A stretch of 64,000 nucleotides of DNA from Alphaproteobacteria bacterium (GTDB lineage: Bacteria > Pseudomonadota > Alphaproteobacteria > UBA8366): the NCBI GenBank assembly GCA_028281325.1, contig JANQKC010000021.1, positions 124,001 through 188,000 on the forward strand, in the 5' to 3' direction. The position numbers and the translations under genes are program-made. Every line of letters begins with the position of its first letter. Positions within the stretch are counted from its first letter, which is position 1. The notes beneath the pieces were generated by a model. The model did no database searches and was not told the DNA's origin. It saw only the letters and a program-made list of their open reading frames with translations. This document shows, in pieces, positions 1-64,000 of the stretch.

Positions 1-1323
1 GATCGGGTAGGCTTCCACCCGTTCATCCAGCGCGACACGGGCGTCTTCGTCCCAGGGCAGTTCCCGGTGCAGCCGCGACGGCGTCGCATCGACCTGGTCG
101 AGATCGACGCCCAACGGCAAAATATTGAAAAGCGCGTCGAACAAGGCGTTGCAGACTTCCTGCACGACATAGGTCGCGCCGGCATAGCCCATAAAGGGCG
201 TGCCCGTATGACGGCGAATGACGGCGCCGGGGAAGGAGGCCGGGATATACATCGCCCGTCCCCGTATCTCCGACAGGTACATGCGTTCGTTGTAGCTGCC
301 GAACAGGACCAACGGCGTCTTCTCCCGGATCAGGTCGCGCACCGATTCATTGTCCGGCTTGATCCCAGGCTTCCGGGCAATCGCGAAATTGCAGGGAAGC
401 CCGAGATCTTCTTCCAGGAAATTCCGCATGCCGCGGGTATAGGTCTCGTTGGCGACGATGCCGAAACTCGCGGTGCCAAAGAAGTCCTGCGTCACCGACC
501 GCCAAAGGTCCCACAACGGCTTGATCGTGGTGTGCTTCTCGCGTTCGATGAACGGCTCCGGATCGAGATCGAGCAACTCGCCCAGCTTGCGTAAGAATTT
601 CGTCGTGCTGTGCAGGCCGATCGGCGCCTGCAGATAGGGCGTTTCGAGCGATTCGCACAGAAGCCGGCCGAACTCGCGGTAGAGGCACACATTCACGTCC
701 GCATCGACCAGCCGCGGCGCGTCCGACAGATGGCTTCCCAACGGGAACACGAGATTGATCTCGGCGCCGATGCCTTCGATCAAGCGCCGGATTTCGGCAA
801 GATCGGACGGCATGTTGAACGTGCCGTAGATCGGCCCGATGATGTTGACCCGAGGCTTCGCGCCCGGTTCGCGTTTCGTCGGCTTCGGCCGCTTGCCGCG
901 CTTCAGGCCGAATTCGGTCCACAACCAATTCATCGCCCGGTCCGCACTCTGCCATTGATCCTCGTCGATCGTGCGCGGCAGGAACCGTTTGATGCCGGTT
1001 CCTTCCGGCGTCACGCCGCCGCCGATCATTTCCGCGATCGATCCGGTCACCACGACCGACGGCTGTTTGGGGTCCAGCGTGGCGTGCGCGCGTTTCATTG
1101 CGCCTTCGGTGCCGTGCTGACCCAGTTCTTCCTCGGCCAGGCCCGTCACCACGATGGGCAGTTCGTGCGGCGGCAACGCATCGGTGTAATGGAGCACCGA
1201 TGTCACCGGCAGATTCTCGCAGCCGACCGGCCCGTCGATAATCACCTGCAAGCCCTTGATGGCGGTGAAGGCATAGACGGAACCCCAATAGCCGCCGGCC
1301 CGGTCATGGTCGAGGACAAGCAT
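1..1323 (-). CDS. bchZ: Chlorophyllide a reductase subunit Z, 3' end cut by window
   Basis: BchZ is one of the two catalytic-component subunits of chlorophyllide a oxidoreductase (COR), the nitrogenase-like enzyme that reduces ring B of chlorophyllide a to the bacteriochlorin level. The visible part is the first 441 residues of a protein usually about 490 long, running off the left edge in frame. It opens [20 protein letters not shown] and continues with family-typical segments such as [15 protein letters not shown] and [18 protein letters not shown]. The ATG shares one base with the bchY stop (TGATG), so translation is probably coupled in the bchCXYZ operon. Nothing looks damaged in the visible part. 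Confidence 0.96.
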
Positions 1324-2903
1324 CAGGCGACCTCCTTCGCGGCGTTTTCTTTCTTGGCGGCGGGCGGCGTGGTTTCCCAGACGCCGGCGCTCGGCCCCTC
1401 GCCGACCCCGGCGAAGAAGGATTTCATGCTGTCGAAGCGCCGCCGGTTCGCCATCGCGGCGTTGATCACCTGGGCGAGCGATCCCGCGCCCGCCGGTCCC
1501 ATCAAGGGCCGCGCCGATATCAAGTTCGTGAAATACAGTCCCGGAATCGCCAGTTCCTTGGCCTTTTGCACCACCGGCGTTGTGCCGATCGCGACATCGG
1601 GCTCGAAGGCTTCCATGGCGGCGAGGTCCTGCTCCAGCGACGCCCGGAATTGCACCGTCGCGCCATGCGCCTCGAGCCATTCCTGATCCGGCTTGGACCA
1701 TTCGGTGCGCGGACAGGCCGTGCCGACATAGAGAACGTCGGCGCCGCTCTCGATCAGCAATCGCGCGACCAGCAGCTCGGACCCTTCGTACCCGGACATC
1801 GTGACGCGCCCTTTGATCGGCTGGTCCGACAGCGCCGCCATGATCGCCGGGATGAACCCGTTCTTGGCGGCATCCACCTTGGTTTTCGCGATCCCGCACG
1901 CATCCCCGATGGCGTCGAGCCACGCGGCGGTGCCGTCGCACCCCACGGGACCGGAGCCGACGATCGACCGGCCGGCCGCCTTGAATTCGCGAAGCGCCGC
2001 GGTATAGAACGGATGGACCGCACCGACGACCGCGCCATCCAGTGCGGCGTAAAGCTCGCGCCATTCGCGCGTCGGCACGACCGGTCCGGCGGCAAGCTCA
2101 AGCGGTTCGAGCAGCGCGCCGATGCTCACCGGATCGGCGGGGAACATTTCGCCCACCAGCGTCACGGTCGGCTTGCCGGTTTCCAGGCCTTGCGGTGCTT
2201 GCACCGGTCCGGCCTCGACTTCCGCGCGGGCGTACTTCAGCATCGCGCCGGCGAGAACGTCTTTGGCCTCGGCATGCGTCGGCACGCCGAATCCCGGCAC
2301 GTCGATGCAGATGATCCGGACACCGTTGATTTCGTTCGGCAGCAGGTCCAGCGGGACGCCCGAAGCCGTCGGCACGCACAGATTGGTGACGACGATCGCG
2401 TCATACTGTTCCGGATCCGCGAGCTTGAACACGGCGTCGCGAATGTCTTCGAACAGCTTGCCGGTCACCAGGGTTTCGGAATCGAAGGGAACGTAGCCGA
2501 CCGTTCGACGCGCGCCGTAGAAATGCGACGTGAAGGTCAGGCCGTAGACGCAGCATGCGGAACCCGACAGGACCGTCGCGGTGCGCTTCATCCGCAAACC
2601 GACCCGAAGCGATCCGAACGCCGGGCACATGCTTTGCGGCTGATCATGCGGTCCGGTCGGATAGTCCGCCGCGTACCGCTCAAGCACGTCGCTTTTTCCC
2701 GCAGCCTCGGCGGCCCGGCGCATTTCATCCGCGCCGGCGTGACAGCCGACGCCGTCCCCCGTGGCGACCGCCGCGCCGATCTCGGCCTTTACCGCCATCG
2801 GCGCGGCGTCCGCGCCGCCTGCGTGCTCCGAACCGCCGACGCTCACCGGCGTTTCGGCAACGGCGCCATCGCCTTGGGGAACCTGTGGATCTGGTTTTGT
2901 CAT
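1323..2903 (-). CDS. bchY: Chlorophyllide a reductase subunit Y
   Basis: This is the partner of BchZ in the NB-like catalytic component of COR; the two share a [4Fe-4S] cluster and the substrate site. The protein has 526 residues. The cluster-type cysteines are visible: Cys93 in SMCPAFGS, Cys117/118 in SGSACCVYG and Cys176 in VVTNLCVP. The start chosen is the ATG at 2903, preceded by a purine-rich AAAAGA; the frame stays open further upstream, but that part overlaps bchX and is not BchY-like. Residues 1-60 are a Gly/Ala-rich low-complexity leader before the conserved core at about residue 65. It lies 22 bases after bchX and is fused by TGATG to bchZ. Confidence 0.96.
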
Positions 2904-2925
2904 GTCTTTTCGAATGCCCGCGTGG

Positions 2926-3945
2926 TCAGACCTTGTCGTAAACGACTTCGAGCGACGGCTTTTCGACGACGGCGGTACCGCACATGTCCTCCAACGTCGC
3001 GGGATCGAGCACGATGTCGCGGCCGACATCCTCGCTCTTGAACAGGTCCAGCAGGCCGTCCTGGCTCAGCGCTTTTGGATGCCGCGGCGGTGCGTCCGCA
3101 ACGTTTCGGCCCAACTCCTCGAAAAGCGGGCCCCAACGTCCGCCTGGAATGCCGACGATCTCGTAATTGGCGCTTTTGCGCCGGATGTCCTCGTCGGCCG
3201 GGATCGAGGCCAACACCGGAATGCCCGCGGCGTCCGCAAAGGCGGCGGCCTCGCCGGTGCCGTCGTCCTTGTTGATAACGATACCCGCCACGCCGACATT
3301 GCCGCCGAGCTTCTGGAAATACTCGACCGCCGAGCAAACGTTGTTAGCGACGTAGAGCGACTGGAGATCGTTCGATCCGACGATGATGACCTTCTGGCAC
3401 ATGTCGCGCGCGATCGGCAGGCCGAAGCCGCCGCATACCACGTCGCCCAGGAAATCGAGCAGGACATAGTCGAAGCCCCAGTCGTGGAAGCCGAGTTTCT
3501 CCAAGGTCTCGAATCCGTGAATGATGCCGCGCCCGCCGCACCCGCGGCCGACTTCCGGACCGCCGAGTTCCATCGCGAAAACGCCGTCGCGCTTGAAGCA
3601 CACGTCGCCCACCTGGAGCGAATCGCCGGCATTCTTCTTCGCCGCCGATGTTTCGATGATCGTAGGGCAGGCCCGCCCACCGAACAGCAGGGACGTCGTG
3701 TCGCTTTTCGGATCGCAGCCGATCAGCAGCACTTTCTTGCCCTGCTGCGCCATCATGTAGGAGAGGTTCGACAGCGTGAAGCTCTTGCCGATCCCGCCCT
3801 TTCCGTAGATCGCAATGATCTGCGTTTCCTTGGTCGCCGGCGCGGTCGGGACCGGATCGGGCTCGATCGCGGCCTCCGCCCTCAACCGTTCGGCCGCTTC
3901 CGCTTGCGGGGATGTCGGCACGATTTTGATAGGTGTCGAACTCAT
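2926..3945 (-). CDS. bchX: Chlorophyllide a reductase iron protein BchX
   Basis: BchX is the NifH-like ATP-dependent reductase that donates electrons to BchYZ. The protein has 339 residues. The P-loop GKGGIGKS is at residues 48-55, after an N-terminal extension of about 40 residues that is normal for BchX. The two cysteines expected to bridge the homodimer [4Fe-4S] cluster are Cys136 (GRGCGGRG) and Cys171 (VVCGGFGLP). DxxK-type switch residues follow the P-loop (GCDPKSDTT). The ATG at 3945 overlaps the bchC stop by four bases (ATGA), indicating coupled translation. Confidence 0.97.
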   Translation of the reverse strand: MSSTPIKIVPTSPQAEAAERLRAEAAIEPDPVPTAPATKETQIIAIYGKGGIGKSFTLSNLSYMMAQQGKKVLLIGCDPKSDTTSLLFGGRACPTIIETSAAKKNAGDSLQVGDVCFKRDGVFAMELGGPEVGRGCGGRGIIHGFETLEKLGFHDWGFDYVLLDFLGDVVCGGFGLPIARDMCQKVIIVGSNDLQSLYVANNVCSAVEYFQKLGGNVGVAGIVINKDDGTGEAAAFADAAGIPVLASIPADEDIRRKSANYEIVGIPGGRWGPLFEELGRNVADAPPRHPKALSQDGLLDLFKSEDVGRDIVLDPATLEDMCGTAVVEKPSLEVVYDKV

Positions 3946-4907
3946 GAACAGGTTCTCCAATCGAGAATCATTTTCAGGCAACTTGGATCGTCGAAGGCCG
4001 TGCGGTACGCGGCGGGCGCTTGCTGTGCGTCCCGTCGATGGGTGATGAGCCCGGCGAGGGACAATCGCCCGGACTCGACGAACTCCTTCACCGCCGCTAG
4101 GTCCGAGGGCGCCCATTCGGCCGCGACGCGCATGCGGACTTCCCGCACGAAAGCGGGCGGGAACTCGAAATTGAGCCGGTCCTCGTAAAAGCCTGCGAGC
4201 ACGATGCGGCCACGCGGCGCAAGGTGCGCGATCAACGTATCGAGCAGCGACGAATCCCCGCTGACGTCGTAGATCGACGTGTAGTCGCGTCGGTCGTCTT
4301 CGTCCGGGTCTATGACGCTGTATCCCGCGCCGCCTTCTTGACGGGTGGCGTTCTTCTCCCAAACCACCGGGGCGTCACCGCCGAGAACCAGCGTCAGCCG
4401 CGCGAGCAACCGACCCAGAACGCCATGCCCGACGATAAGATCGGGCAGGTCCATTTCGGACGAGCCGCTGTTGCAAAACGCATGATAGGCCGTGGCGGCA
4501 AGCGCGAACAGCACGCCGTCCTTGCCGATGCCGCTGTCGATCGTGATGGCCCGGTCGCCCGGCACGACGATACGCGAGGCCGCGCCACCGAACAGGCCGC
4601 GAATGTCGCCGTAACAGTTCGCCCCCGGGACGAACACGTGGTCGCCGACCCGCTGCCCCGAGTCCGCGCCGGCGCTGACGACGCGTCCGACGGACTCGTA
4701 TCCGGGAACGAGCGGATATCCCATGCCGGGAAACGGCGGCATACGGCCATTCCACAGCAACCGTTCGGTGCCCGTACTGATGCCGCTCCATTCGGTATCG
4801 ACGACAATGTCGGCATCGTTTGGCGGCGTCAGCCGGAGCTCTTTGAGCACGAGGGTTTCCGGTTCCTGAAGGACCACCGCATGGGCGCTCAAATCTTGCG
4901 ACGTCAC
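3942..4907 (-). CDS. bchC: Bacteriochlorophyllide a dehydrogenase BchC
   Basis: BchC oxidises the C-3 hydroxyethyl group of the bacteriochlorophyllide intermediate to acetyl, next to COR in bacteriochlorophyll a synthesis. It belongs to the medium-chain dehydrogenase superfamily. From the GTG at 4907 it has 321 residues, with the family hallmarks STGTERLLWNG, PGYESVGRV and GHGVLGRLLARL (nucleotide-binding fold). The GTG is preferred because CGGAGC lies seven bases upstream; an in-frame TTG at 4940 has no such signal and sits nearer the operators. It is the first gene of bchCXYZ, and two PpsR-type operators occupy the gap to crtF. Confidence 0.94.
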   Translation of the reverse strand: MTSQDLSAHAVVLQEPETLVLKELRLTPPNDADIVVDTEWSGISTGTERLLWNGRMPPFPGMGYPLVPGYESVGRVVSAGADSGQRVGDHVFVPGANCYGDIRGLFGGAASRIVVPGDRAITIDSGIGKDGVLFALAATAYHAFCNSGSSEMDLPDLIVGHGVLGRLLARLTLVLGGDAPVVWEKNATRQEGGAGYSVIDPDEDDRRDYTSIYDVSGDSSLLDTLIAHLAPRGRIVLAGFYEDRLNFEFPPAFVREVRMRVAAEWAPSDLAAVKEFVESGRLSLAGLITHRRDAQQAPAAYRTAFDDPSCLKMILDWRTCS

Positions 4908-4947
4908 GTCATTGCTCCGACAGACAAAGGAAAATGACAATCCATAT

Positions 4948-4991
4948 TGTCATTGTAAATTGACATATAAGATTGTCAATTCCTCTAGACA
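4948..4991 (-). promoter_or_regulatory. Tandem PpsR/CrtJ operators upstream of bchC
   Basis: Two palindromes of the form TGT-N12-ACA lie in the crtF-bchC gap: TGTCATTGTAAATTGACA (4948-4965) and TGTCAATTCCTCTAGACA (4974-4991), separated by 8 bases. From established knowledge, CrtJ/PpsR represses photosynthesis genes under oxygen by binding such palindromes in pairs, including at the Rhodobacter bchC promoter. The stretch is much richer in A/T than its surroundings. The regulator itself is not in this window, so its presence is inferred. Confidence 0.85.
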
Positions 4992-5003
4992 ATGAAAATC
5001 CCA

Positions 5004-6146
5004 TCATTCCTTCCTGGCGACGACGAGTTGCAGAAGCATTGGGATACGGGTTTGAATCCGTCTGACCTTTCGGAATCCCGCCGCCCGCAACATCGCGTCG
5101 TTTTCGGAAAGGCTGCGCGGCCGACCGCTCCCCATCGCCAGCAGGTAAAAGGAGAAATAGGCCCCGACCGGCTCGGCGCCCCTGGTCTCCGACATCGGTT
5201 CCGCCAACAGCAGCACGCCCTTCGGCGGCAACGCAGCATGGACCGCCCGCAGGATGGCGAGCGCGGCATCGTCGTCGTGATCGTGAAGCACGCGAACCAA
5301 CGAAACGGCGTCGGGACCGGTCGGCAAGGCGTCATGGAGAAAACTGCCGCCAACCGCCTCGGCGCGATCGGCGATCCCTTGTTCGGCAAACCGGGCACGC
5401 GCCTGTACCGCCACGGCCGGCAGGTCGAAAAGCGTCAGACGCAGATCGGCCCAACGGTCGGCGACATGGCTCAGGAAGGTGCCATCGCCGCCGCCGACAT
5501 CGAGCAACCAGCGATGTTTCTCAAGCGGATAGGCATCGAGAATTTCCCCCGCGACGAAATGCTGGGATCGCGACATCAGGCCGGAATACGCCGCCGCGTC
5601 ATGTTCCGATATCTCGGAAAGGTCGCCCGAGGTCGCATAAGGCCAGTATTGTCCGAGCGCGGTATCGGCGCGGCGGCCCTTGAGCAGGCCGACCGGATCC
5701 TGAAGGTCCGCATACAACAAGGCATGATGACGCACCATGGCGCCAATGCCCGGGTTGCCGATAATCGCCGCGCCCAGGTCGCCCAGCCCGTATAGCGACT
5801 TACCCCGGCGCTCGACCAGGCGCAGCGACGCCGCGGCCTCCAGCAACCGCATCATGCCCGCTTCGGGCATGGACGTCGATCGCCCCAGGTCCGCGGCGGA
5901 CTGCGGCCGCGCCAACAACAGGTCGAACACACGAAGCTGGATACAGGCGGCAAGCACCTGCGAATAGACGAACCCGGCGCACAGGTCGAACACGGCGCGG
6001 GCGCGCCGTCGCGCGATCCAGCGGGTTCCGGGAAAGGCCGCCGCCCATTTTTGGAATTTCGGATTTGCAAGAAGCCGGTCGCGGCGCGCCCGCAGGCGTT
6101 GACCGGTCGTCGCCGGCACGGGGACGGTTATCGTATCACTGGACAT
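5004..6146 (-). CDS. crtF: Hydroxyneurosporene/demethylspheroidene O-methyltransferase
   Basis: CrtF methylates the tertiary hydroxyl made by CrtC, giving the methoxy carotenoids of the spheroidene and spirilloxanthin series from S-adenosylmethionine. The protein has 380 residues. A winged-helix dimerisation region (about residues 55-130) is followed by the SAM-binding motif LLDVGGGDGTFL at 214-225. The RVLHDHDDDAAL segment carries the catalytic-type histidine of this O-methyltransferase family. The ATG at 6146 lies 24 bases after crtE, so crtE-crtF form one unit, and the bchC operators follow its stop. Confidence 0.94.
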   Translation of the reverse strand: MSSDTITVPVPATTGQRLRARRDRLLANPKFQKWAAAFPGTRWIARRRARAVFDLCAGFVYSQVLAACIQLRVFDLLLARPQSAADLGRSTSMPEAGMMRLLEAAASLRLVERRGKSLYGLGDLGAAIIGNPGIGAMVRHHALLYADLQDPVGLLKGRRADTALGQYWPYATSGDLSEISEHDAAAYSGLMSRSQHFVAGEILDAYPLEKHRWLLDVGGGDGTFLSHVADRWADLRLTLFDLPAVAVQARARFAEQGIADRAEAVGGSFLHDALPTGPDAVSLVRVLHDHDDDAALAILRAVHAALPPKGVLLLAEPMSETRGAEPVGAYFSFYLLAMGSGRPRSLSENDAMLRAAGFRKVRRIQTRIPMLLQLVVARKE

Positions 6147-6170
6147 GGCGACGCCATCCCCCGCTTCGGT

Positions 6171-7040
6171 CTACGCGGCGTGACTTTGCAGTTCGCGGGG
6201 CATGAACTGCCGCGCCTGCACCGTAATCAGCTTGCGAAGCTCATCCTGGCCCGGGCATGCCGGAACGGACGCAACCGCGTTCGCGACAAGGTTTTCGAGC
6301 CGCTTGATCGCCCCGTGCAGGCCCAGATCCTGGACCGCGCTCGGCCGGCCGAGCGCCAAATCCCGTCCGGTCGGCTTGCCGATATCGTCGGAGTCCGACG
6401 CGACATCATGGAGATCGTCGGCGACTTGAAAGGCCTCGCCGATACGCTCGCCCAGAACGCGCCAATCGCCAGGGCTTCGGCCTGCCGACAGCGCGCCGGC
6501 TTCGGTCGCCGCGGCGAACAGCGCGCCCGTCTTCGCGCGATGATACTCCCGCGTGTCGACCCGCGACTCGCATTCCCATGCTTGGCCCGCGACGATCCCG
6601 GACGGCACACTGACCGACCGACCGATGGTCAGCAGCAACGGCGCGAGCAATTCCGGCTTGTCCCCGACGTTGCGCGCCAGCGTTTCGAACGCCAACACGA
6701 TCAGCGCGTCGCCCGCCAGGACGGCAATCCGCTCGCCGAAGGTGCGGTGTACCGACGGTTTGCCGCGGCGCATATCCGCATCGTCGAAACAGGGCAAATC
6801 ATCGTGAACCAATGAAGCGCAATGTAGAATTTCAATGGCGGCCCCCGCGGTATTCGCGTTCATGGGGTCCGTTTCGCCGCACGCCGCCGCAACCGCCAAA
6901 CACAGTCTTGGCCGGATGCGCGCGCCGCCCGGGAACAAGGCGTAGCGCATGGCGGACGCGAGCCGCGGCGGGCAATCCGCCGGCGCCGACTGAACAATCG
7001 CCGCTTCCAAGGTCTCTTCGACTCGATCGTTGGATTCCAT
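6171..7040 (-). CDS. crtE: Geranylgeranyl diphosphate synthase
   Basis: CrtE makes the C20 precursor of carotenoids and of the bacteriochlorophyll side chain from farnesyl diphosphate and isopentenyl diphosphate. The protein has 289 residues. The first aspartate-rich motif DDLPCFDD is at 80-87, in the bacterial DDxxxxD spacing, followed by MRRGKP. The second, DDLHD, is at 208-212. The ATG has a strong GGAGG eight bases upstream. It is first in crtEF and divergent from crtD, with a shared A/T-rich promoter region. Confidence 0.95.
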   Translation of the reverse strand: MESNDRVEETLEAAIVQSAPADCPPRLASAMRYALFPGGARIRPRLCLAVAAACGETDPMNANTAGAAIEILHCASLVHDDLPCFDDADMRRGKPSVHRTFGERIAVLAGDALIVLAFETLARNVGDKPELLAPLLLTIGRSVSVPSGIVAGQAWECESRVDTREYHRAKTGALFAAATEAGALSAGRSPGDWRVLGERIGEAFQVADDLHDVASDSDDIGKPTGRDLALGRPSAVQDLGLHGAIKRLENLVANAVASVPACPGQDELRKLITVQARQFMPRELQSHAA

Positions 7041-7066
7041 GCCGGGCCTCCTATCGGTTCAGCGAT

Positions 7067-7110
7067 TGTAATGACAACTTGTCACTTAATAATGTACTGT
7101 CTCCTGGACA
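7067..7110. promoter_or_regulatory. PpsR-type operator region between crtE and crtD
   Basis: The 109-base gap between the divergent crtE and crtD genes is A/T-rich. It holds TGTACTGTCTCCTGGACA (7093-7110), which fits TGT-N12-ACA but with weaker half-sites than the bchC and crtI boxes. About 10 bases away is the palindrome TGACAACTTGTCA (7072-7084), made of the same half-sites in the opposite arrangement. A paired PpsR binding region serving both directions is a reasonable inference, less certain than for bchC. Confidence 0.6.
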
Positions 7111-7149
7111 GTTATTTTTGTCAATCGCCTTGATCGGGAGTCACGGTCC

Positions 7150-8694
7150 GTGCGAACCAGCCATGTCATCGTCGTCGGCGCCGGAATCGCGGGGCTCGTC
7201 GCCGCCGTAAGGCTCGCGATACGGGGCATCGAGGTTACCGTCCTCGAACGGGCGGACGGACCGGGCGGTAAGCTTCGGGAAATCCGCATCGGCGACGCCG
7301 CGATCGATTCCGGACCGACGGTCTTCACCATGCGCTGGGTGTTCGAGCGGATATTCAGGGAGGCCGGCGCTCGGCTTTCCGACCATCTGACGCTCCGTCC
7401 GCTCGACATTCTGGCGCGGCATGCCTGGGACGATCAGGATTACCTGGATCTGTTCGCCGATATCGACCGGTCGGCGGACGCGATAGGCCGCTTCGCCGGC
7501 AGCGCCGACGCGCGGGAATACCGCGCCTTCTGCGATCAGGCGAAGACGATTTACGAAACCCTCGAAGAAACCTTCATCGACGCGCCGCGTCCGACCAATC
7601 CGGTCACGTTGGCGCATCGGGTCGGCATGGCGAACCTATCCGGCTTGTTCGCCATCAAGCCGTTTTCCACCATGTGGCGCGCCCTCCGCCAACACTTCCG
7701 GGACGACCGGCTGCGGCAACTCTTCGGGCGCTACGCGACCTACTGCGGATCATCGCCCTATGAAGCGCCGGCGACGCTGATGCTCGTGGCCCATGTCGAA
7801 CAATCCGGCGTGTGGCGCATCGAAGGCGGTATGTTTCGCCTCGCCAAGGCCCTCGAAGCCTTGGGGCGCCGCCATGGCGTCACATTCCGCTACGGCACCG
7901 AGGCGCGGGAGATCATCGCGGCACGGAACAGCATTGCCGCCGTCGAAACCCGAACGGGCGAGCGGATCGAAGCCGACGCGATCGTCGTCAACGCGGATGC
8001 GGCCGCCGTCGCAAGCGGCCTGTTCGGACAAAACGCGGGAAACGCCGTACCGCCGGTTCACCACGCCCCGCGGTCGCTGTCGGCGGTCACGTGGTCGATG
8101 GTCGCAGAGACGGACGGCTTTCCATTGGCGCATCACTCGGTCTTCTTCTCGGGCGACTACAAGGCGGAGTTCGATGACGTCCTGCGCCACAAGCGGTTGC
8201 CCCGGTCTCCCACCGTCTATGTCTGCGCCCAGGACCGCGGCGCGTCGGCGGGCGCGGATGCCCGAACGGCCGAGCGGCTGTTCTTTCTCGTCAACGCCCC
8301 CCCGTCCGGCGACGCCGGCAATCCCAATACTGCGGAGGTCGAACAATGCGAAGAGCGGACATTTGCCCAACTGGAACGGTGCGGCCTGCGCATTCGCCGG
8401 CATCCGGAACGGACCGTCGTGACGACGCCGACGGACTTCGAGGGCCTGTTCCCGGCAACGGGCGGGGCGCTTTACGGACAAGCATCGCACGGATGGCAGG
8501 CCTCGTTCCGGCGTCCGGGCTGCCGAACGAAGATTCCCGGCCTCTACCTGGCGGGCGGCAGCACGCATCCGGGGCCGGGCATCCCGATGGCAGCGCTGTC
8601 GGGATGGCTGGCAAGCGAATCCCTCATGACGGACACGGCTTTGCGCAGGCCGTCGGTCGGAATGGCTATATCTGGTGGTATATCGACGCGCTGA
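7150..8694 (+). CDS. crtD: Methoxyneurosporene dehydrogenase (carotenoid 3,4-desaturase)
   Basis: CrtD introduces the C-3,4 double bond into hydroxylated or methoxylated carotenoids. The protein has 514 residues and is CrtI-like. The N-terminal dinucleotide fold reads VIVVGAGIAGLVAA, followed by the conserved GPGGK and DSGPTVFTM segments. The C-terminal FAD-closing motif is GLYLAGGSTHPGPGIPMAALSG. The start is GTG at 7150 with GGGAG nine bases upstream. The gene overlaps the start of crtC. It is separated from the paralogue crtI by its position next to crtC, its divergence from crtE, and the CrtD-type sequence around the C-terminal motif. Confidence 0.94.
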   Translation: MRTSHVIVVGAGIAGLVAAVRLAIRGIEVTVLERADGPGGKLREIRIGDAAIDSGPTVFTMRWVFERIFREAGARLSDHLTLRPLDILARHAWDDQDYLDLFADIDRSADAIGRFAGSADAREYRAFCDQAKTIYETLEETFIDAPRPTNPVTLAHRVGMANLSGLFAIKPFSTMWRALRQHFRDDRLRQLFGRYATYCGSSPYEAPATLMLVAHVEQSGVWRIEGGMFRLAKALEALGRRHGVTFRYGTEAREIIAARNSIAAVETRTGERIEADAIVVNADAAAVASGLFGQNAGNAVPPVHHAPRSLSAVTWSMVAETDGFPLAHHSVFFSGDYKAEFDDVLRHKRLPRSPTVYVCAQDRGASAGADARTAERLFFLVNAPPSGDAGNPNTAEVEQCEERTFAQLERCGLRIRRHPERTVVTTPTDFEGLFPATGGALYGQASHGWQASFRRPGCRTKIPGLYLAGGSTHPGPGIPMAALSGWLASESLMTDTALRRPSVGMAISGGISTR

Positions 8695-9560
8695 GCGATG
8701 ACGGCCGATACGGCCTCACGATCATCGCCTTCATCGGCAGCGTGTTTTCGAGCTACTACGCGCATGCGATTCGCGCCGGCAACGGCGACCCGGAAAACCA
8801 CTGCGCGATGAATGTCGTTTTGTATGGACCGCGCGGAAAACGCTGGGCATTCACCGAACGCGGCCGAAACGCTCTGGAGCGAAGCCCGGCATCGCTGACC
8901 ATCGGTCCGAGCGCGCTGTCATGGGACGACGGAGTCTTGACCGCGCGGATCGACGAGATAACCGCCCCGATCCCGTCGCGGCTGCGGGGAAGGATCCGGC
9001 TCTTCCCGGGCACCGCCACGCGACACGACTATTACCTGGACGCGACCGGCCGCCATCGCTGGCGGCCGGTCGCCCCGGTATCGCGGGTCGAGGTCGACCT
9101 GGACAAGCCGGATCTGTCGTGGGCCGGCGGTGCGTATCATGACTGCAACCACGGCGACGAGCCCATGGAACGCGCCTTCCGGGAATGGAATTGGTGCCGC
9201 GCGCCGGTCGGCGATGATACGGCGATTCTCTACAACGTCTCGACGCGCGACCGATCCTCCTTGCGCTTGGCGTTGCGGGTCGACGACGCCGGCGCGGTGA
9301 CGCCGTTCGACGCCCCCCCGGCCATTACCCTACCGCGCACCAAGTGGCGCGTGATCCGCAGCACCGGCGCCGATGCGGACTATCCGGCGTCGGTAACGAA
9401 GACGCTGGAAGACGCCCCCTTCTATGCGCGCTCGGTCTTGGCGACGAAGCTTTTGGGGCAAGAAACGACGGCATTCCACGAAAGTCTCGATCTCGACCGC
9501 TTCCGCTCCCGATGGGTGCAAACGCTGATTCCGTTCCGCAACCCGCGGGCATTGCGCTGA
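8604..9560 (+). CDS. crtC: Hydroxyneurosporene synthase (carotenoid 1,2-hydratase)
   Basis: CrtC adds water across the C-1,2 double bond of neurosporene or lycopene, the first committed step to methoxy carotenoids. The protein begins MAGKRIPHDGHGF and reaches the conserved block GYIWWYIDALSDDGRYGL by residue 22. Other family landmarks are GSVFSSYYA, AMNVVLYG, the WAGGAYHDCNHGDEPM block and FREWNW. The ATG at 8604 is the only plausible in-frame start close to the conserved core; it overlaps the last 91 bases of crtD and has only a weak ribosome site, so translational coupling is likely. The predicted 318 residues suit the family. Confidence 0.9.
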   Translation: MAGKRIPHDGHGFAQAVGRNGYIWWYIDALSDDGRYGLTIIAFIGSVFSSYYAHAIRAGNGDPENHCAMNVVLYGPRGKRWAFTERGRNALERSPASLTIGPSALSWDDGVLTARIDEITAPIPSRLRGRIRLFPGTATRHDYYLDATGRHRWRPVAPVSRVEVDLDKPDLSWAGGAYHDCNHGDEPMERAFREWNWCRAPVGDDTAILYNVSTRDRSSLRLALRVDDAGAVTPFDAPPAITLPRTKWRVIRSTGADADYPASVTKTLEDAPFYARSVLATKLLGQETTAFHESLDLDRFRSRWVQTLIPFRNPRALR

Positions 9561-9600
9561 CCGGGCACGCCGTTCGGCGCCGGGTATCTTGACCCCGCGA

Positions 9601-9978
9601 TCATGGTTGCGATTGCCGGGCGATTTTCCGGGCCGCGGCGACCTCGCGATAGGACGTCTTGAGACGAATCCAAACGCCATAGGCCACCAGCAGGGATAGG
9701 AAGGCGGCAAGATCGAAGTAGGAGAGATAGCGCGCCGCATCGAGGACGAAATACGCGAGGACCATTTTCGCGGCCACGATGGTGAGCCCGAGGTTGATGA
9801 GCCCCGGCACGATATCGCGCAGCATCTCGAGCGACGAATGAAGCGGCGGATCGCTAGGATCCTCGCCGCGCGCATCCGCCGCCGCCCGGTCTGCGAGAAC
9901 CCGGCGGCGATGCGTCAGGGCGGAAATCAGAAACCAAGCGCCGCCCGCCACGAACAACAATCCGATCCAGTTTCGCAT
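9601..9978 (-). CDS. Unknown small membrane protein behind crtB
   Basis: I do not recognise this 125-residue protein. Three hydrophobic segments are visible: residues 4-22, about 58-80 and about 84-104. A basic loop (THRRRVLADR) with an acidic, proline-containing stretch follows the first, and the tail is basic. It starts at ATG 9978, 46 bases downstream of crtB on the same strand, and is convergent with crtC. This is the place where Rhodobacter carries tspO behind crtIB, but the length, helix number and sequence do not match TspO, which has five helices and about 160 residues. A role in the photosynthetic membrane or pigment handling is only positional inference. Confidence 0.7.
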   Translation of the reverse strand: MRNWIGLLFVAGGAWFLISALTHRRRVLADRAAADARGEDPSDPPLHSSLEMLRDIVPGLINLGLTIVAAKMVLAYFVLDAARYLSYFDLAAFLSLLVAYGVWIRLKTSYREVAAARKIARQSQP

Positions 9979-10024
9979 CGAACCAGTCTCCCGTGATGGT
10001 AGAGTTGAACCCTGTCCTTGATTT

Positions 10025-11107
10025 CTACGGCCTGGAGCGGGAGCGGATCAGTTGATCTTCACGCTCCAAACGGTCGAAGAGATCCACGACCCAGCCGGCC
10101 CGATCGTCGATCGCGTCGACGAGCGCGCGTGTCGGATTGCGCGACCGCCTTCCGGCGCCGGCCACGGCCGGCCTGTATGGCGGCAATGCGTCGAGCAGGA
10201 TGCCGGCTTCGTCCATCGGTTCGAAAGGCGAAGCCGCCGCCCGGCCAAACGGCGTCACGGCCCTTGCGACCGGGCCGAGTTTTCGCGCCGGCGACACGAC
10301 GGCGCGCGTGGTGACGGAATCCAATCCCCGACGCTCCACCTCGCGTCCGATCTCGGCATAAAGGTAGCGCGCCGCATATATTCCCGGACGGCACCCCAAG
10401 GGAAGGACGGCGATGGCTGCATCGGCCTGACGATAAAACTGCTCGGCGGTATTCAGCAGGCGCTGAATCACGCTCCCGAGCGCATCGTCAAAACACGGGT
10501 CGGCGAGCCAGGCGTCCGGATCGATGCCGGCTTCGCGCAGCCATTGCCGCGGCAGGTAAAGCCGGCCGAGCCGGGCATCTTCGCCGACGTCGCGGGCGAT
10601 ATTGGTGAGCTGCATGGCCACGCCGAGATCGCAGGCGCGGGCGACCATCGCGGGCTGCCGTCGTCCCATCAGCAGCGCCATCATCGCACCGACCGAGCCA
10701 GCCACCCGAACCGCGTAAGCCGTTACGTCCGAGAGCGTCTCGTAGCCGCGGCCCGACACGTCCCACGCGAAACCGTCGAACAAGGCTTCGAAGAACGGCT
10801 TCGGCACCTCGAACCGGTCGACCAGAACCGTAAGCGCCCGGTCCACGGCATCGTCGCCGGGCGCGCCGCGATAGATTCGATCCAGCCGTTCGTGCAACCG
10901 GGCCAGCGCGGCGGCGTGATCCCCGTCCGTCTCGACGGCGTCGTCAATCGCATCGTCCGCGATACGACAGAAGGCGTACAATACCGTCGCGGGATCGCGC
11001 ACCGACGGCGGCAGGAAAAACGAGGCGGCGAAAAAGGAGCGGGATCCGCAGCTGAGCCGAGACCGGCATTCCGCAAGGTCGCGAGGATCAAACATATTCG
11101 CTGGCAT
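10025..11107 (-). CDS. crtB: Phytoene synthase
   Basis: CrtB condenses two geranylgeranyl diphosphates to phytoene. The protein has 360 residues. The magnesium-binding aspartate motifs are DDAID at 51-55 and DVGED at 173-177 within QLTNIARDVGEDARLGRLYLP. The segment SRSFFAASFFLPP at 22-34 is typical. The start used is ATG 11107, which overlaps the crtI 3' end by 20 bases; a second ATG at 11095 would shorten the protein by four residues and cannot be excluded. It forms a unit with crtI and the small membrane protein downstream. Confidence 0.95.
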   Translation of the reverse strand: MPANMFDPRDLAECRSRLSCGSRSFFAASFFLPPSVRDPATVLYAFCRIADDAIDDAVETDGDHAAALARLHERLDRIYRGAPGDDAVDRALTVLVDRFEVPKPFFEALFDGFAWDVSGRGYETLSDVTAYAVRVAGSVGAMMALLMGRRQPAMVARACDLGVAMQLTNIARDVGEDARLGRLYLPRQWLREAGIDPDAWLADPCFDDALGSVIQRLLNTAEQFYRQADAAIAVLPLGCRPGIYAARYLYAEIGREVERRGLDSVTTRAVVSPARKLGPVARAVTPFGRAAASPFEPMDEAGILLDALPPYRPAVAGAGRRSRNPTRALVDAIDDRAGWVVDLFDRLEREDQLIRSRSRP

Positions 11108-12605
11108 GCGGCGTCACCGTATCGAGAATGCGGGCGGAAGACAAAACGCCCGGCAGGCCCGCGCCCGGATGGGTTCCGGCGCCCACGAGATAGAGACCAT
11201 CGATATCCTCGCTCTTATTATGCGGCCGGAACCAGGCGCTTTGCGTCAAGACGGGCTCCAAGCCGAACGCGGCCCCTTTCAGGGACAACAGTTCGTCCTG
11301 AAAATACTGCGGCGTGATCATTCGGGAGGAGACGATCCGTTCTTCCAACCCGGGCAAGACGGTGTCGGCGAGGCGACGCGATATCGCCTGCCGATACGGT
11401 TCCGCCGCGGTGGTCCAATCGGTGCCGCTGTCGAGATGCGGGACCGGCGACAACACGTAGAAACCGTCGCATCCCTCCGGCGCCAGCGATGGGTCCGTCG
11501 CCGTCGGCCGATGCAGATACAGACTGAAATCCGGCGCGAGAACTTTCCGGTCGAAGATATCGCGCAGCAACCCGCGATGCCTCGGTCCCAGAACGATGGT
11601 GTGATGCTGAACATCCGGATAGCGCCGCCGCGTTCCGAAGTACCAAACGAACAGGCTCATCGAATACCGCGACCGATCGATTTTCCGGTCGGTCCAACGC
11701 CGCCGGTACTGCGCGGGCAACAGGGTGCGATAGGTCGCCGCGGAATCCGCGTTCGAGACGACAATCGCCGCGTCCAGCCGTTCGCCCGTGGCCAGGCGCA
11801 CCCCGGTCGCCTTGCCGTTCCGGACGGCAATCGACTCGACTTGCGCATTGTAGAGGATCTCGCCGCCTTGACCCCGGATGAGCGAGACCAACCCCTCCAC
11901 CAGCCGGCCCGTACCGCCCATGGCGAAATACACGCCCCAACGCCGTTCGAGAAAGGCGATCAGCGCGTAGATCGAACTCGTGGTGAACGGATTGCCGCCG
12001 ACAAGCAAGGGATGAAAACTCAAGATCAACCGAAGCCGAGGGTCCCGCACGAAGCTCGACACGAAACCGTAGACCGAGCGATAGCTCTTCAATCGAACCA
12101 TGTCCGGAACCAAACGCGCCATATCGGTCCATGTGCTGAAGGGCACATCGCCAAGCTGCTCGAAGCCGATCTTGAAGGTCGCCTCGGACGCCCGCATGAA
12201 CCTTTCGTAGCCGGCGACATCGGACGGCGAGAACTTGCCGACCTCGGCGCGCATGGCCTCCGGGTCGCCGGAATAGTCGAAGGTCTCGCCGGTATGGAAG
12301 TGCATGCGATAGAACGGATCCACGGCGCGAAGCTCGACATCGTCCGACATCCGTCTACCGCATAGCTGCCACAACTCTTCGAACAGGAAGGGCGCGGTCA
12401 CGATGGTAGGGCCGGCGTCGAACACGAACCCGTCCTGCCGGAAAACGCGCGCCCGACCGCCCGGGCTGTCGAGTTTTTCCAGGACGGTAACGTGATATCC
12501 CCGGGCGCCGAGGCGGATCGCTGCGGCCAGGCCGCCAAATCCGCTGCCGATGACGATCGCACGAGGTCTGTCGGGTCGGAAATTGTCGTCAGGCAAAACT
12601 GTCAC
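11088..12605 (-). CDS. crtI: Phytoene desaturase
   Basis: CrtI performs the successive desaturations of phytoene to neurosporene or lycopene. The protein has about 505 residues. The dinucleotide fold IVIGSGFGGLAAAIRL is close to the N-terminus, followed by SPGGRARVF and FDAGPTIVTAPFL; the C-terminal FAD motif is GLYLVGAGTHPGAGLPGVL. Whether it makes three or four desaturations cannot be read from the motifs. The start is uncertain: GTG at 12605 is used because the alternative TTG at 12617 lies inside the PpsR palindrome. Neither has a clear ribosome site. It is first in crtI-crtB-membrane protein. Confidence 0.94.
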   Translation of the reverse strand: MTVLPDDNFRPDRPRAIVIGSGFGGLAAAIRLGARGYHVTVLEKLDSPGGRARVFRQDGFVFDAGPTIVTAPFLFEELWQLCGRRMSDDVELRAVDPFYRMHFHTGETFDYSGDPEAMRAEVGKFSPSDVAGYERFMRASEATFKIGFEQLGDVPFSTWTDMARLVPDMVRLKSYRSVYGFVSSFVRDPRLRLILSFHPLLVGGNPFTTSSIYALIAFLERRWGVYFAMGGTGRLVEGLVSLIRGQGGEILYNAQVESIAVRNGKATGVRLATGERLDAAIVVSNADSAATYRTLLPAQYRRRWTDRKIDRSRYSMSLFVWYFGTRRRYPDVQHHTIVLGPRHRGLLRDIFDRKVLAPDFSLYLHRPTATDPSLAPEGCDGFYVLSPVPHLDSGTDWTTAAEPYRQAISRRLADTVLPGLEERIVSSRMITPQYFQDELLSLKGAAFGLEPVLTQSAWFRPHNKSEDIDGLYLVGAGTHPGAGLPGVLSSARILDTVTPHASEYV

Positions 12606-12611
12606 ACTGTT

Positions 12612-12629
12612 TGTCAATTATTATTGACA
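12612..12629 (-). promoter_or_regulatory. PpsR/CrtJ operator at the crtI start
   Basis: TGTCAATTATTATTGACA is a perfect inverted repeat with 7-base arms (TGTCAAT / ATTGACA) around TATT, matching TGT-N12-ACA. It is the best such site in the window. It lies only seven bases upstream of the GTG used for crtI and overlaps the alternative TTG, inside the 89-base gap between crtI and bchO. Binding there would block initiation of the crtIB transcript. No second full site is seen nearby. Confidence 0.82.
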
Positions 12630-12683
12630 CAGAGTAACACAAAGATCGCGCCTGTGAAGGGCCATTGCCCGCGAGACCGATCT

Positions 12684-12709
12684 GCGGCGGCGGCCTATGT
12701 CGCCGCCGC
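12684..12709 (-). terminator. Possible hairpin at the bchO 3' end
   Basis: A perfect 9-base inverted repeat GCGGCGGCG / CGCCGCCGC with an 8-base loop straddles the bchO stop codon and lies just before the crtI promoter region. No T-run follows, so it could be a weak or Rho-dependent terminator, an RNA-stabilising stem, or simply a GC-rich coincidence. Confidence 0.35.
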
Positions 12710-13585
12710 AACCTTCAACCGGTGGGCAAATCGGCTGATGATCGCCGCCGTCGCGTCCGGGTCTTCTTCATGCGCGAGATGGCCGAGACCGGACAACGAC
12801 GCCAACTCCGTCGCGGGCGCCAGGCGATGAACCTGACGCGAATGCGACGGCGGCACCGTGCGGTCGTTGCTGCCCGTCACCAACAGCAGCGGCACCTGAA
12901 GCCGCGGCAAGTTCCGTTTGAGGGTGCGAAGATCCCAATTCGCCATCATGCCGAAAGCGGCGGCGACGTGGCCGGAGTTACGGGCCAAACGGCCGTACAG
13001 ATCCATGCCCTCCGGGTCCAACGTCGATCCCGTTTCGCGGATGAGCCGTTCGAGCACCGTCGGATTGGCGGCACGCGACGCGAAAAACCAAGGGATCAGC
13101 GGCCCGGCGGCGCAAATCCGGGCCAGCGGCGAAAAGACCTGCCCAGCCACACCGCCCAACGGCAACAACGCGCCGTTCACACTCACCACGCCGCGCAGGG
13201 GGTGCCCCTTCTTCAGCGCCATTTGAGCAAGGATCGCGGCACCGGCGGAATGTCCGACGCCGAGCACCGGTTCGGCATCGAGTTCCGCGATGAGGTCGGC
13301 CAGCGCACCGGCCATTCCCGGCAACGACAGCCGGTATCCCGAAGCCGCGCTGGTGAAACCGTGCCCCGGCAAATCGACGGCGATGACCGAGAAGGAGTCC
13401 GCCAGGATCGGGATCAACGCGCGCCAAGAATGGGTCGACGCGCCGGTGCCGTGGATAAGAAGGACTTCCGGCCCCTCGCCCATGCGCTGCACATGCCATT
13501 GCATGCCGGCCGCGGTCACGAACGTACTGGCCTCGCCGTTCGGCCAGTCGCGCCCGTCACGGTCCCATATCAAGCGATCAAGCAT
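12695..13585 (-). CDS. bchO: Alpha/beta hydrolase BchO, magnesium chelatase-associated
   Basis: BchO is encoded with bchI and bchD in phototrophic proteobacteria and is regarded as a magnesium-chelatase accessory hydrolase; its reaction is not established. The protein has 296 residues. The fold shows in LLIHGTGASTHSW (oxyanion region), VDLPGHGFT, the nucleophile elbow GVGHSAGAA and the late histidine in LSGLGHLAHEE. The sequence WDRDGRDWPN near residue 10 is typical of BchO. It starts 66 bases after bchD and ends the bchIDO unit, so assignment rests strongly on context. Confidence 0.93.
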   Translation of the reverse strand: MLDRLIWDRDGRDWPNGEASTFVTAAGMQWHVQRMGEGPEVLLIHGTGASTHSWRALIPILADSFSVIAVDLPGHGFTSAASGYRLSLPGMAGALADLIAELDAEPVLGVGHSAGAAILAQMALKKGHPLRGVVSVNGALLPLGGVAGQVFSPLARICAAGPLIPWFFASRAANPTVLERLIRETGSTLDPEGMDLYGRLARNSGHVAAAFGMMANWDLRTLKRNLPRLQVPLLLVTGSNDRTVPPSHSRQVHRLAPATELASLSGLGHLAHEEDPDATAAIISRFAHRLKVAAAT

Positions 13586-13651
13586 TCATCCGGCAGACAA
13601 CCGACTCGTGGCGCCGCCCCGGCGCCGTCGGCCTGTCTCCTCCAGTCGGCA

Positions 13652-15496
13652 TTACGAAGCGGCGTGCGTCGCGCCGACGACACCGTCCGCGTTTCGACGC
13701 ACCGCATCGGACAAGGCCGCCGCATTGCCATACGGCAGCGGTAAATAAACGGCATCCATCTCCGCCGCCAAGACTTGCGCCTCTTCCTGTGGCCGGCGGG
13801 AACTGTCCACCAACATGGACGGCACGCCGATGGACCGAAGATGGCGCGCAACGTCCTTTGCATCGGCTTGCGCCCGGGCCCGGCCGGGTTTTCCATCGAG
13901 CCCGATATTCGCGCGGCCGTCCGTCAGCAACACGATAATCGGCGTCTCGCCGCGCCGCCGCGCCGCTTCCGCGACCGTGGCGGCCGCGTTGAGCCCGGCC
14001 GCCAGCGGCGTCCCGCCACCGCCGGGCAACGCCGAGACGCTCCGTTTCGCGCGGACCAACGACCGTGTCGGGGGCAACAACAGCTCGGCGGACTCGCCGC
14101 GGAAGGCGATCAGCGCGACTCGATCCCGTCGGATGTAGCAATCGGCCAACAGCAGTTCGACCGCCCCTTTCGCCTCGCCCAGCCGCTGCAAGGCAGACGA
14201 GCCAGACGCATCGACGACGAAGATCGTGGTGGTTTCGCTGCGGTGTTTGAGGCGGTTGATGCGCAGGTCGTCACGACGCACCTCGATGCTGCGATCCGGT
14301 TCGGTTCCGGGACCTGCTTTTTCTCGACGCCGCAACGGCTGCCAGGGTGCGGCGGCGCGCAACGTTTCGACCACGTTGAGACGCGACCCGCCGCCGGGGT
14401 CGCCCCGGCGCGTTCCGATCGGACGCCCACGGCGCGCCGCCGTGGCGACCGCGCCGGCCTTGCCCGACGAATTCATCGCACCGGTCCGACGCGGACCCTG
14501 TTGAAGTTGCGCCAAAAGACCGGCGGGAATCGCGGCTGCCGCCGATTCGACGGTGAGCGTGCCGAGGTCCTGACCGGACGCGTCACGGCCATCCGTCTCC
14601 GACTCCTCCCTCTCCGCTTCGGCGAGGTCCGGCAGCGGCTCCTCTGCGTTCGCAGCGTCCGCAGCGTCCGCGTCATCCGCTTCCGGGGGCGCGGGCGGCT
14701 CCATATCGGGCATTTGCGTCGCGCGCGGGGCCAGAACCAACCGCGCCGCGGCGGCGACATCGGCGTCCGACACGCGTTCCTCGCCGCCCAGCGCGGCGAT
14801 GGCGCGCGCCGCCTGTGTCGCAAACACCGTCGCCCGCATCGAGGAAACGCCGAGTGCCAGGGCGGCGGCGCATAACGCCTCGATCACCGGATCGTCGGTT
14901 TGGATTCCCGGAAGCCGGCGCCTCGCCGCCAGAATCGCCGCCCTGTCCGGCACGTCGCAATGCGTGTCGCGGATGCTGACATGCGTCAGGTCCAGTCGAA
15001 ACGCCAACCGGTCCAGCAAGGCAGACGGCGGCCGCTCCTCTTCCGACAGCCCTTCGTCCAGCGCGACCAAACAGATCCGCGCGGGGTAGCGGGCGGCAAG
15101 GCCATCGCGTTGAAGCGCCACCACGCCGCGATCGAGCACGCCGGCCAATCGGCCCGCGACAGACGGCGGCAGACGCTCCGCCATCGGCAGCAGGATCACC
15201 CCACCGTCGGTTTCCGCCAAAAGGCCGCGTTCGAGAATCGGCTTACCGGCGCGCAGCGTCGCCGTCAGGTCGAGGCCGCCGAGCAGCCGGCTGTCGCCGA
15301 TATGCATCGGCATCTTGCGCATCGGCGTTTCCGGCGGCAGCATCCCATGAAACGCGGCAACCCATTGATCGCGAACCGGGCCGGGACAGGCGCGAACGAT
15401 GACACCGCCAAAACGCGCCGGATCGACCGCCAGCACCGCGGCGGCCAAGACCGCATCCCGCCAAAGGTCCGTTTGGTCCGGCCGTTGCTCAGTCAT
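13652..15496 (-). CDS. bchD: Magnesium chelatase subunit D
   Basis: BchD forms the AAA+ platform with BchI that drives BchH-mediated insertion of magnesium into protoporphyrin IX. The protein has 614 residues. The N-terminal AAA+-like half is degenerate, without a working P-loop, as normal for D subunits. A proline- and acid-rich linker lies at about 270-320. The C-terminal von Willebrand A domain has the MIDAS sequence FVVDASGSSAL and GGGGTPLAAGL. The ATG overlaps the bchI stop by four bases (ATGA), so translation is coupled. Confidence 0.95.
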   Translation of the reverse strand: MTEQRPDQTDLWRDAVLAAAVLAVDPARFGGVIVRACPGPVRDQWVAAFHGMLPPETPMRKMPMHIGDSRLLGGLDLTATLRAGKPILERGLLAETDGGVILLPMAERLPPSVAGRLAGVLDRGVVALQRDGLAARYPARICLVALDEGLSEEERPPSALLDRLAFRLDLTHVSIRDTHCDVPDRAAILAARRRLPGIQTDDPVIEALCAAALALGVSSMRATVFATQAARAIAALGGEERVSDADVAAAARLVLAPRATQMPDMEPPAPPEADDADAADAANAEEPLPDLAEAEREESETDGRDASGQDLGTLTVESAAAAIPAGLLAQLQQGPRRTGAMNSSGKAGAVATAARRGRPIGTRRGDPGGGSRLNVVETLRAAAPWQPLRRREKAGPGTEPDRSIEVRRDDLRINRLKHRSETTTIFVVDASGSSALQRLGEAKGAVELLLADCYIRRDRVALIAFRGESAELLLPPTRSLVRAKRSVSALPGGGGTPLAAGLNAAATVAEAARRRGETPIIVLLTDGRANIGLDGKPGRARAQADAKDVARHLRSIGVPSMLVDSSRRPQEEAQVLAAEMDAVYLPLPYGNAAALSDAVRRNADGVVGATHAAS

Positions 15497-16524
15497 GGTC
15501 CAAAGGTTTCCTCGAGCACGCGTTCGATCCGCACCGCGGACCCCGCTTCGTCCAGCGGATCGCGCCGCAACCGATGGCGGAGCGAGGAAACCGCGACTTG
15601 GCGGATATGCGACTCGTCGACGACGGTCTTGCCGCGAAGGGCCGCGAAGGCGCGGGCGCAGCGCATCATCGTCAGCTCTCCCCGCAACCCGTCGGTGCCG
15701 ACCGCCATACAGAGACCTGCAATGCGTTCCAACACCTCATGCGGTACCTCGACATCGCTCAGTCGTTTGCGGGCTGCGGTGACGCGCCGTCGATGCTTGG
15801 TTTCCTCGCGCTTCCAATCGGCGGCGAAGGCGGCCGGATCGCGTTCGAACGCATCGCGGCGGCGCACGACCTCGACCCGTTGCGCCAGATCCGTTGGCGT
15901 CGTGACGTCAACCGAGATGCCGAACCGGTCGAGCAATTGCGGCCGCAACTCCCCTTCTTCCGGGTTGCCGCTACCGACAAGCACGAAACGGGCGGGATGG
16001 CGCACGCTGAGGCCTTCGCGTTCGACCACGTTTTCGCCCGACGCCGCGACGTCGAGCAAAAGGTCGACAATATGATCCTCCAGGAGGTTCACCTCGTCGA
16101 TATAGAGGAACCCGCGATGCGCGCGGGCGAGCAACCCAGGCTCGAACGCCTTTTCACCGCGCGTCAAGGCGCGTTCGAGATCAAGCGCGCCGACCACGCG
16201 ATCCTCGGTGGCGCCCAAGGGAAGATCCACCACCGGAACATGGATCAGCCGGCTTTTCGGCTTCTTTTTCTCGGGCAACTCGCCGCAAGAGGCGCAGGAC
16301 CCCGCCGGGGCCTCCGGATCACAGTTATACGGACATCCTTCGACCACGCGCGTTTTCGGGAGCAATGCCGCCAACGCCCGCACCGCGGTCGACTTTCCCG
16401 TCCCGCGATCGCCGAATACGAGAACCCCGCCGATCGTCGGGTCCACCGCGACCATCATCAGGGCAAGTTTCATCTCGTCCTGTCCAACGATGGCGGCAAA
16501 GGGAAAATCGGGTGTCGCACTCAT
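15493..16524 (-). CDS. bchI: Magnesium chelatase ATPase subunit I
   Basis: BchI is the AAA+ ATPase of magnesium chelatase and forms the hexameric ring that works with BchD. The protein has 343 residues. The Walker A motif GDRGTGKS is at 38-45 and Walker B YIDEVN at 141-146, with an insertion containing CASCGELPEKKKPKSR between them. It begins FPFAAIVGQDEMKLALMM, as in the family. The start ATG is at 16524 with GAGGAG-like bases upstream. No full PpsR palindrome is visible in the 138 bases before it, so the operon promoter may lie elsewhere. Confidence 0.96.
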   Translation of the reverse strand: MSATPDFPFAAIVGQDEMKLALMMVAVDPTIGGVLVFGDRGTGKSTAVRALAALLPKTRVVEGCPYNCDPEAPAGSCASCGELPEKKKPKSRLIHVPVVDLPLGATEDRVVGALDLERALTRGEKAFEPGLLARAHRGFLYIDEVNLLEDHIVDLLLDVAASGENVVEREGLSVRHPARFVLVGSGNPEEGELRPQLLDRFGISVDVTTPTDLAQRVEVVRRRDAFERDPAAFAADWKREETKHRRRVTAARKRLSDVEVPHEVLERIAGLCMAVGTDGLRGELTMMRCARAFAALRGKTVVDESHIRQVAVSSLRHRLRRDPLDEAGSAVRIERVLEETFGP

Positions 16525-16662
16525 GTATGCTCCTCGGTCGCCCGCTTCAGGAGGGGCGATTTTCGTTCCATAGCAGGTGGGGATGAAAATCTATCAGGCC
16601 AAGCATTCTTCAGATGACACAACGTGCGCTCGGCTGGCATCGCGCGTTCACCGGCCGTTGCG

Positions 16663-17940
16663 TCATTCGCTCTCCTTCTCCAATTGCTTTCGGATTTGGC
16701 GGCTTCCCAGCCAGATAAGCACGGCCGCCACGGGAATGGAGAGTCCGCGCAGCAGGTCGGTGTCCAGGACGGCCCCCGCCGAGACCGCCGCATCGAGTGA
16801 ATATCCGATCAGGCTGACCACATAATAGGTGATCGCGGCGACGGAGAGGCCTTCCACGATCCGTTGTAGCCGCAACTGCAACCTTGCGCGGCGGTCCATC
16901 GAGGCCAGGAGATCGCGGTTCTGTCCCTCCACCTTGATATCCACCCGCGTTCGAAGAAGATTCGCCGCCCGGGTGGCGCGCGCCGATAGGGACAATTGCC
17001 GGGTGGCGACGGACTCGCAGGTGCGCATCGCCGGCGCCAGACGCCGATCGATAAAGGCGCTGAGGGTCGAATACTGCCCATCGCTTTTTTCCCGGACCTC
17101 GGCGATACGTTCCTCCACCAGGGCGAGATAGGCACGGGCGGCGCCGAACCGGTAGGACGTCGCGGCGATGCTCTTTTCGATTTCCGCCGAGACGCTGGTC
17201 AATTGCGCCAGCAAGTCCCGTTCGTCCTCGATGGATTCCAGCGTATTCATCCGCGCGGTCAGGTCGACGAGCGCTTCACCGATCTTCCCCACGCCGGGGC
17301 TGACCTCGCGGGCAAGCGGCAAAGCCAGCATCGCCATGGTCCAATAGGTCTCGATCTCAAGCAGCCGCTGGATGAGACGGCCGGATTCCCGCGACGTCAT
17401 GCCCACGTCCTGAACCAAGGTCCGCGTAAACCCGTCTGCGTGAATTCTGAAATCGGTCGAGACGATCGCCTCACCGCCCAGCATGGACCCACGGCAGAAA
17501 CTCTCCATCACGAAATACCGCGTGAGCGAGTCGCTGGCGGCGGTTGCGTCATCGCCGCCCAGCAACGCGAGATGCGACGCGACCATCCGCTGACCCGGCA
17601 ACGCGTCGAGCCAGTCCTTCGGCACGACGGCGGCGGCAGTGTCCCCGAACAGGTCCGCGATCTGACCGCGGCGGAAGAATGTGTACGTGGTGAATTCGGT
17701 GTGGCGCTCCCACTTCAGCCGAAACGCGCCGAAGTCGGCGGTAAAATGCGTGGCATCCGGCTGCGGCGGCGCGACATTGTATCGTTTGCACAGCGCTTCG
17801 AGATGGTCGCGCTCCCGGCGCGCTTCGTCGGGACGCATCAGCATCGCGAAATGCGACGCGTGCTCGGGCGCGGTGAGGTCCGCAAAAGGCCGGGCGTGAA
17901 GCTCGTTGGTCACGACGTAGCGTGATGGATGATCCGTCAT
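16663..17940 (-). CDS. DUF3422 family membrane-anchored protein
   Basis: This 425-residue protein matches the DUF3422 family, of unknown function. The family opening is clear: VVTNELHARPFADLTAPEHASHFAML. The middle is rich in Glu, Arg and Leu, with coiled-coil character at about 240-370. Two hydrophobic segments close the protein (about 375-399 and 402-418), followed by a charged tail. ATG 17940 is chosen because GGGGA lies ten bases upstream and the family opens close to this point; the frame is open further upstream, but that part is not family-like. It lies 138 bases upstream of bchI on the same strand; a link to photosynthesis is not shown. Confidence 0.8.
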   Translation of the reverse strand: MTDHPSRYVVTNELHARPFADLTAPEHASHFAMLMRPDEARRERDHLEALCKRYNVAPPQPDATHFTADFGAFRLKWERHTEFTTYTFFRRGQIADLFGDTAAAVVPKDWLDALPGQRMVASHLALLGGDDATAASDSLTRYFVMESFCRGSMLGGEAIVSTDFRIHADGFTRTLVQDVGMTSRESGRLIQRLLEIETYWTMAMLALPLAREVSPGVGKIGEALVDLTARMNTLESIEDERDLLAQLTSVSAEIEKSIAATSYRFGAARAYLALVEERIAEVREKSDGQYSTLSAFIDRRLAPAMRTCESVATRQLSLSARATRAANLLRTRVDIKVEGQNRDLLASMDRRARLQLRLQRIVEGLSVAAITYYVVSLIGYSLDAAVSAGAVLDTDLLRGLSIPVAAVLIWLGSRQIRKQLEKESE

Positions 17941-18289
17941 TTCGCGCATGTCCCCGTAAGTCCCCGCCCCGTTGCCGAGCGACCCGACCGCACCGGTTCG
18001 ACCGTTCAGGTTGCCGATCTTACCAACTGTACCGTCAAGATGACACTCCATGTGTAAGCCAAATGATGCAAATGGGAAAACCGGGCTCGAGACAACACCC
18101 CGGTTCCGAAAGGCGATCCAGAGCATGGCGCGCGGGCGCTTGGCGCCGAAGGATTCGATTGTCTGCCGATGTTCAAGAGTGGCATCGATCTCGCCGATGC
18201 CTTCCGCCAAGGGCCGCTTGCGCAACGGATGAAGATCTAAGACGGACTACCGGTTCAAGATGAAATCGGCCGGACCGACCCGACGGACC
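17941..18289. other. Gene-free spacer upstream of the DUF3422 gene
   Basis: No convincing complete gene is seen. The stretch holds TGTACCGTCAAGATGACA (18028-18045), which fits TGT-N12-ACA but has only one good half-site; random matches to this loose pattern are expected several times in 64 kb. On the plus strand a frame without a start (18067-18240) ends in a protein-like stretch beginning LGAEGFDCLPMFKSG, perhaps the decayed 3' end of a lost gene. Confidence 0.4.
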
Positions 18290-19804
18290 TTAGGGTTTTC
18301 GATCCGCCGGCGCGGCCAGCAGTTTTCGCCGGCGCAGGAAACGCGGCAGAAACGCCGATCCCAACAGCAGGAGCAGCAGCACGATGGCGATGGGACGTTC
18401 GAGCAGATACGTCCAATCGCCGCCGCTGATCTGATAGGTTCGCAGCATCTCGCCTTCCGCCATGCCGCCCAACAACAACCCGACGACCATGGGCGCCACC
18501 GGATAGTCATGACGCCGCATCCACCAGCCGATCAACCCGAACAGCAACGCGGTCACGGGACCGACCATGTTTCCGGTCAAGCCGTAAGCGCCGAACATGG
18601 CGAGCGAGAGGACGGACGGCACCAGAAAGCGAAGCGGCACCTTGACCACGGCGCTGAGCAGGTGAATGAACGCCAAGCCGAGCAGGATCAACAGCAACAC
18701 CTGGGCGAAATTGGCGAATATGATCGAGTAGACGATATCCGTTTGTTCCCGGATGAACCGGGGACCGCCGGTGATGTTGTGCATGCTGAAGGCGGCAAGC
18801 ATCACCGCGGTGCCGCCGCCGCCCGGGATACCGAGCGCCAGCAGCGTCACCATGGAGCCGCCCTCCGACGAGCTGTTCGCCGACTCCGCGGCCGCGACGC
18901 CCTTCGGGTTGCCCTTGCCGAAGCTCGCCGGATCGGGATCGCGGCGCTGCGTTTCGGAGTAGGAGACGAGATTGGAAACCGAACTGCCGACGCCGGGGAC
19001 CGCGCCGATGAGCGTGCCGATAAAACTGCCGCGAAGGATCACCACCGGCATTCGAAGCCCCTTGACGAAACCACGCAGTATTCGCCGGAAGTTGAGGCGC
19101 CGACTTTCGGCTTTGCCCACCAGGTAATCTTCGTTGACCTGGGTAAAAAGCTCCGACGCGGCGAAGAGACCGATCATCGCGGGCACGACGGGAATACCGT
19201 CCAGCAGTTCGGGATGGCCCATCGTGCCGCGGATCGCGCCAATCGCGTTCATCCCGACGGTGCCGCCGAGCAGCCCGATCGACCCGACGAGCAGACCGCG
19301 GGCGAAATTCTTGGCGCTCAACGCGGCGATCAGCATGACGCCCCACAACACGACCACGAACAGCTCGGCAGGCCCAAGCTTGAGCACGGCCAAGGAGAGC
19401 GGCGAGATGAGCGTGAACAGAACGAGATAACCGATGGCGCTCCCGACCGTGGACGCGCCGAGCGCGACGCCGAGGGCTTCGTTATGCTGCCCGCGGCGCG
19501 CCATGGGATAGCCGTCGAAGGCCGTCGCGATCGCGGACGACGTGCCCGGAATGTTCATCAGGATGGCCGGGATGCCGCTGCCGAATGTGCCGCCGGTGAA
19601 GATGCCCGTCAGGAAAAGCATCGCGGACAGAAAATCCATATACAGCGTCAGCGGCAGGAAGACCGCCATGGCGACGGAAATCTGCAGACCCGGAACCGCC
19701 CCGAAGATCAGGCCGATCAGCAAGCCGGGGATGACGACCAGCCAAGGCTCCCAGGAACTGCCGAGGATGGTGAGCGCCTGCTCGACGGCGGTCAGATCGA
19801 TCAT
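18290..19804 (-). CDS. tctA: Tripartite tricarboxylate transporter, large permease TctA (system 1)
   Basis: TctA is the large, roughly 12-helix membrane subunit of TTT-family secondary importers that take up di- and tricarboxylates with the help of a periplasmic binding protein. The protein has 504 residues, the usual length. Family landmarks are VIPGLLIGLIFGAVPGLQ near residue 25, IPAILMNIPGTSSAIATAFDGYPMARRG, and the repeat-half motif GAVPGVGSSVSN with LALGIPGGGGTAVMLAA. It is last in a tctC-tctB-tctA unit, 9 bases after tctB. The substrate cannot be read from the sequence; the neighbouring aconitase suggests a tricarboxylate. Confidence 0.93.
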   Translation of the reverse strand: MIDLTAVEQALTILGSSWEPWLVVIPGLLIGLIFGAVPGLQISVAMAVFLPLTLYMDFLSAMLFLTGIFTGGTFGSGIPAILMNIPGTSSAIATAFDGYPMARRGQHNEALGVALGASTVGSAIGYLVLFTLISPLSLAVLKLGPAELFVVVLWGVMLIAALSAKNFARGLLVGSIGLLGGTVGMNAIGAIRGTMGHPELLDGIPVVPAMIGLFAASELFTQVNEDYLVGKAESRRLNFRRILRGFVKGLRMPVVILRGSFIGTLIGAVPGVGSSVSNLVSYSETQRRDPDPASFGKGNPKGVAAAESANSSSEGGSMVTLLALGIPGGGGTAVMLAAFSMHNITGGPRFIREQTDIVYSIIFANFAQVLLLILLGLAFIHLLSAVVKVPLRFLVPSVLSLAMFGAYGLTGNMVGPVTALLFGLIGWWMRRHDYPVAPMVVGLLLGGMAEGEMLRTYQISGGDWTYLLERPIAIVLLLLLLGSAFLPRFLRRRKLLAAPADRKP

Positions 19805-19813
19805 CGGCGGTGC

Positions 19814-20332
19814 CTAGAACAGAAGCGTTGTGAACGGATAAGGAACCAACAGGCGAAAGGCATAGGTAACCAGCGCGGCGAAAACGAGGGGGTAGCCGAC
19901 AAAGACCAACGGGTTTCGCTCGCCTTGGACGATCAGGCAGCCCATGACAAACAGAAATGTGCCGACGTCGAACCCGATCGTGTTGAGACTCAAAACGTAC
20001 AGCGTAAACAGCAGCGCCACGAACGCCGCGCGCCACCGCAACACGAAATTCGTCAACGGCGACGCGGCGACGTCTTCGCCGGACCCGACCGGGTCCACCG
20101 GTTCGGGGCCGCCAAGCGGCGGCCGGTTGCTTATGTCGACGACCAATCGAATTAGGATGTAAAGCGACAAGGCAATCGCGGCGACCGCGAGCGGACCGAC
20201 GAAGAGGATGTTCTCGACGCGTTGGGACGCCCCCAACGTATCCATCAGATACCAGACGGCGGCAGCCAGGAACGACAGCAACAAGAGCACATGGCTAACG
20301 TCGTCGAAAGTAAAACGACCGGACCGTTTCAT
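19814..20332 (-). CDS. tctB: Tripartite tricarboxylate transporter, small permease TctB (system 1)
   Basis: TctB is the small four-helix subunit of the TTT importer. This protein has 172 residues, with hydrophobic segments at about 12-32, 42-65, 98-125 and 135-170 and a hydrophilic loop of about 30 residues after the second. Sequence conservation in this family is low, so the call rests on size, topology and position between the tctC and tctA genes. The start is ATG 20332 (MKRSGRFTFDD); longer in-frame starts overlap non-coding sequence after tctC. Confidence 0.85.
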   Translation of the reverse strand: MKRSGRFTFDDVSHVLLLLSFLAAAVWYLMDTLGASQRVENILFVGPLAVAAIALSLYILIRLVVDISNRPPLGGPEPVDPVGSGEDVAASPLTNFVLRWRAAFVALLFTLYVLSLNTIGFDVGTFLFVMGCLIVQGERNPLVFVGYPLVFAALVTYAFRLLVPYPFTTLLF

Positions 20333-20418
20333 TGACGCCTCCGTCCGCGTTTTCGGCAGGCCTACAAAAATCCGATGGCGAAGAACCGCGGCAACGGCCT
20401 TCGCCATCGTGTCGGCTG

Positions 20419-21453
20419 CTATTTCTTCAAATGCGTTTTGTATTTCTGGAAGACCGTGAACATCTCCTGAATGCGCGCGGTCGTTTCCTCCGGCCCGATC
20501 CATTCCGCGCCGATCTTGCTGCGCTTCATGAACTTCTGGACTTTCTTGTCCTCAAGCGCGGCCTTATAGGCGTTCACGAGCTTCTCGAAGCGTTCCGGAT
20601 GGTTCTTCTTGAAGGCGGCGGACGTGGCCATCCCGCGCATGGACCCCAACACGACGGGGATCTCGATGTTGAGCGGTTTCAGCGCATCGAGAACCGGCGG
20701 CGCATCCCAGTTCGGATGAGGGGACTTGCGGAAAACCGCCAAGGGGCGGATGAAATCCCGCACGCCTTCGCTGCCCTCGCCGCCGAGAATGGTGAAATCC
20801 ACCTGCCCGCCGGCAACCGCCGTCCGGGCGGCCGCCCCGCTGTCGTAGCTGACCATGTTGAGGCTGTCATGCGGCAGGTCCATGGCGTCCAGAAGCAGCA
20901 GCGTGCTCAGATGCCCGGACGAGCCGAAAACCAGGCTAACCTTCAGCTTACCGGGGTTTTCCTTAATCGCCGTCAACAAGTCCGGCAATGTCTTATAGGG
21001 TCGGTCCTTATTGATGGCGAGGAGGTCCCAGTCGGTCCACTGGCCGTTTACGAAGGCGAAGTCGTCAAGCGTGTATTTCGCATTCCCGAGAAGCACCGAG
21101 GTGCCGAGATACGGCGATATGGCCGAGAAGAAAACGGTGTTCCCATCGGCCGGTTGAGACAAGACGTAGGTCGCGCCGAGCTGGCTGCCCGCCCCCGGCC
21201 GGTTCACGACCCGCACCGGCACGCCCAAGTGATCGGGCAGAAACGACGAAATGGCCCGCGCCGTCCGGTCGGCGCTGCCGCCCACGCCAAATCCGACGAC
21301 CACGGTGATCGGACGATCCGGCCAATCCGCTGCCGCGGCGCTCCGAACGTCGGACGGCGCGGCGCCGATAAACATGATCACCCCACAAATAATCGCCAAC
21401 AGGCAATTCAACGGTCTTGTTAATCGCACGAGCTTTCTCCCTAGATTTCTCAT
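20419..21453 (-). CDS. tctC: TTT-family periplasmic binding protein TctC/Bug (system 1)
   Basis: This is the extracytoplasmic solute receptor of the adjacent TTT transporter. The protein has 344 residues from ATG 21453. A signal peptide is visible: a basic start (MRNLGRKLVRLTR), a hydrophobic stretch at 16-30 and a likely cleavage after AAAA near 40. The mature part opens DWPDRPITVVVGFGVGGSADRTARAI, as in Bug proteins, and has PDLLTAIKENPGKLKVSL later. It is first in tctCBA and divergent from the GntR gene. The inverted repeat TTGTCGACAA sits one base upstream of its start codon. Confidence 0.9.
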   Translation of the reverse strand: MRNLGRKLVRLTRPLNCLLAIICGVIMFIGAAPSDVRSAAAADWPDRPITVVVGFGVGGSADRTARAISSFLPDHLGVPVRVVNRPGAGSQLGATYVLSQPADGNTVFFSAISPYLGTSVLLGNAKYTLDDFAFVNGQWTDWDLLAINKDRPYKTLPDLLTAIKENPGKLKVSLVFGSSGHLSTLLLLDAMDLPHDSLNMVSYDSGAAARTAVAGGQVDFTILGGEGSEGVRDFIRPLAVFRKSPHPNWDAPPVLDALKPLNIEIPVVLGSMRGMATSAAFKKNHPERFEKLVNAYKAALEDKKVQKFMKRSKIGAEWIGPEETTARIQEMFTVFQKYKTHLKK

Positions 21454-21454
21454 T

Positions 21455-21464
21455 TTGTCGACAA
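21455..21464 (-). promoter_or_regulatory. Palindrome TTGTCGACAA at the tctC start, candidate GntR operator
   Basis: TTGTCGACAA is a perfect 10-base palindrome lying one base upstream of the tctC ATG, in the position normally held by a ribosome site. The half-site TTGTC recurs in the GntR promoter region at 21634-21638 and, inverted, at 21621. Short palindromes of this kind are common operators of FCD-type GntR regulators, so autoregulation plus control of tctC is a reasonable inference. Confidence 0.45.
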
Positions 21465-21620
21465 TCTGGAGCACGCAGGGCCCCGACGCCGATCTCGTAA
21501 GGTGGCGGAAACGCCATTCTGTCGTCAATATTGCACATCCTGGACAATAAGGAAAATTCGCGCCCAAATTAGATAATTGGTTTTATGAGATTAATTTCCC
21601 TAAAGAAAAATTTTTGCCAA

Positions 21621-21650
21621 TTGACAGAAGAAATTGTCAACAATAATAAT
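21621..21650 (+). promoter_or_regulatory. Promoter and inverted repeat before the GntR gene
   Basis: TTGACA (21621-21626), a 17-base spacer and TAATAA (21644-21649) form a near-consensus sigma-70 promoter ending about seven bases before the ATG at 21657, so the transcript may be almost leaderless. The spacer contains TTGTCAA (21634-21640), which makes an inverted repeat with TTGACA and would let a repressor cover the promoter. Confidence 0.55.
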
Positions 21651-21656
21651 TGAGAT

Positions 21657-22430
21657 ATGGAAAATTCCAACGACTTACCGCAACAGCCTGTCGACATAAC
21701 CCGCACACGGCCGAGCGATGCGACCGATCTCGTCAACTGGTTGGTCGACGTTATCGGCAATGACATCATGACCGGCGCGTTGAAGGCCGGGGAGAAGATC
21801 AGCGAACCGCGCCTTTCACGCGAACTCGGCGTCAGCCGGGGTCCGCTGCGCGAAGCGATCCGCCGCCTCGAGGCGCGCCAGTTACTCGTCTGCAAACCCA
21901 ATGTCGGCGCCCGGGTCGCCTCCTTCACCACGCAAGACTTTATCGGCCTGTTCCACGTCCGCGAGGGATTGGAAGGCATTGCCGCCCGTCTCGCGGCGAC
22001 CCGAATCGATCAAGCCGAGATCAAGAGCCTGCGGTCCCTCTGCGTGGCGAACGCCAAACTCCTTCCCGACAGCGAGAAAGCCCGCGAAGTCGACCTGGAG
22101 TTTCATTTCCGGATCGCGCAGGCCAGCGGCAGTCCGGTGCTGACGAACATGCTGCGCGACGATTTCTATGCGGTCTTCAGAATCTGCCGACGCCAAGCGC
22201 CGCGATATCCCGGACGGCCGGAAAAAGCCCTCCGCCAGCATATGGCCCTGCTCGACGCGATGGCCGAGCGCGACGCGGAACTCGCCGAATATCTCGCCCG
22301 CCGGCATGTTCATGACGCGCGATGCGCATTTGAAAAAGTGCTGCAGCAATCGACAACGGCCGATGCGGACGATCCCGTTGCCTCGGCCGGGGTTCCCTTG
22401 CGTCCCGAAGAACCGCGCTCGCCGCAATGA
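21657..22430 (+). CDS. GntR family transcriptional regulator, FCD type
   Basis: The 257-residue protein has a winged-helix DNA-binding domain at about 28-92 (EKISEPRLSRELGVSRGPLREAIRRLEARQLL in two parts) and an FCD ligand domain at about 98-235. The FCD metal/ligand residues are recognisable: the Asp/His pair in VDLEFHFRIA, and histidines in RQHMALLDAM and RRHVHDAR. FCD regulators usually sense small organic acids. It is divergent from tctCBA and 103 bases upstream of the aconitase gene, so control of carboxylate uptake and entry into the citric acid cycle is likely. No clear ribosome site is seen. Confidence 0.88.
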   Translation: MENSNDLPQQPVDITRTRPSDATDLVNWLVDVIGNDIMTGALKAGEKISEPRLSRELGVSRGPLREAIRRLEARQLLVCKPNVGARVASFTTQDFIGLFHVREGLEGIAARLAATRIDQAEIKSLRSLCVANAKLLPDSEKAREVDLEFHFRIAQASGSPVLTNMLRDDFYAVFRICRRQAPRYPGRPEKALRQHMALLDAMAERDAELAEYLARRHVHDARCAFEKVLQQSTTADADDPVASAGVPLRPEEPRSPQ

Positions 22431-22533
22431 AACATACGGCGCGCACCTCACGGGTTGCGCGATAGGGGCGTCGCGCCAGCGCCTCCGCGCATGGCGCGAG
22501 ACAACACACGAAACAACAAGAAGGAAGCGATCG

Positions 22534-25200
22534 GTGACGAATCGCAACTCATTTGATTGTGTCGATGATCTGAACGTAGACGGCAAGACGTATCGGTATT
22601 TCAGCCTGCCGAAGGCAGAAGCGAATGGGCTGAACCGATTGTCCCGCCTGCCTTTCTCGCTGAAAGTCCTGGCCGAGAATCTGCTGCGCCACGAAGACGG
22701 CGTCGCCGCGTCGACGGACGATCTGCAAGCGATGGCGGATTGGTCGACGCCTAAACGGGCGGAACGCGATATCGCCTATTTCCCGTCGCGGGTCGTGATG
22801 CCGGATTCGTCGGGCATCCCCCTTCTCGCCGATTTTGCCGCCATGCGCGACGCCATGAAGCGCCTGGGCGGCGATCCCGCCGATATCAATCCGGCGATCA
22901 ATATCGATTTCATCGTCGATCACTCGGTGATCGTGGATCATGCCGGATCGGCCGACGCGCTGGACCGCAATATGGCGTTGGAATTTCAGCGCAACGAAGA
23001 ACGGTACGCCTTCCTTCGCTGGGCGCAAGACGCCTTCCGGAGACTGCGGGTGATCCCGCCGGGCGCCGGCATCATTCACCAGGTGAACCTGGAGCATCTC
23101 GCCCGCGTGGTATGGACCGAGGAGCGGGACGGGGTCGCATACGCCTTCCCCGACTGCGTTCTGGGCATGGACAGCCACACGCCGATGATCAACGGGATCG
23201 GCATCCTCGGCTGGGGATGCGGCGGAATCGAGGCGGGCGCGACCATTCTGGGCGAACCGATTTCGATGCGGTTGCCCGATGTCATCGGCGTGCGCCTGAC
23301 GGGCAGCCTACGCGAAGGCGTGACGACCACCGATCTGGTGCTCACCATCACGCAGATTCTGCGTGCAAAGGGCGTGGTGCAGAAATTCGTCGAGTTCTGG
23401 GGAGACGGGGCCGCATCGCTGACGCTGCCCGACCGGGCGACCATTGCGAACATGGCGCCGGAATACGGCGCCACGGTCGGGTACTTCCCGATCGATGCCG
23501 AGACCCTGGACTATCTGCGCGCAACCGGCCGCACCGACTTAGTGCCGCTGGTCGAAGCCTACGCGAAAGCGCAGGGAATGTGGCGCGACGAAACCACGCC
23601 GGAACCCGAATTCACGGATATCGTCGAGATCGATCTGACCGGCATCGAAAGCAGCATGGCGGGTCCGCACCGCCCGCACGACCGGGTGGCGCTGTCAAAG
23701 GTCGGCGAGTCGGCGAATGCGGCGCTTCCGATCGAAAACCGCACGAAACGCGTTCCTGTCCAGGGCAAACCGTTCAGCCTGGGTCATGGGGATTTGGTGC
23801 TCGCGGCGATCACCAGCTGCACGAACACCTCCAATCCCTCGGTGATGCTCGCCGCCGGCCTGCTGGCCAAGAAGGCGATGGACCGGGGGTTGACCGCCAA
23901 GCCATGGGTCAAAACGTCGCTTGCGCCGGGATCACGCGTGGTCGCTGACTATCTGCAGGCGACCGGACTGCAAGATGCGCTGGACGCCTTAGGGTTCCAC
24001 GTGGTCGGTTTCGGCTGCACCACATGCATGGGCAATTCCGGTCCATTGGACCAAGCGATCACGCGCGCCATAGACGATGAAGACTTGGCCGTCGGCGCCG
24101 CGCTGTCCGGCAACCGAAACTTCGAGGGCAGGATCCATCCGAAATGCCGCCTCAACTACATCGGATCGCCGCCTTTGGTCGTCGCATACGCCATCGCCGG
24201 CAACCTGAGCATCAACCTGATGGAGGACCCGTTGGGCGATGACGCCAACGGGCAACCGGTCTACCTTCGGGATGTTTGGCCGACGCAGCAAGAAGTCGAA
24301 GCGTTGACTCGGACCGCCATCGGTCCCGACCTCTATGAACGCCGGTATGCCGACGTCTTTGCCGGCGACGAAAAATGGCAGGCGTTGCCGGTCCGGGGCG
24401 GGACGACATTCGACTGGGCGCCGTCCGACTACATCCGCCAACCCCCTTTCTTCAACGAGACCGAGGCAACCCTCGACCCGGTGGAAGACCTGATCGGCGC
24501 ACGGCCATTGGTGATCGTCGGCGACTCGATCACGACGGACCACATCTCGCCGGTCGCCTCGATCGACCCGAAAGGTCCGGCGGGACGGTTCCTGATCGAA
24601 AACGGAATCGCCGAAAAAGACTTCAACTCCTACGCCGCACGCCGCGTGAACCACGACGTGATGATTCGCGGCACCTTCGCCAACGCGCGGTTTCGCAACG
24701 AACTGGCGGACGGGCGGGAAGGCAGTTTCACCCGCCACATGCCGTCGAACGACCTCATGACCGTCTATGACGCGGCGATGCGGTACAAACAGGAAGACGT
24801 GCCGCTGGTGATCGTCGCCGGCCAGGACTACGGCGCCGGATCGTCGCGCGACTGGGCGGCGAAAGGCACCCGGCTGCTTGGCGTCCACGCGGTCATCGCC
24901 GAGGGGCTGGAACGCATCCATCGCGCCAATCTGGTGGGGATGGGCGTCCTGCCGCTACAGTTCAAGGCGGGCGAGAACCGCGAAACGCTTGCCCTCGACG
25001 GCACGGAGACCGTCGACCTGCCGCACCTGGCCGACCACCTTCAGCCGCATGGCGACATTCCGTGCCGCATCACCTACGCCGACGGCAGGGTGCGGGACAT
25101 CGCCCTCGTCTGTCGATTGGATACCGCCTACGAAGTGGACTATTACCGAAACGGAGGAATCCTCCATTACGTCCTGCGGAACTTCCTGAACGCCGCGTAA
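22534..25200 (+). CDS. acnA: Aconitate hydratase (AcnA type)
   Basis: Aconitase interconverts citrate, cis-aconitate and isocitrate through a [4Fe-4S] cluster. The protein has 888 residues, in the AcnA size range. The cluster cysteines are Cys429 (ITSCTNTSNPSVMLAAG), Cys495 and Cys498 (GFGCTTCMGNSG). Active-site blocks GMDSHTPMINGIG, DSITTDHISP and AGQDYGAGSSRDWAAKG are intact. The start is GTG 22534 with AAGGAAG upstream; in-frame sequence before it is in the GntR tail and is not aconitase. Alternatives such as AcnD (2-methylcitrate dehydratase) are less likely without prp genes. Its place beside TTT genes suggests service to the imported acid. Confidence 0.93.
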   Translation: MTNRNSFDCVDDLNVDGKTYRYFSLPKAEANGLNRLSRLPFSLKVLAENLLRHEDGVAASTDDLQAMADWSTPKRAERDIAYFPSRVVMPDSSGIPLLADFAAMRDAMKRLGGDPADINPAINIDFIVDHSVIVDHAGSADALDRNMALEFQRNEERYAFLRWAQDAFRRLRVIPPGAGIIHQVNLEHLARVVWTEERDGVAYAFPDCVLGMDSHTPMINGIGILGWGCGGIEAGATILGEPISMRLPDVIGVRLTGSLREGVTTTDLVLTITQILRAKGVVQKFVEFWGDGAASLTLPDRATIANMAPEYGATVGYFPIDAETLDYLRATGRTDLVPLVEAYAKAQGMWRDETTPEPEFTDIVEIDLTGIESSMAGPHRPHDRVALSKVGESANAALPIENRTKRVPVQGKPFSLGHGDLVLAAITSCTNTSNPSVMLAAGLLAKKAMDRGLTAKPWVKTSLAPGSRVVADYLQATGLQDALDALGFHVVGFGCTTCMGNSGPLDQAITRAIDDEDLAVGAALSGNRNFEGRIHPKCRLNYIGSPPLVVAYAIAGNLSINLMEDPLGDDANGQPVYLRDVWPTQQEVEALTRTAIGPDLYERRYADVFAGDEKWQALPVRGGTTFDWAPSDYIRQPPFFNETEATLDPVEDLIGARPLVIVGDSITTDHISPVASIDPKGPAGRFLIENGIAEKDFNSYAARRVNHDVMIRGTFANARFRNELADGREGSFTRHMPSNDLMTVYDAAMRYKQEDVPLVIVAGQDYGAGSSRDWAAKGTRLLGVHAVIAEGLERIHRANLVGMGVLPLQFKAGENRETLALDGTETVDLPHLADHLQPHGDIPCRITYADGRVRDIALVCRLDTAYEVDYYRNGGILHYVLRNFLNAA

Positions 25201-25251
25201 ACGTCGACGACGCGTTTCGGACATGGGCTCGCATCGTCGGTCACGTCGCCG

Positions 25252-26058
25252 CTAGCCGTGTTCGACGGCGGTGAACGACTTGGTGAAGCCCACGGTCTTC
25301 TCGATGACCAGCAGCATGGCGACGATCAACAGGATGACCACGCTCGACACGGCCGTAATCAACGGATCGTCCGCGTATTCGAGATACTCGTAAATCTCGA
25401 CCGGCAGCGTGACCATGCGGGATGTCGTAAAGAACAGCGAGACGACGATATTGTCGAAGGACATGATGAAGGCGAAGGCCGCCCCGGCGAACATGCCGGG
25501 AAAGATGAGCCAGATCGTCACCCGGAAGAAAACCTCGAACCGCGTCGCGCCGGCAACGGCGGCCGCGCGTTCGATATTCGGATCGATCCGTTCAAGTCCC
25601 ACCAGCACGAGGCGCACCACGAAAGGCAAGGTCACCAGGACATGGCCGATCAGGAGACTGAGAAAGGACCCCGGCAACCCGGCCCGCGACAGATAGATCA
25701 GCAACGCGATGGCGAGGATGAGCTGCGGCAGCATGAGCGGCGAGAGCAGCAGCAGGTAGATCGCATTGCGCCCGAAGAAGCGGTACCGGTAGATGGCGAT
25801 CGCCGCTGTCGTGCCGATCAGCGTGGCGACGATGGAACAGGCGACAGCCAGTTGAAAACTCGTCCAGGCCGCCTCGATGAATTGCGGATTGTCGATCAGC
25901 GCGTAATACCAGCGGAGGGAAAACCCTTCCGGCGGAAACCGCAACAACTGGCTCGACGTGAAACTGATCGCGACCACCATCACCAGCGGCGCGATCAGAA
26001 AACCCATGGCGGCGAATGCCGCCATCGCGAGCCAGAACGAACCCCACCGCACCCTCAT
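25252..26058 (-). CDS. ABC transporter permease, PotC-like
   Basis: This is the second inner-membrane permease of a spermidine/putrescine-type ABC importer. The protein has 268 residues with six hydrophobic segments and the permease EAA loop at about 170-190 (ERAAAVAGATRFEVFFRVT). It opens with a long helix at 7-33 followed by FTSSQLLRFPPEGFSLRWYY, typical of PotC/YdcV proteins. The ATG overlaps the stop of the other permease gene by four bases (ATGA). It is last in the operon and convergent with acnA, only 51 bases away. Confidence 0.9.
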   Translation of the reverse strand: MRVRWGSFWLAMAAFAAMGFLIAPLVMVVAISFTSSQLLRFPPEGFSLRWYYALIDNPQFIEAAWTSFQLAVACSIVATLIGTTAAIAIYRYRFFGRNAIYLLLLSPLMLPQLILAIALLIYLSRAGLPGSFLSLLIGHVLVTLPFVVRLVLVGLERIDPNIERAAAVAGATRFEVFFRVTIWLIFPGMFAGAAFAFIMSFDNIVVSLFFTTSRMVTLPVEIYEYLEYADDPLITAVSSVVILLIVAMLLVIEKTVGFTKSFTAVEHG

Positions 26059-26906
26059 CGGTACCTTCCCAAAATGCGTTCGGTCAGCCAGTGCTGCAAC
26101 AGGAACACCAAGAGCACCACGATCAGCAGCAGAATGCCGACCGCGGCCCCGAACGGCCAGTTCAGCGTCACGAGGAAGTTGTCCACGACGACATTGGCGA
26201 CCATGTTGATGTGGCCGCCGCTCAGGATCCTCGGCGTCACGAAGGAACTGGTCGCGATCGCGAACACGAGCAGGCTGCCGGCGGCGATCCCCGGCAGGCT
26301 GAGCGGCAGCAGGATGCGGCGGAACACGATCCAGTGCCCGGCCCCCGCCACCGACGCCGCCTGCAATATCGAATTCGGGATCGCCTGCAGCGAGACGAGC
26401 AAGGAGATGATCATGAAAGGCAGCAACGCCTCGGTCAGCCCGACGATCACCGCAAATTCGTTGTAGAGCAGGCGCACCGGGCTGCTGACGATACCGGTCG
26501 CGAGCAGCAACTGGTTGATCACCCCGGTATCGGAAAGGATGACCAGCCATCCGAGCGAGCGGATCACCACGCTGATCATCAGCGGTGCTAAGGCGCAGAA
26601 CATGGCGATGGCCTTCCAGACGCCTTCCAGCCGCGTCATCCACAACGCCAACGGATAGCCGATGATCAAGCTGGCGAGGGTGACGATCAGGCTGATCCGC
26701 AAGGTGTCGAGCAGCACGCCATGGTAATACGGGTCCGTGAGCAGCGTCTTGTAATGGCCGACCTGAAAGGCCGGCTTCATGCCTTCGAGGGCAGAGAATT
26801 CATCGAAGCTGATCGCCACCGTCAACAGCAGCGGATAGACCAGGAAAGCACCCAGAAACGCGGTGGCCGGCCAGACGAGCAGCGGCGGAAGGCGATACTT
26901 AAGCAT
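26055..26906 (-). CDS. ABC transporter permease, PotB-like
   Basis: This is the first permease of the same ABC importer. The protein has 283 residues with six helices. The N-terminal helix VWPATAFLGAFLVYPLLLTVAIS is followed by a periplasmic loop with YKTLLTDPYY, as in PotB/YdcU. The EAA loop is at about 185-205 (LQAASVAGAGHWIVFRRILLP). It overlaps the ATPase gene by eight bases and the PotC-like gene by four, so the three are translated together. Confidence 0.9.
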   Translation of the reverse strand: MLKYRLPPLLVWPATAFLGAFLVYPLLLTVAISFDEFSALEGMKPAFQVGHYKTLLTDPYYHGVLLDTLRISLIVTLASLIIGYPLALWMTRLEGVWKAIAMFCALAPLMISVVIRSLGWLVILSDTGVINQLLLATGIVSSPVRLLYNEFAVIVGLTEALLPFMIISLLVSLQAIPNSILQAASVAGAGHWIVFRRILLPLSLPGIAAGSLLVFAIATSSFVTPRILSGGHINMVANVVVDNFLVTLNWPFGAAVGILLLIVVLLVFLLQHWLTERILGRYR

Positions 26907-27978
26907 TCAGCACGACGCAGTCCGGTGCGTTCCAGCCGATGGCGACATCGTCGCCCGGCGCGACCGGCGTCCATTCCGAATCGGACAGCTTCAACGACCA
27001 GTCCCGTCCCGCCGCTTCCACCTGGACGATATGCGCCGACCCCAGAAAGGCGTGCGACTTCACCGTGCCGTGCATCCTGTTGGCCGGCGCCGGGTCGGTG
27101 TCGGCGCACACGACCAGATGCTCCGGCCGCACCATGAGCCAACATGCATCGCCGTTGGACCAGGGCTTGGTGGTCTCCGCCCTGAACTGCAATCCGTCGG
27201 CGGTTTCGACGGTCGCCGTTTCCGCGGTGGCGGCGGCGATACGCCCCTCCACCAGGTTGGCCTCGCCCAGAAAATCCGCGACGAAGACCGATTCCGGCCG
27301 GCGGTACACGTCCGTCGGGCTGCCGATCTGCTCGATCCGGCCGGCGTTCATCACGACGATGCGGTCGGAGATATGCATCGCCTCTTCCTGGTCGTGGGTC
27401 ACGAACAACGCCGTGACCTGCGCCCGCCGCTGAATCTCGACCAGCTCCGCCCGCATCGCGACGCGGAGCTTGGCGTCCAGGTTGCTGAAGGGTTCGTCCA
27501 GCAGCAACACATCGGGCTGGTAGACCAGCGCCCGGGCGAGCGAAACGCGCTGGCGCTGCCCACCGGAAAGCTGCTGCGTGCTCCGGTCATGCAGCCCGTC
27601 CAGCCGCACCATCGCCAGCGCCTCGTGGACGCTGCGTTCGATCTCCGCCTTGGGCAGCCGCCGCACGCGCAACCCGAAGGCGACATTCTCGAAGACCGAC
27701 ATATGCGGAAACAGCGCATAGCTTTGAAACACCATGCCGCTGTTCCGCTTATGCGGCGGACGGTCGGCGACGGACTGCCCATGCAGCCGTATGTCGCCGG
27801 CATCCGGATCGAGAAACCCGGCGACCATGTTCAGCGTGGTGGTCTTGCCGCAGCCCGAGGGTCCGAGGAGGCTGACGAGTTCACCCACGCCAACCTCCAA
27901 CCCGATCGAATCGACCGCCACGACATCCCCGAACCGCTTCGTCAGACCGGCAAGTTCGATCGCCGGATGCGTTGTCAT
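26899..27978 (-). CDS. ABC transporter ATP-binding protein, PotA-like
   Basis: This ATPase powers the adjacent importer. The protein has 359 residues. Walker A GPSGCGKTTT is near residue 40, followed by VFQSYALFPHMSVFENVAFGL (Q-loop), the signature LSGGQRQRVSLARAL, Walker B VLLLDEPFSNLD and the switch histidine in FVTHDQEEAM. A C-terminal TOBE-type domain from about 240 on is usual for polyamine and iron importers. The ATG at 27978 is 11 bases after the binding-protein gene. Confidence 0.92.
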   Translation of the reverse strand: MTTHPAIELAGLTKRFGDVVAVDSIGLEVGVGELVSLLGPSGCGKTTTLNMVAGFLDPDAGDIRLHGQSVADRPPHKRNSGMVFQSYALFPHMSVFENVAFGLRVRRLPKAEIERSVHEALAMVRLDGLHDRSTQQLSGGQRQRVSLARALVYQPDVLLLDEPFSNLDAKLRVAMRAELVEIQRRAQVTALFVTHDQEEAMHISDRIVVMNAGRIEQIGSPTDVYRRPESVFVADFLGEANLVEGRIAAATAETATVETADGLQFRAETTKPWSNGDACWLMVRPEHLVVCADTDPAPANRMHGTVKSHAFLGSAHIVQVEAAGRDWSLKLSDSEWTPVAPGDDVAIGWNAPDCVVLNA

Positions 27979-27989
27979 CAGGCGCGCTC

Positions 27990-29030
27990 CTACTTCCGGC
28001 CCTGGACTTCGCGGTTCCATCGATCGATCCAGGTGGCCTTGTTCTCGGCCACCGTCAGCCAATCGATGTTCATGAGCTTTCCGACCTCGTCGGGACCGTA
28101 AATAACGCGGTCGGCGACTTCTTTGTCGAGGTCCGCGTTTTTCACCGTCGGCCCGATGTTGAGTTTACTGGCCAACAATTCCTGGACGTCCTTGCTCAAC
28201 AGATGGTTGATCAGCTTGAAGCCGGTGTCGGAGACCTTCGACCCCTTGACCACCGACGCGCCCATGATGATCGGCGGAATGCCTTCCTTGACGGGTACCC
28301 ATTTGAGCGGGAAGCCGGTGGACGCCAGCGTGCGCGCCCGGACATCGCCCCACCAGGCGATATAGGCCGTTCCCTGCTGCAACGCCCGCGACGTGTCCGT
28401 GGTCTTGCGGGCGAACACGACGACGCTCGGCGCGACCTTCTTCGCGAAGGTGAAGCCCGGTTCGATGTTGTTGACGCCGCCGCCGTTGACCTCCGCCATC
28501 AGGACCAGCATGCCGATGCCGTAGTTGCTCGCCGCGCCCTCGATCACCAGGCGGCCCTTGAACTCAGGACGCAGCATGTCCTTGATCGAGGTCGGCGGCG
28601 CGATCTTCTTTTCCTCGAAGATCTTCGTGTTGTAGGCGAAACCGCCCCCGATGACGCCAAGGAAGGCGTTGGTCTTCTTGTCATCGAGCAGGTTCGGCCA
28701 GACATTCGCCAGGTTCGGCACCGCGTCGGTCTTGAGCGGCACGAACAGCCCCTGCGCCGCGCCCTGAATCTGTTGCAGGTTGCCCGAATACATCACGTCG
28801 ATTTCGGGGTTGCCCTTCGTGGCGATGACCCGCGCGAGATTGTCGTTGGACGATCCGGGCCGGTACCGGACCGTGCAGCCGCACTCCTTCTCGAACGGCT
28901 TGATGACCAGCGGCTGCATGATCTTCTGCCACGAACCGCCGGGTCCCGCGAACACGAGCGTCTCGGCCTTGACGCCGACGGCGGCGCACAGCGCAATGCC
29001 CGCCGCGAGCGTAAAAAGTTTACTTCTCAT
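27990..29030 (-). CDS. Periplasmic binding protein of a polyamine-type ABC importer
   Basis: This is the solute-binding lipid-free receptor of the importer. The protein has 346 residues with a signal peptide at 1-22 ending in VKAE. The mature part opens TLVFAGPGGSWQKIMQPLVIKPFEKECGCTVRYRPG, broken by gaps typical of the PotD/PotF and iron-binding family. Compounds of this family range from polyamines to opines, amino acid derivatives and thiamine, so the substrate is open. It is the first transporter gene, 100 bases after the carboxymuconolactone decarboxylase-like gene. The oxidase downstream of the regulator suggests an amine or opine. Confidence 0.88.
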   Translation of the reverse strand: MRSKLFTLAAGIALCAAVGVKAETLVFAGPGGSWQKIMQPLVIKPFEKECGCTVRYRPGSSNDNLARVIATKGNPEIDVMYSGNLQQIQGAAQGLFVPLKTDAVPNLANVWPNLLDDKKTNAFLGVIGGGFAYNTKIFEEKKIAPPTSIKDMLRPEFKGRLVIEGAASNYGIGMLVLMAEVNGGGVNNIEPGFTFAKKVAPSVVVFARKTTDTSRALQQGTAYIAWWGDVRARTLASTGFPLKWVPVKEGIPPIIMGASVVKGSKVSDTGFKLINHLLSKDVQELLASKLNIGPTVKNADLDKEVADRVIYGPDEVGKLMNIDWLTVAENKATWIDRWNREVQGRK

Positions 29031-29130
29031 GGTTTCCTCACTGCATTCGAACGAACGCCTTTCCCGTCAAAGCCCTCGGCCGGCGTTCGGAAGGCCGGGG
29101 ACACATTTCCGTTTCCGTGTGTGCGCTGTG

Positions 29131-29724
29131 TCAGCCGCTCCGGGACGGGGCAGGCAGCGCTTCGGCGCGGCCGTCTTGCGACAGCAGCGCGGCGAGATGG
29201 TCGTCGTCGAGTTCCACTTGCATCGCGTTGTTGAATCGGTTGAAGGCGCCGGCCAAGGAAATTCGCCAGGTGAGTTCGACGATCTGGGCCTCGTCGAAAT
29301 GCTCCCGCAGCGACGCGAAAATTGCGTCGCGGATTTGGGCGGAATTCTCGCTGACCGCCACCGCATAGTCGCGGACCAGCCGGTCGGTCGCGTCCAATCC
29401 GGCGACGTCCGGGTCGAGGATGTTCTCGATCGTGGAATGCGGCAGGTCGAGCTCGGCCAACCGCACCGAGTGGCGGCCGACGCAATGCCGGCACGCATTC
29501 AGGCGCGACACCGTCACGACGGCGATCTCGATATACCGTTTCGGCATCGTGCCCTCGGCGGCGAACGCATCCATCAGCGCCAAGATCTGCTGCAGCACCT
29601 GCGGGCAATGCGCCGTCACCAGTTCCCAGGTCGGGTCGCCGATCTTGGCATACCCGCGCGCGGCCAGCGCCTTACCGACATCGTCCGGCAGCGATTCCAG
29701 GGGGACTTCACGTACTCGCGGCAT
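29131..29724 (-). CDS. Carboxymuconolactone decarboxylase/AhpD-like protein
   Basis: The 197-residue protein has the AhpD-type core: a helix with Glu66 (RYIEIAVVTVSRLNACRHC) and the pair Cys-x-x-Cys in NACRHCVGRHSVR, at about residues 78-81, with a following histidine. Proteins with this motif act as peroxidase-linked thiol enzymes or as gamma-carboxymuconolactone decarboxylases; which one applies here cannot be told. The gene overlaps the upstream flavoprotein gene by 17 bases, so it is part of the oxidase operon. A role in handling peroxide from the oxidase is a plausible inference. Confidence 0.82.
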   Translation of the reverse strand: MPRVREVPLESLPDDVGKALAARGYAKIGDPTWELVTAHCPQVLQQILALMDAFAAEGTMPKRYIEIAVVTVSRLNACRHCVGRHSVRLAELDLPHSTIENILDPDVAGLDATDRLVRDYAVAVSENSAQIRDAIFASLREHFDEAQIVELTWRISLAGAFNRFNNAMQVELDDDHLAALLSQDGRAEALPAPSRSG

Positions 29725-30892
29725 GATCCACTCCTTGTTCTATTGGGTCGCGGCGCGCACCGTCGGCAACCCCGGGATCCGCTTCGAACCGATCCACTTC
29801 GAGCCCGGCAATCGGCATGTTGGTCGACCCGGTCGTGACCAGTTCGGCAATCACCGCGCCGCAGCCCGGTCCCAGTTCGAACCCGTGACCGTTGAATCCG
29901 AAGGCATGGAAAGCGCCCTCCGCGGCGGCGCTGGGTCCGATGATCGGCGACCCGTCGGGCGTGGCCGCTTCGATGCCGGCCCAGAACCGGACCGCCTGCG
30001 CACCCTGCATGGCCGGAAAAAGTTCAAGTACGGTCGCGGCGCGAGCGGCGAAGGGGGCAAGCTTGATCGCCGCGACATTGGTATTCCGGTCCGCCACGCC
30101 CCGCAGGCTGCCGGAGATAAGCACCGTCCCGTTCTCGAACTGCTTGAGGGACAACGGACGCGATTCCGTGCTGACCACCGGCCCCAGGCTGGGCGGCATG
30201 CGCGACGTGATCATCGCGCAAGGCGCAACGGCCGTGACCGGCACCATGTCGCCGATCCAGGCCGCGACCCGGTCGGCCCACGCGCCGGCGCAATTGACGA
30301 TCACGGGCGCTTCGAAAGCGCCCGCCGACGTGGTCACGGTCCAGGTGCCGCCGGACCGTGTCGCCCCGGTCGCGGCAATGCCTTCGTGCAAATCAACCCC
30401 CGCCGCCAGGACGACGGCGCGGTAGGCCTGCATGGTTGCGAGGGGGTTGGCCGATCCGTCGCGGCGGCAGATCAGGCCGCCGACGCATCCCGGCCGCAGT
30501 CCCGGCAGGATGTCATACACCTCGTCCGCGCCGATGATCTCTTCATGGTCGAAGCCCTGCGAGGTCAACATATCCACGCGCCGCTGCAACCGCGCCAACG
30601 CTTCCGGCGTTTCCGCCAGGCGCAGTTGACCGGACGCCTGGAAACCGCAGTCCGACCCGACGATCGATTCGATCTGATGCCACAGGTCGAGGGACGCGAG
30701 CGACAGCGTGATCTCACGTGGATCGCGGCCCAGGGTCCGAACGCCCCCGGCATTGGCGCTGGACGCATGCCGGCCCACGAAATCCTTCTCGATCACGACA
30801 ACCGACAGCCCGCGCCGCGCCATGTTGAGCGCGGCCGAACACCCATGCAGGCCACCGCCGATCACCACCACATCCGCTGTCACAGCCGTCAT
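29708..30892 (-). CDS. FAD-dependent amino acid/opine oxidase subunit, DadA/HcnC-like
   Basis: The 394-residue protein is a DAO-family flavoprotein. The FAD fold VVVIGGGLHGCSAALNMARRG is at 8-28, with EKDFVGRHASSANAGGVR next. The substrate-side C-terminal motif is GFNGHGFELGPGCG. Together with the two genes before it, it matches the third subunit of HcnABC (cyanide synthase), octopine/nopaline oxidases and D-hydroxyproline dehydrogenases. It overlaps the HcnB-like gene by four bases. The LysR gene beside the operon resembles opine regulators, which favours an opine or proline-type substrate over glycine. Confidence 0.85.
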   Translation of the reverse strand: MTAVTADVVVIGGGLHGCSAALNMARRGLSVVVIEKDFVGRHASSANAGGVRTLGRDPREITLSLASLDLWHQIESIVGSDCGFQASGQLRLAETPEALARLQRRVDMLTSQGFDHEEIIGADEVYDILPGLRPGCVGGLICRRDGSANPLATMQAYRAVVLAAGVDLHEGIAATGATRSGGTWTVTTSAGAFEAPVIVNCAGAWADRVAAWIGDMVPVTAVAPCAMITSRMPPSLGPVVSTESRPLSLKQFENGTVLISGSLRGVADRNTNVAAIKLAPFAARAATVLELFPAMQGAQAVRFWAGIEAATPDGSPIIGPSAAAEGAFHAFGFNGHGFELGPGCGAVIAELVTTGSTNMPIAGLEVDRFEADPGVADGARRDPIEQGVDHAAST

Positions 30893-32313
30893 GCCGCGGT
30901 CTCCGTGCTGGGTGGGTTCAGGACCGTGTCGAGCTTCGCCAATTCGGTCAGCGGCAACGGCTTCACCGGCGTACGCTGGCTGTATGTCCCGACCGCCGAC
31001 ACCGGAACGCCGCGCGCGTCAGCGATGACCTCGGGCACGGTCGAGCCGCACATACGCCCCTGGCACGCGCCCATACCGCAGCGGGTGTATTGCTTCACCG
31101 CCTCGATGGCGTGGCAACCGTCCGCCACAGCCTTGCGGATGTCGCCGGCGGTCATCTCCTCACACCGGCAGGCCAGCGTCCCATCCGCCGGCAACATGAA
31201 GGCGCGGTCCGGCCGGTACAGGTTGTCCAGGAAGGGCCGCACCGCGAGGAGGGGCGCCAGGGCGCGGTTATGGGAGGTCGCCCGGCGTCCAGCCTCCTCG
31301 CGGGTCAGGGCGCCGAGATCGGCCGCAACACCGAGCGCGGCAAGGCGCCCGAAATCCGACGCAGCCTCACCGCCGGCGATACCGGCGCCGTCCCCGGCAA
31401 CCCAACATCCCGGAACAGTCGACCGGCCCCAATCGTCTGTTTCCGGCTTCCAGCAATGCTGCACGTCATCCCATTCCATCGCGCAACCGGCGAGACGCGG
31501 CAAATTGATGTGCGGCTGAACGCCTTGATGCAGCAACAGATGATCGCAATCGGTTTGGTCCCATCGCCCGCCGCGCCGCCAGCGAACGCCGGTGACGCCA
31601 AGATCGCCGACCGCTTCGACCGCTTCGACATGGCGATGCACCGGAATGCCGCGCCGCGCCGGCGCGCGCAGCAGGCCGAGGCCGCGCCGCAGAACCGCCG
31701 GCGCGCGCAAGGCCGCCGGCAGATCGCGCAAGGCCCTGAAGTAACGGCCGCGCGGCGTGGTATCCAGCAACGCCCGGATGTCCGCACCGACGGCAGCGAG
31801 CTGATCCGCGCAGAGATAGAGCAACGGCCCCGATCCAGCCATGACGATCGGCCCTTCCGGGCACAGCCCGCTGGCTTTCAGCATCGATTGCGCCGCGCCC
31901 GCGGTCATCACGCCGGGGAGCGTCCAGCCGGGAATCGGCATCGCCCGTTCGACCGACCCGGTGGCCAGAAGGACATGGCGCGCGCGCAACAGCGCAACCG
32001 CGCCGTCACACCGCAGACCGAGTTCGAACACGCCGTCATCGCCGGGGCCGACGTGCCACACGCAGGTCCGGGGCCGATAGTCAGCCTTGCTCTGCCGCAA
32101 GGCGTGCAGCAGCGCCCGTCCGGCGGCGCGGTCCGGATCATCGGTGGTTTTCGGGCCGGCGAGGCGATCGACGCCGCGATGAATTTGCCCGCCGGGCCAC
32201 GGCTGTTCGTCGAGCAGGCGCACGTCGAGCCCTAAATCCGCCGCCGTTGCCGCCGCCGCCATGCCCGCCGGCCCGGCGCCGACGACGGCGAGATCGATCG
32301 TTTCCCCGCTCAC
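30889..32313 (-). CDS. FAD/NAD oxidoreductase with C-terminal [2Fe-2S] domain, HcnB/OoxA-like
   Basis: The 474-residue protein is the middle subunit of the three-part oxidase. The pyridine nucleotide-disulfide fold starts LAVVGAGPAGMAAAATAADLG at about residue 9, with a second fold near 150. The C-terminal BFD-like [2Fe-2S] region carries ACRCEEMTAGDIR and TRCGMGACQGRMCG. The start is GTG 32313, which overlaps the preceding stop as GTGA; longer frames run into the small subunit gene. It probably passes electrons from the DadA-like subunit to the small iron-sulfur subunit. Confidence 0.88.
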   Translation of the reverse strand: MSGETIDLAVVGAGPAGMAAAATAADLGLDVRLLDEQPWPGGQIHRGVDRLAGPKTTDDPDRAAGRALLHALRQSKADYRPRTCVWHVGPGDDGVFELGLRCDGAVALLRARHVLLATGSVERAMPIPGWTLPGVMTAGAAQSMLKASGLCPEGPIVMAGSGPLLYLCADQLAAVGADIRALLDTTPRGRYFRALRDLPAALRAPAVLRRGLGLLRAPARRGIPVHRHVEAVEAVGDLGVTGVRWRRGGRWDQTDCDHLLLHQGVQPHINLPRLAGCAMEWDDVQHCWKPETDDWGRSTVPGCWVAGDGAGIAGGEAASDFGRLAALGVAADLGALTREEAGRRATSHNRALAPLLAVRPFLDNLYRPDRAFMLPADGTLACRCEEMTAGDIRKAVADGCHAIEAVKQYTRCGMGACQGRMCGSTVPEVIADARGVPVSAVGTYSQRTPVKPLPLTELAKLDTVLNPPSTETAA

Positions 32314-32621
32314 GTCGGCGATCCTTTCGCCGTCCGGATCCGCATGCCGTCCGCCACTTGCACGAGACATGCTTGTTGGAGCGGCACGCCGTCGATCTCC
32401 GCCAAGCATTCGAAACAGGCGCCCATCATGCAATAGGGCGCGCGCGGCGAACCGGACACCGCGCTCAGACGGTTCGGCAATGCCCCCGCGAGCAGAATTG
32501 CGGCGGCCGCGGTGTCTTCCTCGCCGACCGCAATCGGACGGCCGTCCACCTCGACCGTCACCTCGCCGGTCGCGCGGCGCACGGCTCTGCGAAAGCGGAT
32601 ATCCAGGCTCTCCTGGCTCAT
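32310..32621 (-). CDS. Small (2Fe-2S)-binding subunit, HcnA-like
   Basis: The 103-residue protein is the size of HcnA (about 104). It has the plant-type ferredoxin cysteine pattern in PYCMMGACFECLAEIDG and a final cysteine in QQACLVQV. It is first in the order small-middle-large subunit, the same as hcnABC. ATG 32621 is used, with GAAG eight bases before it; a TTG four codons upstream has no better signal. The gene is divergent from the LysR gene across a 133-base spacer. Confidence 0.88.
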   Translation of the reverse strand: MSQESLDIRFRRAVRRATGEVTVEVDGRPIAVGEEDTAAAAILLAGALPNRLSAVSGSPRAPYCMMGACFECLAEIDGVPLQQACLVQVADGMRIRTAKGSPT

Positions 32622-32754
32622 CGCCGACTTCAATCCCTACTCTTTATATAGACACAGGCTGGAAGCCTCCCCCGAACGCCCAACATAAGTCAAATGATAG
32701 AATCACACCAACTCATGCAATTATGTTATAATATTCGCTAAGGAGTGATCGCGC

Positions 32755-33666
32755 ATGGCCATCAACCATCGCCAAATGGAGGCTTTCATGGCCGTTATGC
32801 TGACCGGCAGCATGACGGGCGCCGCCAATTTGCTGCACGTCACACAGCCGGCAATCAGCCGGCTGATGCGCGACCTGGAGACCGCGACCGGGTTCAAGCT
32901 GTTCCGGCGCGCCGGCGCGCGGATCAGACCGACCGCCGAAGCGGTTCAGCTCCGCACCGAGATCGAAAGGCATATGGCCGGGCTGCAACGGATCGAGCGG
33001 GCGGTGGAGGATATCCGGGCCATGAATTCCGGCGCGCTGCGGATCGGCGCGATGACCGCCGCGGGGATCGGTTTCCTGCCCCGCGTCGTGGCCGGCTTCA
33101 TGGCGAAACATCCCGGCGTTACGGTGCAACTGCACGCCGATAACTCGCAGGCGATTCTGGAGCAGGTCACCTTGCGTCATTTGGAAATCGGATTCGGCGC
33201 GTTTCCCGCCGACGCGCCGGGTGCGACGGTACAAGAACTGCCGGACCTGGAAGCGGTCATCGCCCTGCCGGCGGACCATGCGCTTGCCCGGCAGGATGCG
33301 ATCGAGATCGCGGCGCTGGACGGCGAGAACTTTCTATCCCTGGGCCGGAACGGCCTGCTGCGCTATCGCGTGGACCATGCCTTTTCGACGGCGAAAATCA
33401 AACCCCGGCAGATCATCGAAACACCGCTGTCGGCAACCATCTGCAGCCTGGTCGCGGCCGGCGTGGGCGTCGGGATCATCGATCCGTTCACCGCGCTGGA
33501 GATCAACGACCCCAAGATCGCGATCCGGCCGTTCCGGCCCCAGATTCCCTATGAGATCGCGCTCGCCTATTCGCCGGTCACGCCGCCGAGCCGGCTGGCC
33601 AACGACTTCGTCGACCGGGTCAAGACCGCGGTGGCGGCCGAATTCGCGAACCGGACAACGCCCTGA
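32755..33666 (+). CDS. LysR family regulator resembling OccR/NocR
   Basis: The 303-residue protein has a LysR winged helix at 1-60. The stretch MEAFMAVMLTGSMTGAANLL and TQPAISRLMRDLETATGFKLF closely resemble the octopine and nopaline catabolism regulators of Agrobacterium, as I recall them. The effector domain (about 92-295) is complete. AAGGAG lies nine bases before the ATG, and a TATAAT is at 32727-32732 although no good -35 is seen. It is divergent from the three-subunit oxidase and probably controls it. It also lies 108 bases upstream of tcuA in the same direction. Confidence 0.88.
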   Translation: MAINHRQMEAFMAVMLTGSMTGAANLLHVTQPAISRLMRDLETATGFKLFRRAGARIRPTAEAVQLRTEIERHMAGLQRIERAVEDIRAMNSGALRIGAMTAAGIGFLPRVVAGFMAKHPGVTVQLHADNSQAILEQVTLRHLEIGFGAFPADAPGATVQELPDLEAVIALPADHALARQDAIEIAALDGENFLSLGRNGLLRYRVDHAFSTAKIKPRQIIETPLSATICSLVAAGVGVGIIDPFTALEINDPKIAIRPFRPQIPYEIALAYSPVTPPSRLANDFVDRVKTAVAAEFANRTTP

Positions 33667-33735
33667 CGCCAGGGCCGCCCGACCCAACCGGTCGCCAATT
33701 CGTGTCATTCAGCACAATTTGGCAGGATAGGGGCA

Positions 33736-33750
33736 GGGCTGAAACAGCCC
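33736..33750. terminator. Short hairpin between the LysR and TcuA genes
   Basis: GGGCTG-AAA-CAGCCC forms a perfect 6-base stem with a 3-base loop in the 108-base gap. No T-run follows, so termination is uncertain. It sits about 25 bases upstream of the tcuA start. Confidence 0.3.
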
Positions 33751-33774
33751 CAGCAAGAAGGAAACGGAAGGTCC

Positions 33775-35277
33775 ATGCCTGTTGAAAAAGCGGACGTTGT
33801 CATCGTCGGGGCCGGGAACGCGGCCCTCTGCGCCGCGCTCGCCGCGAAGGACGCTGGCGCGAACCCGGTCGTGCTCGAAACCGCGCCGCGATCCGAACGC
33901 GGCGGCAACACCTATTTCGTCGCCGGGTCTTCCCGGTGGGTCTACAACGACATCGACCACATTCAGCAGGTCCTGGACCTGACCGACGAAGAATTGCGCA
34001 CCGTCGATTTCGGGACCTACACACGGGAAGACTACCTGGAGGACATGGGGCGGCTCACGCAATACCGCTGCGATCCCGACCTGACCGAAACGCTGGTCGA
34101 CAATTCGCGCGATACGCTGGTCTGGATGAAGTCGAAGGGCGTCAAGTTCACGCCCATGTACAAGGGCCAGTCGCAGAAGATCGACGGCCGGATAAAGTTC
34201 TTCGGCGGCCAAATATGCATGTTCTGGGGCGGCGGCCCCGAATTGACCGCGGCGCTGTTCCACGCGGCCGAGGCGCATGACATTCCCGTCCACTACGAGA
34301 CCACCGCGATCTCCCTGATCACCGAGGGCGGGGCCGTGCGGGGCGTCGTAGCGGAAACCGACGGCGAGGCCCGCGAATTCCGCGCGGACGCCGTCGTCCT
34401 GGCCTGCGGCGGGTTTCAATCGAACGCGGAGATGCGCACGCGCTATCTCGGCCCCGGTTACGACCTGGCGAAGGTTCGCGGCACCCAGCACAACAACGGC
34501 GGCGGCATCACCATGGCGCTCGACATCGGGGCGATGCCGTGGGGCAACTGGTCCGGCGCACACGCGGTCGGATGGGACCTGAACGCGCCGCCGTTCGGCG
34601 ACCGCATCGTCGGCGATGGGTTCCAGAAACACAGCTATATCTTTTCGATCATGGTGAACGCCAACGGCGAGCGGTTCGTCGACGAAGGCGCCGACTTCCG
34701 AAACTTCACCTACGCGAAATACGGCCATGTGGTGCAGCAGCAACCCGGCATGTTCGCGTGGCAGGTCTTCGACGCCAAGGTGGACGATCTGCTGCGGGAC
34801 GAATACCGCATTCGACAGGTCACCAAGGTGACGGCGGACAGCCTCGAAGACTTGGCGGCGAAGCTCGACGGCGTGGACGCCGGCAGATTCCTAATTACGG
34901 TGCACGAATACAATGCGGCCGTCCAACACGACATTCCCTTCAACCCCGTCATCAAGGACGGACGGCGCACCGAGGGGTTGGGCGTACCGAAATCCAACTG
35001 GGCGAACACCATCGACACGCCGCCCTTCCAGGCCTATGCGGTGACCTGCGGGCTTACCTTCACCTTCGGCGGGGTGCGGATCGACCCCGACGGCAGTGTG
35101 ATTCACCGCAGCGGCAAACGGATTCCCGGCCTCTACGCCGCGGGCGAGATGATCGGCGGCTTGTTCTATTTCAACTACCCCAGCGGGTCGGGACTGGTGG
35201 CCGGCGCGGTGTTCGGCCGGATCGCGGGCGGCAGCGCCGCGCGCCACGCTCGGAAAAACGGACCGCCGCCGGCATGA
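33775..35277 (+). CDS. tcuA: FAD-dependent dehydrogenase, tricarballylate dehydrogenase-like
   Basis: The 500-residue protein is a fumarate reductase/succinate dehydrogenase-type flavoprotein. The FAD fold is ADVVIVGAGNAALCAALAAKDAG, followed by the ERGGNTYFVAG block. The C-terminal part has GLYAAGEMIGGLFYFNYPSGSGL, as in TcuA proteins that oxidise tricarballylate to cis-aconitate and in related acid dehydrogenases. No TcuB-type partner is nearby, so the exact substrate is not secure. It is joined by ATGA to the aspartate dehydrogenase-like gene. AAGGAAACGGAAGG upstream supports the ATG. Confidence 0.78.
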   Translation: MPVEKADVVIVGAGNAALCAALAAKDAGANPVVLETAPRSERGGNTYFVAGSSRWVYNDIDHIQQVLDLTDEELRTVDFGTYTREDYLEDMGRLTQYRCDPDLTETLVDNSRDTLVWMKSKGVKFTPMYKGQSQKIDGRIKFFGGQICMFWGGGPELTAALFHAAEAHDIPVHYETTAISLITEGGAVRGVVAETDGEAREFRADAVVLACGGFQSNAEMRTRYLGPGYDLAKVRGTQHNNGGGITMALDIGAMPWGNWSGAHAVGWDLNAPPFGDRIVGDGFQKHSYIFSIMVNANGERFVDEGADFRNFTYAKYGHVVQQQPGMFAWQVFDAKVDDLLRDEYRIRQVTKVTADSLEDLAAKLDGVDAGRFLITVHEYNAAVQHDIPFNPVIKDGRRTEGLGVPKSNWANTIDTPPFQAYAVTCGLTFTFGGVRIDPDGSVIHRSGKRIPGLYAAGEMIGGLFYFNYPSGSGLVAGAVFGRIAGGSAARHARKNGPPPA

Positions 35278-36065
35278 GGCTCGCGCAGATCGGATTCGGC
35301 GGGATCGGACAGACCGTCGCCGCGTCCTTGAGCGCCGATATCTCCTACGCGGCGATTGCCGCGCGCCCGCATCAGGCGGCGGACATCCAGACGGCGCTAG
35401 GCGATATCGCCATGGTCGACTCCGCGCCGGACCTGTTGTCGCACAAGCCCGACCTCGTCATCGAATGCGCCGGTCACGCGGCATTGAAGCAATATGGCGA
35501 AGCCGTGCTCGCGGCCGGGGTCGATCTCATCGCCGTCTCCGTCGGCGTGCTGGCGGCCGCCGACTACCGCGACCGCCTGCTGACGACGGCGGCGCAGCAT
35601 GGGGCAAAGCTGATCGCTCCCGCCGGCGCAATCGGCGGGCTCGACGTCGTCAAAGCCGCCCGGCATGCCACGCTGGAGCGCGTGACCTACACGACGCGCA
35701 AGGCGCCGGCCCTGTGGCGCGATACGCCCGCCGAGGAGATGATCGATCTCGCCGCGGTGTCCGACCCGGTTATGTTTTTCGACGACACGGCAGCGCGCGC
35801 GGCGCTTCTGTTCGCGGAAAAAGCCAATGTCACCGCGACGCTGGCGCTGGCCGGGCTCGGCTTCGAGAAGACCACCGTCCAATTCTGGGCCGACCCCGAC
35901 TACCCCCGAAGCACCCACGAGGTGGCGTTGACCGGCGCGACGGGGACGATGACGATAAAGTTGGCCAACACGGTAAGCCCGTTGGACGGGAAAGCGTCCT
36001 GGCTCACCGCGATGAGCATCGTCGACGCGGTGCGCGACCGGAACGCATCGCTGTTAATCGGTTAG
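35274..36065 (+). CDS. L-aspartate dehydrogenase-like protein
   Basis: The 263-residue protein has a Rossmann fold at the N-terminus (LAQIGFGGIGQTVAA) and the aspartate dehydrogenase/NadX features VIECAGHAALKQYGE, the APAGAIGGLDVVKAA catalytic region and VTYTTRKAP. Such enzymes convert L-aspartate to oxaloacetate or iminoaspartate with NAD(P). The start is the ATG in ATGA with tcuA; longer frames overlap tcuA. In the neighbouring flavoenzyme/transaminase context it might act on a related amino acid rather than supply NAD synthesis. It is convergent with the aminotransferase gene. Confidence 0.82.
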   Translation: MRLAQIGFGGIGQTVAASLSADISYAAIAARPHQAADIQTALGDIAMVDSAPDLLSHKPDLVIECAGHAALKQYGEAVLAAGVDLIAVSVGVLAAADYRDRLLTTAAQHGAKLIAPAGAIGGLDVVKAARHATLERVTYTTRKAPALWRDTPAEEMIDLAAVSDPVMFFDDTAARAALLFAEKANVTATLALAGLGFEKTTVQFWADPDYPRSTHEVALTGATGTMTIKLANTVSPLDGKASWLTAMSIVDAVRDRNASLLIG

Positions 36066-36103
36066 GAGACGGCGTCGGAAGGGCCCTGCAGCCGACGACC
36101 GCA

Positions 36104-37399
36104 TCAGCCCTCGCCGATCACCTCGGGCAGCGCCTTGAGCACGGCCTCGATCTCCGCATGCGTGGTGTAATGGCAGAAGGAAACCCGCACACAGTCGTCC
36201 AGGTGCACGGCGTTCAGCACGAAACGCGAACTGGACGCCGCGTCGCTGCCGCGATGGTGGATGCGGATTCCCCGCGCGTCGAACGCGTCGATGATCTCCG
36301 TGCTCTTGCGGCCGTTCACGGCGAAACAGACCGCGCCCTCGCGGGCCGCCAGTTCAGGATCGCCGATGAGCGTTACGGAGTTGTAGGCGGCAAGCCCCGC
36401 AAGGTCGCCGGAGCCGTTGATCAACCGATCGATCAAGCTGCCCTCATGCGCGGTCGCCGCGTCCATGGCCGCCACGATGCGGTCGCGTTCGTCCTGCGAG
36501 TCGGTGAAATGCGCGCCCAGCCAACACAGATACTCATGCACGGCCGACGCGGCCGCGTATAGGCTGGGGTCCGGGCTGCCGAGCGTCCAGTTGTTCGCGG
36601 GTTTGCCGACCATCTGGTCGTTATGCGGCATGGTGGCCAGGCGTTCGGACATCCAGCCGAACGCGCCGCCCCGCCGCGCGAAAGCCTTGTATGGCGCGAA
36701 CACATAGGCGTCGACGCCGTCCCGCTCGGCGAAGATCGGGCCGTGCGGCGCATGCTGGATGCCGTCGCAGATGATCAGACAATCGGGTGCGACGGCCCGG
36801 ATCGCGGCGGAAATCCCGCCCAGGTCGACGCGCTTTCCGGTGACATGGCTGGTGTGAATGACCGTGGCGAGCCGGGTGTCGGGCCGGATCGCATCGGCGT
36901 AATCCTGCGGCGTGACGACGCCGGTGTCGGCGTTAAGCGGAATATCGACATGCTCGTGGCCGAAGGCCTTGGCCCAGCAAAATGCGGCGTCATGGCTGGC
37001 CGAATGTTCCAGCGAAGAGGACAGCACACTGCCCTGCGCCGCATTCTCCAACCCCGTGCGCGCCCATCGGAACAGTATCTCGGTGCCGGTCGCACCATAG
37101 AGGATTTGCCCGCCTTCGGCGCCGAAGAACAGATGAAGGTGTCGGGTGGCCTGCTTCATCATCTTAGCGATGTGACCCGCCGTCGCGTTCCGCCGGCTCG
37201 GCGAATCCGGGTACGCGGCGATTTCCGCGCTGCGCTCGATGGCCGCCTTCAAGAGAAGCGACCCACCGCCGCTTTCCAGAAAGATCCGCGGGCCGGAGAT
37301 GGGATCGCTCTCCACGTGGAAGAAACGATCGCGGATTTGCGCCATCAGCGCATCGTCGATCGGGCTATTGCTTGCCGTTTGGTTCGAATCTGGTGCCAT
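36104..37399 (-). CDS. PLP-dependent aminotransferase class V (cysteine desulfurase-like)
   Basis: The 431-residue protein belongs to the class-V fold. The expected PLP lysine is in YVFAPYKAFARRGGAFGWM, preceded by the aspartate of LIICDGIQHAPHG and the histidine of SLEHSASHDAAFCWAKA. The cysteine-desulfurase catalytic loop is not evident, so a selenocysteine lyase/transaminase-like reaction is possible. ATG 37399 is used; the open frame continues upstream without family-like sequence. It faces tcuA and the aspartate dehydrogenase-like gene tail to tail and is divergent from the amidohydrolase gene. Confidence 0.8.
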   Translation of the reverse strand: MAPDSNQTASNSPIDDALMAQIRDRFFHVESDPISGPRIFLESGGGSLLLKAAIERSAEIAAYPDSPSRRNATAGHIAKMMKQATRHLHLFFGAEGGQILYGATGTEILFRWARTGLENAAQGSVLSSSLEHSASHDAAFCWAKAFGHEHVDIPLNADTGVVTPQDYADAIRPDTRLATVIHTSHVTGKRVDLGGISAAIRAVAPDCLIICDGIQHAPHGPIFAERDGVDAYVFAPYKAFARRGGAFGWMSERLATMPHNDQMVGKPANNWTLGSPDPSLYAAASAVHEYLCWLGAHFTDSQDERDRIVAAMDAATAHEGSLIDRLINGSGDLAGLAAYNSVTLIGDPELAAREGAVCFAVNGRKSTEIIDAFDARGIRIHHRGSDAASSSRFVLNAVHLDDCVRVSFCHYTTHAEIEAVLKALPEVIGEG

Positions 37400-37568
37400 T
37401 ATGAGGTCGGTTCCCGGGTGAAGTTGACGCCTTCGATCAGCGTCGATGACCCTATGATACGGGACTCGGTATCGCCCGGGCAAAACGCACACGGGAGTTC
37501 GAGACAATCCCAAACCCGGAAACCGGTTTCATCCGGTTATACTTCGGCGGAACGGACGGAGGATCCAT

Positions 37569-38375
37569 ATGCCCATCATCGACGCGCAAATCCATCTTTG
37601 GCGGTCGGGGACGGCGCGCCCGCCCCACCTAACCACGCCCTATCTGGTCGAGGACGCGATCCGCGATATGGACGCCGCCGGCGTTGACGGCGCCATACTG
37701 CATCCGCCGGTGAGCTGGGATCCGGACTCCAACGACCAAGCGGTCGAGGCGGCGCGGGATCATCCCGGACGTTTTGCCGTCCTCGCCAATCCGCCGCTCG
37801 ACACGCCGGAGAGCCCGGACCATATCCGCAGCTGGAAGCAGCGACCCGGCGTACTGGGTTTTCGTTTCTATTTCGGCCAGCCGCACAATCGGACCTGGCC
37901 CCTGGACGGCAGCTTGGATTGGCTATGGCCGGCCGCCGAGGAAGCCGGGATGCCGGTTGCCTTGCTCGCGGGCGACTGGTTGCCGGTCCTGGGCCAAATC
38001 GCGGAACGGCATCCGGGATTGAAGCTGATGGTGGATCATATGGGGGCGCTTCGGGGCGCCAAGGGCGATGCGGCATTCCCGAACATGAAGGAGTTGACGG
38101 CCCTCGCCCGGTATCCGAATGTCGCGGTCAAACTGACGGGCGGCCCGTTCTACGCGGACGACGCCTATCCGTTCAAAAGTCTGCATAAACACTATCGGGC
38201 ACTATACGACGCGTTCGGCCCGCACCGGCTTTTCTGGGGCACCGACATCACGAAAATGCCGTGCTCCTGGCGGCAATGCGTCACCCATTTTCAAGAGATC
38301 GACTGGATTCCCGAGGCAGACAAGAAACGCATCATGGGCGATGCGCTGTGCGACTGGATCGGCTGGAAGCGCTGA
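37569..38375 (+). CDS. Amidohydrolase family 2 protein
   Basis: The 268-residue protein is a TIM-barrel metal hydrolase. It opens IIDAQIHLW, the family-2 version of the metal-binding start, with the second site in LMVDHMGALRG and the terminal aspartate in LFWGTDITKMP. Members hydrolyse lactones or decarboxylate small acids. AGGAGG... bases about five before the ATG support the start. It is divergent from the aminotransferase gene and may use the same promoter region (170 bases). The substrate is unknown. Confidence 0.83.
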   Translation: MPIIDAQIHLWRSGTARPPHLTTPYLVEDAIRDMDAAGVDGAILHPPVSWDPDSNDQAVEAARDHPGRFAVLANPPLDTPESPDHIRSWKQRPGVLGFRFYFGQPHNRTWPLDGSLDWLWPAAEEAGMPVALLAGDWLPVLGQIAERHPGLKLMVDHMGALRGAKGDAAFPNMKELTALARYPNVAVKLTGGPFYADDAYPFKSLHKHYRALYDAFGPHRLFWGTDITKMPCSWRQCVTHFQEIDWIPEADKKRIMGDALCDWIGWKR

Positions 38376-38430
38376 GATCGCGCTATGGCAGGTGAACCAG
38401 CCCCGACGGTTTCCGAAGCCGCTCAGCGCG

Positions 38431-38916
38431 TCAGGCAGTGACGTCCGTCGACGGTTCCTTGCCCGGCGGGTCCAGTTCGGCACGAACGCGCGGCAAGCAT
38501 TCCGGGTGATGCCTTTGCAGAAAGAGGATCAAACCCTCGCGGACATCACAACGAAGTTCCCAAGCATCCGACGAATTGCGCGCACTGACCAAGGCGCGGA
38601 GTTCGACCGTCCGCTCCGTTGCGTTGGTGACCTGCAGGACGCAGGCGTTGCCGTCCCATTTGGGATGGCCGTCTACAAGACGCTTGAGTTCCGCGCGAAC
38701 ACCGTCGACCGGTACGGTGTAGTCCGCATGCACGAAGACCGTCCCGATGATGTCCGCCGTTTTCCGCGTCCAGTTCTGGAACGGCTTCTCGATGAAATCG
38801 TTGAGCGGCACGATCAACCGCCGCTGATCCCAGATTCGGATGACCACATAGGTCATCGCGATCTCTTCGACCCGGCCCCATTCGCCTTCCACGATAACGA
38901 CATCATCGAGGCGGAA
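38431..38916 (-). pseudogene. 5'-truncated MscS-type mechanosensitive channel gene
   Basis: The frame encodes the cytoplasmic C-terminal half of an MscS protein: RLDDVVIVEGEWGRVEEI, then IWDQRRLIVPLNDFIEKPFQNWTRK and the alpha/beta tail, ending at 38431. The pore and membrane helices that must precede RLDDVV are missing; the in-frame sequence upstream (to 39117) has no helix and runs into the phospholipase gene. The breakpoint is thus near 38916. Whether the remaining part is translated is unknown. It faces the amidohydrolase gene. Confidence 0.8.
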
Positions 38917-39055
38917 ACGCCAGTATGGCGGCAATCCCTCCCTGGACTGGGTCGCCAGGACCGCTAGATAGTGAATCTCTACATCGCCCAAGTCGCATTG
39001 GTCCGAGATTATTGTTCGCCCTTCGTCCGACCCTGTAAGAAAAGTTAGCAACGCA

Positions 39056-41182
39056 ATGACGACACTATTGTCACCCGGCCGCAATTGCTGGGCGGTCGAG
39101 CGCGCAACGCGAGCCACGCCGCTTGTGGACGGCTGCGCCTATTTCGACGCCCTCAGGGACGCGCTGCTGCGGGCGGAGCATCAGGTCTTTATCATCGCGT
39201 GGGATATCGACGGCCGCATAAGCCTGCCATCCAAGGAAGGCGCCGATGACGCGCCGGAGGCCCTGAGCGACCTGATCGGATATCTCGCCGCCCGCCGCCC
39301 GGACTTGGAAATCTTCATCCTGCTCTGGGACTACACCATCCTGTACGCCGCCGACCGGCACCTGTTTCTCAAATTCACCTTCGATTGGGACATGCCGGAC
39401 AACGTTCGGTTGGTGCTCGATGATGAAATACCGATGGGCGGGGCCCACCATCAGAAGATCGTCACGATCGACGATAGTCTCGCCTTTGTCGGCGGCATCG
39501 ACCTGACGAAGGGCCGTTGGGATACGCGCGACCACGCCGCGCAGAATCCCCGGCGCATCGACCACGACGGCGCGCCCTATCCCCCCTTTCACGACGTACA
39601 GCTTCTCGTCGACGGTGACGCGGCCCGCAAGATCGCCGATCACTGCCGTTGGCGCTGGCGGGAACGCACCGGCGAGACCATCTCTCCACCCGATGGCCAG
39701 CGGGACATTTGGCCCAGCCGCGATCCGGCTTGGCGGGACGTCCAAGTCGGGATTGCCCGAACGATGCCCGCCACGTTCAAGCGGCCCGATATTCGCGAAA
39801 TCATGCAGCTCTATCTGGATGGCATCGCGAGCGCCGAAAAAACGATCTATATCGAAAATCAATACCTGACGGCGGAACCGATCGCCTACGCGCTTGCCGA
39901 ACGGCTGGAAGAAGAAGACGGGCCGGAAATCGTCATCGTGAGCCAATGGGCGGCATCCGATTGGCTGGAGGAACAGGTCATGGGAATCCGGCGGGCCCTT
40001 TTCGTAGCGCACCTCCGGCGACACGACCGGCATGGCCGGCTCCGTATACTTGCGCCAGTGATCCCTGACCTGCCGCCCCATGAGTATAACCTGCATGCCA
40101 AGGTGATGGTCATCGACGACCGGCTGGTGCAGATCGGATCGGCAAACCTCAACAACCGGTCGATGGGATACGACTCCGAATGCGACCTTGCGATCGACTG
40201 TTCGGACGGTTCCGATCGGGCAGCGGCGCGCGAATTCCGGGATGGCCTTATCGCGGAGCATCTCGGCGCCGATATCGATGCGGTGCGCGCCGAAATCGAC
40301 AAAAAGGGATCGTTGATTGCCGCCATCGAAACGCTCGGCGCGGAAGGCGGCCGTCGCCTGGAAGAGATAGCGACGACCGAAACGCCGCCCGAACCGATCA
40401 CGGCGCTGACCGCGCTTGGCGACCCCGAACGGCCCATTGAGGCATCCGAATGGGTCCGGGACAACCTCATCACGAATGAAGACACGACGGACACGGATAG
40501 GAAAAGCGCCCGGCGGCCCGTTCTCATCGGCTTGGCCGTTCTGCTCGGCTTCGTCGGAATCGCCGCGCTGTGGCAGTTCACCTCGCTTGCCGACTTACTC
40601 GACCCGGCGACCTTCACCGAATCGTTGGAAGGCGTAAAGGGCAGCGGCCTCGGCGGATTAGCGGTCATCGCACTGTTCGTGGTCGGCGGATTGGTCGTTT
40701 TCCCCGTTACGGCGATGATCCTGGCGACGGCAATCGTATTCGGGCCATTCTACGGCTTCGCCTACGCGGCCGCCGGCGCCCTCGTGAGCGCAAGCGTGTC
40801 CTACGGGTTGGGCTGGATCCTGGGCAAGCGCTTCCTGCGGCGGTTCATGGGCGAGCGGGTGCGCGCGTTGAGCCGGCGTCTTGGGGACAAAGGCGTCATG
40901 GCGGTGACCGTGTTGCGCATCATCCCGACGGCGCCTTTCACCTTCATCAACATCATCGCGGGCGCGTCACATATTCGGTTCGTGGACTATGCGATCGGCA
41001 CCGTGCTCGGCATGCTTCCCGGTATCGCCATCTTGTCGTTGACCGGGGAACGTATCGAAAAAGTCTTTCAAGACCCGACGGCCCTGAACATCGGCCTCGC
41101 GATCCTCTTTATCGGATTCTGGTTCCTTCTCGGATGGTCCCTGCAATGGTTTGTGAACTGGCGGCGGGAGCGTGGAGACTGA
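39056..41182 (+). CDS. Phospholipase D-like protein fused to a VTT/DedA membrane domain
   Basis: The 708-residue protein has two HKD catalytic halves. The first is H132-x-K134-D139 (HHQKIVTIDDSLAFVGGIDL); the second is H347-x-K349-D354 (HAKVMVIDDRLVQIGSANLNNRS). After a charged linker (about 430-480) comes a VTT/SNARE-associated membrane domain from about 485 to 700, with VGGLVVFPVTAMILATAI and RIIPTAPFTFINIIAGAS. The fusion points to phospholipid transphosphatidylation or turnover at the inner membrane. The start ATG overlaps the old mscS upstream region. It overlaps the next gene by 11 bases. Confidence 0.9.
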   Translation: MTTLLSPGRNCWAVERATRATPLVDGCAYFDALRDALLRAEHQVFIIAWDIDGRISLPSKEGADDAPEALSDLIGYLAARRPDLEIFILLWDYTILYAADRHLFLKFTFDWDMPDNVRLVLDDEIPMGGAHHQKIVTIDDSLAFVGGIDLTKGRWDTRDHAAQNPRRIDHDGAPYPPFHDVQLLVDGDAARKIADHCRWRWRERTGETISPPDGQRDIWPSRDPAWRDVQVGIARTMPATFKRPDIREIMQLYLDGIASAEKTIYIENQYLTAEPIAYALAERLEEEDGPEIVIVSQWAASDWLEEQVMGIRRALFVAHLRRHDRHGRLRILAPVIPDLPPHEYNLHAKVMVIDDRLVQIGSANLNNRSMGYDSECDLAIDCSDGSDRAAAREFRDGLIAEHLGADIDAVRAEIDKKGSLIAAIETLGAEGGRRLEEIATTETPPEPITALTALGDPERPIEASEWVRDNLITNEDTTDTDRKSARRPVLIGLAVLLGFVGIAALWQFTSLADLLDPATFTESLEGVKGSGLGGLAVIALFVVGGLVVFPVTAMILATAIVFGPFYGFAYAAAGALVSASVSYGLGWILGKRFLRRFMGERVRALSRRLGDKGVMAVTVLRIIPTAPFTFINIIAGASHIRFVDYAIGTVLGMLPGIAILSLTGERIEKVFQDPTALNIGLAILFIGFWFLLGWSLQWFVNWRRERGD

Positions 41183-41912
41183 ACCGGACAAGCGCGGACG
41201 CGCCGCAGGTCATCGCATCGCCGTTGCGAGCTACAACATCCACTCCTGCATCGGCATGGACCGACGATACGACCCGGACCGAATTCGGCGCGTTCTGGCC
41301 GAGTTGAACGCGGATGTCTACGGATTGCAGGAAGTCGGCGAGCGCCCGAAATATGACGATGCCATCGACCAATTCAGATTCTTCGCCGAGCGAACCGGAA
41401 TGCATGCGGTCGCCGGACCCAACCTGATCGACGGGCGTCTTGCATACGGCAACGCCCTCTTGAGCCGTTGGCCGGTCATCGAGCATCGTCTCATCCGGCT
41501 GGGCGTCCCCGGTCGCGAACCGCGCGGCGCGATCGCCGCGACCGTGCAATACGGCGGCCGGCCGGTGCAGATCGTGAACACGCATCTGGGCCTGCAACAG
41601 GACGAACGGCGCAAGCAGATCGAAATGCTGCGCAGTGCCATATCGCACGTGCCCCTGCCGACCATCTTCCTGGGTGACTACAATGTCTGGGAGCGTGGAC
41701 AACGCGCGCTCGCCCCGTTGGGCGCACCGCCGAGCCGCACCGCACCGAGAACATTCACCTCGTGGGTTCCGCTCTTGGCGCTGGACCGGATATGGGGCGG
41801 ACCCGGCATCACCATCGTCCAAATCGATACGCATAAAACGGTTGAAAGCAGGCAAGCGTCGGATCACCTTCCGGTGAAGGCGATCATCGAACTTCCGCAG
41901 GCGGCATCGTGA
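41172..41912 (+). CDS. Endonuclease/exonuclease/phosphatase family protein
   Basis: The 246-residue protein shows all the family's metal and catalytic blocks: ASYNIHSCIG near residue 20, GLQEVG, VNTHLGLQ, FLGDYNVW and ASDHLPV. Members range from nucleases to phosphodiesterases acting on lipid head groups. The start is GTG 41172, overlapping the phospholipase stop by 11 bases, so the two are translated together. That coupling, known from other bacterial PLD-EEP pairs, argues for a lipid phosphodiesterase role rather than DNA repair (inference). Confidence 0.88.
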   Translation: METEPDKRGRAAGHRIAVASYNIHSCIGMDRRYDPDRIRRVLAELNADVYGLQEVGERPKYDDAIDQFRFFAERTGMHAVAGPNLIDGRLAYGNALLSRWPVIEHRLIRLGVPGREPRGAIAATVQYGGRPVQIVNTHLGLQQDERRKQIEMLRSAISHVPLPTIFLGDYNVWERGQRALAPLGAPPSRTAPRTFTSWVPLLALDRIWGGPGITIVQIDTHKTVESRQASDHLPVKAIIELPQAAS

Positions 41913-42017
41913 GAAGACCCAACGATCGGTTATCCCTGCCGCAACAGCCCCTAACCCGCGTCTGCGGGCCGACCATGCTGTGCGCCCGAATTCAGCCGCC
42001 GGCCCCTAGCGGCAAGG

Positions 42018-43541
42018 TCACGCTTTTTTCCGGCCGTTTTTCGGCGACGCCCCGTCGCGCATATGCAGGAACAGCGGCGCCAACAGCGAAATGACGCACA
42101 ACACCCAGAGCGTAATGCTAATGCCGCTGTTGAAGAATATCTCATGCCCGCCGATCCGCGTGGCCCGTAGGTAATTCGCCTCGATGATCGGTCCGAGAAT
42201 GAACGCCAGCAGGAAGGCGGGAATGGGATAGTTGTAAATCTTCATCGCCACGCCGACGAGGCCGAAAAAGACCATGACCAGAATATCGAAAGCGATGAAG
42301 CGCCACGCGAAGGCGCCGACGAAGAGCAGCACGAAGACGATCGGCACGAGCACGCGCGTGGGCGTAAAGGCGACCCGCTTGAAATAGCGTGCGGCGGGGA
42401 TACCGATAATCGCGACGAGGGCCGCCGAAATGAAAAGCGAGAACAAGATCGCGTAGGCTTCGGCCTGGAAGTTGATGAACAGACGTGGCCCCGGGCGGAC
42501 GCCGTGAAGAAACAACGCCGCCAGCATCAGCGTCGTCGAGGCGCTGCCGGGCAGGCCCAAGGTGAGCAACGGCACCACGGCGCCGGCGGCGACCGCGTTA
42601 TTGCCGGAATCGGTCGCCACCAGTCCATCGGGATGCCCCGTACCGAACTTTTCCTTTACGCGCGACCACTGTCTCGCCAATCCGTAACACACGAAGGTGC
42701 CGATCGCCGCGCCGGCGCCGGGGATAAAGCCGACGACCGTGCCGACGATGCTCGACCGAATCAGCGTGATCCGGTACTTCATCGCGTGAACGAAGCCGCT
42801 CCAAACCTCCCGGTCGTCGCCGAAGGTCATCTCTTTTTGCGCTACGGATTTTTGGCGCAACAGGAACAAGAGTTCGGAAAACCCGAACAGGCCCAGGATC
42901 ACGGGAACGAGCGCCAATCCGTCGAACAGTTCCAGCATGCCGAAGGTGCCGCGTTCGAACGCCGTCGCCGAATCCGCGCCGACGAAGGCGAACAAAAGAC
43001 CCAGCGCCGTCGCCATGAGCCCTTTCGCCAGGTTGTCGCCGGTCAAGGCGCTCACCACCGTCAGTCCGAATAGCGCAACCATGAACAGTTCCGCCGGCCC
43101 GAAGCGCAGCGCAAACGTACCCACGATCGGGGCGAAGACGAGGGCGGCGGTCGCGCCGAACAATGCCCCGATGGACGACGCGCCCAACGATACGCCAAGC
43201 GCAAATCCCGCCCGGCCTTGTTGCGCCATCGGATACCCTTCCAGGGTACTCGCGGCGGTGCCCCCGGTCCCCGGCACGTTGATCAGAATCGCGGGGATCG
43301 ACCCGGCCGCCTGTGCCGCGAAATACAGCGCGGACATCGCGATGATCGCCGTCATCGGGTCGATCAACAGCGTAAACGGCAGCATAATTGCCATCAGGTT
43401 CGCATCGTTGAACCCGGGGATCGCGCCAACGATGAACCCCAAGGAGAATCCAAGAACCAGGAAGACGAAGGTCTTTACGGTAAAGAGATAGCCGAGCCCT
43501 GTTTGAATCGAGCCCAAGTCGTAGAGCGCGGTCGGCTCCAT
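42018..43541 (-). CDS. tctA: Tripartite tricarboxylate transporter, large permease TctA (system 2)
   Basis: This is the large subunit of a second TTT importer. The protein has 507 residues and about 12 helices. Landmarks are LGFSLGFIVGAIPGFNDANLMAI, IPAILINVPGTGGTAASTLEGYPMAQQG and GFIPGAGAAIGTFVCYGL with LTLGLPGSASTTLMLAALFLHG. It is last in tctC-tctB-tctA and begins 62 bases after tctB. Identity to system 1 is low outside the motifs, which suggests separate origin rather than recent duplication. Confidence 0.93.
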   Translation of the reverse strand: MEPTALYDLGSIQTGLGYLFTVKTFVFLVLGFSLGFIVGAIPGFNDANLMAIMLPFTLLIDPMTAIIAMSALYFAAQAAGSIPAILINVPGTGGTAASTLEGYPMAQQGRAGFALGVSLGASSIGALFGATAALVFAPIVGTFALRFGPAELFMVALFGLTVVSALTGDNLAKGLMATALGLLFAFVGADSATAFERGTFGMLELFDGLALVPVILGLFGFSELLFLLRQKSVAQKEMTFGDDREVWSGFVHAMKYRITLIRSSIVGTVVGFIPGAGAAIGTFVCYGLARQWSRVKEKFGTGHPDGLVATDSGNNAVAAGAVVPLLTLGLPGSASTTLMLAALFLHGVRPGPRLFINFQAEAYAILFSLFISAALVAIIGIPAARYFKRVAFTPTRVLVPIVFVLLFVGAFAWRFIAFDILVMVFFGLVGVAMKIYNYPIPAFLLAFILGPIIEANYLRATRIGGHEIFFNSGISITLWVLCVISLLAPLFLHMRDGASPKNGRKKA

Positions 43542-43603
43542 AGTTGCTCCTATCGCCGGTTAGTCCTGACCGTCGATTCCGACGGCTTGCGGCTGAACGC
43601 CCT

Positions 43604-44074
43604 TCATCGGAAGAACTTCGGCGTCGGTATGTTGAATTGCATGAGTTCGGCGACGCCGAATATCACCGCGCTGGTGACAAGCGTCCCGGCCAGCACCGTT
43701 CGCCAGGGATTCCCGGCAACGCGAAGCCCGACGGCGAGGAAGACGACGTTGGCCGGGTGAAAGCCGACATAGTCGAACAGTATGTAGTAACCGACCGACA
43801 GACCAACGAAAGCCAATTCTCGTTGAAAACCGAGAAGGCTGCCCCATGCCGAGCCGCTGCCGGGCTCGGCCGTTTCCGTCCCCGCTTTCGGGCCGGTCCA
43901 AACCATCCCGTTCCGCAGGATGATGACCACGGCGAGCACGAGGATGAACACCATGACGCCGTCGGGAACCGCGCGCGCGGCGCGCGGGGCGCCCTCAAGT
44001 TGACTCCAATACGCCGCCACCCAAAGCAGGGCCAGCGCCGGAAATATCACTTCCTTCCACCGAATCGACATCAT
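43604..44074 (-). CDS. tctB: Tripartite tricarboxylate transporter, small permease TctB (system 2)
   Basis: The 156-residue protein has four hydrophobic segments (about 9-25, 37-56, 85-105, 112-146) with a loop around residues 58-82 rich in Gly, Ser and acidic residues. It is assigned by position and topology. ATG 44074 is used with AAGG about five bases upstream; a second ATG directly follows. It is 68 bases after tctC. Confidence 0.84.
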   Translation of the reverse strand: MMSIRWKEVIFPALALLWVAAYWSQLEGAPRAARAVPDGVMVFILVLAVVIILRNGMVWTGPKAGTETAEPGSGSAWGSLLGFQRELAFVGLSVGYYILFDYVGFHPANVVFLAVGLRVAGNPWRTVLAGTLVTSAVIFGVAELMQFNIPTPKFFR

Positions 44075-44142
44075 GCGAACCTTGTTGCGGGTAAGACTGC
44101 ATCCCCGGCGCAACCGCGCCGGGGAGTATCAGGTCGCGCGGC

Positions 44143-45174
44143 CTACATGTTGTCGAGGTCGGCTTCCATTGCCGGTTTGATTTCGGCAAGCATCTCAAGA
44201 TAGTCATTCATGAATTTCGTGCACGCATCGCCGTCCATCTCCTTCAGGAAGGGCGTCAGGTTTTGCGTTTCGGCCGCTTTCAGGAAGGTCTCGCTCTTGG
44301 TGGCCTGACCCCAGGTGGACACCAACTTATCGTATGTCGCCGGGTTATCCTTTTTCACCGCGGCGGAGCAATACATGGCGTAGGGCTCTTCCAGGTTCGG
44401 CATCTTGACGTCGAGCACGTCATTGACCGGCACCGGCGTCCACAGATCGGGGGCGGGATTCTTCGGCTGGAAGATACCGATCGCCTTGGTGAGTTCGAAC
44501 ACATGCATCGCCGACCAATATGGCGCCATGCAGGCGGAGACATGACCGCCCGCCACCGCGTTCCGCGCGCCCGACCCACCGCCGAACGCCACGGCCTTGA
44601 GGTTGGCGCCCGTCCGTTCCCGAAGCAGCACGGTGGCCGCATGCGCGGCCGACATCGGCGTCGAAACGCTCACGGTAAACGGAAAACGACTCTTCTTGGC
44701 TTCGTTGATGTACTCGTCGATGGAGTTCCACTTGGCATCCTTCTTCACCAGCAGGACATTGGGATCGGAGAACATCGCGCCGATCCAGCTGATGTCGTTG
44801 AACTTGTAGCCCTTCACCTTGTTGAGTTCGAACAGCCAGGCGACATGGGTCACCGGGAAGTACTGCAGCATATGTCCATCGGGCTTGGACCGCAGCATGT
44901 GGATCATGGCGATAACGCCGCTGGCGCCTTTCATGATCGAGTATTTGACCGGCTGCTTGCCGCCCAGCGCATCGGCCCAGGCCGGACCGATCAATCGTGC
45001 GGACCGGTCCGTGCCGCCGCCGGCCGATGAGCCGATCAAAATCTCCACGGCCTTCGACGGGAAAGGGGCCGCGGCGCGCGCCGGCAGCACCAGTCCCGGC
45101 GCGGCTAACCCTAGAGACAGCGCTCCGGCACCACGCAGCACTCCCCGGCGGTCAACGTTTTTCATGGATTCCAT
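44143..45174 (-). CDS. tctC: TTT-family binding protein TctC/Bug with twin-arginine signal (system 2)
   Basis: The 343-residue receptor of the second TTT system has a twin-arginine signal: VDRRGVLRGAGALSLGLAAPG, with cleavage probably after PARA near 35. The mature part opens PFPSKAVEILIGSSAGGGTDRSARLIG. A Tat export route is unusual but known for Bug proteins. ATG 45174 is preferred, with GGAG 11 bases before it; a second ATG three codons on is possible. It is divergent from the amidase gene across 274 bases. Confidence 0.9.
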   Translation of the reverse strand: MESMKNVDRRGVLRGAGALSLGLAAPGLVLPARAAAPFPSKAVEILIGSSAGGGTDRSARLIGPAWADALGGKQPVKYSIMKGASGVIAMIHMLRSKPDGHMLQYFPVTHVAWLFELNKVKGYKFNDISWIGAMFSDPNVLLVKKDAKWNSIDEYINEAKKSRFPFTVSVSTPMSAAHAATVLLRERTGANLKAVAFGGGSGARNAVAGGHVSACMAPYWSAMHVFELTKAIGIFQPKNPAPDLWTPVPVNDVLDVKMPNLEEPYAMYCSAAVKKDNPATYDKLVSTWGQATKSETFLKAAETQNLTPFLKEMDGDACTKFMNDYLEMLAEIKPAMEADLDNM

Positions 45175-45448
45175 GGTCAGCTCTTCTCCTATTTCCAGTT
45201 GTCTCAAACCTTACGTCGGACAAAGCAAGTCGATGGCGCGCAAGGCTCATGTCCCTTGCGCGTTGCCGCAAATTCGCCGAACTCATGGATTGTTGTGATG
45301 ACGCGTTTTCCCCACTTTATAGGATGATCGAGACTCATGACAAATCGAGCCCGATTCCCTCTCCACCCAAGGGATCCGGCGGAATTGGACGGCATACGCA
45401 TTTGATGATTTAACCGGTCTTACCGTCCAAACCCTCGCGGGAGAACAC

Positions 45449-46885
45449 ATGAGAAAGATCGCGGTCACGACCGGAAACGGCTCACCCGGCGACTACGATC
45501 CGGAAGCCTTTGCGCCGCCATCCTTCGTTGCGAAGGTGCAATCTTTCGTCGACGGCAGCGACACGCCACGGGCCTTCCTCGAAGAGTGTCTCGACATGAT
45601 CCATGCCCGCGAACCGGACGTGCGCGCCTTCTCGGCCATCAATGAGGACGGCGCCCGAAAAGCCGCCGACGCCGCGACCGAACGGTACCGCGACGGCCGC
45701 CCGCTTTCGCCGATCGACGGATGCCCGATCGCGTTCAAGGACACGATAGAGACCGTCGACATGCCGACGCAGATGAATAGCCGTATCTACGCGGATTGGC
45801 AGTCGAATCGCGACGCGGCCTGCGTTTACGGGCTTCGGAAAGCGGGGGCCGTCATTCTCGCCAAGACGGTCGTCCCGGAATTCGCGATGGGCGTCTCGGG
45901 CCCAACGCGCAACCCGTTCGATTTGCGGCGCACGCCCGGCGCATCGTCAAGCGGTTCGGGCGCCTGTGTCGGGGCGGGCATGGTGCCCGTGGCGATCGGC
46001 AACCAAACCGGCGGGTCGCTCATCCGTCCATCCTCCTTCAATGGCATCGTCGGATACAAGCCGACATATGGCGCCCTCAACACCGGCGGCATGCACCCCA
46101 TCGCGCCGAGCCAGGATCACATTGGCCCGATGGCGGCCACGCTCGCCGATGCCTGGCTCGCCGCACAGCAGATCGCGGCCACCGTTGGGGGCCATAACGG
46201 TCATCCCGGGCTCGGCGGCATGCCGGCGTTGCCCGCGCCCGTGAAGCCGCGGCATCTTGCCTGGCTTCATACGCTGGGCTGGCGGGAACTCGACGACGGC
46301 TCCAAAGCCGCCTTCGACAGGTTTGTCTCCGATATGCGGCAATCGGACGTAACCATCCTTGACCAAACGTCGACGCCCGAAATCGCCGCCCTCGAGGACT
46401 TACTGGAGCGTGCGAACGAGATATCGAACGACATCATCATGTATGAGGGACGCTGGCCGATCCTATCGTATATCGACAAATACGGCGACGGCAGCGTCGG
46501 CGAGGCGGTTCTCGACCGGGTCAAGCGCGGCACGCAGATGACGCGGAACGATTACGTCGCCGCGCTGGCCAAACGCGACGAGATTCGACGTCAGGTGATC
46601 AGCGTCGCGGCATCCGTAGACGGCTTCGTCACGCTGGCGTCGAGCGGCCCCGCGCCGTTCGACAAAATCGACGAAAAGGGGTCGCTCGATCGGCCGCAAG
46701 GCCATCTGGAGACAGGCAGCCGGAGCTTCCTAAGTCCGTGGTCGATGGTCGGCGGCCCGAGCTACAGCCTGCCGCTGCTGGCGGTCGACGGCATGCCCTT
46801 GGGTGTCCAACTTATGGGCGTCCCCGATTCAGACGAACACCTCACCGCCGTCGCGCACTGGATCACCGAATGCTACCGGACCTAG
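45449..46885 (+). CDS. Amidase
   Basis: The 478-residue protein has the amidase-signature fold. The triad residues are Lys97 (CPIAFKDTIE), a serine in ASSSGSGA (about 168) and the nucleophile Ser190 in GNQTGGSLIRPSS. It hydrolyses a carboxamide to acid and ammonia; the natural amide is not known. The arrangement next to the second TTT transporter suggests the acid or amide imported by that system is its substrate. The carboxyltransferase gene follows in the same direction after 64 bases. Confidence 0.9.
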   Translation: MRKIAVTTGNGSPGDYDPEAFAPPSFVAKVQSFVDGSDTPRAFLEECLDMIHAREPDVRAFSAINEDGARKAADAATERYRDGRPLSPIDGCPIAFKDTIETVDMPTQMNSRIYADWQSNRDAACVYGLRKAGAVILAKTVVPEFAMGVSGPTRNPFDLRRTPGASSSGSGACVGAGMVPVAIGNQTGGSLIRPSSFNGIVGYKPTYGALNTGGMHPIAPSQDHIGPMAATLADAWLAAQQIAATVGGHNGHPGLGGMPALPAPVKPRHLAWLHTLGWRELDDGSKAAFDRFVSDMRQSDVTILDQTSTPEIAALEDLLERANEISNDIIMYEGRWPILSYIDKYGDGSVGEAVLDRVKRGTQMTRNDYVAALAKRDEIRRQVISVAASVDGFVTLASSGPAPFDKIDEKGSLDRPQGHLETGSRSFLSPWSMVGGPSYSLPLLAVDGMPLGVQLMGVPDSDEHLTAVAHWITECYRT

Positions 46886-46949
46886 ACGCAACGGCGGCGA
46901 CAACCGGCATGACGATTGCCATGCCCGAAATTCAGAGGAAACTTGAGCG

Positions 46950-48515
46950 ATGTCATGGCAGCGGGAAGTCGATGAAATAAACCAGCGCCGGCGATGGGCG
47001 GACGACCTGGGCGGCGCGGAGCGAATCGCGCGGCATCGGGACCGCGGCCTGCTGACCGTGCGCGAACGGATCGCGGGCGTGGCGGACCCCGGATCGTTCC
47101 GCGAGGTCGGCAAGCTCGCGGGCAGCGGCGCCTACAAGGACGGCGCGGTTACCGGCGTCAAACCCGCGCCCTATGTCATGGGCATCGCGAAAATCGACGG
47201 CCGGCCCGTGGCGATCGGCGGCGAGGACACGACGGTCGGCGGCGGCACCTACCAAGGCGGCATGCGGCGCAAGGGCGGCCAGGGCGGATTCGTCGACGAT
47301 CTGGCGCTCGACTACAAGATTCCCCTGGTCCGGCTCATCGAAGGATTCGGCGGCAGCGCCGGCACGGCCAAGAACAAAGGCTATTCCGTCATTCCCGGCC
47401 ACAGCCAAAACCCGAAACAGATCTTCGTCGACCTGTTGGGGCAGGTGCCTGTCGTCGGCGCGGTGCTCGGCGTCGCCGCCGGCGGCCCGGCGGGGCGCGC
47501 GGTGATGTCGCATTTTTCGGTGATGGTGAAGGAAAAGAGCCAGATCTTCGCGTCCGGCCCCGCGGTGGTCGAACGCGGATTGGGCGAAACGGCGACGAAA
47601 GAGGAACTGGGCGGCTACAAGATCGCGGTCGAGCAAGCCGGGACGGTCCACAACGCGGTGGACAGCGAGGAAGAGGCGTTCGAGACAATCCGCCGGTTCC
47701 TCAGTTATATGCCGCAGAATGTCTGGAAGCTGCCGCCGAAGACCGCCTGCGACGATCCGGTCGACCGCGCCGAGGAGGCGCTGTTGAGCATCGTGCCCCG
47801 CGACCGGCGCAAGCCCTATGACATGCGGAAGCTGATCTCGCTCGTCGTGGACAAGGGCTCTGTCTTCGAGATCCAGCCGAGTTATGGGCGCGCCGCGATC
47901 ACCGTGCTGGCCCGGCTGAACGGGCGCGTCGTGGGGATCATCGCGAACAACCCCATGCTCGGCGGCGCGGTCGACGCCAAGGCCTCGCGCAAACAGACCC
48001 ATTTCGTCGACCTGTGCGACGTCTTCCACATCCCGATCTTTTTCTTCGCCGACGTGCCGGGGTTCGCGATCGGCACCGCCGCCGAAGCGGATGCGGTGCT
48101 GGTGGAAGGCATGCGGCTGCAATACGCCCAGATGCAGGCGACCGTGCCCATCACGTCGGTCATCATCCGGCGCTGTTTCGGCATGGCCGGCGCGGCGATG
48201 ACCGATTACAACGGCCTCGATTTCAAGATTGCCTGGCCGTCGGCGGAATGGGGGTCGTTGCCGGTCGAGGGGGGCGTCGCCGCCGCGTTCCGCCGGGAAA
48301 TCGCCGCCGCGCCCGACCCGGCGGCGCGCACACGGGAACTGGAGGAAGAAATGCGCAGCTATTCCTCGCCCTTCCTGACGGCGGAAGCCTTCGGCGTCGA
48401 GGACATCATCGATCCACGCGAAACCCGCGCCTATCTCTGCCAGTTCGTCGATGCGATGCAGGACAGATTGGAACAAGGGCTCGGCCCGAAAATGAAATCC
48501 GGTGTCCGGCCGTAA
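46950..48515 (+). CDS. Acyl-CoA carboxylase carboxyltransferase (beta) subunit
   Basis: The 521-residue protein is of the propionyl/methylcrotonyl-CoA carboxylase beta type. The two crotonase-like halves are seen in RLIEGFGGSAGTAKNKG, GGPAGRAVMSHFSVMVKEKSQIFASGP, and IFFFADVPGFAIGTAAEA with RCFGMAGAAMTD. The usual biotin carboxylase/biotin carrier subunit is not encoded nearby, so it would need a subunit from elsewhere or act on a different thioester. It follows the amidase gene by 64 bases, probably in one unit; the substrate is unknown. Confidence 0.9.
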   Translation: MSWQREVDEINQRRRWADDLGGAERIARHRDRGLLTVRERIAGVADPGSFREVGKLAGSGAYKDGAVTGVKPAPYVMGIAKIDGRPVAIGGEDTTVGGGTYQGGMRRKGGQGGFVDDLALDYKIPLVRLIEGFGGSAGTAKNKGYSVIPGHSQNPKQIFVDLLGQVPVVGAVLGVAAGGPAGRAVMSHFSVMVKEKSQIFASGPAVVERGLGETATKEELGGYKIAVEQAGTVHNAVDSEEEAFETIRRFLSYMPQNVWKLPPKTACDDPVDRAEEALLSIVPRDRRKPYDMRKLISLVVDKGSVFEIQPSYGRAAITVLARLNGRVVGIIANNPMLGGAVDAKASRKQTHFVDLCDVFHIPIFFFADVPGFAIGTAAEADAVLVEGMRLQYAQMQATVPITSVIIRRCFGMAGAAMTDYNGLDFKIAWPSAEWGSLPVEGGVAAAFRREIAAAPDPAARTRELEEEMRSYSSPFLTAEAFGVEDIIDPRETRAYLCQFVDAMQDRLEQGLGPKMKSGVRP

Positions 48516-48527
48516 CGCGGTGGAGCC

Positions 48528-49163
48528 CTATTTGGCGGCCGTCACCGCGACTTCATTGCGCCGGAAAAACGGCGGGGTCCAGGGCGGGTCGTAGAAATAG
48601 GCAACGGGTTCCGCCGTTGCGCGCCACGGCGCGCCATCCAGGGCTTTCAACAAGTCGGCTTTCTTCTCCGCCACCGTCTTTTCCCGCCCGAGGCCGCTAA
48701 AGCGCAAAACGGCCTTGGTCTGGGCGGGGACGGCGACGATCCGGACGCGCGGGTCCAATGGCTCGGGCGCGGTCTCGCGATTGTAACGTGCCGGTAAGAA
48801 AAACCGCATGTAAACGCGATTACCATCGCTACGCGCGGTCTCGACGGGGACGGTCATCTCGATCTTTTGCGACGCCGCCGCGCTCTCGACCGGCGTTGTC
48901 ATGGCGATGCTCGTCTCCGACCGGTTGCCGCCGGAAATGTAGTCGAACAGCAATCGGAATGCGTCGTCTCGGCCGTCACCGACGTCATCGCTCTGAACCG
49001 TCGCCTCCGCGGCCAAGCGGGGCGCGTAAGCGCGTATCTCGACGGCCTCACCGACTTGGCCGATCACTTCATAGCTCGGCTGCTCGTAGCCGGAGCGATC
49101 GCCGAAAAAGGTGCACCCTGAAATCAACAAGGCGCCGAGGGCCAAGGGGAGAAGCGGTTTCAT
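48528..49163 (-). CDS. SOUL family haem-binding lipoprotein
   Basis: The 211-residue protein begins MKPLLPLALGALLISGC, a lipobox with Cys17, so it should be anchored to the outer or inner membrane facing the periplasm. The SOUL domain follows, with YEVIGQVGEAVEIRAYAPRLAAEAT, FRLLFDYISGGN and IAMTTPVE, then KIEMTVPVE, and YFYDPPWTPPFFRRNEV at the end. SOUL proteins bind haem or porphyrins; the role in bacteria is little defined. The ATG at 49163 starts the signal. It is divergent from gldA. Confidence 0.88.
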   Translation of the reverse strand: MKPLLPLALGALLISGCTFFGDRSGYEQPSYEVIGQVGEAVEIRAYAPRLAAEATVQSDDVGDGRDDAFRLLFDYISGGNRSETSIAMTTPVESAAASQKIEMTVPVETARSDGNRVYMRFFLPARYNRETAPEPLDPRVRIVAVPAQTKAVLRFSGLGREKTVAEKKADLLKALDGAPWRATAEPVAYFYDPPWTPPFFRRNEVAVTAAK

Positions 49164-49371
49164 AGAATTTTTTACGACGCGATCGGAACAACGGATCACT
49201 TGCCGATCCGTTTGCCTTTCTTTCGGTCGGCGGAGCGAAGGCATGGATTCCGCGCATGCTTGACCCACATCAACGATAAGACGACCGGAAGCGGCATGAT
49301 GCCGGCTAGGGTTCCCCCGATTTCGTTGCTTCCGGCCCATACCCGCAATCATCAGCTAAGGAGTGAAGACC

Positions 49372-50475
49372 ATGTTAACGACGGCGATCTTTCCCGGCAG
49401 ATACGTCCAAGGCGCGCATGCGCTCACCGTGATCGGCGAGGAATGCGAGCGGTTGGGCGATCGGCCCTTGGTCTTGGAGGATCCGTATGTGCGCGACGCC
49501 CTGGATGCCGACATCGAAGCGGGTTTCGGGAAACCGTCGGAGACCGTTTTCGAGACGTTCGGCGGCGAGTGTTCGCAGCGCGAGATCGACCGGATCATCG
49601 ACCGCGCGAAGGCGGAGGATTGCGACACGGTCGTCGGCGTGGGCGGCGGCAAGACCCTCGACACCGCGAAGGCCGTCGCCTTCGAACTCGACATTCCGGT
49701 CGTCATCGTCCCGACAATCGCGTCGACCGACGCGCCGTGCAGCGCCCTCTCGGTCATTTACACCGATGACGGCGCGTTCGAGCGCTACCTGGTGCTGCCG
49801 CGCAACCCGGAGGTGGTCATCGTCGACACCGCACTCGTTGCCAAGGCGCCCGTCCGCTTTCTGGTCGCCGGTATGGGCGACGCCCTCGCGACGTGGTTCG
49901 AGGCGGACTCCTGCCGCATCCGCCGCGCCGCCAACATGACCGGCCGACCCGGCACGATGACGGCCTATGCCCTGGCGCGTCTTTGCTACGATACGCTCCT
50001 GGAATACGGCCCCTTGGCCATGTCGGCGGTGGAAACGCAAAGCGTCACGCCGGCGCTGGACCATGTGGTCGAAGCGAACACGCTGCTGTCCGGGCTCGGC
50101 TTCGAGAGCGGCGGCCTCGCCGCCTGTCACGCGATCCACAACGGCCTAACCAGCCTGAGCGCCACGCATGAGTTCTGGCATGGCGAAAAGGTCGCGATCG
50201 GCGTGTTGGCCGCGCTTTTCCTGACCGACAAACCGAAGACCATGATCGACGAGGTGTACGGCTTCTGCGAAGCGGTCGGCCTGCCCACCACGTTGGATGA
50301 CATCGGGCTAGCGAATGTCTCGGACGCAGACCTGGAACTGGTCGCGCGGACGGCCTGCGCGCCGGGCGAAACCATCCACAACGAGCCGGCCGACGTACAA
50401 CCGGAAACCGTCCTGTGGGCGCTCAAGGCCGCCGACCGCGAAGGTCGTAAACGGGCGGAGCGGCGGACGACTTGA
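49372..50475 (+). CDS. gldA: Glycerol dehydrogenase
   Basis: The 367-residue protein belongs to the iron/zinc alcohol dehydrogenase family. The NAD-binding loop is GVGGGKTLDTAKAVA, followed by VPTIASTDAPCSALSVIY. The metal ligands are Asp170 (GMGDALATWFEAD), His253 (ACHAIHNGL) and His270 (FWHGEKVAIG), the GldA pattern. It oxidises glycerol to dihydroxyacetone with NAD. ATG 49372 has AAGGAG eight bases before it. A standalone gene, without dihydroxyacetone kinase nearby. Confidence 0.9.
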   Translation: MLTTAIFPGRYVQGAHALTVIGEECERLGDRPLVLEDPYVRDALDADIEAGFGKPSETVFETFGGECSQREIDRIIDRAKAEDCDTVVGVGGGKTLDTAKAVAFELDIPVVIVPTIASTDAPCSALSVIYTDDGAFERYLVLPRNPEVVIVDTALVAKAPVRFLVAGMGDALATWFEADSCRIRRAANMTGRPGTMTAYALARLCYDTLLEYGPLAMSAVETQSVTPALDHVVEANTLLSGLGFESGGLAACHAIHNGLTSLSATHEFWHGEKVAIGVLAALFLTDKPKTMIDEVYGFCEAVGLPTTLDDIGLANVSDADLELVARTACAPGETIHNEPADVQPETVLWALKAADREGRKRAERRTT

Positions 50476-50573
50476 AGCGAGCGTTTCCGGCGGTGAAGCA
50501 AGCGGAAGGAGACCGTTACGCGGTGTGACGGTCCCCCTACCCGTTCATAAAGGCGCGATCCCGCCGAGATGAT

Positions 50574-51098
50574 TTAGGCCGCAAGTTTTTCGAGGATGTT
50601 CTGCGGCGATGATTCGCCATACGGATCGCTCTCGCAGTTATCGGAGAAACCGGGTTCTTCGAACCACTTTTCGATCACGCCGTCGTTGACGATCGCCGCA
50701 TAGCGCCAGGACCGCATGCCGAAGCCCAGATTGTCCTTGCAGACAAGCATCCCCATCTTTCGCGTGAACTCGCCCGACCCGTCAGGAATCAGTTTGACGT
50801 TCTTCAACCCTTGTTCCCGGCCCCACGCGTTCATCGTGAAGGCATCGTTCACGGACAGACAGTAAACATCGTCGATGCCCTGCCCCTTGAAATCGTCGTA
50901 GAGTTTCTCGAAGTCCGGCAGTTGATAGGTGGAACAGGTCGGCGTGAAGGCGCCCGGCAACGAGAAAAGAACCACCCGGCGGCCCTTGAAAAAATCCGCC
51001 GTCGTCCGGTCCTCCCATCGATAGGGATTCGGTCCGCCGACCGCTTCGTCGCGCACCCGCGTCCTGAACGTTACATGGGGCAGCTCTCTTCCGATCAT
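50574..51098 (-). CDS. Peroxiredoxin of the Prx5/AhpE-like group
   Basis: The 174-residue protein has the peroxidatic Cys55 in LPGAFTPTCSTYQLPDF, as in Prx5-type enzymes. A further cysteine, in GFSDNCESDPYGESSP near 160, could serve as a resolving residue or in glutathione chemistry. It opens MIGRELPHVTFRTRVRD. The ATG at 51098 has AGGAG upstream, which decides against the longer open frame. No glutaredoxin domain is fused. Single gene with its own promoter region. Confidence 0.9.
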   Translation of the reverse strand: MIGRELPHVTFRTRVRDEAVGGPNPYRWEDRTTADFFKGRRVVLFSLPGAFTPTCSTYQLPDFEKLYDDFKGQGIDDVYCLSVNDAFTMNAWGREQGLKNVKLIPDGSGEFTRKMGMLVCKDNLGFGMRSWRYAAIVNDGVIEKWFEEPGFSDNCESDPYGESSPQNILEKLAA

Positions 51099-51305
51099 GT
51101 TTTTCTCCTGCGTGCTGAGACCACGGCCATAGGCGTCCCGAGAGACCAAGCGCCGCGATTCATTGTTGAAATTGCGACTTAGTTTCATCATAATTTCATC
51201 CCGTCTTCAAGGATGATCGGGATGGCTGATAGGCTAAACTCGGTTCTTCCTCGCCAGGTCAACTTGCCGCCGCCGCGCGGCCGCAATCGTCAAGGATGCT
51301 CGACA

Positions 51306-51629
51306 GTGTTTATCGCAATGAACCGATTCAAGGTCCGCACCGGCTACACCGACGCCTTCGAGAAAGTATGGCGCGATCGGGATACTCGATTGTCCGACGT
51401 GCCGGGATTCGTCGACTTCCATCTACTGCGGGGTGCCGACGCCGAGGATCACGTGCTGTACGCCAGTCACACGATCTGGCGTAGCCGCGACGATTTCGAC
51501 GCCTGGACTAAGTCCGAAGCGTTCCGCCAAGCGCATAAGGACGCCGGCCAAAACAAAGGCCTTTACCTGGACCACCCGAATTTCGAAGGGTTCGAAGCCG
51601 TGCTCGACATGGCCGGCGAGAAGACGTAA
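51306..51629 (+). CDS. Antibiotic biosynthesis monooxygenase/IsdG-like protein
   Basis: The 107-residue protein is an ABM-fold protein of the HmoA/IsdG-like group. It begins VFIAMNRFKVRTGYTDAFEKVW and has VPGFVDFHLLRG and YASHTIWRSRDDFDAWTKSEAF. Members degrade haem to release iron, but a general monooxygenase or dabb-type role is possible. The GTG at 51306 with AAGGA about ten bases before it is chosen because family members start at this point; the open frame extends upstream. Confidence 0.82.
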   Translation: MFIAMNRFKVRTGYTDAFEKVWRDRDTRLSDVPGFVDFHLLRGADAEDHVLYASHTIWRSRDDFDAWTKSEAFRQAHKDAGQNKGLYLDHPNFEGFEAVLDMAGEKT

Positions 51630-51867
51630 TGCCAGTTGTTTAGCGGAGTTGCGTCCGCAAACGTCCCGCATAAGAAAATTGCGAATACGAGCCTTCGGGT
51701 AAGAACCCCCGGTCCGCGCGTGGCGCCGAGGTCCCCGGCCCGGAACGGGTGGGGGACGCCATCGCGGTTCCATTTCTTTATGATCTTCCAGCCTCTTCAT
51801 TCCGTAGACGGTACGCCGCCATCGGCAACGGCGGCAATGCGTATGCGGCGACGAAAGCGGATAGGAA

Positions 51868-53436
51868 ATGGCAACGGCTTCCGGAGAAAAGGTGCGGCAT
51901 CTGGTCATCGTCCTGGGCGACCAGTTGAACCGGGACTCGGCCGTCTTCGACGGTTTCGACCGCGATAGCGACGCCGTTCTCATGATGGAAGTCCAAGAGG
52001 AAGCCGCTTACATCCCGCAGCACAAGATTCGGCTCGCCCTGTTCTTTTCGGCGATGCGGCACTTCCGGCAGGGTCTGGAAAAAAGCGGCTACACCGTTCA
52101 TTACGCGGCGCTCGACGACGACTCCAATCGCGGCACTCTCTCGGACGAAATCGCCCGTTGGGTCCATAAGACGCGGCCGGAAAAGCTGATCGTCTGCAAG
52201 CCCGGCGATTACCGCGTCGAAGCCGCCCTTCGAAAGGCCGCGGCCGCGGCGTCCTGCAACCTCGACGTAAGGACCGACCGCCATTTCCTGTGCGATCCGA
52301 AGGCATTCAAGGCGCATGCGGAGGGCCGCAAGACGCTGCTGCTCGAAACCTTCTATCGGGAGATGCGGCGGCGGCACGACGTGTTGATGGAAGACGGCAA
52401 GCCTGTCGGCGGCGCGTGGAACTTCGACAAGGACAACCGGGAAAGTTTCAGCGGCGACGGTCCCGAGAGCATCGCGCCGCCGCGCGCCTTCCGGCCGGAC
52501 GACATCACCCGCGCGGTGATCGCCATGGTCGAGCGGCACTTTCCCGACAGTCCCGGCAATCTCGAACACTTCGACTATCCCGTCACGCAGGAACAGGCGC
52601 GGGCAGCGCTGCGGGATTTCATCGACCATCGGCTGTGCAACTTCGGCACCTATCAGGACGCCATGGTCACCGGCGAGCCCTATCTCTATCACTCCCGGCT
52701 GTCCTGCGTGCTCAACCTGCACCTGCTCGACCCGCGCGAGGCGATCGACGCCGCCGTGGATGCGTATCGCGCCGGCGACGCGCCGATCAACGCGGTCGAG
52801 GGATTCGTGCGGCAGATCCTCGGCTGGCGCGAATTCATCCGCGGCGTCTATTGGCTGAAGATGCCGGGCTATGCCGACCTGAACGCGCTCGACGCGGATC
52901 TACCGGTGCCGGCCTTCTTCTGGACCGGCGAAACGGAGATGAACTGCGTGCGGCAAAGCATCGGCCAGTTGGTCGATCACGCCTATGCGCATCACATCCA
53001 ACGCCTGATGGTGCTCGGCCTGTTCGCCCTGTTGCTGGGCGTGCGGCCCTATGACGTGCACCGCTGGCACATGTCGATGTATGCCGACGCGGTGGATTGG
53101 GTGTCGCTGCCGAACGTGCTGGGCATGAGTCAGTACGGCGACGGCGGCATCGTCGGCAGCAAGCCCTATTGCGCGTCGGGGAACTACGTCAACAAGATGA
53201 GCGACTACTGCGCCGGCTGCCGCTTCGACCCGAAATTGGCCACCGGCGACGACGCCTGCCCCTTCACCACCCTCTATTGGGATTTCCTGTCGCGGAACCG
53301 TGAGCGGATTCAAGGCAACCGCCGTATGGGCTTTCAGCTGAAGAACCTGGATCGCAAGGACGACGCCGAACGGCGCGCGATCATCCAGCGCGCCAAGGCG
53401 CTAAAGGCGCGGATGACCGGCGAAACCTATCTCTAA
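51868..53436 (+). CDS. phrB: Iron-sulfur bacterial cryptochrome/(6-4) photolyase
   Basis: The 522-residue protein is of the FeS-BCP group (Agrobacterium PhrB, Rhodobacter CryB), which repairs (6-4) photoproducts or signals with FAD and a lumazine antenna. It opens LVIVLGDQLNRDS. Four cysteines, Cys360, Cys448, Cys451 and Cys464, have exactly the spacing of the PhrB cluster ligands (88, 3 and 13 residues). FAD-site blocks GFVRQILGWREFIRGVYW and VGSKPYCASGNYVNKMS are present. The start ATG is preceded by AGGA. It ends four bases inside the following pseudogene frame. Confidence 0.94.
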   Translation: MATASGEKVRHLVIVLGDQLNRDSAVFDGFDRDSDAVLMMEVQEEAAYIPQHKIRLALFFSAMRHFRQGLEKSGYTVHYAALDDDSNRGTLSDEIARWVHKTRPEKLIVCKPGDYRVEAALRKAAAAASCNLDVRTDRHFLCDPKAFKAHAEGRKTLLLETFYREMRRRHDVLMEDGKPVGGAWNFDKDNRESFSGDGPESIAPPRAFRPDDITRAVIAMVERHFPDSPGNLEHFDYPVTQEQARAALRDFIDHRLCNFGTYQDAMVTGEPYLYHSRLSCVLNLHLLDPREAIDAAVDAYRAGDAPINAVEGFVRQILGWREFIRGVYWLKMPGYADLNALDADLPVPAFFWTGETEMNCVRQSIGQLVDHAYAHHIQRLMVLGLFALLLGVRPYDVHRWHMSMYADAVDWVSLPNVLGMSQYGDGGIVGSKPYCASGNYVNKMSDYCAGCRFDPKLATGDDACPFTTLYWDFLSRNRERIQGNRRMGFQLKNLDRKDDAERRAIIQRAKALKARMTGETYL

Positions 53437-53458
53437 GGCCGCTGTCGTATACCGCGGA

Positions 53459-53855
53459 TCATGCCTCGGGAGTCCAGCCGTAAATGCGTTGCAGCGTGCC
53501 GCCCACGAGCGCGTCCCGTTCGAAGTCCGACAGAGGACCCGTGAGCCGGAACGGCCGGATCGAGCGGTTGCGTCGATGCGAATCGATCCGGATAGGCCGC
53601 CCGGACCGACATCGCACAGCTCGGGTCATAACGGTACATGGTCCAGGCCGAAACCAGGATCGCCGCGTCGACGCCGACCGTATCCATCGCCGCCATCGTG
53701 TCGTCGCCCGTCATCTCCGGCGGACCGGCGAGAACATCGGCCCACGGCCGTCCCGGGCGATCCTGTTCATAAACATGGACCTGCGCATCGATGGTCAGAT
53801 CGAATCGCTGCGCAATCCGGCTTTGATTCGATCGCCGTTTGCAACCCGTGTTCAA
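53459..53855 (-). pseudogene. Amidohydrolase family 2 gene with large internal deletion
   Basis: The 5' part encodes a good amidohydrolase N-terminus: TIDAQVHVYEQDRPGRPW, LAGPPEMTGDDTMAAMD, VDAAILVSAWTMYRYDPS and FASTQPLDP. The 3' end, in a shifted frame just next to it, encodes the family's C-terminal tail LSDFERDALVGGTLQRIYGWTPEA and a stop at 53459-53461. Roughly 170-200 central codons with the metal ligands are missing, with the junction near 53545-53560. The gene cannot make an active enzyme. The intact homologue in this window (37569-38375) is from a different branch. Confidence 0.8.
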
Positions 53856-53940
53856 TGGCTCGCGGATGACCTTAACCGGTTAGTCTTCTTTGTGGCGGCC
53901 TGCGAATCCAAGCGGATTGAAAGTCCAGCCGATCGGAGGC

Positions 53941-54930
53941 ATGTTCAACAGGTTTCAAGGGAAGCTCCAGGAGGATTCTCCGGCAAACCGGAATCGACGG
54001 CAGATGATGGAACGGACCGCAGGTTGGGATCGGCCCATATCAAAGGGCCACAAAATCAAGCAGATACTCGGCGCGTTCTTGCTTACAGCAGCCTGCGGTA
54101 TTTTCGTATTGAACTTATACGGTTTGACGCAAAGCCTCCGTCATCCAGACTTGGTCGCTTTCGATACCGGCAGCATTGCTAAAGACAATACGGTCGAGAT
54201 CGATTACAGCCAGATCACGGCTACCAATCCCTTCGGCATTAGAATGACCCGGGCAGATGCGCTTGCCGCATATGGCGAAACCCGGGCGATTACCGATGAA
54301 GCGGTGCGCATTCATCGAATACGCGAGTTGGTCACTGCCTCTACCGTTCATTACTATCCCGAAGGGAAGCGCGGAACGGCATTTTCGATACCGGTTCACG
54401 AGAACTTCCTATTATGGACACTGGGGCAGTTTTCCCCGCTGATTGAACGATTCGGCTTCGCCCCACAAGATCCGTATGAATTCCTGGATGGTTCGAAGTC
54501 GTGGGAGCGTGGCGCCGGCCTGTGCGGTGAATTAGCCTCTATCGCGATTTATCTGCTTGAGGGGGCCGGGATCAAGGCTGGTAAGGCGGGCTTGGATGGT
54601 CACGTCGTGGCCTTGGCGCAAACATCCGACGGGTCGCATTTCGTGGTTGACCCGGATTACGGATTTGTCATCGAGGGCAGGCTGAGCGAAGTCGCATCGC
54701 GGCCAGGCCGGATCATCGCAGCCGCAACCGCCAGTGGCCATAGCCTTAAGTCTGCGCAGAACCTTGCCGAGATATACGGGCCCGAGGGGAATATCGAATT
54801 TTGGAATGGGGACCGAGGCTATCGGCCTGTGGGCTATTGGGTTGAACGCGTCTCCTACGTGCTGAAGTGGCTCCTTCCGATCGCGTTCGCCGTGGTTGGT
54901 TTCTCATTTTTCCGTTTGCGGCGGACGTAA
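53941..54930 (+). CDS. Membrane-anchored protein with transglutaminase-like cysteine protease fold
   Basis: I recognise a Cys-His-Asp arrangement rather than a named family: Cys195 (AGLCGELASIAIYLLEGAGIK), His221 (LDGHVVALAQ) and Asp237 (FVVDPDYGF), numbered from ATG 53941. A transmembrane helix precedes at about 40-62 and a second closes the protein at about 308-325, followed by Arg-Arg. Such proteins act as papain-like peptidases or transferases facing the periplasm. Start is uncertain: ATGs at 53941, 54004 and 54007 are all possible. Base and codon use are clearly more A/T-rich than the neighbours, a sign of transfer. Confidence 0.7.
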   Translation: MFNRFQGKLQEDSPANRNRRQMMERTAGWDRPISKGHKIKQILGAFLLTAACGIFVLNLYGLTQSLRHPDLVAFDTGSIAKDNTVEIDYSQITATNPFGIRMTRADALAAYGETRAITDEAVRIHRIRELVTASTVHYYPEGKRGTAFSIPVHENFLLWTLGQFSPLIERFGFAPQDPYEFLDGSKSWERGAGLCGELASIAIYLLEGAGIKAGKAGLDGHVVALAQTSDGSHFVVDPDYGFVIEGRLSEVASRPGRIIAAATASGHSLKSAQNLAEIYGPEGNIEFWNGDRGYRPVGYWVERVSYVLKWLLPIAFAVVGFSFFRLRRT

Positions 54931-55134
54931 TCATCGGCTCACCATGATTCGGGCAAGCATGCCTCCCACCTGCCCAGCGACCAAGCAACCACCCATTTAC
55001 ATCCCTGCACTTATGTCGAGCGCACGATTGGATCATTCGCTCGGCGAGGCTGCCGACCCTCAAAGACCGAGCGCGGGCGAAACCAAAAACGGACGCAGAT
55101 GTGGGGGCAGGTCAGCGTGCCGGCCCGCAGCCCG

Positions 55135-55533
55135 TCAGACCTTCGCCTTCCAGACGTTTTCGGCGTAATCGTCGTTCACGATATCGAACACCACGCCGTT
55201 CGGGTCGCGAAACTTCACCTCGGTGTCGGCGTGCTGGCGGCTCGGGATTTTCATGTGATACCGGCCGCCATTGGCCTCGATCGCCGCGCCGGCCGCCTGC
55301 AGGTCCTCGACCACGCATCCCATGTGATGCAGGCCGAAGAAGTCCTTGCCGCGCTCGTCGCCCGCCGTCTTGTCGTCGGGGAATCGCAGGATCGCCAAGC
55401 TGACCGTTCCGTCCGACAACAGCATGCCGAACGTCGACTCTCGAACCCGCTCCATGTCGAACGTCTTTTCGTAGAACTGCGCCGCGGCCTCCGGATCGGG
55501 CACCGTGACGGCGATATGTCTAAGTTTTCCCAT
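55135..55533 (-). CDS. VOC family protein (glyoxalase/dioxygenase fold)
   Basis: The 132-residue protein has two beta-alpha-beta-beta-beta modules: RHIAVTVPDPEAAAQFYEKTFDM near the start and FGLHHMGCVVEDLQAAGAAIE in the second half, with VKFRDPNGVVFDIV at the end. The metal ligands His, His and Glu would be expected in these segments; a histidine in RHIAVTV and HHMG can be seen. Function (glyoxalase, epimerase or extradiol dioxygenase) is open. Single gene. Confidence 0.85.
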   Translation of the reverse strand: MGKLRHIAVTVPDPEAAAQFYEKTFDMERVRESTFGMLLSDGTVSLAILRFPDDKTAGDERGKDFFGLHHMGCVVEDLQAAGAAIEANGGRYHMKIPSRQHADTEVKFRDPNGVVFDIVNDDYAENVWKAKV

Positions 55534-55732
55534 GACCTTATCCTCCCTGAACTGCGGTGACGCGCGGCGGCGCGTCCCGATACCCTAGCACGCGCCAGGG
55601 CGGACAGGTATTCCGGTAGGGGCCGGGCGTCCCGGCGTTAACTGTGCCGCGTAAGCGGTTGTCGCGACCTGATCCACCCCTAATTCTCATACGTAGACCT
55701 TTGGCCTCGCCTTCAAAAACAGGATATCGACC

Positions 55733-56302
55733 ATGTTCCCTCGTTTTCTCCTGACGATCGTCGCGGCCTTTACACTCTCGAGCGTCGCCGTCGCCGAATC
55801 GCCCAAAACCGCGCATGACTTCGCGTTCACCTCGATCGAGGGCGATCCCTTGCCGCTCTCGCAGTTCGAGGGCAAGACCGTACTGGTGGTCAACACGGCT
55901 TCTCTCTGCGGCTTCACGCATCAATACGGCGATCTGCAAAAAACGTGGGAGCGGTATCGCGACCGCGGGCTCGTGGTGCTGGGCGTCCCGTCGAACGACT
56001 TCGGCAATCAGGAACCGGGTACCGAAGCCGAGATCAAGAAATTCTGCGAGGTCAATTTCGATGTCGATTTCCCCCTGACCACAAAGGTCCGCGTCAAGGG
56101 GGAGCAAGCGCATCCGTTCTATAAATGGTCGGCCCGAACGCTCGGGAACGAGGCGACGCCGCGCTGGAACTTCCACAAATATCTGGTCGGCCCCGACGGG
56201 CGGTTGGTCGATTGGTTCTCGACGCAAACCGCGCCGACATCGGCGAAGGTAACGCAAGCCATCGAGGCGCAACTCGCCGCCGCAGAAGGCGCCGCGCGCT
56301 AA
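55733..56302 (+). CDS. Exported glutathione peroxidase-type thiol peroxidase
   Basis: The 189-residue protein starts with a signal peptide (MFPRFLLTIVAAFTLSSVAVAES, cleavage near 21-22), so it works in the periplasm. The catalytic residues of the GPx fold are Cys59 (NTASLCGFTHQY), Gln93 (NDFGNQEPGT), Trp145 and Asn146 (RWNFHKYLV). Cysteine rather than selenocysteine is used. Many bacterial GPx proteins are thioredoxin-dependent. Exported forms are less common than cytoplasmic ones. Confidence 0.9.
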   Translation: MFPRFLLTIVAAFTLSSVAVAESPKTAHDFAFTSIEGDPLPLSQFEGKTVLVVNTASLCGFTHQYGDLQKTWERYRDRGLVVLGVPSNDFGNQEPGTEAEIKKFCEVNFDVDFPLTTKVRVKGEQAHPFYKWSARTLGNEATPRWNFHKYLVGPDGRLVDWFSTQTAPTSAKVTQAIEAQLAAAEGAAR

Positions 56303-56337
56303 CCGCCTCGTTTTAGCCTGAGAACCAGGGCCGACCG

Positions 56338-56571
56338 TCAGCGCGTCGGCGCGTCGTCGTCATCGCGATGGCTCAGGATTCCGGTCAGGATGGCGACCGG
56401 CCCAAAGGTCGAGACGAGCCCCGCGAAAAGCAGAAAGAGGGCCAACTCCCGGTGCGAGGAGTCGCCGATCACGGTTGCCAGGCCACCCATGTCGGACCAT
56501 AGCAGCAGACCGCCGAAGAGCACCGCGGCGATCGCGCCGATGAGGAAATGGTGAAGCAGGATCCTGAGCAT
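56338..56571 (-). CDS. Small hypothetical membrane protein
   Basis: The 77-residue protein has two hydrophobic helices, at about 5-24 and 43-66, and an acidic tail (SHRDDDDAP). I do not recognise it. It starts at ATG 56571 and is convergent with the glutathione peroxidase gene (35 bases apart). No operon partner is clear. Confidence 0.55.
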   Translation of the reverse strand: MLRILLHHFLIGAIAAVLFGGLLLWSDMGGLATVIGDSSHRELALFLLFAGLVSTFGPVAILTGILSHRDDDDAPTR

Positions 56572-56806
56572 TGCCGTTGACTGCCCTGTCGTGGATTGCG
56601 GTCGCCGGGACCGAAGATAGCCTTACTACGGCCCCACGCGATATCCAGATCACGTCGTATGGGGGAAACGCCGTCACGCCGTTCCATGCTGGAAACACCT
56701 TGGCGTTCGTCCGGCCCGATCATCAACGGCGCGCCAATTGTGAACCAACGCCGCCCCGTGCCGTACAGGTATCTGAGCATGCGCCAACCCTTTTCGGAGA
56801 CCTGCG

Positions 56807-57445
56807 TTGACATCCAAGACCCTGTCGTCGCCGACCCATCGATCGCGAAACGGATGGGTGCCGCCGAACTTCTACAACGATCTCGACGCCACGCTCGCGA
56901 AGGCGTGGGGGCTGTTGGACCTTGGCGTCACCGATCGACGCTCGCCGTTTCACACGCCCACGATCGCAACGATACGCGGCGACGGCGCGCCATCGGTTCG
57001 GACGGTCGTTCTGCGGGCCGTCGATCCGGATCGTCGAACCCTTCGGTTTCATACGGACCGCCGCTCGAACAAGGTCCGGGAACTCGTCGTCGACCCGAGG
57101 GTCGCCCTCCACTTCTATGACCCGGCCGAGAAGATCCAGCTTCGCGTCGACGGCCGCGCGACCCTGCATGTCGAGGACGCGGCGGCGGCGGAAGCCTGGG
57201 ACGGCACACGCCCGTTCAGCCGCCTCTGCTACGGCGTCTCGCCAAACCCGGGCGTCGAGATAACCGACCCGCGTATGGCGGCGCAGGAAACCTCCGGCGA
57301 CCGGGACGCGGGCCGCGAGAACTTCGCCGCCGTGTCGGTCGACATCGCATGCCTCGAATGGCTGTATCTCGCGGCCCACGGACACCGGCGCGCGCGATTC
57401 ACGTGGGAAGGACAGAATCCAACGGCGGCGTGGCGGGTGCCCTAG
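56807..57445 (+). CDS. Pyridoxamine 5'-phosphate oxidase-like flavoprotein
   Basis: The 212-residue protein has the split-barrel FMN fold. FMN-binding blocks include ATIRGDGAPSVRTVVLRAV, TLRFHTDRRSNKVRELVVDPRVALHFYD and the late LEWLYLAAHGHRRARFTWEG. The PdxH-type PLP motifs are only partly recognisable, so a general FMN oxidoreductase is possible. The start is TTG 56807, supported by GGAG seven bases upstream; no ATG is close. It ends four bases inside the nth frame from the opposite side. Confidence 0.83.
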   Translation: MTSKTLSSPTHRSRNGWVPPNFYNDLDATLAKAWGLLDLGVTDRRSPFHTPTIATIRGDGAPSVRTVVLRAVDPDRRTLRFHTDRRSNKVRELVVDPRVALHFYDPAEKIQLRVDGRATLHVEDAAAAEAWDGTRPFSRLCYGVSPNPGVEITDPRMAAQETSGDRDAGRENFAAVSVDIACLEWLYLAAHGHRRARFTWEGQNPTAAWRVP

Positions 57446-58113
57446 GGTTTGCGGTTGCCGCCGCCATCGCTCATGGCGCGGCGGCGCCCTTCGCAGATAT
57501 CGTTCAGAAAGCAGGATGGGCATTTGGGCGCCCGCGCCGTGCATGTCCGCTTGCCGAAGTCGAGCAGCCACATATGACCGCTCCGTTTCGCCCATTCGGG
57601 CGCGCGGGCGTCCAGCGCCGCCGCCGTCTGCGCCTCGGTCTTTCCCGACGCCAGTCCGGTTCGGTTGCAGACGCGATGGACATGAGTGTCGACCGCGATG
57701 GTCGCTTCGCCGAACGAAAACAGCAGCATGATATCCGCGCATTTCCGTCCGATGCCCGGCAGGCGCATCAGACCGGCGCGATCCTTCGGCACGACACCGT
57801 CATGATCGCCGATCAGCGCGCGGCACAGGGCCTTAAGGCGTTGCGTCTTCATGTTGTAGAGGCCCGCGGGCTTGATCGCCGTGGCGATATCGGCATCCGG
57901 CAAATCGAGGATCGTTTCCGGCGTGTCGGCCAGCCGGAAGAGGGCATTCCTTGCCTTGGCCGTGTTCGCGTCGCGGCTTTGCGCCGATAGGAGGCACGAA
58001 ACCAGCGCGCGGAAGTGATCCGCGTCCGCCTTGACGGTCGGCTCCGCTTTCCCGATGGACCGCCGCGCTTCGAAGCGGCGAAAAACGTCCTCGATCTCGG
58101 CTGGTTTCAACAT
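57442..58113 (-). CDS. nth: Endonuclease III family DNA glycosylase
   Basis: The 223-residue protein is a HhH-GPD base-excision enzyme that removes oxidised pyrimidines and cuts the strand. The hairpin LPGIGRKCADIML contains Lys124 and the aspartate is Asp142 (VDTHVHR). The iron-sulfur cluster cysteines are Cys191, Cys198, Cys201 and Cys207 in the C-x6-C-x2-C-x5-C pattern. The ATG at 58113 overlaps the stop of the DUF6064 gene by seven bases, so it is the third gene of a unit with the AKR and DUF6064 genes. Confidence 0.93.
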   Translation of the reverse strand: MLKPAEIEDVFRRFEARRSIGKAEPTVKADADHFRALVSCLLSAQSRDANTAKARNALFRLADTPETILDLPDADIATAIKPAGLYNMKTQRLKALCRALIGDHDGVVPKDRAGLMRLPGIGRKCADIMLLFSFGEATIAVDTHVHRVCNRTGLASGKTEAQTAAALDARAPEWAKRSGHMWLLDFGKRTCTARAPKCPSCFLNDICEGRRRAMSDGGGNRKP

Positions 58114-58784
58114 GATGCGCTCATCGATCGGCTCAGCCCATTCTTTCGGATCGCCAGGACGAGAGTCAGAAGCGCGGCGAGTGGCAGGATGAAGTCCTGC
58201 GGCAGCGCGAGCAGCGCCGCGCCAACGCCGACGGCCAACGACCACGGCAGCGGAATGAACAGCAGATGCCATGGCACCCGCGGCGCGGCCAACAACAGCA
58301 TACCGAGAGTCCATAACAGCGTCGGACCGGGCGCAACCCCGACAAGCGCCATGCGCGGCCATCCCTGATCCGAACCCAAACCGGCAAGCGGATAGACCGC
58401 CGCGGCGACGGCAATGAGGGCCAGCCCGCCCCAACCGGCGGCATCGCCGGTAAAGCGAAAGGCGACGCCGCTGCGGATCACTCCCGCCGCGACAAACGCC
58501 ACCCCCTGCAACAAGAAGACAAAGCCCAAGCCCCACGCAGCCCAGTTGATCTGTGCGGAATGCAGCATGTAATAGGCGACGCCCGTCCAGATCCACGCCG
58601 CGGCGAGAACGGCGGCGACCAGTCGCCCGCTGCCGGGAAAGGGCCGCAACGCCGCCCAAAGCGCGAGCAGGACGAACAGGTATGCGACGATCTGCGCCGG
58701 CCAGATCGCCTCGTTATAGTGTTCCAACGCGCCGAGGAAGACGTCGCGGGTAAACGGCACAAGCCGCGACAGGGTGTCCATCAA
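58107..58784 (-). CDS. DUF6064-like multi-spanning membrane protein
   Basis: The 225-residue protein has six or seven hydrophobic segments from about residue 25 onwards. It opens LVPFTRDVFLGALEHYNEAIWPAQIVAYL, which resembles the DUF6064 family of unknown function. The final segments are short. It overlaps the nth gene by seven bases and follows the AKR gene by ten. A role cannot be inferred. Confidence 0.7.
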   Translation of the reverse strand: MMDTLSRLVPFTRDVFLGALEHYNEAIWPAQIVAYLFVLLALWAALRPFPGSGRLVAAVLAAAWIWTGVAYYMLHSAQINWAAWGLGFVFLLQGVAFVAAGVIRSGVAFRFTGDAAGWGGLALIAVAAAVYPLAGLGSDQGWPRMALVGVAPGPTLLWTLGMLLLAAPRVPWHLLFIPLPWSLAVGVGAALLALPQDFILPLAALLTLVLAIRKNGLSRSMSASC

Positions 58785-58794
58785 GGGCCGGTGC

Positions 58795-59712
58795 TCACAG
58801 GCTCTCGACGTAGCGGATCATGCGCTGCCGCATCGCCGCGTCCGGCAGGCGGCCGGTGCAGGCACCCATGTTTTCCACCATATGGTCGACCTGCGAGGTC
58901 GCCGGAATGACGCAGGTCACCGCGGGGTGGGCGACGATGAACTTGAGCAGGAACTGCGCCCAGTTTTCCGCGTCGAATTCCCGCGCCCATTCCGGCAATG
59001 GATGCCGTTCCATCCGGTCGATCAGAGAACCGCGCCGGAACGGCCGGTTGATCAAAACGCCCAGGCCACGGTCGGCGGCCAGCGGCAGCAGCCGCGACTC
59101 CGCCTCGCGATCGACGATATTGTAGGTGAACTGCACGAAATCGATCGGCTGGGTCCGCATGATCTGTAACAGCTCTTCGTGCCGGCCGCCATGCGACGTG
59201 GTCATGCCGATATAACGGACGCGGCCGTCCGCCTTCCAATCGACCAATGTTTCCAGATGCGCGTCCCAGTTTACCAGGTTGTGGACCTGCATCAGATCGA
59301 ACCGCTTGCTGCCCCAAAGCTTCTCGGACTCGGCCATCTGGCTGCGGCCGAACGCCTGGAGCGGCGTCCAGACCTTGGTCGCCGAAAACAGGGCGGCGTC
59401 ATTGTCGAGCCGCGCGAGACCGTCACCGACGACTTCTTCCGCCGAGCCGTACATCGGCGACGAGTCGATCAGCGCGCCGCCGCGGTCGAAGAAGGTCCGC
59501 AGCACCTCGACCCGCCCGGCGCGCAGCGCCGGATCATCGCCCACGTTGAAGGTGATCCACGTCCCCATACCGATCGCCGGCAGCATCTCGCCGCTCGCCG
59601 GAACGGCGCGGCGGATGAGCGACGGCCCGGCCGCGCGCAACGGCGTCGGCGCGAGGCCGGCCGCGACGCCGAGGGCGCCCAACGATCCTAGAAAACGGCG
59701 ACGGTCTTGCAT
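58795..59712 (-). CDS. Exported aldo/keto reductase
   Basis: The 305-residue protein begins MQDRRRFLGSLGALGVAAGL, a twin-arginine-type signal, so it is likely folded before export to the periplasm. The aldo/keto barrel shows GMGTWITFNVG, the catalytic FIDSSPMYGSAE-type block (here LIDSSPMYGSAEEVVGDGL), the lysine in SATKVW and the histidine in FDLMQVHNLVNW. The NADPH-end motif near CVIPATSQVDHM is present. Exported AKRs are found in many proteobacteria; the substrate is unknown. Confidence 0.88.
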   Translation of the reverse strand: MQDRRRFLGSLGALGVAAGLAPTPLRAAGPSLIRRAVPASGEMLPAIGMGTWITFNVGDDPALRAGRVEVLRTFFDRGGALIDSSPMYGSAEEVVGDGLARLDNDAALFSATKVWTPLQAFGRSQMAESEKLWGSKRFDLMQVHNLVNWDAHLETLVDWKADGRVRYIGMTTSHGGRHEELLQIMRTQPIDFVQFTYNIVDREAESRLLPLAADRGLGVLINRPFRRGSLIDRMERHPLPEWAREFDAENWAQFLLKFIVAHPAVTCVIPATSQVDHMVENMGACTGRLPDAAMRQRMIRYVESL

Positions 59713-60163
59713 CGGAACTCACGCGCGCGGTTGCACCTTGGTCTGATGTAGGGCGGCGGCACCGCGCCGGCCACGGGGACACGGCAAAAAAATCCCCCGG
59801 CCGCGCTTATTCCAAGACTTTGAACGATATTCAGCATGTCAGCGGAAAGCGGCGGCACCAACGTCCATGGTTTGATTGATCCCGGCTGGCGTCGGCCCTT
59901 CCGAACGATCCACCGCATCGCGATCGCGGCGGCCTAGGCGGCGGACAGGGCGGCGCGCGCGACTCAACGGATCGTCACCGCGGGCCTCAACGGCGTTGTC
60001 GGTCTCGCGCTCGGCATGCTTCCGATTTCGGCGGTGGCCTTTACAATCACGCCGGCCGTTCAATCTTTTACGCAAAGGAAAACCAGTAAGGCCGCCCCCA
60101 ATCAAGGGCCAAGCCGGCCAAAGGACAATCGATGTTGCCGCGACGACGCTGAGAGAGGATGTC
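59713..60163. other. Gene-poor spacer with possible decayed membrane gene
   Basis: No intact gene is supported. One plus-strand frame from ATG 59837 reads MSAESGGTNVHGLIDPGW, reaches a TAG near 59937, and continues in the same frame with ATQRIVTAGLNGVVGLALGM and a hydrophobic run. That pattern looks like the tail of a membrane protein, perhaps DUF808-like, interrupted by a stop. It overlaps the start of bdhA. The promoter of bdhA should also lie here. Confidence 0.3.
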
Positions 60164-60946
60164 ATGACGAAGGGAAAGAACGCGATCATCACCGGCTCCA
60201 CCAGCGGAATCGGCCTCGGAATCGCGGAGGCCATGGCAGGCGCCGGCATGAATGTCATGCTCAATGGCTTCGGCGACCCGGTGGAGATCGAGGCAACCCG
60301 CGCGGATCTTGAAAAGCGACACGGCGTCGCCGTCGGATACCACGCCGCCGACGTATCCAAGCCGGACGAAATCGCGGATCTCGTGGCCACGGCGGCAAAG
60401 GAGACAGGGCCGGCGGACGTGATCGTCAACAACGCCGGGATTCAGACGGTCGCGCCGGTCGAGGAGTTCCCCATCGATAAGTGGGACGCCATCCTGGCGA
60501 TCAACCTTTCCAGCGCGTTCCACACGACCCGTCTTTCCGTTCCCGGCATGAAAGAGCGCAAATGGGGCCGCATCATCAACGTCGCCTCGGCGCACGGTTT
60601 GGTCGCCTCGCCCTTCAAGTCGGCCTATGTGGCCGCCAAGCATGGCATGGTGGGCCTGACCAAGACCGTCGCCTTGGAGGTCGCGGAGTTCGGCGTCACC
60701 TGTAACGCGATCTGCCCCGGATACGTCCTCACCCCGCTCGTCGAGAAGCAAATCCCGGATACCGCCAAAGCCCGCGGCATCAGCGAAGAGGACGTGGTGC
60801 GCGACGTCATCCTGGATGCCCAGGCGACGAAGCAGTTCGTCACCGTCGAACAGCTTGGCGCGCTCGCGGTGTTCCTGTGCTCCGACGCGGCGGCGCAGAT
60901 AACCGGAACCGCCCTTCCGATGGACGGCGGCTGGACCGCCCATTAA
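60164..60946 (+). CDS. bdhA: 3-hydroxybutyrate dehydrogenase
   Basis: The 260-residue short-chain dehydrogenase converts 3-hydroxybutyrate to acetoacetate with NAD, in polyhydroxybutyrate turnover. The cofactor motif is IITGSTSGIGLGIAEA, the NNAG block follows, and the catalytic residues are Ser142 (NVASAHG), Tyr155 and Lys159 (SAYVAAKHG). The sequence VTCNAICPGYVLTPLVEKQI and the tail DGGWTAH match BdhA enzymes. The ATG at 60164 has GAGAGGA upstream; the longer open frame is in the spacer. It is 55 bases before the patatin gene on the same strand. Confidence 0.92.
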   Translation: MTKGKNAIITGSTSGIGLGIAEAMAGAGMNVMLNGFGDPVEIEATRADLEKRHGVAVGYHAADVSKPDEIADLVATAAKETGPADVIVNNAGIQTVAPVEEFPIDKWDAILAINLSSAFHTTRLSVPGMKERKWGRIINVASAHGLVASPFKSAYVAAKHGMVGLTKTVALEVAEFGVTCNAICPGYVLTPLVEKQIPDTAKARGISEEDVVRDVILDAQATKQFVTVEQLGALAVFLCSDAAAQITGTALPMDGGWTAH

Positions 60947-61001
60947 CGCTTTGGGGATAAACCGACGTTAGAGTGCCGCAACACCTGTCGGGACATTGGC
61001 C

Positions 61002-62060
61002 ATGGCAAGTCGAAACGGAAAGAACGCCCGGAAGTCGATCAACCTGGCGCTTCAAGGCGGCGGGGCGCACGGCGCCTTTACCTGGGGCGTGCTCGACCGG
61101 CTGCTGGAGGACGACCGCATCTTTATCGAGGCGATCAGCGGCACATCCGCCGGCGCGATGAACGCGGTCGTCGTGGCCGACGGGATCATGCGGAACGGCG
61201 CGGACGGCGCACGCGCGGCGCTTGAACGGTTTTGGAAAGCCGTCAGCGAAGCGGGACGCTTGAGCCCGATCCAGCGCGGTCCCCTCGACGTCTTCATGGG
61301 GAACTGGAGTCTGGACAACAGCCCCAGTTATGTTTTCTTCGACCTGTTCAACCGGCTGACCTCGCCCTACAACGTCAATCCCTTCAACATCAATCCGCTG
61401 CAATCGATTCTGGAAGACACGATCGATTTCGACGTGGTCCGATCCTGCGACAAGATGAAGGTCTTGATCTCGGCCACCAACGTCGAGACCGGGCGGGTCA
61501 AGGTTTTCAACCGCCACGAACTGACCTGCGACATGGTTATGGCGTCGGCCTGTCTGCCCTTTATCTTCCAGGCGGTCGAGATCGACGGGGTCCCGTATTG
61601 GGACGGCGGCTATGTGGGGAACCCGGTGCTTTTTCCGTTCTACGGCGAAAGCATGGCGGACGATATCGTGATCGTGCAGATCAACCCGGTGGAACGTAAG
61701 GGCACGCCCTCTTCGGCACAGGAGATCCTGAACCGGGTGAACGAGATCACCTTCAACGGCAGCCTGCTGAAGGAGCTGCGGGCAATCGATTTCGTTCAAC
61801 GGCTGCTGGACGAGGGAAAGCTGGAGTCGGCGGACTACCGCCGCCTCCACATCCATATCATCCAAGCGCAAGACGAGATCAAACCCTTGGGCGCATCCTC
61901 GAAACTCAATGCCGAGTGGCAATTCCTGCGCCACCTGTTCGCGGTCGGCCGGAACGCGGCGGAAAACTGGATCGACGCCCACTACGATCATCTCGGCGAG
62001 AAATCATCGATCGACACGCGTGCGATGTTCTCGGGCCTGGGCGCACAGCATCACGGTTGA
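61002..62060 (+). CDS. Patatin-like phospholipase/esterase
   Basis: The 352-residue protein has the patatin serine-aspartate dyad. The oxyanion motif is LQGGGAHGAFTWG, the nucleophile Ser49 is in SGTSAGAMNA and the aspartate is in YWDGGYVGNP near 205. Patatins hydrolyse phospholipids or other acyl esters. Its place directly after bdhA suggests it may serve polyhydroxybutyrate depolymerisation, since some such genes are intracellular depolymerases (inference). The ATG at 61002 is used; no strong ribosome site is seen. A long hairpin follows. Confidence 0.88.
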   Translation: MASRNGKNARKSINLALQGGGAHGAFTWGVLDRLLEDDRIFIEAISGTSAGAMNAVVVADGIMRNGADGARAALERFWKAVSEAGRLSPIQRGPLDVFMGNWSLDNSPSYVFFDLFNRLTSPYNVNPFNINPLQSILEDTIDFDVVRSCDKMKVLISATNVETGRVKVFNRHELTCDMVMASACLPFIFQAVEIDGVPYWDGGYVGNPVLFPFYGESMADDIVIVQINPVERKGTPSSAQEILNRVNEITFNGSLLKELRAIDFVQRLLDEGKLESADYRRLHIHIIQAQDEIKPLGASSKLNAEWQFLRHLFAVGRNAAENWIDAHYDHLGEKSSIDTRAMFSGLGAQHHG

Positions 62061-62100
62061 CCCCCGGCCTCAAGGGCCGGCGGCAAGGCCCCCTAAGATA

Positions 62101-62137
62101 TCGGCGGAAGGGGCAGGTAGCTGCCCCCTTCCGCCGA
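62101..62137. terminator. Long hairpin between the patatin and binding-protein genes
   Basis: TCGGCGGAAGGGGCAG pairs with CTGCCCCCTTCCGCCGA through a 4-base loop (GTAG) with one bulged base, giving a stem of 16 pairs. It lies between two convergent genes (61002-62060 plus, 62192-63178 minus), the position of a bidirectional terminator. No T-run is seen on either side. Confidence 0.7.
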
Positions 62138-62191
62138 CATGACCAGGCCTGGGCGATTGGCCGTTCACACCGCCGACCGCCGTGTGCGGCG

Positions 62192-63178
62192 TCACGTTCG
62201 CCGCGCCCCCGTTCCCCGCACGACCGGAATCCAGATGTCCCGTTGCCGTTTATAGTAGGCGTCGACCTCGGCCGGCGTCATCGCGGCGGGAACGATGGAC
62301 CCGAGGTTCACCAGCCGGCTGCGAATCGCGTCGGACTGCACGACGGCGTTCACGGTCTTGTTCAATTCGGAAACAATCTCGTCGGGCGTTCCCGTCGGCG
62401 CGGAAATGGTGTTCCAGGTCTGCGACACGAAATCGGGAAGGCCGGCCTCGGAGATTGTCGGAACATCCGGAACCGCCTCCAGACGCGCCGCTCCCGACAC
62501 GCCCAGCGGGCGCACGGCGTCCGCGCGCACCTGTTTCACCGCGGTCAGCGACGGATTGAACACGAAGCTGAGGCGACCGGCGATGAGATCGCGCATCGCT
62601 TCGCCGCTTTTCGGGTACGGAACGTGGACGACGTTCTCCCCGATCCGCGACAGGAATAACGCGCCGGTGATGTGGGTGGTCGTGCCCGAAGGGCCGGAGC
62701 CGTACTGGAACGCGCCGGGATCGGCTTTGATGCGTGCGATCATTTCCTTCAGGTTCTGCGCCGGGTCCTCCTTGTTGATGCACATGATCATCGGCACCTC
62801 GTTCATCATGGCGACGCCCCGCAGTGTCTTCTTGATGTCCACGGGAAGCGGTTCGAACAACGCGATGTTGTGCACCAACTGCGAGGACGTCCCGACCAAC
62901 AGGGTATACCCGTCCGCGTCCGCCTTGCTGACCGCTTCGGTCGCCTGCATGCCCGACGCCTTGGACAGGTTTTCGACCAGAATACGCTGACCGAGACGCG
63001 GTTCGAGTTCCGCCGCGACAATCCGCGCCACCACGTCGGCGTTGCCGCCGGCGCCCGATGCGACGACAAGACGGATCGGGCCCGCCTTGGGCCAGTCTGC
63101 GGCGATTGCGGGCCGGGCGGCAACCGAAACGAACGGCGCCGCCAACGCGGCGGCAATGAACGTACGTCGCTTTATCAT
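62192..63178 (-). CDS. tctC: TTT-family periplasmic binding protein (Bug/TctC, system 3)
   Basis: The 328-residue protein has a signal peptide (MIKRRTFIAAALAAPFVSVA, cleavage after AIAA near 27) with a twin-basic start. The mature part opens DWPKAGPIRLVVASGAGGNADVVARIVA, as in Bug proteins, with YGSGPSGTTTHITGAL later. It is divergent from the tctB and tctA genes of this third system, 184 bases away. The space between carries the iron-type operator. Confidence 0.9.
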   Translation of the reverse strand: MIKRRTFIAAALAAPFVSVAARPAIAADWPKAGPIRLVVASGAGGNADVVARIVAAELEPRLGQRILVENLSKASGMQATEAVSKADADGYTLLVGTSSQLVHNIALFEPLPVDIKKTLRGVAMMNEVPMIMCINKEDPAQNLKEMIARIKADPGAFQYGSGPSGTTTHITGALFLSRIGENVVHVPYPKSGEAMRDLIAGRLSFVFNPSLTAVKQVRADAVRPLGVSGAARLEAVPDVPTISEAGLPDFVSQTWNTISAPTGTPDEIVSELNKTVNAVVQSDAIRSRLVNLGSIVPAAMTPAEVDAYYKRQRDIWIPVVRGTGARRT

Positions 63179-63275
63179 GGATGGTATCCTCTCATGCTCT
63201 CTGCGGCGAAGGGGCCGTGATGACGCCGAACCGGACTTCTGCTACGGCCTCCGCGGGTTTCCGTGAATTAGGGAC

Positions 63276-63310
63276 TTGCACAGACATTAGTGAAAACGAT
63301 AATCATTATC
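63276..63310 (+). promoter_or_regulatory. Fur-type operator over a sigma-70 promoter
   Basis: GAAAACGATAATCATTATC (63292-63310) matches the 19-base Fur consensus GATAATGATAATCATTATC at 17 positions. A promoter reading right, TTGCAC (63276-63281), 16 bases, GATAAT (63298-63303), overlaps it, so bound regulator would block transcription of tctBA. The divergent tctC start is 114 bases away on the other side. In some alphaproteobacteria the Fur homologue responds to manganese (Mur), so the metal is not certain. Confidence 0.65.
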
Positions 63311-63362
63311 AATCGTATCGATATTCCAAGTATCCGCAACAACAATTCGATGGCCTAGACCG

Positions 63363-63872
63363 TTGCGCGCCCCCGACCCCGCCATAACCACCGGAACCGT
63401 CGCCGCCGCCCTGGCGCCGCCCGCGATCATCTGCGCCGTCGGCGTCTTGCTGCTGGTCCTCGGCCATACGCAACCCGCCTGGCTCGATGGCAGGGTCGGG
63501 CCGGGTTTGTTTGCACAATGGCTGTCCAAAGGCGTCATCGGATTGTCGATGATCTGGGCCATCGTTTCGCTGATCGAAGTCCGGCGGCCGCCAAGCCGAC
63601 CCGCCGGTCCGGCGGATAGCGTCCGTTTCCGCGGCCCGCTCGGCCACGGCATCATGCTTCTGGCGGCGGTTTCTCTCTTCGCCGTGCTGCTGCCGCTTAT
63701 GGGCCTCGTGACCGCCTGTGCGGTTGCCGGCGGCGTGGCGGGATGGGCCGCAGGCGACCGCAGTCCGCGCGCCCTCGCCTTTTCGGCCGTGATTTGCGGG
63801 ACGATTGCCGCGGGCATCGGGTTGACGCTGTTACCGCCCACGACCCAGATTTGGCCCTGGGGTCCGTTCTGA
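63363..63872 (+). CDS. tctB: Tripartite tricarboxylate transporter, small permease TctB (system 3)
   Basis: The 169-residue protein has four hydrophobic segments (about 17-34, 57-69, 95-125, 135-158), as TctB. The start is TTG 63363 because no ATG or GTG is in frame before the first helix and a stop lies at 63300-63302; no ribosome site is evident. The next gene, tctA, starts two bases after its stop. Confidence 0.75.
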   Translation: MRAPDPAITTGTVAAALAPPAIICAVGVLLLVLGHTQPAWLDGRVGPGLFAQWLSKGVIGLSMIWAIVSLIEVRRPPSRPAGPADSVRFRGPLGHGIMLLAAVSLFAVLLPLMGLVTACAVAGGVAGWAAGDRSPRALAFSAVICGTIAAGIGLTLLPPTTQIWPWGPF

Positions 63873-63873
63873 G

Positions 63874-64000
63874 GTGGCGGACGTCTCCGCATGGTTCGGA
63901 CAATTCGCCGCGGTTCTGACGGTCGAGAACGTCCTGTATTGTTTCACCGGCGCGCTGATCGGCACGGTAATCGGCGTCTTGCCGGGCATCGGGCCGGCGG
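63874..64000 (+). CDS. tctA: Tripartite tricarboxylate transporter, large permease TctA (system 3), cut by window
   Basis: Forty-two codons are visible, from GTG 63874 to the right edge. They include LTVENVLYCFTGALIGTVIG and VLPGIGPA, the characteristic first-helix and VLPGIGP block of TctA. GAGG ends the previous codons, supporting the start. The remaining 460 or so residues lie outside the window. Confidence 0.88.
   Translation, partial: MADVSAWFGQFAAVLTVENVLYCFTGALIGTVIGVLPGIGPA

Follow-up and report, generated by a model that had tools for sequence, protein, structure and literature searches.

The crtI-crtB-orf unit

A small gene on the minus strand of the window (the whole stretch of DNA that was analysed, 64,000 nucleotides long) occupies positions 9601-9978, where the open reading frame listing gives 125 amino acids from an ATG start. 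The listing, a family alignment, a structure model and coding tests together describe this gene, hereafter orf, as encoding a crtB-linked, three-helix membrane protein. It is preceded on the same strand by crtB, encoding phytoene synthase (10025-11107; SQS_PSY, 2e-71; PhytnSynCrtBRhod, 1e-111), with 46 nt between the crtB stop and the orf ATG (9979-10024, minus strand), within which direct reading of the sequence places a GGGAGA ribosome-binding site 8 nt 5' of the start. The phytoene desaturase gene crtI (11088-12617, minus strand; TIGR02734, 4e-187) overlaps crtB by approximately 20 nt, and beyond it lies bchO (12695-13585, minus strand; TIGR03056, 5e-91). On the other side, 40 nt separate the end of orf from its convergent neighbour crtC, encoding carotenoid 1,2-hydratase (8721-9560, plus strand, the start being approximate; NF045922, 5e-84), beyond which are crtD (7150-8694, plus strand; NF045637, 1e-212) and crtE, a GGPP/FPP-type prenyl synthase gene recognised by an NCBIfam model scan (6171-7040, minus strand).

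The crtI-crtB-orf unit, of which orf is the last gene, starts at a perfect palindrome, TGTCAATAATAATTGACA (12612-12629, minus strand), which was recovered by a box search of the window, overlaps the head of crtI, and is presumably a PpsR/CrtJ-type box. The form TGT-N12-ACA is enriched approximately threefold within the window, with 12 occurrences found against 3.9 expected from shuffles; two perfect palindromes of this kind sit inside 45 bp at 4948-4991, and a further one lies upstream of crtD at 7093-7110. RNA folding at the 3' end scored no better than that of shuffled sequences. We infer that crtI, crtB and orf are co-transcribed; in Rhodobacter, the crtI-crtB operon is regulated by oxygen and RegA (PMC10604819).

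The GC content at the three codon positions of orf (0.67/0.47/0.75) is like that of crtB (0.72/0.52/0.77), and dN/dS between pairs of Belnapia-type members of its family ranged from 0.12 to 0.73, mostly below 0.45, as would be expected of proteins under purifying selection. Homologues at 21-53% identity keep the frame and the conserved residues. Sequence comparison thus identifies orf as a real gene, its protein under purifying selection, rather than a chance ORF. The 125-residue gene proposed at exactly these coordinates by the first-pass annotation is therefore confirmed, through both its coding signal and its homologues.

Homologues, structure and topology

Neither Pfam, NCBIfam and PHROGs nor the sequences of the PDB gave a match to the orf protein; a single-sequence search of genome contigs found no relative, nor did one of 38 close relatives, most of which also lack crtC. 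Its orphan status was dropped when the neighbours downstream of crtB revealed homologues. With crtB used as the search query instead, the ORFs surrounding 80 crtB loci were scanned, and 11 of these loci had a homologue directly downstream of crtB (E from 3e-22 to 7e-6); profiles built from these 11 brought in further members. The alignment used here (A3) has 24 rows, each 21-53% identical to the window protein. In the tables examined, none of these 24 members exceeded a curated cut-off in Pfam or NCBIfam, the best stray matches having E = 0.002 and each occurring in one or two members, and a search of plasmid records found no match to the family. Several weak candidates were judged to be chance or unrelated matches: L092 (E = 0.004, with two in-frame stops), L161, L162 and L165 (E = 0.002-0.009), and L037, where the match is to a distinct protein of 192 aa, 1.2 kb away from crtB. 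Apparent fusions of family members with crtB (L085, L145 and others) were long frames overlapping crtB in another frame. The orf protein belongs to a coherent, undescribed family, and no paper naming such a gene was found in a literature search that covered mostly open-access work.

Near-invariant positions of the alignment are G6, R24, P59 (G in the window protein), D89, G92 (A in the window protein) and Y100, while W103 is present in 20 of the 24 rows; the strongest conservation, at D89, G92, Y100 and W103, falls in helix 3. The AlphaFold2 model made with the 24-row alignment (mean pLDDT 91.5, pTM 0.78) bears out the original description of a three-helix protein, with helices at 4-36, 48-78 and 87-109 and a short one at 113-122, the first of which reaches past the membrane. 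Because lysine and arginine are distributed asymmetrically, with family means of 5.2 in loop 1, 0.4 in loop 2 and 2.3 in the tail, loop 1 and the C-terminal tail are predicted to be cytoplasmic, and the N-terminus periplasmic. Foldseek found no match among PDB structures at E <= 0.001 (best 2.5), and the best VIA-align hit, to soluble MazG-like helices, had a Z of 5.9, which is within the chance range for helical bundles; a missing PDB match does not prove a new fold.

Linkage to crtB and distribution among phototrophs

The family was found in 27 genomes, comprising the window genome, Belnapia, Roseicella, Craurococcus, other Acetobacteraceae, Hyphomicrobium MAGs and others, and each of these has the gene immediately after crtB, in the same orientation. 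The distance from the crtB stop to its start is between -34 and 85 nt in 26 of them, and 181 nt in the remaining one. The gene upstream of crtB is crtI at all 21 loci of a 220-genome sample of the family holding Belnapia. The distance to crtC varies: some loci of Belnapia and Craurococcus have this gene approximately 1.3 kb beyond orf, and it was not seen in other stretches that were fetched. The neighbour that stays constant is thus crtB, and not crtC or tspO. Distances between family proteins and between the corresponding CrtB proteins are correlated (Mantel r = 0.88, reached in 0 of 2000 permutations), which fits co-inheritance, although shared ancestry alone could produce such a correlation. 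At one locus (L157:1804-3042, genome G533), the crtB match beside the family member spreads across two open frames, which suggests that crtB contains a stop, a frameshift or an assembly error.

The distribution was assessed in two main samples. Firstly, in an even class-wide sample of 385 genomes, the family was carried by two of the 26 crtC-positive genomes, these being the window genome and G133, and by none of the 359 without crtC. Secondly, reaction-centre (puf) genes exceeded the curated cut-off in 74 genomes of the 220-genome, Acetobacteraceae-type sample, and carriers made up 21 of these 74 against none of the 146 puf-negative genomes (Fisher p = 1e-11, ignoring phylogeny). The carriers reached via crtB loci were all pufLM-positive, with one match in G433 and two in the others, and in the window genome pufL and pufM are located ahead of the window start, at a distance of approximately 1-3 kb. 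Four genomes of the Belnapia family sample (G477, G560, G636 and G542) had three to five reaction-centre matches each, a possible sign of two pufLM sets or of mixed binning. Searches of the wider phylum (329 genomes) and of the Hyphomicrobium family (103 genomes) gave no further convincing match. Within these samples, the family is therefore patchily distributed and restricted to phototrophs. The suggestion that orf is a new photosynthesis-cluster component, which was to be checked by looking for homologues clustered with crtB, is supported by a fixed place behind crtB in every carrier and by every carrier genome tested being a phototroph; homologues occurring equally in non-phototrophs, and away from crt genes, were not what these samples contained.

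Nevertheless, 53 of the 74 puf-positive genomes in the Acetobacteraceae-type sample lack the family, and no diverged copy was detected, even at E < 1, at 30 crtB loci of puf-positive genomes without a match. Hence the gene is optional, and dispensable for phytoene synthesis in general. Most of the crtB loci fetched from Beta- and Gammaproteobacteria have little or no room for such an ORF.

Candidate functions and comparison with TspO

Photosynthesis gene clusters are among the best mapped of bacterial clusters, and an unnamed gene fixed behind crtB in several families is therefore a real gap. The protein probably assists in making carotenoids or building the photosystem, as an accessory not described before. 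As the constant linkage is with crtB, and not with crtC or tspO, the reading that we place first, tentatively and at somewhat less than even confidence, is that it acts as an inner-membrane partner of phytoene synthase (CrtB/CrtI). The three helices would present two positively charged surfaces to the cytoplasm, one made up of loop 1 and the helix 1 end bearing R24-R25, the other of the K/R-rich tail; these could dock CrtB, possibly also CrtI, onto the membrane, such that phytoene made from soluble GGPP would pass straight into the bilayer and on to the desaturase. This is consistent with the unbroken same-strand linkage, the correlation with CrtB distances, the confinement of carriers to phototrophs in both samples, the contrast in charge between loops 1 and 2, and the PpsR-type box heading the unit. 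Against it, physical contact with CrtB is a prediction from gene linkage, most crtB-bearing phototrophs lack the gene, the last place in an operon is no proof of action on the adjoining enzyme, and the conservation of helix 3 may indicate a membrane-embedded role instead of a docking face. The fuller proposal, of an unnamed three-helix component dedicated to bacterial carotenoid synthesis, by which some anoxygenic phototrophs would assemble phytoene synthase (and perhaps CrtI) at the membrane, is put forward a shade more cautiously. If CrtB is indeed held at the membrane, this would account for the conversion of soluble GGPP to membrane-borne phytoene in the carrier species, and orf could serve carotenoid engineering.

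A role in photosystem assembly, whether as a small membrane subunit of RC-LH1 or as a factor delivering carotenoid to it, the gene merely sharing the crtIB promoter, ranks second because the restriction to reaction-centre genomes is equally strict: in all samples the family occurs only in genomes with pufLM, and never without a reaction centre. A small helical membrane protein with its best-conserved positions in helix 3 would suit such a role. It is nonetheless unlikely: the linkage to crtB is unbroken, and neither the PDB profile search nor Foldseek gave a significant match in a library that includes solved RC-LH1 complexes. More doubtful again is a membrane protein of photooxidative stress, or of lipid or quinone handling, that hitch-hikes on PpsR-controlled carotenoid expression and does not touch the carotenoid enzymes. 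The place of orf under a PpsR-type box would permit this, and the patchy presence in 21 of 74 phototrophs suggests an optional, habitat-linked role, but it is the link with crtB, not with any PpsR-controlled operon, that holds in 27 genomes.

The remaining functional alternative concerns TspO. In the window, orf follows crtI-crtB and converges with crtC, and hence fills the slot between crtB and crtC that tspO occupies in other photosynthesis gene clusters (PGCs), as seen at nine loci and at L172. Rhodobacter tspO, originally named crtK, sits in this slot and represses crt genes (PMC10604819). The orf protein could by analogy be a membrane porphyrin or oxygen sensor, or an exporter, tuning the expression of pigment genes from the position of tspO (crtK). 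Such a TspO-like regulatory role is unlikely, and we consider it the least probable of the functional readings, since TspO is itself encoded in all 27 carriers. In G592, tspO and orf share the crtC-crtB interval, and tspO lies ahead of crtI-crtB-orf on the same strand in G557, G606 and G479 (approximately 3 kb upstream) and at L088 (approximately 6 kb upstream). The proteins are also unrelated: aligning the family to slot TspOs with hhalign gave a probability of 0.6%, Pfam TspO (PF03073) matched neither the orf protein nor the other 23 members, and the residues invariant in slot TspOs (the W/P/N signature) have no counterpart in the family alignment. Hence the lack of resemblance to TspO reported in the first-pass annotation holds, whereas its idea of a replacement for TspO is not supported, given the coexistence of the two in every carrier, sometimes in the same crt neighbourhood, and their unrelated profiles. 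A functionless lineage-specific ORF, whether arising by chance or a decaying insert, is scarcely conceivable despite the absence of matches in Pfam, NCBIfam, PHROGs and PDB and among the 38 close relatives, being refuted by an alignment that spans several bacterial families, with purifying selection, a fixed position and a confident fold, and most of the relatives without orf being also without crtC.

The window genome has two copies of tspO. One (G000:C20:93250-93663, L158) is approximately 31 kb before the window start, inside the photosynthesis cluster, where it adjoins bchP/bchG-like genes, these bch names being our own reading of the sequences; the second (G000:C35:48526-48945, L197) is on a different contig, remote from photosynthesis genes. 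There is precedent for a PGC with a tspO copy at each end (PMC7762795). For annotation, a gene that follows crtB need not be tspO, in which case TspO is encoded elsewhere in the genome.

A separate, smaller ORF of approximately 40-50 residues, whose product has a single membrane helix and a basic tail, was observed behind tspO at L021, L030, L073 and L090, and one of the same type behind crtB at L036. This recurrent ORF behind crtB-tspO may correspond to the "hyp" in the cluster order crtIBK-hyp-crtCDEF. In the stretch around crtC at L196, which has a Rhodobacter-type CrtC and in which no crtB was identified, the best match to the family had E = 0.85.

What this locus adds is a new, phototroph-restricted family inside a well-known kind of cluster, rather than a new mechanism. 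It resembles TspO/CrtK (PF03073) in occupying the same PGC slot, as a small integral membrane protein encoded in the same orientation as crtIB, but TspO/CrtK has five helices and a W/P-rich signature, whereas the orf family has three helices and lacks that signature. The arrangement is also like that of Roseobacter, where the cluster order is crtAIBK-hyp-crtCDEF (PMC3176799), in that crtI and crtB are followed by a gene for a small membrane protein within a regulated carotenoid operon of the photosynthesis cluster. The difference from the crtIB(K) operons of purple bacteria lies in the third gene, which here represents a new family.
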